Shown here: positions 1 through 42,258 of the stretch, piece after piece
Layout: every line of letters starts with the position of its first letter
Position numbering within the stretch: the first letter of the stretch is position 1
Assembly (NCBI GenBank): GCA_018970785.1
Contig: JAGWVR010000024.1
Coordinates: forward strand, 1-42,258
Source of the DNA: Planctomycetota bacterium
GTDB lineage: Bacteria > Planctomycetota > Planctomycetia > Pirellulales > UBA1268
Direction of reading: 5' to 3'
Length of the DNA: 42,258 nt
Position numbers and translations under genes: made by a program
Notes under the pieces: model-generated
The model's database searches: none
Seen by the model: only the letters and a program-made list of their open reading frames with translations
Told to the model about the DNA's origin: nothing

Positions 1-52
1 CGGGCGCGGGAGCCGCCCGCCGCGCCGCCGGGAGCGGTGAATCGCGCGGCTC

Positions 53-82
53 CTGGCGCCGGGGGAGGCCAGGTCCTACAAT
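53..82 (+). promoter_or_regulatory. Putative sigma70-like promoter of gcvT
   Basis: The -10 box TACAAT is at 77-82. A weak -35 box, CTGGCG, lies at 53-58 with an 18-base spacer. The predicted transcript would start near 89 and give a leader of about 45 bases to the gcvT start at 135. The rest of 1-119 holds no gene that I can see. The -10 box is good and the -35 box is poor. Confidence 0.4.
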
Positions 83-134
83 CCGCCACCCGCCCGATCC
101 GGATCGCGGGCCTTTCGTCGTGAGGTGCCCAGAC

Positions 135-1289
135 GTGACCACCGCATCGCTCCGCACGCCGCTCCACGACTGGCATCAGACGCACGGTGGCCGGATGGTC
201 GATTTCGCCGGGTGGGCGATGCCGGTCCAGTACGCCTCGATCGTCGACGAGCACCTCGCCGTCCGCCGTGCCGCGGGAATGTTCGACGTCTCGCACATGG
301 GACGGCTGACGGTCACCGGGCCGGGTGCGGCGGGATGGCTCGAGGAGCAGCTCACCCGGCGCGTGGCGGGGATGGCCCGGGGCCGGGTCCGCTACACGCT
401 CGTCACCGCCGAGGACGCCGGCGGCACCCGGATCCTCGACGACGCGCTGGTGGTCAACGGGCCGGTCGTGCCCGGCGACGCCGCCGCCGACACCTGGGGG
501 CTGGTCGTCAACGCCGGCAACCGGCAGCGCGTGGTGGAGTGGCTGCGGTCGCGGCTCCCCGCAGCGGGCGTGCGCCTCGTCGAGCGCACGGCAGAGACGG
601 CGATGATCGCGGTCCAGGGACCGGCCGCGGTGGGCATCGTCGCCTCCCTCGCCCCCGCAGCCGACCGGCCGCGGCTCGAGGCCCTCGGCGGCTATACCTC
701 GACGGTGACGACGCTCGCCGGCGTCCCCGCCGCGGCCAGCCGCACCGGCTACACCGGCGAGGACGGCTTCGAGGTGGTGGTCGACGCGACAGCGGCCCAG
801 CCCGTCTGGGAAGCGCTGCTCGGCGCCGGCGCCGCGGCGGGGCTCGTCCCCTGCGGCTTGGGGGCGCGCGACACGCTGCGGCTCGAGGCCGGCATGCCGC
901 TGTACGGTCACGAGCTCGTCGAGGACAGCGACCCGTTCGCCATCGGTCTGGGCCTCGCCGTCGATCTCGAGGGCCGACGGTTTCCCGGCTCGGAGACCTT
1001 CCGGGCCGCGGCCGGCCGCCCGCCCGCCCAGGTCCGCGTCGGGATCGTCTTCGAGGGGCGCCGGGCGGCGCGCGAGGGGAGCCTCGTCACCGCGGGAGGC
1101 GCGGCGTGCGGTCGGGTGACCAGCGGCAGCTACGTGCCGTCGCTCGGCCGGGCGGTCGCGATGGCCCTCGTCGACGCCCGCCACGCCTCCCCCGGCACGA
1201 CCGTCGACGTCGTCGTCCGCGACAGCGGCCAACCGGGCACGGTGGTGGCGCTGCCGTTCTACCGTCGGCCGCGCCCGGCCGCCGGCTGA
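135..1289 (+). CDS. gcvT: Aminomethyltransferase (glycine cleavage T protein)
   Basis: This is the T protein of the glycine cleavage system. It moves the methylene unit from aminomethyl-lipoyl H protein to tetrahydrofolate and releases ammonia, in the cytoplasm. The 384-residue length fits the family. The N-terminal stretch GGRMVDFAGW and the folate-site motif ILDD (aspartates at about 102-103) are visible, and RTGYTGEDGFE is also typical. I chose the GTG at 135 rather than the in-frame GTG at 120 because GAGG at 122-125 is well spaced for 135 and the resulting N-terminus matches the family. The gcvH gene follows 95 bases downstream on the same strand. No gcvP is present in the window. Confidence 0.95.
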   Translation: MTTASLRTPLHDWHQTHGGRMVDFAGWAMPVQYASIVDEHLAVRRAAGMFDVSHMGRLTVTGPGAAGWLEEQLTRRVAGMARGRVRYTLVTAEDAGGTRILDDALVVNGPVVPGDAAADTWGLVVNAGNRQRVVEWLRSRLPAAGVRLVERTAETAMIAVQGPAAVGIVASLAPAADRPRLEALGGYTSTVTTLAGVPAAASRTGYTGEDGFEVVVDATAAQPVWEALLGAGAAAGLVPCGLGARDTLRLEAGMPLYGHELVEDSDPFAIGLGLAVDLEGRRFPGSETFRAAAGRPPAQVRVGIVFEGRRAAREGSLVTAGGAACGRVTSGSYVPSLGRAVAMALVDARHASPGTTVDVVVRDSGQPGTVVALPFYRRPRPAAG

Positions 1290-1308
1290 GCCGCGGCGCG
1301 GTCGAGGC

Positions 1309-1338
1309 TTGGGATCCCGCACCCCGCGCCGCTATCCT
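1309..1338 (+). promoter_or_regulatory. Putative promoter of gcvH
   Basis: TTGGGA at 1309-1314 and TATCCT at 1333-1338 are separated by 18 bases. They sit in the gcvT-gcvH gap, about 46 bases before the gcvH start. This suggests that gcvH can be transcribed separately from gcvT. Confidence 0.45.
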
Positions 1339-1384
1339 CTCCGTCCCGAACCGCCCCACTCACTTCCCGGGAGTCGCCGCCGCC

Positions 1385-1771
1385 ATGTCCGCCCCCCTGC
1401 GCTTCGCGAAGTCGCACGAATGGATCCGCCCCGAGGCCGACGGGACGGCGACGGTGGGGATCTCGAAGTACGCCGTCGAGGCACTCACCGATCTGGTGTT
1501 CATGCAACTGCCGAAGGTGGGCACGCGCGTCGAGGCGGGGCAGTCGTTCGGTGAGATCGAGAGCGTGAAGGCGGTCAGCGACCTGTATGCCCCGGTGTCG
1601 GGCGAAGTGGTCGCCGTGAATTCCACGCTCCCCGACCGGCTCGACACCCTCGGCAGCGATCCCTACGGCGAGGGCTGGATCGTGCGCATCCGGCCCGACG
1701 ATGCCCGGGCCCATGAAGGGCTGCTCGACCAAGCGGCCTACGACGCCCTCATCGCCGCGAACCCCCATTGA
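1385..1771 (+). CDS. gcvH: Glycine cleavage system H protein
   Basis: This is the lipoyl carrier protein that shuttles the aminomethyl intermediate between the P, T and L proteins. It has 128 residues, the normal family size. The lipoylated lysine is K62 in the motif ESVKAVSDLYAP. The N-terminal SHEWIRPE and the GEGWIV near the C-terminus are also characteristic. The ATG at 1385 gives the expected N-terminus, although no strong ribosome binding site precedes it. A probable lipoyl/octanoyl transferase gene starts 46 bases downstream, which fits modification of this protein. Confidence 0.96.
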   Translation: MSAPLRFAKSHEWIRPEADGTATVGISKYAVEALTDLVFMQLPKVGTRVEAGQSFGEIESVKAVSDLYAPVSGEVVAVNSTLPDRLDTLGSDPYGEGWIVRIRPDDARAHEGLLDQAAYDALIAANPH

Positions 1772-1817
1772 GCCGCATGGCGGCCAGCGCGCCATGGCCC
1801 CGGGGGAGGTCCGTGGG

Positions 1818-2609
1818 ATGAGCGAGCGATCGGCGCCGGAGTCGCTCCCCGTCTGGTTCGACACCCCGGTACCCGGCCCCGTGAACATGGGAGCCGACGA
1901 ATGGCTCGCCGCGGAGGCGCTGCGCCACGGCGGGCCGGTGATCCGGGTGGCGCGGTGGTCCGAGCCGACGCTCTCCCTCGGGGCCTTCCAGGTGCGGCGT
2001 GCGGTGCCCGACGCCCTCCGCGGCCTGGCGCTGGTGCGCCGGCCGAGCGGTGGCGGTGCGATCGTGCACGGCACCGATCTGACCGTCGCGATCGCGGTGC
2101 CGCGGAGCCATCCGTGGGGCGAGTCGGTCCAGCGGCTGTACGACGAGGTCCACGGCGCGCTGGTCGCGGTGCTCCGCGGTCATGCGATCGCCGCGCGGCT
2201 CCATCGTGACGCGCCGGTCTCGGCATCCGGCGCCGAGGAGCCCTACCTGTGCTTCGACCGCCGCTCCCCCGGCGACGTGGTCGTCCCGACACCCGCCGGG
2301 ACGGCGAAGATCCTCGGCAGCGCGCAGCGCCGTCTCCAGGCGGCGGTGGTCCAGCACGGCTCGCTGCTCTGGGTGGCGAACATGGCGGTGGCGGCGCCGG
2401 CGCGGCATGCCGGAGTCGCCGAAGTGGCGCGGGCCGCGGGTGTCGCCCTCGCCTCGGACGAGATCGTCGACGCCTGGCTCGCCGGCATCGCGGCCGCGGC
2501 CCGGCGTCGGCTTGAAATGCAATCCGGATGCACGTGGGACCAGGCCGGACCGGTGATCACCGAATTGGCCGGGAGATTCCGCGATCCAGCGTGGACGGAG
2601 CGTCGATGA
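1818..2609 (+). CDS. Lipoyl/octanoyl transferase or lipoate-protein ligase family protein (LplA/LipM-like)
   Basis: This 263-residue protein belongs to the biotin/lipoate A/B ligase fold. Visible family motifs are RRPSGGGAIVH at 74-84, the lysine loop AKILGSAQRR around K164, and a cysteine in YLCFDRR at about 145. The Cys position resembles LipM-type octanoyltransferases, but lipoate ligases share much of this pattern, so the acyl donor (octanoyl-ACP or free lipoate) is not settled. The ATG at 1818 has a strong GGGGGAGG ribosome binding site at 1802-1809. Its position just after gcvH suggests that it helps load lipoate onto GcvH; that role is inferred from context. Confidence 0.82.
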   Translation: MSERSAPESLPVWFDTPVPGPVNMGADEWLAAEALRHGGPVIRVARWSEPTLSLGAFQVRRAVPDALRGLALVRRPSGGGAIVHGTDLTVAIAVPRSHPWGESVQRLYDEVHGALVAVLRGHAIAARLHRDAPVSASGAEEPYLCFDRRSPGDVVVPTPAGTAKILGSAQRRLQAAVVQHGSLLWVANMAVAAPARHAGVAEVARAAGVALASDEIVDAWLAGIAAAARRRLEMQSGCTWDQAGPVITELAGRFRDPAWTERR

Positions 2610-2712
2610 CACCCAGGGGCGGCTGCGGGCGAGCCATGGACCAGACCGCCCCAACCGGCCGCGTCGGCCCGTGGACGGCAGGGGTCACTGGTGCGATTGG
2701 CGAGACCCGGGA

Positions 2713-2718
2713 TAAGAT
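2713..2718 (+). promoter_or_regulatory. Possible -10 box upstream of the FHA gene
   Basis: TAAGAT occurs about 87 bases before the FHA gene start, in a 195-base gap with no other feature that I recognise. No convincing -35 box lies 16-19 bases upstream, so this is weak. Confidence 0.25.
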
Positions 2719-2804
2719 TGGGCGTTGAAGGTGGGAGTGGGTTGTGGCCGATCGGAGCGCCGCACGGGTCGGTTGCGTGCGGACTGCTGCGCCAGGGGGC
2801 TTGC

Positions 2805-3530
2805 ATGATCACGAAATTGATCGTGGCCAACGGAAAAAGCGCCGGCCGAGCCATTCTCATCAAACGCAACACGCTGCTCATCGGGCGCGCCGAGGAGTGC
2901 GACGTCAGACCGCTGAGCGAGGATGTCAGCCGGCGGCACTGCGCCGTCCACGTCGGCCCGGCCGATGTCTGGGTCGAGGACCTGGGAAGCCGGAACGGCA
3001 CGTTCGTCAACGGCGAGAGGATCAGCGGCAAGGTCAAGGTCGCCTCGGGCGATCTGCTCCGGGTCGGTGCCCTCGAGGTCCGGATCTCGTGCACCGAACC
3101 GGCAGTCGCGGCCGAGTCGGATCAGGACGTGTCGCGGTGGTTGATGGCCGATGACTCTCCGGCCGGCATGTACGACACGACGCGGTCGCTGAAGCCCGAG
3201 CCATCCGCCGCGAGCGACGCCAGCAGCATCCATCACGTGGCGTCCGCCCCGGAACCGTCCACCGACGGCACCGGGTCGATGGTTTCGGGAATTGCCGGGG
3301 GCGGCGGCACGTCGGCCGGTGCAGCTTCGACGGGGATCGGCTCGGGAAGTGCGACCGTCGCCGGCGGCAGCCGGGGCGATTCGTCCCGTGTCGGCTCGAC
3401 GGTGGGCATCGACGCGCTCCGCGACAGCAAGGGGAAGCCGGCCGGCCTTCCCGCCAATTCCAAGAAAGCGGCCGAGAACTCGCGCGACGCGGCCGCCGAG
3501 GCGTTGAAGAAGTTCTTCAACAATCGCTGA
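2805..3530 (+). CDS. FHA domain protein with low-complexity tail
   Basis: The 241-residue protein carries a forkhead-associated (phosphothreonine-binding) domain at about residues 1-96. The core motifs are all present: IGR at 26-28, SRRH at 42-45 and GSRNGTFVNG at 61-70. Residues of about 125-200 are rich in Ser, Gly and Ala and probably disordered. The C-terminal 45 residues are basic and helix-prone (ending LKKFFNNR). FHA proteins bind phosphothreonine targets of Ser/Thr kinases, which are abundant in planctomycetes; no kinase is adjacent here, so the partner is unknown. The ATG at 2805 has an AGGGGG ribosome binding site at 2794-2799. The first 38 in-frame codons upstream look non-coding in character, so I exclude them. 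Confidence 0.88.
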   Translation: MITKLIVANGKSAGRAILIKRNTLLIGRAEECDVRPLSEDVSRRHCAVHVGPADVWVEDLGSRNGTFVNGERISGKVKVASGDLLRVGALEVRISCTEPAVAAESDQDVSRWLMADDSPAGMYDTTRSLKPEPSAASDASSIHHVASAPEPSTDGTGSMVSGIAGGGGTSAGAASTGIGSGSATVAGGSRGDSSRVGSTVGIDALRDSKGKPAGLPANSKKAAENSRDAAAEALKKFFNNR

Positions 3531-3566
3531 AGCCCCGGGCCGGCGCGGCGGTGAGGCCGTGCCGAC

Positions 3567-3579
3567 CATGACGGTCATG
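3567..3579. other. Short inverted repeat in the FHA to small-protein gap
   Basis: CATGAC and GTCATG arms of 6 bases flank a single G. A second hairpin, AGCCGG at 3591-3596 with CCGGCT at 3606-3611, follows closely. Neither is followed by a T run on the plus strand. They may form a weak transcription end or a protein-binding site, or they may be chance. Confidence 0.25.
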
Positions 3580-3724
3580 CCGTCTCTGCGAGCCGGAAAA
3601 AACCCCCGGCTTGCCCCGCCGGAACAGCTTCCGTCGTGCATGCTTCCCTCGGTTCTTGCCCCACCCGCCAGGTCGCCCCGACCGGCAGGGACGAGCGGGC
3701 GAAACCCTCAGGAGGACATCCACG

Positions 3725-3967
3725 ATGGTCACCAGCGCGATTCGCCCCCGTCGCCCTGCCCCGCATGCCCAGGCCCCCCGGGCTGCCCGTGGCACCCGGC
3801 GCCGCCTCGTCGATCCGACGACGTGTGAGCGCGACTACCGGCCCGAGGAGTTGGAATTCATGCAGGCTCTCGACCGCTACAAGCGGGCGAGCGGACGGAT
3901 GTTTCCCACCTGCAGCGAGATCCTCGAAGTGCTCCGGGGACTCGGCTACCAGCGCACCGCGAACTGA
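3725..3967 (+). CDS. Small conserved protein, unknown function (planctomycete type)
   Basis: This is an 80-residue protein with a basic, proline-rich N-terminus (about residues 1-28) and a compact C-terminal part. The core motifs, [18 protein letters not shown] followed by [14 protein letters not shown], are of a type I recall as widespread in planctomycete genomes, but no function is known to me. The start is well supported: AGGAGG at 3710-3715 lies 9 bases before the ATG. It has no obvious partner among the flanking FHA and TPR genes. Confidence 0.75.
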
Positions 3968-4019
3968 GGCCGGCGGGGGCGATCGTCGGGCGCCTGGCAT
4001 GACGATGGCGCGACTGACG

Positions 4020-4049
4020 TTGTCGGCGTGGGTGGGGGGCCGCTAGTGT
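4020..4049 (+). promoter_or_regulatory. Putative promoter of the TPR lipoprotein gene
   Basis: TTGTCG at 4020-4025 and TAGTGT at 4044-4049 are separated by 18 bases. Transcription would start near 4056, only 4 bases before the GTG at 4060, so translation more probably begins at the ATG at 4099. Confidence 0.45.
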
Positions 4050-4098
4050 CCGCTTCCCGGTGTCCTTTTTGGACCGACCCCGCCCTGGTCGGCTCGCG

Positions 4099-4884
4099 AT
4101 GCCCATGCTGTCGGTTGCCGTGTGCCGGTGGGCCCGCTTCGGCGGGATGGTCTTCCTCGCCTGCGCCGCCGGCTGTGGCGGACTCGGCCGAAACGACAAT
4201 GCCGAGGGGGTGAGGCTCTACCAGCAGGGCAACTACCTCGGCGCCGTCACCCACTTCCAGCAGGCGCTCCACCGTCAGCCCGGCAGCCCCGACTGCTTCT
4301 ACAACCTCGGGGCGACCTACCACCAACAGGCCAAGGTCTTCGGCCGTCCAGAGGACGTTCGCACGGCAGAGCAGTACTACAACCTCTGCCTGTCGCGGGC
4401 CCCCGACCACCCCGCCTGCAACCGCGGTCTCGCCGTCCTCCTCGTCGAGACCGGTCGCAGCGACCGGGCAGTCGGCCTCCTCGACGGGTGGGCCCGTCGC
4501 CGCCCCACCGATCCCGATCCGCAGATCGAATTGGCCAGGCTCTGCCAGGAGCACGGCGACCTGCGCGAAGCCGAGACCCACCTCGTCGACGCGCTGGCGA
4601 TCTCCCCCGGCAACCCCCGGGCGCTGGTGGCGCTGGGGCAGTTGCGGGAGGCCACCGGCGACACGACGCTCGCCCTGGCCAATTACTCCCGCGCGCTGGC
4701 CGCCGACGGTGGCCAGCCGGTGGTCGCCGCGCGGGTCGCGGCCCTGTCGCCCGCACCCCCGGTGACCCGCGTCGCCGCACTGCCTCCGGCAGGTGGGTTT
4801 CCTCCACCTCAGCCATCGCCTCTGCCGCAGGCCTGGGGACCGGGAGGACCGCTGCCCTTCACCGGGACGCCTCCGGCCCGTTGA
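4099..4884 (+). CDS. TPR repeat lipoprotein
   Basis: The 261-residue protein has a signal sequence ending in ACAAGC (candidate lipidated Cys26), so it is probably a membrane-anchored lipoprotein. TPR-like helical pairs cover about residues 34-205. One repeat is clear at VRLYQQGNYLGAVTHFQQAL followed by a YNLGATYHQQ helix. The last 45 residues are rich in Pro, Ala and Gly. The start is uncertain: a GTG at 4060 is in frame, but it lies almost at the predicted transcription start, so I prefer the ATG at 4099 (4105 is also possible). A terminator-like hairpin begins at the stop codon. The function is unknown; TPRs usually mediate protein-protein contacts. Confidence 0.8.
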   Translation: MPMLSVAVCRWARFGGMVFLACAAGCGGLGRNDNAEGVRLYQQGNYLGAVTHFQQALHRQPGSPDCFYNLGATYHQQAKVFGRPEDVRTAEQYYNLCLSRAPDHPACNRGLAVLLVETGRSDRAVGLLDGWARRRPTDPDPQIELARLCQEHGDLREAETHLVDALAISPGNPRALVALGQLREATGDTTLALANYSRALAADGGQPVVAARVAALSPAPPVTRVAALPPAGGFPPPQPSPLPQAWGPGGPLPFTGTPPAR

Positions 4885-4909
4885 CCGCCACGGCGGCGGT
4901 TTTTATCCT
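4881..4909 (+). promoter_or_regulatory. Putative promoter of serC-serA overlapping the terminator
   Basis: TTGACC at 4881-4886 and TATCCT at 4904-4909 have an ideal 17-base spacer. The -35 box overlaps the last codons of the TPR lipoprotein gene. The transcript would start near 4916 and leave a leader of about 118 bases before serC. Confidence 0.55.
4884..4904 (+). terminator. Terminator-like hairpin with T run after the TPR lipoprotein
   Basis: The stem is ACCGCC (4884-4889) with GGCGGT (4895-4900) around a 5-base loop, followed directly by a T run at 4900-4904. It starts on the last base of the TPR lipoprotein stop codon. The same bases form the spacer of the predicted serC promoter, so the hairpin could also act as an operator. 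Confidence 0.6.
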
Positions 4910-5033
4910 GCCGAGCCTCCAGGTGGTGGCCCATGGAGCTCGCAATTCCGCATGGTCCGCGCTGGCGGGCGCGGTGGGAGCGTCCAGCCGGCCCCCGCCA
5001 TCCCAGCCCGGCGCGCCCCTGCGGAGCCAGCCC

Positions 5034-6176
5034 GTGACCGAAGCGAAGCGGACGACGTTCGCCGACCGGCTCTTCAATTTTTCCCCCGGGCCGGCCGTCC
5101 TCCCCGTCGAGGTCATCGAACGGATCCAGGCCGAGCTCCCGACCCTGCCTGGCGTGGGGAGTTCGATCCTCGAGATCAGCCACCGCAGTCCGGCCTTCGA
5201 CCGGATCCTCGAGGAGACGGTCGCCGAACTGCGCGGTCTGCTGGGCGTGGGGAACGATCACGAGATCCTCTTCCTGCAGGGGGGCGCGAGCCTGCAGTTC
5301 TCGATGATCCCGATGAACCTGCTGCGGGGCACCGGCCGGTCGGCCGATTTCCTCCTCACGGGCACGTGGGGGGCGACGGCGATCAAGGAGGCGCGCAAGG
5401 AAGGAGCCGTGCACGTCGCCTGGGACGGCGCGGCGACGCGCTACGATCGGCTCCCGGCCGTGGCCGACGTGCGGCTCTCCGATGCACCGGCCTACGTCTA
5501 CATGACCAGCAACGAGACCATCCAGGGGGTGCAGTGGCAGACCGATCCCGATTTCGGACCGGCTCCGCTCGTCTGCGATGCGTCGAGTGACTTCCTCTCG
5601 CGCCCCGTCGCCATCGACCGCTACGGTCTGTTCTACGCGTGCGCTCAGAAGAACGCCGGCATCGCCGGAGTGACCGTCGTGGTGATCCGCCGGGACCTCC
5701 TCGAGCGGTGCCCCGACGGGCTGCCGACGATGCTCGACTACCGGACGCACGCCACCAACGGATCGCGGGCCAACACGCCGCCGGTGTTCGCGATCTACGT
5801 GCTCGGCCTGGTGTGCAACTGGGTCCGCGAGCGGATGGGGGGGCTCCCCGGGATGGCTCGGCACAATGCCGCCAAGGCCAAACTGCTCTACGACGTCCTC
5901 GACGCCTCCGACGGCTTCTATGCGGGCCACGCCCGCGCCGACTGCCGTTCGACGATGAACGTCACGTTCCGGCTTCCCGGCGAGGAGCTCGAGAAGGAAT
6001 TCGTCGCCGGGGCCGCCCGCCGTGGGCTGGTCGATCTCAAGGGCCACCGATCGGTGGGCGGGATCCGCGCCAGCATCTACAACGCGATGCCCATGGCCGG
6101 GGTCGAAGCGCTGCGCGACTACATGATCGAGTTCCAGTCGGCCCGCCAGGCCACCGCGGCCGCAGGCCGCTCCTGA
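5034..6176 (+). CDS. serC: Phosphoserine aminotransferase
   Basis: This PLP enzyme converts 3-phosphohydroxypyruvate and glutamate to phosphoserine and 2-oxoglutarate, the second step of serine synthesis. The 380 residues fit the family (about 360). Visible marks are NFSPGPAVLP at 15-24, the LQGGASLQFSMIPMNLL segment at 81-97 and the PLP lysine K206 in YACAQKNAGIAG. The GTG at 5034 is chosen because the family N-terminus begins about 12 residues later and a CGGAG site lies at 5021-5025. The serA gene follows after 56 bases without a clear promoter, so the two are probably an operon. Downstream enzymes such as SerB are not in the window. Confidence 0.96.
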   Translation: MTEAKRTTFADRLFNFSPGPAVLPVEVIERIQAELPTLPGVGSSILEISHRSPAFDRILEETVAELRGLLGVGNDHEILFLQGGASLQFSMIPMNLLRGTGRSADFLLTGTWGATAIKEARKEGAVHVAWDGAATRYDRLPAVADVRLSDAPAYVYMTSNETIQGVQWQTDPDFGPAPLVCDASSDFLSRPVAIDRYGLFYACAQKNAGIAGVTVVVIRRDLLERCPDGLPTMLDYRTHATNGSRANTPPVFAIYVLGLVCNWVRERMGGLPGMARHNAAKAKLLYDVLDASDGFYAGHARADCRSTMNVTFRLPGEELEKEFVAGAARRGLVDLKGHRSVGGIRASIYNAMPMAGVEALRDYMIEFQSARQATAAAGRS

Positions 6177-6232
6177 CCCGCGCCGTATTCCTCCCGGTCC
6201 GACCGCTGCGGCCGACGCCCCGGATTCCCGCC

Positions 6233-7882
6233 ATGCCCTCCATCATCGTGCTCGACACTCTCAGCCGCGACGGCCTCGCCCTGCTCGACGCCGCCGCCGC
6301 GTCGGGGATCACCTACGAAGTCCGTACCGGGCTGTCGGGGGCGGCGCTGCGGGAGGCCCTCGCCGCCCACGACGGCGCCATTTGCCGCAGCGGGGTGAAG
6401 GTCACCGCCGACGCGTTGGCCGGCAACCAACGGCTCCGCGCGATCGTCCGCGCCGGAGTCGGCACCGACAACATCGACAAGGAGGCGGCGACACGGCAGG
6501 GCATCGTCGTGATGAACACGCCGGCGGGCAACACGATCAGCACCGCCGAACACACCTTCGCCCTGATCCTCGCGCTGTCGCGCAACGTCGCCGCCGCCGA
6601 CGCCAGCCTCCGGGGCCATGCCTGGGATCGGAACCGGTTCATGGGGGTCCAGCTGGCCGGCAAGACGCTGGGGATCGTCGGCCTGGGGCGGATCGGCCAG
6701 GCGGTCGCGCGGCGCGCCGCGGCCTTCGAGATGAAGGTCGTCGGCTACGATCCGTTCCTCACCCCCGAGCGGGCCGCGGAACTGGGGATCGAGCTGGTGG
6801 ACACCGTCCGCGGCATGCTCCCGATGGTCGACTACCTCACGGTCCACACGCCGCTCACCGACGAGACCCGTCACCTCGTGGGTATGGATGCGCTGCCGCT
6901 GCTCAAGCGCGGAGTCCGCTTGGTCAACTGCGCCCGCGGCGGCATCTACGACGAGGCGGCGCTCGTCGAGGGGCTGCGCCAGGGGATCATCGGGGGCGTG
7001 GCGCTCGACGTCTTCGAGAAGGAGCCGTGCACCGACAGCCCGCTGTTCGGCATGCCGGGCGTGCTCGTCACTCCGCACCTCGGCGCCAGCACGGAGGAGG
7101 CGCAGTCGCAGGTGGCGGTCGAGGGAGTGGGCCTGCTGGTCGATTACCTCACCTCCGGCACGATCCGCCACTCGGTCAATGCCGCCGCCATCGACGCGGC
7201 CCAGCTGGAGGGGGTGCGGGGGTTCGTCGACCTCGCCTGGCGGCTCGGGCTGTTGCTGTCGCAGATCGACGCCCCGGCGCCGCGCTCCTGCTCGATCGCG
7301 TACCGCGGCGAGATCGCGGGGCGCAACACGCGCTTGGTGACCTCCGCGTTCGCCGCCGGGCTGCTCGAGTCGGCGATCGAGGACGTCAACATCGTCAACG
7401 CCGAGATGCTGCTCCGCGAGCGGGGCATCGACCTTGTCGAGCAGAGCCGCAGCGACCCCGGCGCGTTCAGTTCCGTCGTCGCCGTCGACCTCGTGTCGGG
7501 AAACCGGGTCCACCGCGCGGCGGGCACGCTGTTCGGCCACTCGATGCCGCGGCTGGTGCAGCTCGAGGGGCACCGCCTGGAGGCCTACCTCGACGGCATT
7601 CTCCTCGTGTTCACCCACCAGGACGTGCCCGGGATCATCGGCCGCGTGGGCACGATTTTCGGCGGGCTGGGGGTCAACATTGCCCAGATGACGGTCGGCC
7701 GTGCCGCTCCGGGCGGCGACGCGATCGGGGTCCTCAACCTCGACTCCGCACCGTCTGCGGAAGCCCTGGCGGCAGTCGCGGAGTGCCCCGGCATCAAGTC
7801 GGCCCGCGTCGTCACCCTGCCTCCCGCAGGGCGCCTGCCGGGGTGGCTCGTCGGCGCGGGGAACGCCCAGCCGCGGAAGTGA
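6233..7882 (+). CDS. serA: D-3-phosphoglycerate dehydrogenase, long form with ACT domain
   Basis: This enzyme oxidises 3-phosphoglycerate to 3-phosphohydroxypyruvate with NAD, the committed step of serine synthesis. It has 549 residues, which matches the long SerA type with an intervening domain and a C-terminal ACT domain. The NAD-binding motif GIVGLGRIG is at 147-155, and the catalytic triad is R235 (NCARGG), E264 (FEKEP) and H282 (TPHLGAST). The ACT domain begins at about residue 455, with DVPGIIGRVGTIFGGLGVNIAQM visible. The ACT domain is the usual site of serine feedback control in this family. It is the partner of serC directly upstream. Confidence 0.97.
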   Translation: MPSIIVLDTLSRDGLALLDAAAASGITYEVRTGLSGAALREALAAHDGAICRSGVKVTADALAGNQRLRAIVRAGVGTDNIDKEAATRQGIVVMNTPAGNTISTAEHTFALILALSRNVAAADASLRGHAWDRNRFMGVQLAGKTLGIVGLGRIGQAVARRAAAFEMKVVGYDPFLTPERAAELGIELVDTVRGMLPMVDYLTVHTPLTDETRHLVGMDALPLLKRGVRLVNCARGGIYDEAALVEGLRQGIIGGVALDVFEKEPCTDSPLFGMPGVLVTPHLGASTEEAQSQVAVEGVGLLVDYLTSGTIRHSVNAAAIDAAQLEGVRGFVDLAWRLGLLLSQIDAPAPRSCSIAYRGEIAGRNTRLVTSAFAAGLLESAIEDVNIVNAEMLLRERGIDLVEQSRSDPGAFSSVVAVDLVSGNRVHRAAGTLFGHSMPRLVQLEGHRLEAYLDGILLVFTHQDVPGIIGRVGTIFGGLGVNIAQMTVGRAAPGGDAIGVLNLDSAPSAEALAAVAECPGIKSARVVTLPPAGRLPGWLVGAGNAQPRK

Positions 7883-7958
7883 GCGGTCGCCAATTGGCAC
7901 ACGCGCTCGGCGCGGCGCGGGACCGCTCCCGGTGGCGCGCCCGCGCGGTGCCCGCGGT

Positions 7959-7987
7959 TTGACGGTCCACCGGCCTGACCCCACAAT
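7959..7987 (+). promoter_or_regulatory. Putative promoter of the secreted TPR operon
   Basis: TTGACG at 7959-7964 and CACAAT at 7982-7987 are separated by 17 bases, which is close to the sigma70 consensus. It lies about 20 bases before the ATG at 8006. Transcription would start near 7994. Confidence 0.55.
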
Positions 7988-8005
7988 GTCAACCGGGGCG
8001 GTGGA

Positions 8006-11000
8006 ATGCTCATCCGCGGTCGCGTGGACATGACCTCACTTTCTGGCGGCCCATCGACGCCGCGACGGACGTGGCTGCCCTTCCGGCCATCGGCAACGGC
8101 CGGTCGGCGCGGTGGTGGCTGGCGCGGCCGGCCCTGGATGCTCGCGATCGCCGCGCTGCTCCTGAACGGTCTGGATGGCATCCGCGCCGACGAGCCTTCG
8201 ACGGCGACGCTCACGACCCGCCGGCTGCTCGACGCGCTTGCCGAGCGGCAGATGAACGACGTCTCCCTGTGGGTTCTCGACCGCGTCGAAGCCGATGCCA
8301 CGGCCGACCGGGATCTCAAGGCCGAGGTTCCCTACCGGCGTGCCGAGGCGCTGGTCGCCGCCAGCCGCAGCGAGGCCACGGCCGCCAAACGGTCCGCTTT
8401 GCTCGACCGCGCGGCGGGGGAGATCGACCGGTTCCTGCAGACGGGGCCGAGCGGCGATCTGGCGATCACGGCCTACCAGCAGCTCGGCAACCTGTTGGTC
8501 GAGCGCGGCCGGGCGAAGCTCGAGCAGGCGAAGCGGCCGGGGGAAAACGCCGCGCCCCTCGCCGCCGAGGCGCTCGGGTTCTTCGACCAGGCGATCCGCG
8601 TCCTCGAAGGGCCGAAGCGCGAGCCCGGTGCCGAGATCACCTCCGTGAGCAGCGCCGAGGAGGCGGTTCTCAAGGAGTTGCGGCAGGTCGACGGGCAGCT
8701 CGCGGAAATCGCGGGACCCAAGGACGAGGGGGAGGCCAAACCGCGCCGTCCCGCGCGGCGCCCGGCGGCCGACACGAAGGCCCAGGAGAAGCTCGAGGAG
8801 CGGCAGGACATGCTCCGCGGGCAGCTCCTGAGCACTCGTCTGCTGGCCGCCGCTGCCTGGTTCGAGAAGGCCAAGGCACTGCCGCCGGGAACCAACGAGT
8901 GGCGCGAGACGATGGACGCCGCCGGCAACCGCTATCGTGAGCTGGCCGACAAGTACCCGAGCCGCGGCGCCGGCCTGTTCGCGCGGTACTACGAGGGGCG
9001 CACCTACGCCGCCAAGGGACTCGCCGAGGCGAACGCCGACGAGCGGAAGAAACTCGTCGACCGTGCCCTGGCGACGCTGGCGACGATCAACGGGCTGGAG
9101 GGGGATGCGGGGATCATCCCCGGCCTCCGCGCCAAGGGGATCGCGACGGCGCTCGAGTGCTGGCTCGACACCAAGAACTACGCTGCCTTCGACGACCGCC
9201 TGCAGCGCCTCGCGCTGGCCGCGGTGCCGGCCGATCGGCTCGACGCCGATTGGCTGGCGATGAAATACCGTGCCGCCCTGCTCCTCGAGCAGCGGGCCGC
9301 GGCCGACGACGACAAGGGCAAACGGACGGCGGCGCTGCGCGACGCGCGGAAACTGGCGCTCGAGGTGGCGCGGATCAACCGCGACTACGCCCGCGACGCG
9401 CGGTCCCTGCTCGAGCGCCTCGGCAGTTCCCTTCCCGACGACGGCGACGCGGCGGAATCGTTCGCCGGGGCGTTCGAGGCCGCCGGTGCGTCGCTCGCCG
9501 AGTTCCAGGCGAAACAGGCCGCGCTCAAGCAGGCGCGCGCGGCCGGTCAGCCCGGCGACGACGAGGCCGCCGCCGTGTCCGCGGCCCGTGACAAGGCGCT
9601 GGTGAGCGTCCGCAGGGTGATCGAGCGTGCCGGGCCTGACGACCGCGAGCAGCTCAACCAGGCGCGGTACTGGATGACGTTCCTGCTCTACGATGCGCGC
9701 CGGCTCCACGACGCCGCGGCGCTGGGTGATTTTCTCGTCACCCACTACCCCAATGCCCGCGGGAGCCGGCAGGCGGCGACGATCGCCATGGCCAGTTGGC
9801 AGCAGCTCGCCCGGAGCGGCCCCCAGCCGTGGCGGTCGGCCGCGCGCGACCGCTGCGCCGACGTCGCCGAGCGGATCATGCGGACCTGGCCCGCCGACGC
9901 CGAGGGGGCCGAAGCGGGCGTCATCGCGCTGGCCAGCGCCGGCGAGTCGCACGACGGCGCCCGGCTGGTCGAACTGATCGGCCGGATCCCCGACGGCTCG
10001 CCGCGGCGCGGTGAATTGCAGCTCCGCGGCGGTGCGGCCCTGTGGCGCGAGGTCCAGGAGCAGCGGCGCCTGCCCGCCGCGGAGCGTCTCCCCGAGGAGA
10101 CGGTCGCCGCCTGGCGCGACACGGCCGTGCGGTCGCTCGACGCCGGGCTGGCAGCCGTGCCCGAGGGGGCCCGGCCCGATGCCGCGACCGTCGCCGGTGC
10201 CCTGGCGCGGGCCCAGGTGGCGCTCGACGACGGCGACCTGCCGCGGGCGATGCAACTCCTCGACCACCCCGGCCATGGCCCCTGGACCGTCGTCAGCGTT
10301 GAGCCCGGCGATCCGGCGCTGGCCACCGGGCCGCTCGCGGAAGGTGCTCTGTCGGTGGCGCTGCGGGCGTTCATCCAGTCGTCGGCCACCGACCCCTCGG
10401 CGCTGGGCCGCGCCCAGCAGGCGATGGATCGGCTCGAAAAACTCGCCGGCACCGGTGCCGAGGCGTCCGCGAAACTGACCGCGATGTATCTGGCGATGGG
10501 GCGCGATCTCGAGGGGCAATTGGCCGAGTTGGCGGCCGAGGGCGCACAGACACCCGAGACGCAGGCGAAGCTCAAGGCCCTCGTCGGCGGGTTCGAGCAA
10601 TTTCTCGATGGCGTCGCCCGCCGCGACGCGAAGGTCTCGTCGCGGATGTGGGTCGGCAACACGTACCTCAGCCTCGGCGCCGGCGGCGGTGCCGCGGGGG
10701 TGGGGCGCGAGCGGGCCGCCGGTTTCCTCGACAAGGCGGTGAAGTCGTTCGAGGGGGTGCTGTCCACCGGGGGAGACGAGGTCGCGCGATTCGAGCCGTC
10801 GATCCGCCTCCGGCTCGCCGGCGCCTACCGCGAGCTGGGGCGGTTCGACGAGGCGCTCACGCACCTCGACTGGGTGCTCTCCGATCCGAAGCGGCAAAAC
10901 GCCCTCGACGTCCAGCTCCAGGCCGCCGAACTGCTCCAGGCCGCCGGCGAGAAGGCGGCTGACAAGGCCCGTGCCGAGACGTTCCTCCGCGAATCGATCG

Positions 11001-11353
11001 TCGGCCGGACGGCCGGCAAGAGCGTCGCCTGGGGCTGGGGCGGGATCGCGTCGAAGCTCTCCCGTCAGGCCTTCGCGTCGGAGGATCCCCGCGCCCTCGA
11101 GGCCCGGGCCCGCTTCTTCGACGCACGCTACCGTGTCGCCGCCGCCCGGCTCCTCCAGGCCCGCCGCAGCGACTCCCAGCGCGCCAAGCTGCTCGACATG
11201 GCGTTCAACGACGTCGCCATCACCTACAAGCTCTACCCCGGCCTCGGTGGCGAGGCCTCGCGTGCCCGTTTCGACAAGCTCCTCCGCGAGATCCAGAAGG
11301 AGCGTGGCGCGCCCAGCCCGTCGGGCCTCGCCGAACTGGAGAACGCAGGATGA
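8006..11353 (+). CDS. Large secreted TPR-like alpha-helical protein
   Basis: The 1115-residue protein has a long basic N-terminus, then a hydrophobic segment at about 44-56 and a likely signal cleavage site near residue 61. It is therefore probably exported. Nearly all the rest is Ala/Leu/Arg-rich helix with TPR-like patterns. Examples are AYQQLGNLLVERGRAKLEQA near 150 and IRLRLAGAYRELGRFDEALTHLDWVL near 932. A highly charged segment (about 225-270, rich in K, R and E) may be coiled coil. Either the ATG at 8006 or the one at 8030 could be the start. The stop codon overlaps the next TPR gene by 4 bases (ATGA), and exbB-exbD-exbD follow. The function is unknown; context suggests a periplasmic scaffold working with the TolQ/TolR-like proteins. 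Confidence 0.82.
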   Translation: MLIRGRVDMTSLSGGPSTPRRTWLPFRPSATAGRRGGGWRGRPWMLAIAALLLNGLDGIRADEPSTATLTTRRLLDALAERQMNDVSLWVLDRVEADATADRDLKAEVPYRRAEALVAASRSEATAAKRSALLDRAAGEIDRFLQTGPSGDLAITAYQQLGNLLVERGRAKLEQAKRPGENAAPLAAEALGFFDQAIRVLEGPKREPGAEITSVSSAEEAVLKELRQVDGQLAEIAGPKDEGEAKPRRPARRPAADTKAQEKLEERQDMLRGQLLSTRLLAAAAWFEKAKALPPGTNEWRETMDAAGNRYRELADKYPSRGAGLFARYYEGRTYAAKGLAEANADERKKLVDRALATLATINGLEGDAGIIPGLRAKGIATALECWLDTKNYAAFDDRLQRLALAAVPADRLDADWLAMKYRAALLLEQRAAADDDKGKRTAALRDARKLALEVARINRDYARDARSLLERLGSSLPDDGDAAESFAGAFEAAGASLAEFQAKQAALKQARAAGQPGDDEAAAVSAARDKALVSVRRVIERAGPDDREQLNQARYWMTFLLYDARRLHDAAALGDFLVTHYPNARGSRQAATIAMASWQQLARSGPQPWRSAARDRCADVAERIMRTWPADAEGAEAGVIALASAGESHDGARLVELIGRIPDGSPRRGELQLRGGAALWREVQEQRRLPAAERLPEETVAAWRDTAVRSLDAGLAAVPEGARPDAATVAGALARAQVALDDGDLPRAMQLLDHPGHGPWTVVSVEPGDPALATGPLAEGALSVALRAFIQSSATDPSALGRAQQAMDRLEKLAGTGAEASAKLTAMYLAMGRDLEGQLAELAAEGAQTPETQAKLKALVGGFEQFLDGVARRDAKVSSRMWVGNTYLSLGAGGGAAGVGRERAAGFLDKAVKSFEGVLSTGGDEVARFEPSIRLRLAGAYRELGRFDEALTHLDWVLSDPKRQNALDVQLQAAELLQAAGEKAADKARAETFLRESIVGRTAGKSVAWGWGGIASKLSRQAFASEDPRALEARARFFDARYRVAAARLLQARRSDSQRAKLLDMAFNDVAITYKLYPGLGGEASRARFDKLLREIQKERGAPSPSGLAELENAG

Positions 11354-12591
11354 TCCGTGCCCCCGCCCCCAGCCGACGGTCGACGGCGCCGAGCGCGACC
11401 GTGGTTGTCCCTGGACGAAGCCCTCTGATGCCAGTGTCCACCGGGCCGCTGGTGACCGGGGCGACCGCGGGAAACGCCGGGGGGCTCCCGGGGCGCCGTC
11501 GGCCGGATCGGGCGGCCGATCGTTTTTTCCACGGTCTGCTGGCGGCCGTTGGCGGGTTTGTTGTCGCGGCGCTGCTGGCGCCGCTGGCCGGCGCCCAGAC
11601 CACCGACCGGATCGTGACGACCGACGGCACCTTGACGGGCAAGATCACCGGTCTGAGCCCCGACGAAGTGCAGCTCGAGGATCGGGCCGGCGAGATCCGC
11701 CGCGTGCCGATCGATCGGCTCAAGGACGTGCAATTCGCCGGCGAGCCGCAGTCGCTGCGGTCGGCGCGGGGAATGCTGGCGCGGGGGCGCGCCGCCGAGG
11801 CCCTCGCGGAGATCGCCAAGGTCGAGGCCGCCGAGCTCGACGGCGTCGAGGCTCCGATCCTCGCCGACATGGACTACGTCAAGGCGGTCGCTGCCGGGCG
11901 GGTGGCCCTGGCCACCGGCGCCGATCCGCGCGACGCCGGCAGGTTGGTCAACGAGTTCCTCGGCAAGCACGCCTCCGGACACCATTTCTACGAAGCCCAG
12001 GAGTTGCTCGGCGACCTCCTCGCCCGCGCGGGGCGCGGCGACAACGCCCTCGCCGCCTACGCGCTGCTCGCCAAGGGGCCGCCGGCCTTCAAGGTCAGGG
12101 CGGCCGCGGCCCGGGCGCGGATGATGCTCGAGCAGAGGAAGTTCGCCGAGGCGCTCACCGAGTTCGACGCGGCGCTGGCGGTCGATGCCGGAGACGATGC
12201 CGGCAGCGCACAGAAGCGCGCCGCCGCGCTGGGGCGGGCGCGGTGCCTGATCGGACTGGGGCGGAACGACGACGCGATCGCCGTCGCCCGTGGCGCGATC
12301 GCGCAATCCAACCCCGAGGAGGGGGAGACGCTGGCGGTGGCCTACAACACGCTGGGGTCCGCCTACCGGGCCACCGGCGCCAACGACCAGGACGCCCTGA
12401 TCGCGTTTCTCACCGTCGATTTGGTCTACAACGGCTCCCCCGAGGCCCACGCCGAGGCGCTGTGGAACCTCGCGGAACTGTGGGAGCGGGGACAGAATCC
12501 CGAGCGCGCACGCGAAGCCCGCGCCACCCTGGAAGCGAGTTATCCCGGCAGCCGTTGGGCGAAGCAGGCCGCCACCCCGAAAGCGTCCTGA
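11350..12591 (+). CDS. Secreted TPR protein with N-terminal beta-rich segment
   Basis: The 413-residue protein starts at an ATG that overlaps the previous stop (ATGA), so translation is probably coupled. A hydrophobic stretch at about 60-79 and AGA before Gln83 make a plausible export signal, with a long, positively charged N-region. ATG 11428 (residue 27) is an alternative start. Residues of about 87-126 (VTTDGTLTGKITGLSPDEVQ and on) look like a small beta-barrel fold seen before TPRs in planctomycete proteins. TPR-like helices run from about 130 to the end. Together with the 1115-residue protein it may form an envelope complex served by the ExbB/ExbD proteins downstream. Confidence 0.8.
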   Translation: MIRAPAPSRRSTAPSATVVVPGRSPLMPVSTGPLVTGATAGNAGGLPGRRRPDRAADRFFHGLLAAVGGFVVAALLAPLAGAQTTDRIVTTDGTLTGKITGLSPDEVQLEDRAGEIRRVPIDRLKDVQFAGEPQSLRSARGMLARGRAAEALAEIAKVEAAELDGVEAPILADMDYVKAVAAGRVALATGADPRDAGRLVNEFLGKHASGHHFYEAQELLGDLLARAGRGDNALAAYALLAKGPPAFKVRAAAARARMMLEQRKFAEALTEFDAALAVDAGDDAGSAQKRAAALGRARCLIGLGRNDDAIAVARGAIAQSNPEEGETLAVAYNTLGSAYRATGANDQDALIAFLTVDLVYNGSPEAHAEALWNLAELWERGQNPERAREARATLEASYPGSRWAKQAATPKAS

Positions 12592-12614
12592 GGAACCGGA
12601 GTCGGCGGGGAGCT

Positions 12615-12644
12615 TTGCCCCCTGCGACGCACGTGGAATACGAT
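12615..12644 (+). promoter_or_regulatory. Putative promoter of exbB-exbD-exbD
   Basis: TTGCCC at 12615-12620 and TACGAT at 12639-12644 are separated by 18 bases, in the 86-base gap before exbB. It would allow the channel genes to be transcribed apart from the TPR genes. Confidence 0.45.
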
Positions 12645-12677
12645 CCTGTCCGAATCGATCCCCCCGAGGAGTGCGGC

Positions 12678-13592
12678 ATGGCGAGCGGAACGAGCGAACG
12701 ACGGACCGGCGGGGCACGGCTGGCGTCGATCGTGGCGCTGTACGGCGGAATGATCCTGCAGGCCGCGGCGGGGCTGCCGGGCGGCGTGCCCGGCCTCGCG
12801 ATGGTCGCCCTGCCGGCGGCGCTCGTCGTCGCGCCGGCGGCAGCGTATGCCCAGGACGACGCCGCCGACGAGGCCCCAGCCGAGGAAGGCGAGAGCATGC
12901 TCGTCTTCTACTACAAGGCGCTCGGGCTGCGGTACGTGATCGTGTTCCTCGTGCTGTCGTTCCTGCTGGTCGCGCTGTTGGTGATGTGTTTTCTGCAGAT
13001 CCGGCGGCAGGTGCTCATCCCGCCGGCGCTGCGCGACGGATTCAAGGCCCACCTCGACAACAAGGAATACCAGCAGGCCTACGAGTTGGCGAAGTCCGAC
13101 GATTCCTACCTCGGCCGCGTCCTCGCCGCCGGGATGGGGAAGCTCCAGGCGGGCTACCCTGCCGCGGTCGAGGCGATGCAGGAGGTCGAGGCCGAGGAGT
13201 CGATGAAGCTCGACCACAAGGTGAGCTACATCTCACTGATCGGGGCGCTGGCGCCGATGTTCGGCCTGCTCGGCACGGTCGACGGGATGGTGTCGGCGTT
13301 CATGGTGATCGCCAAGAGCGCCACCGCCCCGAAGCCGTCGGAGCTCGCGATCGGCATCTCCCAGGCGTTGATCACGACGCTCATCGGCCTGTGGCTGGCG
13401 ATCCCGGCGATCGCCTGTTTCGCGCTGTTCCGCAACTGGCTCCAGCGGCTCAACGGCGAGGTCGACGAGGAGGCGCTGGCGCTGATGGAACGGTTCGAGA
13501 GCATGGGGACGAAGACGGCCCGCGGAGCCACCGGTTCGGGCGCCGGTTCGGCGGCGGCAGCGGGACGCGAGGATCGCACCCATGGCGCGTAG
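12678..13592 (+). CDS. MotA/TolQ/ExbB proton channel family protein
   Basis: The 304-residue inner-membrane protein is the stator-type component of a proton-driven energy transducer. It has an N-terminal signal-like region (1-58, ending YAQ) and a short acidic periplasmic segment (59-74). Membrane spans lie at about 85-107, 184-210 and 225-250. The signature ISLIGALAPMFGLLGTVDGM is at about 185-204 and the last span contains the conserved Thr pattern ALITTLIGLWLAIPA. The start has a GAGGA site at 12666-12670. Its end overlaps the first exbD by 11 bases, so the genes are co-translated. The extra N-terminal signal and acidic stretch are unlike E. coli ExbB, but long N-termini occur in other ExbB groups. 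Confidence 0.92.
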   Translation: MASGTSERRTGGARLASIVALYGGMILQAAAGLPGGVPGLAMVALPAALVVAPAAAYAQDDAADEAPAEEGESMLVFYYKALGLRYVIVFLVLSFLLVALLVMCFLQIRRQVLIPPALRDGFKAHLDNKEYQQAYELAKSDDSYLGRVLAAGMGKLQAGYPAAVEAMQEVEAEESMKLDHKVSYISLIGALAPMFGLLGTVDGMVSAFMVIAKSATAPKPSELAIGISQALITTLIGLWLAIPAIACFALFRNWLQRLNGEVDEEALALMERFESMGTKTARGATGSGAGSAAAAGREDRTHGA

Positions 13593-14025
13593 GCCCACCA
13601 CGGCGGGGCCGCCGACCACCGACATCGACATGACGCCGATGATCGACATGACGTTCCAGTTGATCACGTTCTTCATGTTCGTGATGAACTTCTCCGAGGC
13701 CGAGCAGGACGAGCGGATCCGGCTGCCGCTCAGCCAACTCGCCAAGCCGTCGGATCGCATCGTCGAGAAGCCGCTCACGCTCCAGCTCACCAGCGCCGGG
13801 TCGGTGATCTACGCCGGCGAGTTGGTCGCCGTCCGCGACATCGGCGGCTACCTGGAACGCGAGAAGACGGTGATGCGCGACGCCGGGCGCGAGCCCGCCG
13901 GGGCGACGGTGATCATCCGGGCCGACGGCCGGTCGAAGACCGGCGAGGTCCAGGAGATCATCCGCATCTGCCAGGAGAAGGGGTTCGAACGCTTCGCCCT
14001 CCGGGCCCAGTACGACGAGGGGTAG
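13582..14025 (+). CDS. ExbD/TolR family biopolymer transport protein, copy 1
   Basis: The 147-residue protein has one membrane span (about 23-40) preceded by the family motif DIDMTPMIDMTFQL, with the proton-pathway aspartate at D22. The rest is a periplasmic domain containing TVIIRADGRSKTGEVQEIIRICQEKGF, a normal TolR/ExbD feature. It overlaps exbB by 11 bases and is followed 4 bases later by a second exbD. The two copies are clearly divergent, so they probably play different roles in one complex. Confidence 0.93.
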   Translation: MARRPTTAGPPTTDIDMTPMIDMTFQLITFFMFVMNFSEAEQDERIRLPLSQLAKPSDRIVEKPLTLQLTSAGSVIYAGELVAVRDIGGYLEREKTVMRDAGREPAGATVIIRADGRSKTGEVQEIIRICQEKGFERFALRAQYDEG

Positions 14026-14029
14026 CACG

Positions 14030-14527
14030 ATGCGACGGCGGGCCGCCAGCACGCTCGGCGACAAAGTCGAGATCAACATGACGCCGATGATCGACGTCGT
14101 GTTCCAGTTGATGTCGTTCTTCATGTGCACCCTCAAGGTGGTCGCGCCGGAGGGGGATTTCGACGTCCGCATGCCCCTGGCGACGGCGGCTGCGGCCGTT
14201 CCCGACGACCAGCAGGTGCCGCCGATCCGCGTGCGCCTCGCCGCGAATCCCGACGGCCAGCTCGCCGGGATCACGATGAACGGCGCCCCGATCGCCGACT
14301 TCGCCGAGCTGCGCCGCAAGGTGGTCGGGTTGGTGGGCGATGCCCGCGGCCCCAACTCGCTCGCCGAGCGGACCGAGGTCGAGTTCGACTGCGACTACGG
14401 TCTCCGCTACTTCAACGTCGTGCAGGCGATCACCGCGGTGTCGGGCACGGTCGAGGACGGCCGGATCGTCGAGCTGGTGCGGAAGATCAAGTTCACGCCG
14501 CCGAAACGAGGCGCGCCGCGCGGCTGA
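14030..14527 (+). CDS. ExbD/TolR family biopolymer transport protein, copy 2
   Basis: The 165-residue second TolR-like protein keeps INMTPMIDVVFQL with D22 and a single membrane span (about 19-36). Its periplasmic part is different from copy 1, longer, and ends in a basic tail. It is the last gene of the plus-strand block and converges with xerD after 19 bases, with no obvious terminator between. A set of one TolQ and two TolR proteins is the arrangement seen in the Myxococcus AglRQS machinery; that comparison is composition only. Confidence 0.92.
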   Translation: MRRRAASTLGDKVEINMTPMIDVVFQLMSFFMCTLKVVAPEGDFDVRMPLATAAAAVPDDQQVPPIRVRLAANPDGQLAGITMNGAPIADFAELRRKVVGLVGDARGPNSLAERTEVEFDCDYGLRYFNVVQAITAVSGTVEDGRIVELVRKIKFTPPKRGAPRG

Positions 14528-14546
14528 TGGCGTGGTCGGACGCGTC

Positions 14547-15532
14547 TCAGCCGCGCGGGTGGAAGCGGCCGTGGACCCGGCGGAGCCGCCCCGAATCGAC
14601 GTGCGTGTAACGCTGCGTCGTGGCGATGCTCGAATGGCCGAGCATCTCCTGCACGTGGCGGAGGTCGACGCCGCCGGCCACGAGGTGGGTGGCGAACGAG
14701 TGCCGCAGCGTGTGGGGACCGATGTCGGCGGGGATCCCCGCGGCGGCGGCATGGTGGCGGACGAGCTCCCAGATGCGCATCCGCGACAGGCGATTGCCCC
14801 GCGACGACACCACCGCCCAGTCCGCCGCGTTCCCCGCGGTCCATTCGCGCCGCGGCCCCTCGAACCAGGCCGTCAGGGCGTCGATCGCCCGCTTGCCGAG
14901 GGGCACGACGCGCTGCTTGTTTCCCTTCCCGCGGCAGGTGCAGTAGCGCTCGGCGAGGTGGACGTCGGCCAGCCGCATCCCCGACACCTCCGATGCCCGG
15001 CAGCCGGTCGCGTAGAGGAGCTCGAGGAGTGCCCGGTCGCGGAGGCCGTGGGCGGCACGCGCGTCGGGAGCGGCCAGCAGCCGATCGACCTGCCGTGGGG
15101 ACAGGGTCGCCGGCATCGTGTCGTCGCGCCGGGAGGCGGCGAGGGCCGTCGCCGGGCTGTCGACCACGAGCCCCTCGAGCTGGAGGAAGGCGTAGAACAC
15201 CCGCAGCGTCGCCGCCTGCCGGGCGATGCTCGCGCGGGCCAGGCCCCGGCGTGCCAGCGTTGCGACGTAGTCGCCGAGGACGGTCACCGAGGCGGTGGTC
15301 GCCGGCCGGCCCCCGAGCCACTCGGCGAACGTGGCGAGGTCCCGGCGGTAGGCGGCCTGGGTGTTGTCGGCGAGGCTCCGCTCGTGCCGGATGTAGCGGA
15401 GGAAGCGGTCGGTGAGGGAGGCGATCGACTCCGCCTCGCCCGGTGCGGCGGGGGCGTCGGAGAACAGGATCTGCCGCGGACCCCGTCGCCCGGCGGGACG
15501 GCCGGCGGCGCCCGCCGCCGGCTCGCCTTCGG

Positions 15533-15536
<4 letters not shown>
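14547..15536 (-). CDS. Tyrosine recombinase XerC/XerD
   Basis: The 329-residue protein is a site-specific recombinase of the Xer type, which resolves chromosome dimers at dif sites. It has the N-terminal SAM-like core-binding domain (about 39-125) and the catalytic domain (about 140-320). The catalytic set is complete: R180 (GCRASE), K204, H275 and R278 (HTLRHSF), H301 (LGHSS) and Y310. It is about 25 residues longer at the N-terminus than usual. The GTG start overlaps the metH stop (GTGA), and no other plausible start exists before the domain. It shows no att site or mobile cargo, so it looks like a housekeeping gene. Whether it is XerC or XerD cannot be decided from sequence alone. Confidence 0.93.
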
Positions 15537-19210
<3,674 letters not shown>

Positions 19211-19268
19211 GGGGGCGAGTGGGGGGGATGGGAAGGAAATGCGGCGCGACGGTCTGGAAAGCACTGTC

Positions 19269-19274
19269 ATGATA
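19269..19274 (-). promoter_or_regulatory. Possible -10 box of metH
   Basis: On the minus strand TATCAT lies here, about 59 bases before the metH start. No good -35 box is seen at the proper spacing, so this is weak. Confidence 0.3.
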
Positions 19275-19416
19275 GGACGGCGGGTCGAAACAGAAACCCC
19301 GAGCCGTCCACCGCCCCGTTGGCGCTCAAGGTGGCCCCGGGCGGCGGTCGATGCGCCACCGTCGGAGGGACGGGCCGTCTGCCGGGCCCGTCGCGGCCAT
19401 CCCCGGACACACCGCC

Positions 19417-19932
19417 ATGGATCGACTCGACGCCGCGTTTCTCGCCCGCACCGGCCGCGGTGACGCCGGTCGCGCGGCGCCACCCGGGGGGGTGAGCGCC
19501 TCGGCAGCGGAGCCGGTCGGGCCCATGCACCGCCTCGCCGACGCGGTGCTCGCGGCCGGTTGCCGGGTCGTGGCTGTCGCGGGTGCCGGCAGCGGTGCGG
19601 CCAGTCGGGTGCTGGTGGCCGGGATCGTCCGCGCGCTTGCCGCCCAGGGCCGTGTGGTGGGGCACCGTGACGGCCCGGTCCTCCGCGCCGTTCCCGACGA
19701 GCCGGGTGCCGCGGGGGGCATCGTCGTCGTGCGCTGCGGCGACTGGTTTCCCCCCGGGGCCGTCAACCACCGTCGGCTGGTGAGCCTGGCCTGCGGCTGC
19801 GAGGGGGTGATCCTCGTGACGGCCTCGCCCCTGCCCTGCCCCGCCCACGTTGCGGCGCTCCGGGCGCTGGGCATCGCCGTCGTGGCGACGCTCCCCGCCG
19901 CAAGCTCCACCGGTCAGGAGTCGGCGGCATGA
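19417..19932 (+). CDS. P-loop-like protein without the Walker A lysine, unknown function
   Basis: The 171-residue protein has a Rossmann-type beta strand and a glycine-rich loop, [20 protein letters not shown] at about 51-70. The loop resembles a Walker A motif, but no Lys stands at the usual position, so ATP hydrolysis in the ordinary way is doubtful. A second strand ([10 protein letters not shown]) and a third ([11 protein letters not shown]) follow, as in MinD/BY-kinase-like folds; this resemblance is an inference from pattern. Its stop overlaps the start of the next gene (ATGA), and that gene also lacks the lysine. The start could be the ATG at 19351, but 19417 is the more compact choice; neither has a clear ribosome site. 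Confidence 0.65.
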
Positions 19933-20567
19933 ACGGCGGCCCGACGTGGACGCCGCGGCTGACCGGAGGGCAGGAAGCAGCCTGCGCGCGGGTTCTCTAC
20001 GCCCTCGAGCGCCCCGCGGGCGTGGCGATCCTCTGCGGGCCGGCCGGGACCGGCGTCTCGACGCTGCTCCACGAGATTCTCCGCCGCACGCGCGGCGGGG
20101 AGGCGCGCCTCGCGCGGTCGGTCGACGCGGCGCAGCGGCTGCTCGCCACCGATGGACTCGCGACGCTCCTCGTCGACGATGCGCACCTCGCCACTGCGGC
20201 CGCGCTCGGCGACCTGGTCGAGTCGGCCGAGGAAGCCCGGCACCCGGGCCTCGTCCTCGGCGGTCAGGGCCGTCTGCTCACGCTCCTCCACCGCGCCCCG
20301 GCACTCGACGCCCGCGTCCAAGTCCGGGCGGTTCTCCAGCCGCTGACGCCGGCCGAGACCGCGACGATCGCCCACGAGTTCCGTCCGGCCGTGCGCTGGG
20401 GACCAGACAGCCTCCGCGTGCTCCACGACATCGCGGGCGGGATTCCTGCGGGCGTCGTCAGGCTCGTCGAACTGTGCGCCGTGGTCGCCGCCGCCGAGCC
20501 GGCCCGGCCGATCGAGGCCGCCGACGTCGAGGCGATCCACGTGCGGCTGACGACGACGGCCGCGTGA
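19929..20567 (+). CDS. ExeA-like AAA ATPase fold protein with degenerate Walker A
   Basis: This 212-residue protein resembles the AAA ATPases of the ExeA/GspA type (AAA_22). The order of motifs is right: ILCGPAGTGVST at 34-45, then LLVDDAH at 80-86 as Walker B, then an arginine-rich lid. The lysine of Walker A (GxxGxGK[ST]) is replaced by Val43, while the Walker B aspartates remain. ExeA-type ATPases are also found with exopolysaccharide tyrosine-kinase genes in PEP-CTERM loci, and the upstream partner might be the matching half. That is inference only. It is translationally coupled to the upstream gene and converges with thiO after 8 bases. Confidence 0.72.
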   Translation: MNGGPTWTPRLTGGQEAACARVLYALERPAGVAILCGPAGTGVSTLLHEILRRTRGGEARLARSVDAAQRLLATDGLATLLVDDAHLATAAALGDLVESAEEARHPGLVLGGQGRLLTLLHRAPALDARVQVRAVLQPLTPAETATIAHEFRPAVRWGPDSLRVLHDIAGGIPAGVVRLVELCAVVAAAEPARPIEAADVEAIHVRLTTTAA

Positions 20568-20575
20568 CCGTCGGC

Positions 20576-21757
20576 TCAGGGGGGGCTGACCGCCGCGGTC
20601 TCGACCCGCGCCAGGTAGGCGTCGACCGATTCGTCGTCGCTTTCCATGGCGCGCCACGGGGCGAAGGCGTCGAGCCATGGCGCCGGCACGGCGCCGTCCA
20701 GCATGTCGGCGACGGCGACGGCGCTGCCCGTCGAGAGGTGCATGCCGGCGCGGAAGTGGCCCGTCGTCACCCAGACGTTTTCCCATCCCGGCACCGGGCC
20801 CAGCGTCGGACGGCCGTCGCGGTTGCCGGGCCGCAGCCCCGACCACGACCGCTCGACGACCGCCCCGTCGACGTCACCGAGGAGGCGCCGGGCGACGTCG
20901 ATCAGCCCGTCCTCCCCCGCGGCCGTCGTCCGGTCGTCGAAGCCGACGTCCTCGATCGTCGCCCCGACGAGCAACCGTCCGTCGGGACGCGGCACGAGGT
21001 AGTCGAGCCCGAACGACACGATCCGCGAGAGCAATTGCCGGGGGAGCCTGACCAGCACGATCTGGCCACGGATCGGCCGCGTCGACAGGGCCAGCCCGAG
21101 GGCTGCCGCCAGCCCCTCCGACCAGCTCCCGGCGGCGAGGCAGTACCGTTCGGCCCGGACCGTGCCGCCGTCGGTCCGCACGCCGCCGACGCGCCGGCCG
21201 TCGAGCTCGAGCCCCTGCACGGTGGCGGTCGTGATCCTCACGCCCCGCGCCCGGCATGACGCGAGGAGGGCGTCGAGGTGCCGCGACGGCCGGATCTGCG
21301 CCTCGTCGGGGAGGATCACCCCGGCCGACACCGTGCCGCGGGCCACCGCGCCGGCGAGCGCCGGTTCGGCAACGGCGACGGCCGCGCCGTCGCAGTCGAT
21401 GCAGCGCACCCGGGCCGCCAGCCAGCGGGTGCGGGCGGCGGCGAGGCGCTCGCGTCCTGCACGCGTGCCGGCGACGTGGAGGCCGCCGCAGCGGCGCAGC
21501 CCGTTGTCGATCCCGGTCTCCGCGCGGAGTTCGTCCGCCCACTGCCAGTGGAGCCGGTCGCTGAAGGCGGTGAACCGTTCGAGCGCGGTCGCCGCGGGGC
21601 CATCGGCCACCGGGGGGAAGATCCCGGCCGCGGCCCACGACGCGGTCCGCTCGACCGGATCACGACACACCACCTCGACGGCCGCGCCGCGGCCGGCCAG
21701 TTCGCGGGCCAGCGACAGGCCGATCACGCCGCCGCCGATGATGCAGCAGTCGGCCAT
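20576..21757 (-). CDS. thiO: FAD-dependent glycine oxidase-like (DAO family) protein
   Basis: The 393-residue protein is a D-amino-acid-oxidase-type flavoenzyme. The N-terminal dinucleotide motif CIIGGGVIGLSLARELA is at about 5-21. RPIRGQIVLV and the C-terminal WSGLRPGNRDGRPTLGPVP and VTTGHFRAGMHLS patterns fit ThiO, which oxidises glycine to iminoglycine for the thiazole part of thiamine. No other thiamine gene is nearby, so another DAO substrate is possible. It starts 4 bases after the DUF3500 gene stop, so the two are co-transcribed. Confidence 0.75.
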   Translation of the reverse strand: MADCCIIGGGVIGLSLARELAGRGAAVEVVCRDPVERTASWAAAGIFPPVADGPAATALERFTAFSDRLHWQWADELRAETGIDNGLRRCGGLHVAGTRAGRERLAAARTRWLAARVRCIDCDGAAVAVAEPALAGAVARGTVSAGVILPDEAQIRPSRHLDALLASCRARGVRITTATVQGLELDGRRVGGVRTDGGTVRAERYCLAAGSWSEGLAAALGLALSTRPIRGQIVLVRLPRQLLSRIVSFGLDYLVPRPDGRLLVGATIEDVGFDDRTTAAGEDGLIDVARRLLGDVDGAVVERSWSGLRPGNRDGRPTLGPVPGWENVWVTTGHFRAGMHLSTGSAVAVADMLDGAVPAPWLDAFAPWRAMESDDESVDAYLARVETAAVSPP

Positions 21758-21761
21758 CGCG

Positions 21762-22751
21762 TCAGGTGTTGGTCGGCACGTCGGGGGAATCGGCGATGTT
21801 CACCCAGACGTGGACGTGCGGCGCGCCGCGGTAGTGCCAGACGAAGGCCGGGCCCTCGAGCCGCCAGCAGTCCCAGACGCCGTCGTCGCCGATGTCGCCG
21901 TCGCGGTAGAAGGCGAGCCGGCAGGCGTCGAGCCCCCCCTGGGCCGACAGGCAGCGGCGCACCTCCGCCTGATCGCCCGCGCGGTACGGCTCGAGGAGGA
22001 CGGCGAGCACGTGTTCCAGCTCGGCACGCTGGTCGGCCGACAGCTCGGTCACGGCAATCCCCTGCTCGAGCTTGCTCCCCTTGAAGGCGACGGCGCTCTC
22101 GGCCGGCTGCTTCGCGACCAGGGCCAGCTCCCGCTGCCGGCCGTCGAGCATCGCCGCCACCTTGTTGGCGGCCAGCGCCTGCGGCCAGAACACGTTGCCC
22201 GGGTGGGTCGCCTCCTCGTTGAAACCGCCGGGATCGTGGCCGTAGAAGATCGGCCCGCCGAAGGCGACGTGCTCGGCGGAGTCGCCGTCGCAGCGCAGCG
22301 TCATGTGCCGGCCGGTCATCAGGAACTGGAACTTCCCCGACCCCGGCTCCCCGATCAGCGCGATCGACTGGGCGTGGCCGAAGCCGCCGGCATCGTCCTC
22401 GAGCTGCTTGTCGATCCGCCCCTGCCATTCCGGCCGGATCAGCTGCTCGAAGATGTCGCGGACGAGTCGTTTCTGCTCGCCGGTGAAGAAGTCGCTGACC
22501 AGTTCCGGCTTGGTGGCGTTCCAGTTGTTGCCGACCCGCGTGCGCAACAGACCGAACTTGGGGTGGACGTAGTCCCAGGGGAAGCAGACCACCTCGCGCT
22601 GCGCCGGCGTGAGCGTGGCGTGGAGCGCCTGGGCGAGCGTCTCGGCGGACCGCGTCGGCTCGTCGGCGCCGGCCAGGGGCGCGGCGGCGGCCAGCGCGGC
22701 GCCGGAGGCGAGGAAGCGACGGCGCGAGAGGTGGGCGAGGGACGGCTGCAT
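21762..22751 (-). CDS. DUF3500 family secreted protein
   Basis: The 329-residue protein begins with a Tat-like signal (SRRRFLASG near residue 9, then an Ala-rich segment to about 29). The body fits DUF3500, whose function is unknown to me. Conserved-looking stretches include VCFPWDYVHPKFGLLRTRVG and HMTLRCDGDSAEHVAFGGP. The C-terminal part has a HYRGAPHVHVWVNI histidine-rich pattern. GAGGAG on the minus strand at about 22760-22765 is a good ribosome site for the ATG at 22751. It precedes thiO by 4 bases and follows mutM by 46 bases. Confidence 0.82.
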   Translation of the reverse strand: MQPSLAHLSRRRFLASGAALAAAAPLAGADEPTRSAETLAQALHATLTPAQREVVCFPWDYVHPKFGLLRTRVGNNWNATKPELVSDFFTGEQKRLVRDIFEQLIRPEWQGRIDKQLEDDAGGFGHAQSIALIGEPGSGKFQFLMTGRHMTLRCDGDSAEHVAFGGPIFYGHDPGGFNEEATHPGNVFWPQALAANKVAAMLDGRQRELALVAKQPAESAVAFKGSKLEQGIAVTELSADQRAELEHVLAVLLEPYRAGDQAEVRRCLSAQGGLDACRLAFYRDGDIGDDGVWDCWRLEGPAFVWHYRGAPHVHVWVNIADSPDVPTNT

Positions 22752-22791
22752 GGGGAGCTCCTCGGGGGACCGCGACGGCGGCGAAAGCACA

Positions 22792-22797
22792 ATCGTA
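22792..22797 (-). promoter_or_regulatory. Possible -10 box of the DUF3500-thiO pair
   Basis: TACGAT on the minus strand sits at the 3' end of mutM, about 41 bases before the DUF3500 start. The same hexamer is the -10 box proposed for exbB. No clear -35 box was found. Confidence 0.3.
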
Positions 22798-23679
22798 TCA
22801 GCGGGAGCGGCGCGGCGGAGCGCGACGGCGCCGCGGTTGGCAGACGGGGCAGAAGAAGGTCGACCGCTGGGCCTGGACGATCCGCTCGATCGGCGTGCGG
22901 CACCGCCGGCAGGGGGTTCCCGCCAGGCCGTACACGCGGTGGAGCCGCTGGTAGCTCCCCTTCCGGTCGTCGGCGGTGCGGTACAGCTCGTCGCCGATGC
23001 TCGAGCCCTCGTGGTCGACGGCCGCGGCGAGGATCCCGCGGGCGGCGGCGGCGACGCGCTCCCAGTCGTCGGCGACGAGCCGGCGGCAGGGGGTGCGCGG
23101 GTCGATCCCCGCGCGGTGGAGGATCTCGGCGGCGTAGATGTTGCCGATCCCCGCCACCGCGCGCTGGTCGAGGAGGGCGACCTTGATCGCGCGGCGCGAG
23201 CCGCCCAGAACGCGCCCGAGCTCGGCGGCGGTGACGACCAGCCCGTCGACGCCGAGCTTCGCCGCACCGCAGGCACGTTCGAGCCCTGCCGCGTCGACCA
23301 GGCGGATCGTCCCCAGACCGCGCTGGTCCCAGAAGCGGAGCCGGTGGCAGGGGCGATCGCCGACGTCGAGCTCCATCCGCAGGTGATCGGCCGTCGGTGG
23401 CGGCACGAGCAGGAGCAGGCCGGTCATCCGCGGCTCGATGACGAGCCACCGGGGGGCGCGTTCCGGGCCGGCCGGCTCGAGGCCGATCGCGATCCGTTTG
23501 CCGTGCCGCTCGACGGCATCGATCCGGGCACCGCGGAGGCGCTCGGCGAGCAGCGCGGGGCGGGGCACGATCGAGAGCGGGCGCCGGGTCGACCGGGGAA
23601 ACCGGACGGCGTGGATCCGGCCGCCGACGATCCGGCCGATGCCGCGGCGCATCGTCTCCACTTCGGGAAGCTCGGGCAC
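22798..23679 (-). CDS. mutM: Formamidopyrimidine-DNA glycosylase
   Basis: This 293-residue base-excision repair enzyme removes oxidised purines such as 8-oxoguanine and cuts the abasic site. After the start residue come the catalytic Pro2 and Glu3 (PELPEVET). The lysine in ERHGKR at about 60 is the family's K57. The C-terminal zinc finger has two CxxC pairs (CRRC and CPVC). The gene starts with GTG at 23679, since catalytic Pro must be residue 2; a TGAGG site lies just upstream. The C-terminal tail is strongly basic. It diverges from trpB, and the 175-base gap between them carries possible promoters for both. Confidence 0.95.
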
Positions 23680-23745
23680 GTCCTCACCCCGGCCGACCGG
23701 AAACCCTCTCTCGGGCCGGCGCCTGCTGGCTGGCGCCGGGCCGGC

Positions 23746-23768
23746 TACAATCGCTCGCGGCCATCCTA
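23746..23768. promoter_or_regulatory. Possible divergent -10 boxes of trpB and mutM
   Basis: TACAAT on the plus strand is at 23746-23751, about 104 bases before trpB. TAGGAT on the minus strand is at 23763-23768, about 85 bases before mutM. Neither has a strong -35 box. No trp leader peptide or attenuator was recognised in the gap. Confidence 0.35.
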
Positions 23769-23854
23769 CGCTGCCGTGCGGACTTCGCCGCCGCCCCCCT
23801 GCCCTCCCGGCCCGGGGCGTCGCCCTGTCCGTCACGCCTCCCCGGAGCCCCCCG

Positions 23855-25098
<1,244 letters not shown>

Positions 25099-25102
<4 letters not shown>

Positions 25103-25911
25103 GCACGCGACAAGCGCCCCTCGCGGAGCGTTTCGCGGCGCTGGCCGCCGACGGGCGCAAGGCCCTCGCCCCGTTCGTGACCGCCGGCGACCCCGATCTG
25201 GCCACGACGGCGGTCGTCATCGAGGCGCTCGACCGCGCCGGTGCGGCCGTCTGCGAGCTGGGCGTGCCCTACAGCGATCCGATCGCCGACGGACCGGTGA
25301 TCCAGGCCTCCTACACCCGCGCGCTGGCGGCGGGGTTCACGCTCGAGAAGTTCTTCGCGATGGTCACCGCGGCGACCGCGCGCGTGCGGATGCCGGTCCT
25401 GGCGATGGTCAGCTATTCGATCATCTACCGCCGCGGCATCGATCGCTTCGTCGCCGACTCCGCGGCGGCGGGCCTGGCCGGGTTCGTCGTTCCCGACCTG
25501 CCGCTCGAGGAATCGGATCTCCTCGATGCCGCCTGCCGGGGGGCTGGGCTGGCGCTGGTGCGGCTCGTCACGCCGACGACCCCCGCCGACCGGGCCGCGG
25601 AGATCGCCCGCCGGTCGACCGGGTTCCTCTACTGCGTGAGCGTCGCCGGCGTGACCGGCGCGCGGAGCGAGCTCCCCGCCGGGCTCGTCGAACGGGTCGC
25701 CTGGCTGCGGACGCAGGCCAGCGTCCCCGTGCTCGTCGGCTTCGGCGTGAGCACGCCGGAGCAGGTGAAACTGCTGGCGGGGGTGGCCGACGGGGCGATC
25801 GTCGGCTCGGCGCTGGTGCGCCGGATCGACGAATTGGCGCCGTCGGGTCCGGCAGCGCTCGCCGCCGGGGTGGAGCGCACCGTCGCCGACCTCGTGACCG
25901 CGGCGCGGTAG
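25099..25911 (+). CDS. trpA: Tryptophan synthase alpha subunit
   Basis: This 270-residue TIM-barrel protein cleaves indole-3-glycerol phosphate and passes indole to TrpB through a tunnel. The family motif [17 protein letters not shown] (about 54-70) includes the catalytic Glu and Asp. PDLPLEE (about 132-138) and the phosphate-binding GFGVST (about 214-219) are also clear. It overlaps trpB by 4 bases. A small protein of unknown function follows after 21 bases on the same strand. Confidence 0.97.
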
Positions 25912-25932
25912 CAGCGGCGCGGGCGATCCCCC

Positions 25933-26238
25933 ATGGCCGATGTCAGCGACCTTCGCGCCTGGCTCGACGCGGCGCGGAGCCGCCCGGGTATGTTCGTCAC
26001 CGGCCTGTCGCTCGGGCAGCTCGAGGCCCAGTGCACGGGCTGGTCGGCGGCGCTTGCCGCGCACGGCATCGACGAGTTCGGCACCGGCTTCAACGCCCGC
26101 TTCCGCGACTGGCTCCGCACCACGCGCGGGCTGAGCGTGTCTCGCGGCTGGGCCGAGGCGATCCGCGCGCAAGCGGCGAACGACGAACAAGCCTGGGGGA
26201 TGTTCTTCGACCTGCTCGACGAGTTCGCCGCCGGCTGA
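25933..26238 (+). CDS. Small protein of unknown function downstream of trpA
   Basis: The 101-residue protein has the motif SRPGMFVTGLSLGQLEAQCTG near the N-terminus, then an acidic WAEAIRAQAANDEQAWGMFFDLLDEF segment at the end. Comparable small proteins with an RPGM(Y/F) start, a conserved SL and a terminal FF-x-L-x-x-EF occur in several bacterial groups. Some of them look like immunity proteins, but this is a recollection and no partner toxin is seen here. It probably shares the trpBA transcript. There is no clear ribosome site, so the start is tentative. Confidence 0.6.
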   Translation: MADVSDLRAWLDAARSRPGMFVTGLSLGQLEAQCTGWSAALAAHGIDEFGTGFNARFRDWLRTTRGLSVSRGWAEAIRAQAANDEQAWGMFFDLLDEFAAG

Positions 26239-26328
26239 GCGGCAGAGCCGTCACCGGATCGCCCATCCCCGCAGTATCGCCGGCGACCGTCCGCCGGTCC
26301 GCCGGGGCGGCGGGGTGTGTGCGACGTT

Positions 26329-27141
26329 TCAGCCGTCGAGCCCGGTGGCGAGCAGGCCGAGAAGCAGCGCACGTTCGCCCTCGACGTCGTCGGCCAAGCG
26401 GCTGGCGGCCATGACGTACAGCCAGCGGTCCGACCGATCGGGAGCCAGCGCACGGCAGCGCCGGTAGGTCTCCTCATGCGCCTGCCGGACCTGGTGCCGC
26501 ACGCGGGCCACCACCGCGCGAAGCGAATCGGGAACCCCGGGAGGCAGCTCGCCGCAGGCGAGGAGCACTCGGGTGCGGGTGAAATCGGCAGCGGGATCAC
26601 CGCGGGTGGCGTTTTGCCAATCGATCACCATCGGACCGTGCGGTGACAGCAGGATGTTGCCCGGGTGAAGATCGCCGTGACAGAGTTGATCGCCATCGGG
26701 AAGGCCCTCGAGGAGGGCCAGGGCCCGGGAGGCGATCGCCGGGGGCACGCTCGGCCTGGAGAGGCGGGCGGCGATCGAGACCCGGAGGTCGGGGAGCGGT
26801 GCCGGCGCGACGACGTCGTGGATCAGGGCCTGGACTTCGGCCGTGATCCCGCCGCCAGCCACCGCCTGGTCCGGTTCCCGTCCGATGGCGGTGAGCAGAT
26901 CGGGACCGTCGACCCGCTCCATGACGATTCCCGGCCTCCCGGCGACGTCGACGATCCCCACGACGCGCGGCACCACCGGCAGCGTCGCCCGCACCGCCTC
27001 CATCGCGGCCACCTCGTGGGCGACCGCGAGCGGGTGCCGCGCGGTGCGGTAGAGCCGTACGACGGAGCGGTCGTCCCACTCGAGAATCTCCGCCTCGCGG
27101 CCGGCGGCGATCACCTGCAGCGCCGACCGATCGGTCGTCAT
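26329..27141 (-). CDS. APH-fold phosphotransferase (kinase-like), substrate unknown
   Basis: The 270-residue protein is an aminoglycoside-phosphotransferase/choline-kinase-fold enzyme. The catalytic loop CHGDLHPGN at about 154-162 (D157, N162) and the metal-binding VIDW (D174) are intact. VVRLYR near residue 28 is the N-lobe strand, without an obvious conserved Lys. I prefer the ATG at 27141 over the GTG at 27147 because the GGAGG at 27151-27155 (minus strand) is 9 bases from the ATG. It follows the DUF1501 gene by 19 bases and is probably in that operon. The fold includes many small-molecule kinases, so antibiotic resistance should not be assumed. Confidence 0.82.
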   Translation of the reverse strand: MTTDRSALQVIAAGREAEILEWDDRSVVRLYRTARHPLAVAHEVAAMEAVRATLPVVPRVVGIVDVAGRPGIVMERVDGPDLLTAIGREPDQAVAGGGITAEVQALIHDVVAPAPLPDLRVSIAARLSRPSVPPAIASRALALLEGLPDGDQLCHGDLHPGNILLSPHGPMVIDWQNATRGDPAADFTRTRVLLACGELPPGVPDSLRAVVARVRHQVRQAHEETYRRCRALAPDRSDRWLYVMAASRLADDVEGERALLLGLLATGLDG

Positions 27142-27160
27142 CGGCACCGTCCTCCGGCCG

Positions 27161-28588
27161 TCATGCCAGCACGCTGCGGATCACGTGACCGTGGACGTCG
27201 GTCAGGCGACGGTCGACGCCGGCGGTGCGGAACGTGAGCCGCGTGTGGTCGATCCCGAGCAGGTCGAGGATCGTCGCCTGGAGGTCGTGGACGGTCGTGA
27301 CCCCGTCGATCCCCTGGTAGCCGAGATCGTCGCTCCGCCCGTGGGTCGCGCCGGCCTTCACGCCGGCACCGGCCAGCCAGGTGACGAAGCTCCCGCCGTT
27401 GTGGTCGCGCCCCTGGTTGTTCTGGGCGAACGGCGTGCGGCCGAACTCCGTCGTCCACACGACCAGCGTGTCGGCGAGGAGGCCGCGGGCGTGGAGGTCG
27501 TCGAGGAGCGCGGCGATCGGACCGTCGACGCTCGCGGCGATCGGCGGGAGCTCCTTGACGATGCTGCCGTGGTTGTCCCAGTTGTTCACCGCCCCCTGCG
27601 GCCCGCTCCACACCTGCACGAAGCGCGTGCCGCGCTCGACGAGGCGCCGGGCGACGAGGCAGCGCGTGCCGAAGTCGGCCGTCTCGGCGCGGTCGAGGCC
27701 GTAGGCGCGGCGCGTGGCAGCCGTCTCGCCGTCAAGCGCGAACGTCGCCGGCGCGGAGAGCTGGAGCCGGGCCGCCAACTCGCCGGCGGCGATCCGCGCC
27801 TCGAGGCGCGTGTCGTGCGGCCGGGCCGCGGCGTGGCGGCGGTTGAGCCGACCGACGAGCGCCAGCGTCTCGCGATCGGCGTCGCCCCGGGCGAAGGGAT
27901 ACGCGCCGGCCGCGAACGCGTCGGGGATCGGCTCGGCACCGCCGGCGTCGACGACGGTGCCCTGGTGGCGGGCGGGGAGGAAGCCGGCGGAGAAGTTGCC
28001 CTTCTGGTTGTAGGGAAGGCCGCGTGGGTCGGGGAGGACGACGAACTCGGGGAGGTCGTCGACGATCCGCCCGAGGCCGTACGAGACCCACGCCCCCAGG
28101 CAGGGAAACCCCGGCAGCATGAACCCGGTGTTCATCATGTAGCTGGCCGGGCCGTGGACGTTGGTCGTCGTCTTCATCGCCATCAGGAACGCCAGCCGGT
28201 CGACGTGCCGGGCCTGGCAGGGAAAGACCTCGCTCACCCAGCGGCCCGTCTCGCCATGGCGCGCGAAGGCGAACGGGCTGTTCATCACCTTGCCCGCCGG
28301 CGTGGTGAACCCCTCGGGCTTCTCCTTGGGGCCCAGTGCCTCGCCGTCGTGCTTGGCCAGCAGCGGCTTGTGGTCGAACGTGTCCATCGGGCTCGTGCCG
28401 CCGTTCATGAACAGCTGGATCACGCGCCGCGCCCGGGCCGGATGGTGGAGGCCGCCGAGCGGCCAGGAGGGATCGCCGGCGGGAGCGTCGGCGAGCCCCT
28501 CGCGGACGAAGAGCCCGGCCAGCGCCACGGCGCCGAAGCCACCGCCGGCGGTGGCGAGCAGATCGCGGCGCGGGATCGGGATCGCCAT
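27161..28588 (-). CDS. DUF1501 secreted protein
   Basis: The 475-residue protein has a twin-arginine signal (PRRDLLATAG near residue 6). It contains the DUF1501 core, related to sulfatase/alkaline phosphatase folds. Visible parts are LFMNGGTSPMDTFDHKP, VWTTEFGRTPF and QGRDHNGGSF, where the Asp and His residues are the likely metal ligands. It lies 7 bases after the PSD1 cytochrome gene. This pair is one of the most widespread gene pairs in planctomycetes, and its enzymatic role is unproven. Confidence 0.93.
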   Translation of the reverse strand: MAIPIPRRDLLATAGGGFGAVALAGLFVREGLADAPAGDPSWPLGGLHHPARARRVIQLFMNGGTSPMDTFDHKPLLAKHDGEALGPKEKPEGFTTPAGKVMNSPFAFARHGETGRWVSEVFPCQARHVDRLAFLMAMKTTTNVHGPASYMMNTGFMLPGFPCLGAWVSYGLGRIVDDLPEFVVLPDPRGLPYNQKGNFSAGFLPARHQGTVVDAGGAEPIPDAFAAGAYPFARGDADRETLALVGRLNRRHAAARPHDTRLEARIAAGELAARLQLSAPATFALDGETAATRRAYGLDRAETADFGTRCLVARRLVERGTRFVQVWSGPQGAVNNWDNHGSIVKELPPIAASVDGPIAALLDDLHARGLLADTLVVWTTEFGRTPFAQNNQGRDHNGGSFVTWLAGAGVKAGATHGRSDDLGYQGIDGVTTVHDLQATILDLLGIDHTRLTFRTAGVDRRLTDVHGHVIRSVLA

Positions 28589-28595
28589 GGCGGGC

Positions 28596-31565
28596 TCAGT
28601 CGATGAACAGGAACTCGTCGGCATTGAACAGTGCCCGGGCGACCGCGGCCAGGCCGTGGCGGTCGGCCAGCGCGCCCAACTCCCCCTCCTCTTCCACGGT
28701 CGGATCGCGGAGCCAGGCGCGGCGCACCATCCAGCGCACCTGGCCGGTCCGGTCGGCGGCGTGGGCCGTGGCCGCGCGCGCCAGCGCCGCGGCGTGGTGG
28801 AGGACGAAGCGGTTGTTGGCCAGCACCAGCGCCTGGAGCGCCGAGGCGGAGAAGCCGCGCGCCGGGGCGAGGAGGCCGAGATCAGGGAAGTCGAGGGCGT
28901 CGAACAGCGGATCGGGGATCCCGCGCCACACCACGCGGTAGATCGCCCGGCGGTTGGCGCCGGGGCCATCGAGGTCGAAGGCGTCGTAGTCGAGGATCGG
29001 CGTGAGTTGGGCGCCGGGCTTCTGCGTGAACCGGGCGATCCCGGGGCCGCCGCGCGTCTCGTCGAGGGTCGTGGCGACCAGCAGCACGCCGTCGAAGAAT
29101 CCCTCGGCGTCGAGCCGCCGGCGCGGCATCCAGGCCAGCAGCCGGCCGTCGGGGTCGGCGTCGAAGCCGCCGGCGGGAATCGTCGAAGACCGGCGGTAGG
29201 CACGGCTCGTGCAGATCAGGCGGTGGAGGTGCCGCAGCGATCCCGTGTCGCGCAGTTCGCAGGCGAGCCAGTCGAGCAGTTCCGGATGGCTCGGCAGGCT
29301 TCCCATCCGGCCGAAGTCGTTGGGCGTGTCGCACAGGCCGCGGCCGAAGTGCCAGTGCCAGACCCGGTTGGCGATGCTCCGCCAGGTGAGCGGGTTGTCG
29401 GGGTGGACGAGCCATTCGGCCAGCGCCGCGCGACGCGCCCCCTCGGGGGCGCCCGGGGGGAGCTCGAAGCGCGCCTCGAGCGCCCCGACCGCGGCGAGGG
29501 CGCCCGGCCCGACCGGGTGCAGGGGACGGTCGATGTCGCCGCGCTCGAGGACCCGGATCTCGCGCGGCGGAGCGATCGAGATCGTGCCGCGCTCGTTGGT
29601 CGCCGTCGGTGCGGCGGCGTAGAGCTTGCGCACGGCCGGCAGCGCGCCCAGCTCGGCCCGCGCCCGGGCGCCGATGACGGCGCCGGCCAGCGCCGCCGCC
29701 TGGTCGCGGCTCCGCGCCGCCGGGGGCACGGCGAGCGCGGCCTCGGCTGCCGGGGAGAGCGCGATCGCCACCGCGGGATCGCCGCCGGTGCACGAGATCC
29801 GGAACCGGCCGATCAGGTGGGCACCGCCGTGGAGCTGGCGGAGGGCGACCACGAGCGTCTCGCCGGCGCCCGGCGCGATCGCCTCGGCCGGCACGAACAC
29901 CGCGTGGTGCGGCTTGCCCTCCTCGGGGTGGATGCCCCACGCGGTCGCCGGCGCGCCGTCGATGGCGTGGGCGATCGACCAGCCCGCCTGCTCGAAATCG
30001 GCGCTCGCCCGGGCGATCGCGATCCGGCGCGGGGCACCGCCGTCGGCCGGGAAGACGGTCAGCTCGACCTCGGAGAGATGGAGGTTGCCGTTGGGCGCCC
30101 GGCCCGGCCCGGCCATCGGCAACGACTCGTCGGTGAGCACGTCGAGGCGCAGCGCGGTGATCGGCGGGAGCGGCCCGGAGGCCGAGAGCATGATGACGTC
30201 GCGCTCCGGCGCGGTGCCACGCGCCAGGATCGAACCGTCGTCGTGGCGCGCCAACTCCACCCCGAACGCCGACGAATAGCTCGCCAGGGGCAGCGGCCGC
30301 CACGTCGCGTGCGCCCCGGCCGCCTCCCAGGCGGCGACGAGCGCGGCTTCCGGCATGCCGAGGAGCGCCTCCGGACCGGAGACGGCGAGGTCGGCGAGGC
30401 TCCGCCAGCGCCGCCGCGCCGCCGCGACCGCGCCGTCGGGCTCCCAGTCGATCTCCCCCTTGCCGATCCCGGCGAACACCGCCTGCAGCGCGTAGTAGTC
30501 CTCCTGCGTGATCGGATCGAACTTGTGGGCGTGGCAGCGGGCGCAGTTGGCCGTCGTGCTCGCCACGGCGCCCATCGTTTGCGTGACGAGGTCGTCGCGG
30601 TCGAGGTATTCGAACGTCCGCGGCGCGGTGCTCGCCGCGGAGTGGTCGTAGGTGCCGGCGCCGAGGAACCCGAGGGCCGCCTGGACCGGGCCGTCGTCGG
30701 GAAAGAACACGTCGGCGGCGAGCTGGGCGCGGACGAACGTCGGCCAGGGCAGGTCGGCGGCGAAGGCGCCGATCACCCAGTCGCGGTACGGCCAGGCGTT
30801 GGGGCGGAAGACGTCGTGCTCGAAGCCGTGGCTGTCGGCGAAGTGGATCGAGTCGAGCCAGTGGCGCGCGAAGCGCTCACCGACCCGCGGGGAGGCGAGG
30901 AGGCGCTCGACGACGCGGTCGACGGCGGCGGGGGCGGTGTCGGCGACGAAGGCATCGACCTCGTCGGGGGTCGGCGGCAGGCCGTGGAGGTCGAACGACA
31001 GCCGGCGCAGGAGCGTGCGCCGGTCGGCCTCGTCGGCCGGAGTGAGCCCGGCGCGGGCGATGCGCTGGTCGAGAAACGCGTCGATCGCCCGATCGGCGGG
31101 GGCGCTCCCCGGCACCGGCGGCCTCGCGAGCGGTCGCAGCGACCACCAGTCGCCCGCCTGTGGGGCGGCGATGCGCGGATCGGGGGCGCCGCGGCGGATC
31201 CACTCGACGAGGATCGCGACCTCGGCGGCCGGGAGGGGCTCGGCCGGCATCCGCAGGTCGGGGTCGGCATGGCGCACCGCCGTCACCAGCAGGCTCGCCT
31301 CGGGCTCACCCGGGGCGATCGCCGGGCCGCGGTCGCCCCCCCGTTCCCAACCGCTGCGCCAATCGAGCGCCAGCCCCCCTTCCATCCGCCCGGCGCCGTG
31401 GGAGTGGCAGGGAAGGCAGCGCCGCGACAGCAGCGGCTCGACCCGGTCGCGGAAGAAGGCGAGGTCGGCGGGGGGCCCCGGATCGGCGCCCGAGGCGAGC
31501 AGCGGCGTCACCGCCAGCCCGAGGCCCGCGAGGAAGGAGAACAGGCGCGGAAGTCGGTAGCGCAC
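28596..31565 (-). CDS. PSD1 and planctomycete cytochrome c domain protein (DUF1549/DUF1553)
   Basis: The 989-residue exported protein begins with a signal sequence (about 1-28). A c-type haem motif, CLPCH, is at 50-54 within the planctomycete cytochrome C domain, and DUF1549 follows from about 160. A second CARCH is at 341-345, in the usual CARCHAHKFDPI setting, and DUF1553 closes the C-terminus from about 700. It probably acts in the periplasm as a redox or binding partner of the adjacent DUF1501 protein, possibly for polysaccharide use; this is inference. The start is a GTG at 31565; a GGGGAG site lies about 11 bases upstream. Confidence 0.93.
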   Translation of the reverse strand: MRYRLPRLFSFLAGLGLAVTPLLASGADPGPPADLAFFRDRVEPLLSRRCLPCHSHGAGRMEGGLALDWRSGWERGGDRGPAIAPGEPEASLLVTAVRHADPDLRMPAEPLPAAEVAILVEWIRRGAPDPRIAAPQAGDWWSLRPLARPPVPGSAPADRAIDAFLDQRIARAGLTPADEADRRTLLRRLSFDLHGLPPTPDEVDAFVADTAPAAVDRVVERLLASPRVGERFARHWLDSIHFADSHGFEHDVFRPNAWPYRDWVIGAFAADLPWPTFVRAQLAADVFFPDDGPVQAALGFLGAGTYDHSAASTAPRTFEYLDRDDLVTQTMGAVASTTANCARCHAHKFDPITQEDYYALQAVFAGIGKGEIDWEPDGAVAAARRRWRSLADLAVSGPEALLGMPEAALVAAWEAAGAHATWRPLPLASYSSAFGVELARHDDGSILARGTAPERDVIMLSASGPLPPITALRLDVLTDESLPMAGPGRAPNGNLHLSEVELTVFPADGGAPRRIAIARASADFEQAGWSIAHAIDGAPATAWGIHPEEGKPHHAVFVPAEAIAPGAGETLVVALRQLHGGAHLIGRFRISCTGGDPAVAIALSPAAEAALAVPPAARSRDQAAALAGAVIGARARAELGALPAVRKLYAAAPTATNERGTISIAPPREIRVLERGDIDRPLHPVGPGALAAVGALEARFELPPGAPEGARRAALAEWLVHPDNPLTWRSIANRVWHWHFGRGLCDTPNDFGRMGSLPSHPELLDWLACELRDTGSLRHLHRLICTSRAYRRSSTIPAGGFDADPDGRLLAWMPRRRLDAEGFFDGVLLVATTLDETRGGPGIARFTQKPGAQLTPILDYDAFDLDGPGANRRAIYRVVWRGIPDPLFDALDFPDLGLLAPARGFSASALQALVLANNRFVLHHAAALARAATAHAADRTGQVRWMVRRAWLRDPTVEEEGELGALADRHGLAAVARALFNADEFLFID

Positions 31566-31658
31566 GGGATCGCGCTCCCCGAGGCGAGAGGACCGGCCGA
31601 GATCCCCTCATCGTCCGCCGCGGTCTGCCGAGCGTCAAACGGCAGCGTGGAAAGGGCG

Positions 31659-32548
31659 TCATCCGTCGAGCAGCCGCGCCGCCCACGGCCCGTCGTGGCC
31701 GACGGCGGCGACGCCGATCTCCGCGTGCACCAGCGCCGCGACCGCCTCCGCGATCGCCCCGTCGCCGGCGAGCGGCACCACGACCGTATCGGCGTCGCGC
31801 GCCACCGGGTCGGCGGCGACCGCCGCGAGCACGGCCAGCGCGTCGTCGGCCCGGCCCGGGACGACGAAGCGGACGGGCCACGACCGGCCCGGGAACGCCG
31901 CCGGGGAGGCGACGGAGCGGCTCACGATCCGCCCTCCGCGCATCACCGCCAGGTGCGTGAAGCAGCCGGGCACGTCGGCGTCGGGCACGACGGCGACCAC
32001 GGCCCGTTCGACGAGGACGAGGTCGCCGACGAGGCGCTCGACGTCGCGCCGCTCGGTGGGGTCGAGGCCCCGGAACGGGTCGTCGATGAGCAGGACCGGC
32101 GGGTCGAGGAGCAGCGCCCGGGCGATGAGCAGGCGCTTGCGGATCCCGTCGGGGATCCGGTCGAGGCGGGCCTGGCCGTCGCCGTCGAGGCCGGCCAGCG
32201 CCAGCGCCCGCTTGACCGCGCCGGCCAACGCCGCGCCGGCCAGCCCCTCCTCGGCCCCCGTCACCTCGAGAAACTCGCCGGCCCGCAGCGCCGGCGGGGC
32301 GATGATCCCGGCCGGGACGTGACCGACCAGCCGGCGGAACCGGCGCGGTGCCGCGCGGAGCGAGCAGCCGGCGACGATCACGTCGCCACGCGCCAACGCC
32401 AGCCGTCCGGCGAGCGCCTCCAGCAGCGTCCTCCGCCCCGACCCGGTGCGCCCCACCAGCGCCCAGGCCTCGCCGGCCGCCACCGACCAGCCGACGCCGT
32501 CGATGACGCGCTCGCCACCGCGGTCGACGGTCACGTCGGCGAGGACGA

Positions 32549-32552
<4 letters not shown>
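31659..32552 (-). CDS. ABC-type ATP-binding protein with degenerate catalytic motifs
   Basis: The 297-residue protein has the ABC ATPase layout, but several key residues differ. Walker A reads GRTGSGRRT at 34-42, so the catalytic Lys is Arg40. The signature LSGGQ is replaced by IPDGI at 133-137. Walker B is VLLIDDPF at 153-160, where the second acidic residue is Asp158 instead of Glu. The D-loop GLDP at 162-165 is kept. A C-terminal domain of about 80 residues after about 215 is extra. No permease lies beside it. Its ATG overlaps the trpE stop (ATGA), so it is translated with trpE. Function is unknown; it could be an inactive or regulatory relative, or an ABC-F-like factor. Confidence 0.75.
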
Positions 32553-34054
<1,502 letters not shown>

Positions 34055-34090
34055 CGGGGTGGGCGCGGGGTACGGCGGGCCGTGGCCGAC

Positions 34091-34120
34091 AACAGACCTT
34101 CCGGTGGGGCCGCCGGTCAA
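34091..34120 (-). promoter_or_regulatory. Putative promoter of trpE
   Basis: On the minus strand TTGACC (34115-34120) and TCTGTT (34091-34096) are separated by 18 bases, about 37 bases before the trpE start. The -35 box is good and the -10 box is weak. No attenuator-type leader peptide was recognised. Confidence 0.4.
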
Positions 34121-34165
34121 CACCCCGCCGCCGGCATTGACGGCGACCGGAAATCACCCGACGGG

Positions 34166-34171
34166 TATGAT
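34166..34171 (+). promoter_or_regulatory. Possible -10 box of mcsA
   Basis: TATGAT is about 48 bases before mcsA. A TTGACG at 34137-34142 is 23 bases upstream, too far for a normal -35 box. Confidence 0.35.
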
Positions 34172-34218
34172 GGTTGGCGGTGACGGGGCGGGCCCGTCGC
34201 CGCCGCGGAGTTCCGGCG

Positions 34219-34794
34219 ATGAAATGCCAGCAGTGCGACGCCCAGGCGGTGTTCCACATCACGGAGCTGGAGGGGGGTGCGGTGCGCGAGATCCACCTCT
34301 GCGACGACCACGCCCGGGTGTACCTCAACCAGGCCGAATCCGGGGGGGGTGGCGAGACGCCCAAGGGAGGCGGGTTGGTCGGCCCGCTCGGCGTCGGGCA
34401 GACCGCCGCCGAACTGTCCCAACTCGACCAACGCGCCTGCCCGATGTGCGGGATCACGTTCTTCGAGTTCCGTAACCAGGGGCGGCTCGGCTGCCCCCAC
34501 GACTACGTCGAGTTCGAGCGCGAACTCGAGCCGCTGATCGCCAACATCCACGGGGCGACCGAGCACACCGGCCGTCGCCCGAGCCGACTCCCGGTCTCCC
34601 CCGCGGGTGGAACCGGGCAGGCGTTGCCGGAGGACACCGCGGAACTGACCGCCGCCATCGGCCTGCGCCGGTCGCTCAAGGAAGCGATCGCGGCCGAACG
34701 CTATGAAGACGCCCGCGAGCACCGCGACGCGATCCGCGCGCTCGAGGAGCGCTGGCTCGCACCGCGACGGAAAGCCGAAGACAGGCCGTCATGA
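34219..34794 (+). CDS. McsA-like protein, UvrB/UvrC motif
   Basis: The 191-residue protein resembles McsA, the activator of the arginine kinase McsB. It has two metal-binding half-sites: CQQC at 3-6 with C28 and H31, and CPMC at 74-77 with C92. The last site reads CPHD instead of CxxC, so one ligand may be His94 or Asp95. A UvrB/UvrC-type helical motif at about 147-180 (LRRSLKEAIAAERYEDAREHRD) binds partner proteins. The ATG at 34219 has a CGGAG site upstream. The stop overlaps mcsB (ATGA), and this tight pairing supports the assignment. Confidence 0.85.
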   Translation: MKCQQCDAQAVFHITELEGGAVREIHLCDDHARVYLNQAESGGGGETPKGGGLVGPLGVGQTAAELSQLDQRACPMCGITFFEFRNQGRLGCPHDYVEFERELEPLIANIHGATEHTGRRPSRLPVSPAGGTGQALPEDTAELTAAIGLRRSLKEAIAAERYEDAREHRDAIRALEERWLAPRRKAEDRPS

Positions 34795-35867
34795 AACTCG
34801 ACACCCTCACCGACTCGGTCGGCGAATGGCTGCGCGGCACCGGTCCGGAGTCGGACATCGTGATGAGCAGCCGCGTGCGGCTGGCGCGCAACGTCGCCCA
34901 CTTCCCGTTCGTCAGCCGGGCCTCGGCCCAGGACCGCGCGGACGTCGAGCGCCTGCTCCGCGAGCGGATCGCGCAGGTGCCGCTCGGCCGGGGGCTCGAG
35001 TATTTCGACGTCGGCCGCCTCGAGGAGGTCGATCGCCGGTTCCTCGTCGAGCGACAGCTGATCAGCCGCGAGCACGCCGAGGCCGCCGGGGCCCGCGGGG
35101 TCGCGATCGACGACCGCGAGCAGGTCAGCCTGATGATCAACGAGGAGGACCATCTCCGCATCCAGTGCCTCCACAGCGGTCTCGATCTCCACGGCGCCTG
35201 GGAGCAGATCCGGGCGGTCGACGACGAGATCGAGCGGGTCGTGCCGTACGCCTTCCACTCGCGGTTCGGCTACCTCACCGCCTGCCCGACCAACGTCGGC
35301 ACCGGGATCCGCGTCAGCGTCATGCTCCACCTGCCGGCGCTGGTGATCACGCGGCAGATCGACAAGGTGTTCCGCAGCCTGCAGAAGATCTCGCTTGCGG
35401 TCCGCGGCCTGTACGGGGAGGGCTCGCAGGCGCTCGGCGACTTCTACCAGGTTTCCAACCAGACGACGCTCGGCCGCACCGAGGAGGAGCTGCTCCAGCA
35501 GGTCGGCGACGTCGTCCCGGTGGTCATCGAATACGAGCGCCGCGCCCGTGAGTTCCTCGTCCGCGAGACGCAGCAGAACGTCCACGACCAGGTCAGCCGG
35601 GCGTACGGGATTCTCCGCACGGCGCAGACGATCAAGGTCGAGGAGGCGATGCAGCTGCTGTCGAGGGTCCGGATGGGAGTCCTCCTCGGGCTGATCGGCG
35701 ACGTCGACGTGGCCGACATCAATTCGTTGCTCGTCCGCACGCAGCCGGCCCACCTGCAGAAGCTGCGCGGCATCCAGCTCGAGGGGAGCGACGAGCGGAT
35801 CGAACGCGCCCGCTACCTGCGCCAGCATTTCGACGCCGGCCCGGGCGGCGCCGGCCGGCTCAACTGA
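34791..35867 (+). CDS. mcsB: McsB-like protein arginine kinase
   Basis: McsB phosphorylates protein arginines, which in Bacillus marks proteins for ClpCP and controls stress regulators. The 358-residue protein keeps the phosphagen-kinase-like motifs: SSRVRLARN at 26-34, NEED at 117-120, CPTNVGTG at 165-172 and RGLYGEGS at 205-212. The C-terminal RDxxRA motif known for phosphoarginine allostery reads ERIERA here (335-340), so that control may differ. The gene overlaps mcsA by 4 bases and converges with coaD. No ClpC or CtsR gene is in the window. Confidence 0.93.
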   Translation: MKLDTLTDSVGEWLRGTGPESDIVMSSRVRLARNVAHFPFVSRASAQDRADVERLLRERIAQVPLGRGLEYFDVGRLEEVDRRFLVERQLISREHAEAAGARGVAIDDREQVSLMINEEDHLRIQCLHSGLDLHGAWEQIRAVDDEIERVVPYAFHSRFGYLTACPTNVGTGIRVSVMLHLPALVITRQIDKVFRSLQKISLAVRGLYGEGSQALGDFYQVSNQTTLGRTEEELLQQVGDVVPVVIEYERRAREFLVRETQQNVHDQVSRAYGILRTAQTIKVEEAMQLLSRVRMGVLLGLIGDVDVADINSLLVRTQPAHLQKLRGIQLEGSDERIERARYLRQHFDAGPGGAGRLN

Positions 35868-35881
35868 CCGCCCGACCGGCG

Positions 35882-35899
35882 CCGCCCTTCAGCGGGCGG
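35882..35899. terminator. Hairpin between the convergent mcsB and coaD genes
   Basis: CCGCCC and GGGCGG arms (6 bases) flank a 6-base loop and overlap the coaD stop codon. There is no T run on either strand, so a bidirectional terminator role is only a possibility. Confidence 0.3.
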
Positions 35900-36401
35900 G
35901 GGCCGGCAGCTTGCTCCGCAGGGCGCGGACCACCGGCAGCGGCACGAACCGGGCCAGCGCCCGGTCGTCTGCCAGCGGCGTGATCTGCTTGAGCAGCGAC
36001 GACGAGACGTGGGAATACTCGGCGGCCGACATCAGAAACACCGTCTCGATCTCCGGATCGAGTTTGCGGTTGGCCAGCGTCATCGTGAACTCGGCCTCCA
36101 TGTCGGTCAGCGAGCGGACGCCGCGGAGCAGCACAGTCGCCCCCTGCTCGCGGACGAAGACCACCGCCAGCCCGGAAAACGGTGCGGCACGGACGTTGGT
36201 CAGGTGTGCGGTCGCCGCCTCGACCAGCGCCACCCGCTCGTCGCTGGCGAACAGCGGGTGTTTGTCGGGGTTGATGCCGACGCCGACGACGACCGAGCCG
36301 AAGATCCGGCTCGCCCGCTCGATGACGTCGAGGTGGCCGAGCGTGACGGGGTCGAACGACCCGGTGTAGACCGCCGTTTGGCCTGAGGCGGGGTGTGCCA
36401 T
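35889..36401 (-). CDS. coaD: Phosphopantetheine adenylyltransferase
   Basis: This 170-residue enzyme transfers AMP to 4'-phosphopantetheine, the penultimate step of CoA synthesis. The nucleotidyltransferase motif YTGSFDPVTLGHLDVI is at about 12-27. The family VSSSLLKQI near the C-terminus corresponds to the usual ISSTxxR/SSSLVKE site. RGVRSLTDMEAE is also conserved. The ATG at 36401 gives the usual start. It lies alone between convergent mcsB and a divergent small membrane protein gene. Confidence 0.96.
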   Translation of the reverse strand: MAHPASGQTAVYTGSFDPVTLGHLDVIERASRIFGSVVVGVGINPDKHPLFASDERVALVEAATAHLTNVRAAPFSGLAVVFVREQGATVLLRGVRSLTDMEAEFTMTLANRKLDPEIETVFLMSAAEYSHVSSSLLKQITPLADDRALARFVPLPVVRALRSKLPAPAR

Positions 36402-36579
36402 CGATGCCTCGGTGTGGGGGAGGGAGGGGTGGAGCGGTTCGGAGGGGTCGTGCGGCCGGTGCCGGGACGGCAATTTCCCCGCCGGTGCCCGGTGCGGTGG
36501 ATGGCGCTCCCCGGGCGGTCGATTATGGTAGTAGCCTTCACAAACCCCCGGCGGTGGCCGATCGCGGAGCAGGTGCCCG

Positions 36580-36765
36580 GTGACGAAAATGCTGCCTTTG
36601 ACCGGGATGGTCGTCTCGGGACTGGTCGGGATCCTGTTCCTCGCGGACCTCGCGGCGGGGTTTCCCTTCCGCCGGGTGAGTGTCGGCCTCGACATCGGGT
36701 TCGTGATCGCCAGTCTGATCCTCGCCTACCTCAGCTGGTCGGTGGTCGAGAAGAGCCGTCCCTGA
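36580..36765 (+). CDS. Small membrane protein, two membrane spans
   Basis: The 61-residue protein is mostly hydrophobic, with spans at about 7-27 and 35-54, and a short polar loop (FPFRRVSVGLD) between. Similar small proteins with LSW near the end occur in planctomycetes, but I know no function. The GTG at 36580 is preferred because GGAG at 36566-36569 is about 10 bases upstream; an ATG at 36589 is the alternative. AT-rich patches at 36521-36540 may hold promoters for this gene and for coaD, but I cannot assign boxes reliably. Confidence 0.7.
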   Translation: MTKMLPLTGMVVSGLVGILFLADLAAGFPFRRVSVGLDIGFVIASLILAYLSWSVVEKSRP

Positions 36766-36865
36766 GCCGCGAGCGCACTGGCCGCCCGAGCGCCCCTGCT
36801 GCCGACAGCGTCCACGTCGGTGATCGGCCGGTGCGCCGAGCGTGGTGTGTCCTCGGCGGTTCGTG

Positions 36866-37546
36866 TCAGGCGGCGCGGAGCACCGAGCCGGCCGCGGCAG
36901 TTCCGGAGGCCGCCACCAATCCGGGCAGGGCCCCGAGGCTCGCGGTCGTCGCCACCCCCGCCTCGACCCACCGCGCGACGCGGTCGATCGTCGCCGTCGG
37001 CTCGACGGCCGGCCCGGCGCCGAGGACGGTGAGGCCGCCGGGCACCGGTCGGACCGTCGCGGTGCGCCCCGTGAAGCGCGTCAACCACCCGCGCGACGGT
37101 GCCGTGAGCGCCACTTCCCACAGGCCCCACGACAGGCTGCGGCACGCCCAGCCCGCCGGAGCCGGGCGCCGCGATCCGCGCGGCGCGTCGTCGAACCTGT
37201 CGACGCACACCGTGCGGATCCCGTGATCGCGGAGCAGCTCGCGGTGGACGAGCAGCCGCCCGTCACCGACGACCAGCGTGTCGATGCCGGGAAGCAGCCG
37301 GATCGTCCGCTCGACCCGGTCGCGGAGGGCCGCCCGCGACTCCCACCACCCGGGGTCGTCGGCCACCGCCCGGATCGGGGCCGCGCTGCCCGCCATCGCG
37401 GCGAGGCCGTCGAGGCGTGCGGCCCACGTGACCTCGACCCCGCGGCGGCGCGCGGCGGCGTCGATCGCGACGAGGTGCTCGACGGTCGTGCCGGCAGCGA
37501 CCACGTGGGACAGCACGACGGTCGACGTATCGGACGCGGTGGACAT
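36866..37546 (-). CDS. Protein of unknown function
   Basis: The 226-residue protein was not recognised. It has an alternating strand-helix pattern (VVLSHVVAAGTTVEHLVAID, then DTLVVGDGRLLVHRELLRDHG) suggesting an alpha/beta fold. Arg- and Ala-rich stretches and WGLWEVALTAP are other visible features. There is no signal peptide or membrane span. It starts 109 bases after the cobA-hemD stop on the same strand. The plus strand here also has a long open frame, but its composition (Arg/Pro-rich) looks like a shadow. Confidence 0.55.
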   Translation of the reverse strand: MSTASDTSTVVLSHVVAAGTTVEHLVAIDAAARRRGVEVTWAARLDGLAAMAGSAAPIRAVADDPGWWESRAALRDRVERTIRLLPGIDTLVVGDGRLLVHRELLRDHGIRTVCVDRFDDAPRGSRRPAPAGWACRSLSWGLWEVALTAPSRGWLTRFTGRTATVRPVPGGLTVLGAGPAVEPTATIDRVARWVEAGVATTASLGALPGLVAASGTAAAGSVLRAA

Positions 37547-37655
37547 GTGACGGGGTTCCCGGCGACCGGGGACCCTGCGCCCCCTCCTTGTCAGCTATCG
37601 GCGTCCCCCCATCCGGCCTTCACGGTCGTCCGGCGCCCCCGCACGGCCCGCAGAT

Positions 37656-39197
37656 TCATTCCGCCCGGCCGTCGGCGACGGCGATCGCCTCCACCAGGGC
37701 GGCGGCGGTCGGCCGCAACGCCTCCGCGTCCGGCTCCACCCCCAGCCGGCGCAGCATCGCCGACGTGACCGGGCTGATGCTCGCCACCCGCCACCGACGG
37801 ATGCCGTCGCCGAACAACCGGCAGGCCGCCTCGGCGATCCGGCCGCTGGTGACCGTGATCCAGTCGATCGCCGTGGCGTCGAGGGCCGCCCGGGCGCCGG
37901 GGGGGAGTGATTCGAGCGGTCGGCTCGTGTAGGCGGCCACTTCATCGACGTGATGCCCGGCGGCACGGAGGCCCGTCGCGAGGACGTCGCGGCCGGCATC
38001 GGCCCGGACGAGCAGGAACCGCCCGCGGTGCGCCGCGCCCGAGAGGAGGTCGACGAGCCCCTCCGACTGCTCGAGGTCGGGCACGGCGTCGCACACCAGC
38101 CCGGCCGTCGCCAGGGCCCGCGCCGTCGCGCCGCCGATCGCGGCCAGGCGGGCGGTGCCCAGCGCGCGGCCGTCGCGCGACATGGCGCGGAGCCGGCCGG
38201 CGAAGGCATCGACGCCATTGGCGCTGGCGAAGACGATCCAGTCGTAGCGGTCGGCGGCATCGATCGCGCGATCGAGCGCGGCGCCGTCGGGGGGTGGGCC
38301 GATCGTGACCAGCGGAAGGAGGTAGGGGGTGGCGCCGGCCGCTTCCAGCGCGCGGACCAGGTCGTCGGTCTGCCCGCGCGGTCGCGTGACGAGGACCGTC
38401 CGGCCCGTGAGCGGACCGGAACAACGCGGCGCCAAAGCGCCCGGCGCGAGGCCGACCAGGGCGACCGTCGGGGGTGGGCAGTCGGCGGTCGCCGCGGCGC
38501 TGGCGCAGGCCGCGAGGTTCGATCCGACGATCCGCTGGTCTGGCCAGCCGCAGTGGCTGACGAGGGTCACCGGCGTGTCGGGATCACGGCCGGCGGCGAC
38601 CAGGGCGCCGGCCCAGGCCCGGACCTGCTCGACCCCCATGTAAACCGCCAGCGTCCCCGGCACGCTCGCGAGGGCGCCGAAGTCGACACGGTCCTCGGTG
38701 CCGGCGGCGCCGTGGCCGGTCACGAGCGTCAGGCTCGACGACCCCTGGCGGCTGGTGAGCGATGCCCCGGCGGCGGCCGCCGCTGCCAGCGCGGCGGTGA
38801 CGCCAGGCACGATTTCCCAGTGGATGCCCGCCGCGTCGAGCGGGGCGATCTCCTCGGTGAGCCGCGCGAACACGCCCGGATCTCCCCCCTTGAGACGCAC
38901 GACCCGCCGCCCGGTCGTGGCCAGCCTGGCGAGCAATTCACCCGTCGCCGTCCCGGGGTCGACACCGTGGCCATCGCCGCGCGGGGCGGCGATGCAGCGC
39001 TCCACGGCTCCGGTGCGGGCCAGCAGGCTCGGCGGCACAAGCGTGTCGTGGACGATCACGTCGGCACGCTCGAGGCAGTCGAGAGCGCGGAGCGTGAGCA
39101 GGTCGGGGCTCCCCGGGCCGGCGCCGACGAACCACACCCGCCCCGGCGGCGAACGGCCGAGAGAGGGGGTGGCGTCACCAGGAAAGAAGGCGGACAC
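37656..39197 (-). CDS. Fused uroporphyrinogen-III methyltransferase and synthase (CobA-HemD)
   Basis: The 513-residue protein joins two tetrapyrrole enzymes. The N-terminal part (about 18-255) is the SAM-dependent methyltransferase that makes precorrin-2: GAGPGSPDLLTLRAL at about 25-39, RLKGGDPGVF at 101-110 and a C-terminal PTVALVG. The C-terminal part (about 262-510) is HemD, beginning TGRTVLVTRPRGQ. The fusion lets uroporphyrinogen III be made and then diverted to sirohaem or cobalamin. It starts with GTG at 39197, with no strong ribosome site. Fusions of these domains are known in several bacteria. Confidence 0.92.
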   Translation of the reverse strand: MSAFFPGDATPSLGRSPPGRVWFVGAGPGSPDLLTLRALDCLERADVIVHDTLVPPSLLARTGAVERCIAAPRGDGHGVDPGTATGELLARLATTGRRVVRLKGGDPGVFARLTEEIAPLDAAGIHWEIVPGVTAALAAAAAAGASLTSRQGSSSLTLVTGHGAAGTEDRVDFGALASVPGTLAVYMGVEQVRAWAGALVAAGRDPDTPVTLVSHCGWPDQRIVGSNLAACASAAATADCPPPTVALVGLAPGALAPRCSGPLTGRTVLVTRPRGQTDDLVRALEAAGATPYLLPLVTIGPPPDGAALDRAIDAADRYDWIVFASANGVDAFAGRLRAMSRDGRALGTARLAAIGGATARALATAGLVCDAVPDLEQSEGLVDLLSGAAHRGRFLLVRADAGRDVLATGLRAAGHHVDEVAAYTSRPLESLPPGARAALDATAIDWITVTSGRIAEAACRLFGDGIRRWRVASISPVTSAMLRRLGVEPDAEALRPTAAALVEAIAVADGRAE

Positions 39198-39233
39198 GAT
39201 CGCTCGTCACGGGGAAGCCGGAGGGAGCGAGGA

Positions 39234-39262
39234 TTGAGGCTCCACACCCGGACCACTACACT
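39234..39262 (+). promoter_or_regulatory. Putative promoter of the TPR protein gene
   Basis: TTGAGG at 39234-39239 and TACACT at 39257-39262 have an ideal 17-base spacer. The leader from about 39269 to the ATG at 39393 is about 124 bases and can fold; a perfect GGCCGA/TCGGCC hairpin with a 4-base loop lies at 39302-39317. Confidence 0.55.
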
Positions 39263-39392
39263 CTACCGCTTCCGCCGTCGGGCCGGCGGCGCCGTGCGGC
39301 GGGCCGACGGATCGGCCGCGGGGCGGCGGGGCCACCGGCGGCCGGCACCCCGCTCGGGGCGGCGTTTCCCTCGCAGCAGCATCACGGGCAGC

Positions 39393-40784
39393 ATGGCCGC
39401 CAACGAGCCGGACCAGCCATCGCCGCTGTCGCCGTCGGAGCGTTCTCGGCTCCAGCAGAGCTTCCAGCGCGGCACGCAGAACGCCGCGGCCAACGCCGAC
39501 TACGCGGCGGAGATGTTCGCCAACTGCGTCGTCGGCGATCCCGCCAGCGCGATCTACCTCCAGAGCCTGCTCGGCGTGCTCCGCAAGAAGCATCCGCCGA
39601 AGAAAGGGGGCGGCCTGACGTCGTTCCTCGGCAGCGGCACCAAGGCGGGAGGCCTGAAGAAGCCGGCGGCCGCCGGGCAGTGGCGCGACGTGATCCGCCT
39701 CGGCGTCGAGATCCTCAAGGGCAATCCCTACGACGTCCCGGCGCTGCTGGCGATGGCCGATGCCTGCGGGCAGCTCGGCCATCAGGAGACCCGCGGGGTC
39801 TACCTCCGCTCGGCCCTCGATGCCGCTCCGACCGACATCGATGTCAATCGCCAGTGCGCCAAGTTCGCCGCCGAGATGGGCAACTTCGACCAGGCGATCG
39901 CCTGCTGGGTGCGGGTCTCGTCGCTCAAGGGGATGGCCGAGGAGGCGGAGCGCGAGATCGCCCGGCTCCAGGTCGAAAAGACGATCTCCGCCGGCGGCGG
40001 GCTGACGGGGCGCGTGGCGCCGAAGGCGGCGGCACCGGCGGCGGGGGGCGCGGAGCCCGACCGGGCGACGGTCCTCCGCAAGACGATCGCAGCGAAGCCG
40101 ACCGACACCGAGGCCGCCTACGAGCTGGCCGACCTCCTCGAGCAGGCCAACGACACCGCCGAGGCCGAGAAGGTCCTGGAGCGGGCGCTGGCCGCGAGCG
40201 GCGGCGACATCAAGGTCCGCGAGCACCTCGAGGATCGCCAGATCCGTTGGTCACGGCAGCGCGTCGCGGTCGCCGAGAAGCGCGCGGCGTCCGACCCGGC
40301 TGCTCAGGGCACGCTCGATCAGCTCCGCCAGGCGCATGCCAAGCTCGAGGTCGAGGTGTTCTCGGCGCGGTCGTCGCGCTACCCGGAGAACACCGCCATC
40401 CGCTACGAACTCGGGCTGCGGCTCAAGGCGGCCCGCAACGTTCCCGAGGCCATCAAGCAGTTCCAGGACGTGCTCCGAAACGACGCCCGGCGCAAGGGGG
40501 TCGTGGCGCTCGAGCTCGGCGAGTGCTTCCAGTCGATCCGCCAATACGACCTGGCGATGAGCAACTACGCCATCGCCCTCGACGCCCTCACCGATCGCGA
40601 GCAGGAACAGCGGAAGCGGGCGCTGTACCGGGCCGGGGTCCTCGCGGCCGGGATGGGGGATCCCGACGCCGCCCGTAAGCACCTTTCGACCCTCGCCGGC
40701 ATCGATTTCAGCTACCGCGACGTGGCCCAGCGGCTGGACAAGTTGAGCTCGGTGAAGGATAAAGGTGGGCCCTCGTCATCCTGA
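39393..40784 (+). CDS. Cytoplasmic TPR protein
   Basis: The 463-residue protein has no signal peptide. An N-terminal helical region of about 50 residues (SERSRLQQSFQRGTQNA) is followed by a Lys/Gly-rich linker (about 65-90). TPR-like repeats follow, for example AMADACGQLGHQETRGVYLRSAL near 120-142 and YELADLLEQANDTAEAEKVL near 245. The arrangement resembles a TPR family I associate with planctomycetes, with no known role. It ends 54 bases before rpsT. Confidence 0.85.
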   Translation: MAANEPDQPSPLSPSERSRLQQSFQRGTQNAAANADYAAEMFANCVVGDPASAIYLQSLLGVLRKKHPPKKGGGLTSFLGSGTKAGGLKKPAAAGQWRDVIRLGVEILKGNPYDVPALLAMADACGQLGHQETRGVYLRSALDAAPTDIDVNRQCAKFAAEMGNFDQAIACWVRVSSLKGMAEEAEREIARLQVEKTISAGGGLTGRVAPKAAAPAAGGAEPDRATVLRKTIAAKPTDTEAAYELADLLEQANDTAEAEKVLERALAASGGDIKVREHLEDRQIRWSRQRVAVAEKRAASDPAAQGTLDQLRQAHAKLEVEVFSARSSRYPENTAIRYELGLRLKAARNVPEAIKQFQDVLRNDARRKGVVALELGECFQSIRQYDLAMSNYAIALDALTDREQEQRKRALYRAGVLAAGMGDPDAARKHLSTLAGIDFSYRDVAQRLDKLSSVKDKGGPSSS

Positions 40785-40838
40785 CGGCGGCCCGCGCCGT
40801 CCGTCGTCCCGCAGGTTTCGTCCAGCGAAAGAACCACG

Positions 40839-41180
40839 ATGCCCCATTCGGCCAGCGCCAAGAAACGCCTTCGCCAGAACGTCGTCCGCCGCGAGCGGAA
40901 CCGGGCGACCAAGTCCGAGATCAAGACCCACGTCCGCCGCCTGCTCGAGCAGCTGCTCGCCGGCGACGTCGCGGGAGCACGGGAGCAGTTCCGGCTCGTC
41001 GCCAAGAAGGCCGACCGGGCCGCGGCTGGCCGCACGATCCACCCCAACCGGGCCGCGCGGATCAAGTCGCGCCTCTCGGCCCGGATCCTCGCCGTCACTC
41101 GCGGCGCCAGCGCCGGCACCGAGACCGTGGCCAAGACGGCAGCCAAGGGGTCGAAGGCGAAGAAGCCCGCCAAGGGCTGA
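40839..41180 (+). CDS. rpsT: 30S ribosomal protein S20
   Basis: The small-subunit protein binds the 16S rRNA body. The N-terminal PHSASAKKRLRQNVVRRERNRATKS and the later NRAARIKSRLSARI are typical. At 113 residues it is longer than the usual 85-90, because of a Lys/Ala-rich tail of about 25 residues (GTETVAKTAAKGSKAKKPAKG and before). Such basic tails occur on ribosomal proteins of some high-GC bacteria. It is preceded by a TPR gene and converges with the pyrK-like gene; a GCCCGGCCGGGC palindrome lies in the gap at 41190-41201. Confidence 0.95.
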   Translation: MPHSASAKKRLRQNVVRRERNRATKSEIKTHVRRLLEQLLAGDVAGAREQFRLVAKKADRAAAGRTIHPNRAARIKSRLSARILAVTRGASAGTETVAKTAAKGSKAKKPAKG

Positions 41181-41204
41181 TCCGCAATTGCCCGGCCGGG
41201 CCGA

Positions 41205-42107
41205 TCACGCCGGCCCTGGTTCCCAGACGACGGCGGCCGCGTCGAACACCGGCCCCTCGACGCACGTCCGGCGGTAGTCCCAGCCACCGGCCGGATCGCG
41301 GATCGGCGCCACGCAAGTGAAGCAGATCCCGACGCCGCAGGCCATCGGCGTTTCCAGCGACACGGTGCAACCGATGCCGCGCGCCGCCGTCCACCGCGCC
41401 ACGGCGTGCATCATCGGCTCCGGTCCGCAGCAGGCCACGTGCCCGGGCGCGGGACCGGCGTCGAAGAGCCGGTCGAGCAGATCGACGACGGTGCCACGGA
41501 GCCCAGCCGACCCGTCGAGCGTCGCGAGGTGGACCTCGATGCCGGCGCGGCGGAAGTCGTCGGCATCGGCAAGGAACCCCGCCGATCGCGCCCCCCAGCA
41601 GAGCGTCACCCGGGACGCACCCCGCGCCCGTGCGGCGCGGCCGAGCGCCAACAGGGCCGTCTGCCCGATGCCGCCGGCGACGAGCACCAGGTGGCCGACG
41701 GCGGGGACGCGGCTGAAGCCGTTGCCCAGCGGCCCCCAGACGTCGAGCTCTGCACCCGGAGCGAGTGTCGCCAGGGCGCTGGTGAACTTGCCGTGGACGA
41801 GGTACAGGAAGTCGACGTAGCGGCGCCCTGCCCCGTCGCCCCGCGGATCGACGGCGTCGGGGCTGTCGTAGGTTTCGTAGACGGCCAGGGGCCGGGCCAG
41901 GAGGGGATCGAGTCGGCCGGCGATCCGCAGCATCGCGAACTGCCCGGGCCGGGCCGTGGCCGCGAGCGCCGGCCAGTCGAGGCGCAGCCGGAACGTGCCG
42001 GTGCCGACCTGACGGTGGGCGACGATCGGCACCCGTTCCACGCGGGCGCCGTCGGCATAGCAGGCAACGCCTTCCTCCCCGGCGACGGCGGAGCGGTCAC
42101 TCGGCAC
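41205..42107 (-). CDS. Dihydroorotate dehydrogenase electron-transfer subunit (PyrK-like)
   Basis: The 300-residue flavin and iron-sulfur protein passes electrons from dihydroorotate dehydrogenase B to NAD. It has an FAD-binding barrel with RPLAVY at about 72-77, a nucleotide-binding part with LVAGGIGQTALLALG at about 142-156 and CCGPEPMM at about 226-233. At the end there is a [2Fe-2S] cluster with C257, C262, C265 and C282. The GTG at 42107 has a GGAGG site about 8 bases upstream. No pyrD is in the window, so the partner is inferred; related ferredoxin-NADP reductase-like subunits are possible. The remaining bases 42108-42258 hold nothing that I recognise. Confidence 0.88.
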   Translation of the reverse strand: MPSDRSAVAGEEGVACYADGARVERVPIVAHRQVGTGTFRLRLDWPALAATARPGQFAMLRIAGRLDPLLARPLAVYETYDSPDAVDPRGDGAGRRYVDFLYLVHGKFTSALATLAPGAELDVWGPLGNGFSRVPAVGHLVLVAGGIGQTALLALGRAARARGASRVTLCWGARSAGFLADADDFRRAGIEVHLATLDGSAGLRGTVVDLLDRLFDAGPAPGHVACCGPEPMMHAVARWTAARGIGCTVSLETPMACGVGICFTCVAPIRDPAGGWDYRRTCVEGPVFDAAAVVWEPGPA

Positions 42108-42258
42108 GCGGCTTCCTCCACGACGACGCCTTCCCGGGGCGGCGCCGGCGCCTCACCCCCGCCCCTCCCGGTCCCGGGCCACCCGGGGGCAGCCCCTGCG
42201 GCGGGCCGGGGCGGCGCTCGGCCAGGCCGCGATCGCCCGGCCCCGCTCCCGGGCGACC

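Follow-up and report, generated by a model that had tools for sequence, protein, structure and literature searches.

The operon described here lies on the forward strand of a planctomycete contig, at positions 8006-14527 of the window (the whole stretch of 42,258 nucleotides that was analysed). Its five genes are TPR1, TPR2, TolQ, TolR1 and TolR2, and together with the secretins that accompany the operon in related classes they point to an envelope-spanning machine that is not yet described. On balance, and with modest confidence, we favour a PMF motor that has TolR1:TolR2 as its stalk, acts through periplasmic TPR solenoids and was ancestrally tied to an outer-membrane secretin.

Organization of the operon

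TPR1 is a 1115-aa ORF (8006-11353, mature part approximately 8189-11350) followed by TPR2, an ORF of 413 aa (11350-12591, mature part from approximately 11593), and the two ORF calls overlap by ATGA; both start codons are uncertain. The TolQ/ExbB-like channel (12678-13592) has 304 aa when started at 12678, which is likelier than 12671, and its N-terminus is kept in relatives. TolR1 (13582-14025, 147 aa) and TolR2 (14030-14527, 165 aa) complete the plus-strand layout, which ORF calls and Pfam confirm as it was first read. The genes had been described as overlapping or 4 bases apart, which holds for the ATGA, for the 11-bp overlap of TolQ and TolR1 and for the 4-bp gap between the TolR genes, but TPR2 and TolQ are separated by 86 bp.

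Upstream of the operon are serC and serA (ORFs read by eye), while an integrase-family recombinase and a metH-like gene, the latter assigned by reading, lie downstream in convergent orientation. Further upstream, before serC, the window encodes an FHA-domain protein without a TonB domain (2691-3530) and, at 4060-4884, a TPR protein whose start (LACAAGCGG) resembles that of a lipoprotein; family relatives also show TPR matches at this second position, ahead of the operon. TPR2 itself has a 5' end (11350-11550, residues approximately 5-66) that matches dozens of places in same-genus genomes and, read by eye, contains a G+C-rich inverted repeat with a T-run behind it; for this reason the TPR2 start codon is uncertain.

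The TolQ-TolR1-TolR2 motor

The channel matches MotA_ExbB (PF01618, 1.6e-24), and TolR1 and TolR2 match ExbD (PF02472, 1e-18 and 5.6e-15, respectively), assignments that alignment of the two TolRs also supports. In the alignment to PDB 5sv0, TolQ Thr200 (13275-13277) corresponds to ExbB Thr148 and Thr234 (13377-13379) to ExbB Thr181, both of which are kept in relatives. Both TolRs carry MTPMID, whose Asp, at the proton-binding position, is Asp22 in each (TolR1, 13645-13647; TolR2, 14093-14095) and is invariant among 18 aligned class sequences of each protein. They are nevertheless clearly different, with the signatures QDERIxLPxSQLAKP in TolR1 and EGDFxIxMP in TolR2, and both are retained. The initial description of an ExbB/TolQ-like channel with two clearly different ExbD/TolR proteins is thus borne out by Pfam, alignments and motor residues. 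With MotA_ExbB and ExbD domains and the proton-path Thr and Asp residues, the operon has the features of a 5:2 ion motor and is classed as no more than a variant within that motor family. PDB matches of TolR1 to designed PPR proteins were rejected as repeat noise.

The TPR proteins

TPR1, TPR2 and TolQ have a hydrophobic signal-peptide-like N-terminal segment in members across the phylum, as judged from hydrophobic stretches rather than by a trained predictor; in TolQ, this extra segment ends near AYAQ. TPR1 and TPR2 are therefore predicted to be exported, and the earlier claim of two exported TPR proteins stands as a prediction. In its sequence, the window's TPR1 shows a weak TPR signal (best E 0.025), while its relatives have a clear one, to 2e-12, and the predicted structure of TPR1 is all-helical (pLDDT 67). 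TPR2 aligns across the phylum (30 sequences), and AlphaFold2 predicts for it (pLDDT 82.6) an N-terminal five-strand barrel (strands E6-E47, 11608-11733) and then TPR hairpins. Both models rest on shallow alignments of window and related-locus sequences. The fold matches of TPR1, a low-confidence model, and most of those of TPR2 are generic solenoids and were set aside. A search of a plasmid collection with TPR2 gave no match.

Periplasmic TPR scaffolds around a 5:2 ion motor are known from the Campylobacter flagellar motor, in which PflA and PflB form the scaffold. The TPR2 model matches scaffold chain 9hmf_K with a TM of 0.61 on the query, ranked 34th, which is probably generic TPR similarity, and the operon locus differs in having no flagellar genes.

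Conservation of gene order

Orthologues of TPR1 and TPR2 occur class-wide, and TPR2 is present in 57/60 family genomes. Counted by hand, with loci cut by contig ends excluded, TPR2 is followed by TolQ in approximately 70 of 76 assessable class genomes (28/28 family loci and 42/48 others), and outside the class a comparable module is found at ten loci within the phylum. Such conservation across many genomes rules out a chance gene arrangement. The earlier note had let its reading depend on conservation of the gene order beyond close relatives and on TPR proteins that are not cytoplasmic; the order recurs across the class and in other classes, and the TPR proteins are predicted to be exported.

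Six genomes depart from the TPR2-TolQ order. Three of them, G124, G277 and G333, which belong to a single family of the class, encode an orthologous TolQ-TolR1-TolR2 at another place in the genome (TolR2 E 1e-51 to 1e-56), and their loci L125, L124 and L123 show the order of the motor trio to be intact away from the TPR pair. No TolR2 match better than 1e-11 to 1e-14 was found in G137, G289 and G317, so that the motor appears lost or far diverged. Since TPR1-TPR2 persist in these last three, the TPR pair may work without this motor. Neither TPR2 nor a close TolR2 was found in G309 and G325. At f21, f44 and f55, the TPR1 position is occupied by a TPR protein that the TPR1 profile misses. At L093:6953-8223 (G281), there are two tandem TolR2 copies, with one in-frame TAG in the whole-genome match there.

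ExbD was found in 35/35 family genomes, of which 34 are near-complete and one is that of the window; seven of the 34 have the operon pair as the only ExbD found. The TolQ tree broadly tracks host groups, as expected from vertical descent. It separates the secretin-linked rows from the class (84/84 support) and places the unlinked paralogous TolQs of the class in a starred clade of their own, while support for a single group of the operon TolQs of the class is not strong (41/66). The main texts of the essential-gene papers on Planctopirus and Verrucomicrobium do not mention tol/exb genes.

Secretins beside the operon in other classes

TPR-secretin lipoproteins flank the operon in eight of the ten loci outside Planctomycetia; of the other two, L063 is cut upstream by the contig end and L068 has no secretin. 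A lipoprotein of approximately 900 aa with TPRs and a secretin domain directly follows TolR2 in L064 (E 9.7e-26, with STN), L074 (2.7e-25), L077 (1.3e-22) and L078 (3.8e-25), and secretin homologues lie upstream of the operon in L071, L073, L074, L076, L077, L078 and L082. The TPR-secretin lipoproteins are encoded at L064:4815-7520; L071:1915-5007; L073:6767-9451; L074:4701-7451 and 13503-16019; L076:1-5700; L077:4310-7057 and 13040-15778; L078:4870-7566 and 13538-16168; and L082:1126-4512. In L077, the secretin ORF begins approximately 3 bases past the last TolR ORF.

The families nearest to these flanking secretins are Amuc_1098 (E 9e-32), MshL and PilQ, at scores far below the cut-off (110 against 750 bits), and the outgroup secretins differ from them in their linkage to a TolQ-TolR-TolR motor. 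The window itself has no secretin, and none was found at Planctomycetia loci or in 1.59 Mb (approximately 56%) of G004, a family genome. In the openly accessible literature, no description of a secretin-motor linkage was found.

The proposed machine

The favoured machine would be a PMF motor of the TolQ/TolR (5:2) type, with five TolQ forming the channel and a TolR1:TolR2 heterodimer as the moving stalk, each partner contributing its own proton-binding Asp. TPR1, as a long alpha-solenoid, and TPR2, as a barrel-plus-TPR protein, may serve in the periplasm as receivers of the force or as a scaffold of the motor, and so stand in for a TonB/TolA-type arm. Because the two TolRs are not equivalent and no arm was found, the most economical force path runs from TolR1:TolR2 to the TPR proteins; that the parts form such a complex, that the TolRs pair as a heterodimer, how the force travels and what the machine does are all inferred. 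Since the module lies beside outer-membrane TPR-secretins in other classes, its ancestral output would most likely have been at a secretin complex. In Planctomycetia, no secretin is linked to the operon, and a constitutive envelope job seems likelier than nutrient uptake. A more specific version, that of a PMF-driven secretin machine without a TonB/TolA arm whose outer-membrane end has been relocated or replaced in the class of the window, is put forward tentatively, as the less probable side of the question. Of the proton-driven motor or transporter of envelope polymers first suggested, the motor is consistent with the residues found, and the transport of envelope polymers gained no support.

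Comparison with known systems and alternative readings

By sequence, the operon is not a member of the Tol-Pal, AglRQS/Glt or TonB-ExbBD systems. The alternative that survives best, although we consider it unlikely, is a reduced and diverged Tol-Pal in which TolQ/TolR are kept and TPR2 (or TPR1) replaces CpoB/YbgF, and which would help budding cells that lack FtsZ to constrict their outer membrane and keep it intact. The likeness lies in the TolQ/TolR-type motor and in a weakly YbgF/CpoB-like TPR protein: TolQ is the best NCBIfam match of the channel (4.3e-19), the YbgF profile matches 29/30 TPR2 orthologues (best 2e-15), OmpA-domain proteins are present in nearly all tested genomes, and the operon pair is universal in the family. 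However, BamD, PorW and other TPR families match TPR2 too, and the scores fall far under the curated cut-offs (TolQ 69 against 221, TolR 35 against 127, YbgF 28 against 90). These sub-cut-off scores and the absence of TolB from 34 of 35 family genomes (TolB_N 1/35) exclude the operon from Tol-Pal, to which two TolRs and the outgroup secretins are also foreign. Neither TonB_C nor TonB_2 was found in any of the 35 family genomes (34 near-complete and the window's own).

The closest prior art is a set of PVC clusters with the order TPR, tolQ-like, two tolR-like and vWA (PMC12204202, Mol Biol Evol 2025). A TPR gene, a TolQ-like gene and a heterologous TolR-like pair are thus shared within one PVC cluster, which takes away part of the novelty that the earlier note claimed for its candidate machine, while the failure to find a TonB- or TolA-type transducer and the secretin flanking go beyond that note. 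The operon differs in lacking vWA and S-x3-H, in its two exported TPR proteins and in its outgroup secretins. These clusters suggest a second alternative, to which we give a rather low probability, namely that the motor drives a TonB-like S-x3-H arm encoded away from the operon. Six other TolQ/ExbD clusters in the class do have a neighbouring protein with the S-x3-H transmembrane motif, as in TonB. L119:3376-4431 encodes a vWA protein with an S-x3-H helix beside a motor, the L199 motor also adjoins an S-x3-H protein, and at L200 (638-4324 and 5472-8876) an S-x3-H helix is found in a 1229-aa protein beside the motor. A TPR-like protein precedes the L200 motor, matching the published PVC cluster order. 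At L120:1885-3561, L121:8385-10082 and L122:8155-9993, an S-x3-H helix is combined with a squalene-cyclase-like domain near TolQ-TolR-TolR, possibly a further kind of force transducer. However, the motif is found in 0/98 ORFs of the present operon type, and no vWA or S-x3-H protein was seen downstream in inspected class loci; compared with the neighbours of other class motors, this sets the operon apart from the vWA-transducer clusters. The S-x3-H proteins found adjoin other TolQs, and the seven family genomes with the operon pair as their only ExbD also speak against such an arm. A transducer with an unrelated domain could still be encoded apart from the operon.

The analogy first drawn with AglRQS of Myxococcus proved closer than claimed, as exported TPR proteins, GltD (1191 aa) and GltE (471 aa), go with AglRQS (PMC3169522). 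Both systems have a single TolQ, two TolRs and two exported TPR proteins, one large and one smaller, which would fit a Glt/Agl-like core complex for surface motility or surface-polymer movement, as in Myxococcus gliding and sporulation. Membership, however, was not supported: the GltE model (NF033758) matches nine places elsewhere in the genome but none on this contig, the family lacks the TonB domain of GltG, and the locus showed no outer-membrane proteins of the Glt kind; we regard this reading as improbable. A TonB-ExbBD energiser for nutrient uptake, suggested by an ExbB profile match (1.1e-14), is strongly disfavoured and the least probable reading of all, because no TonB C-terminal domain was found in the 35 family genomes and the ExbB and ExbD scores are far below cut-off.

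Significance

The envelope of planctomycetes is unusual, these bacteria divide without FtsZ, and we know of no account of how they energise the outer membrane; Planctopirus limnophila is a genetically tractable member of the group. Among the TolQR-type motors of the window's family, in which TonB was not found, the one encoded here is the most constant. If force does pass from the motor through TPR solenoids to a secretin, the 5:2 motor family would gain a further force path, and the secretin field would be joined with that of the TolQR motors.
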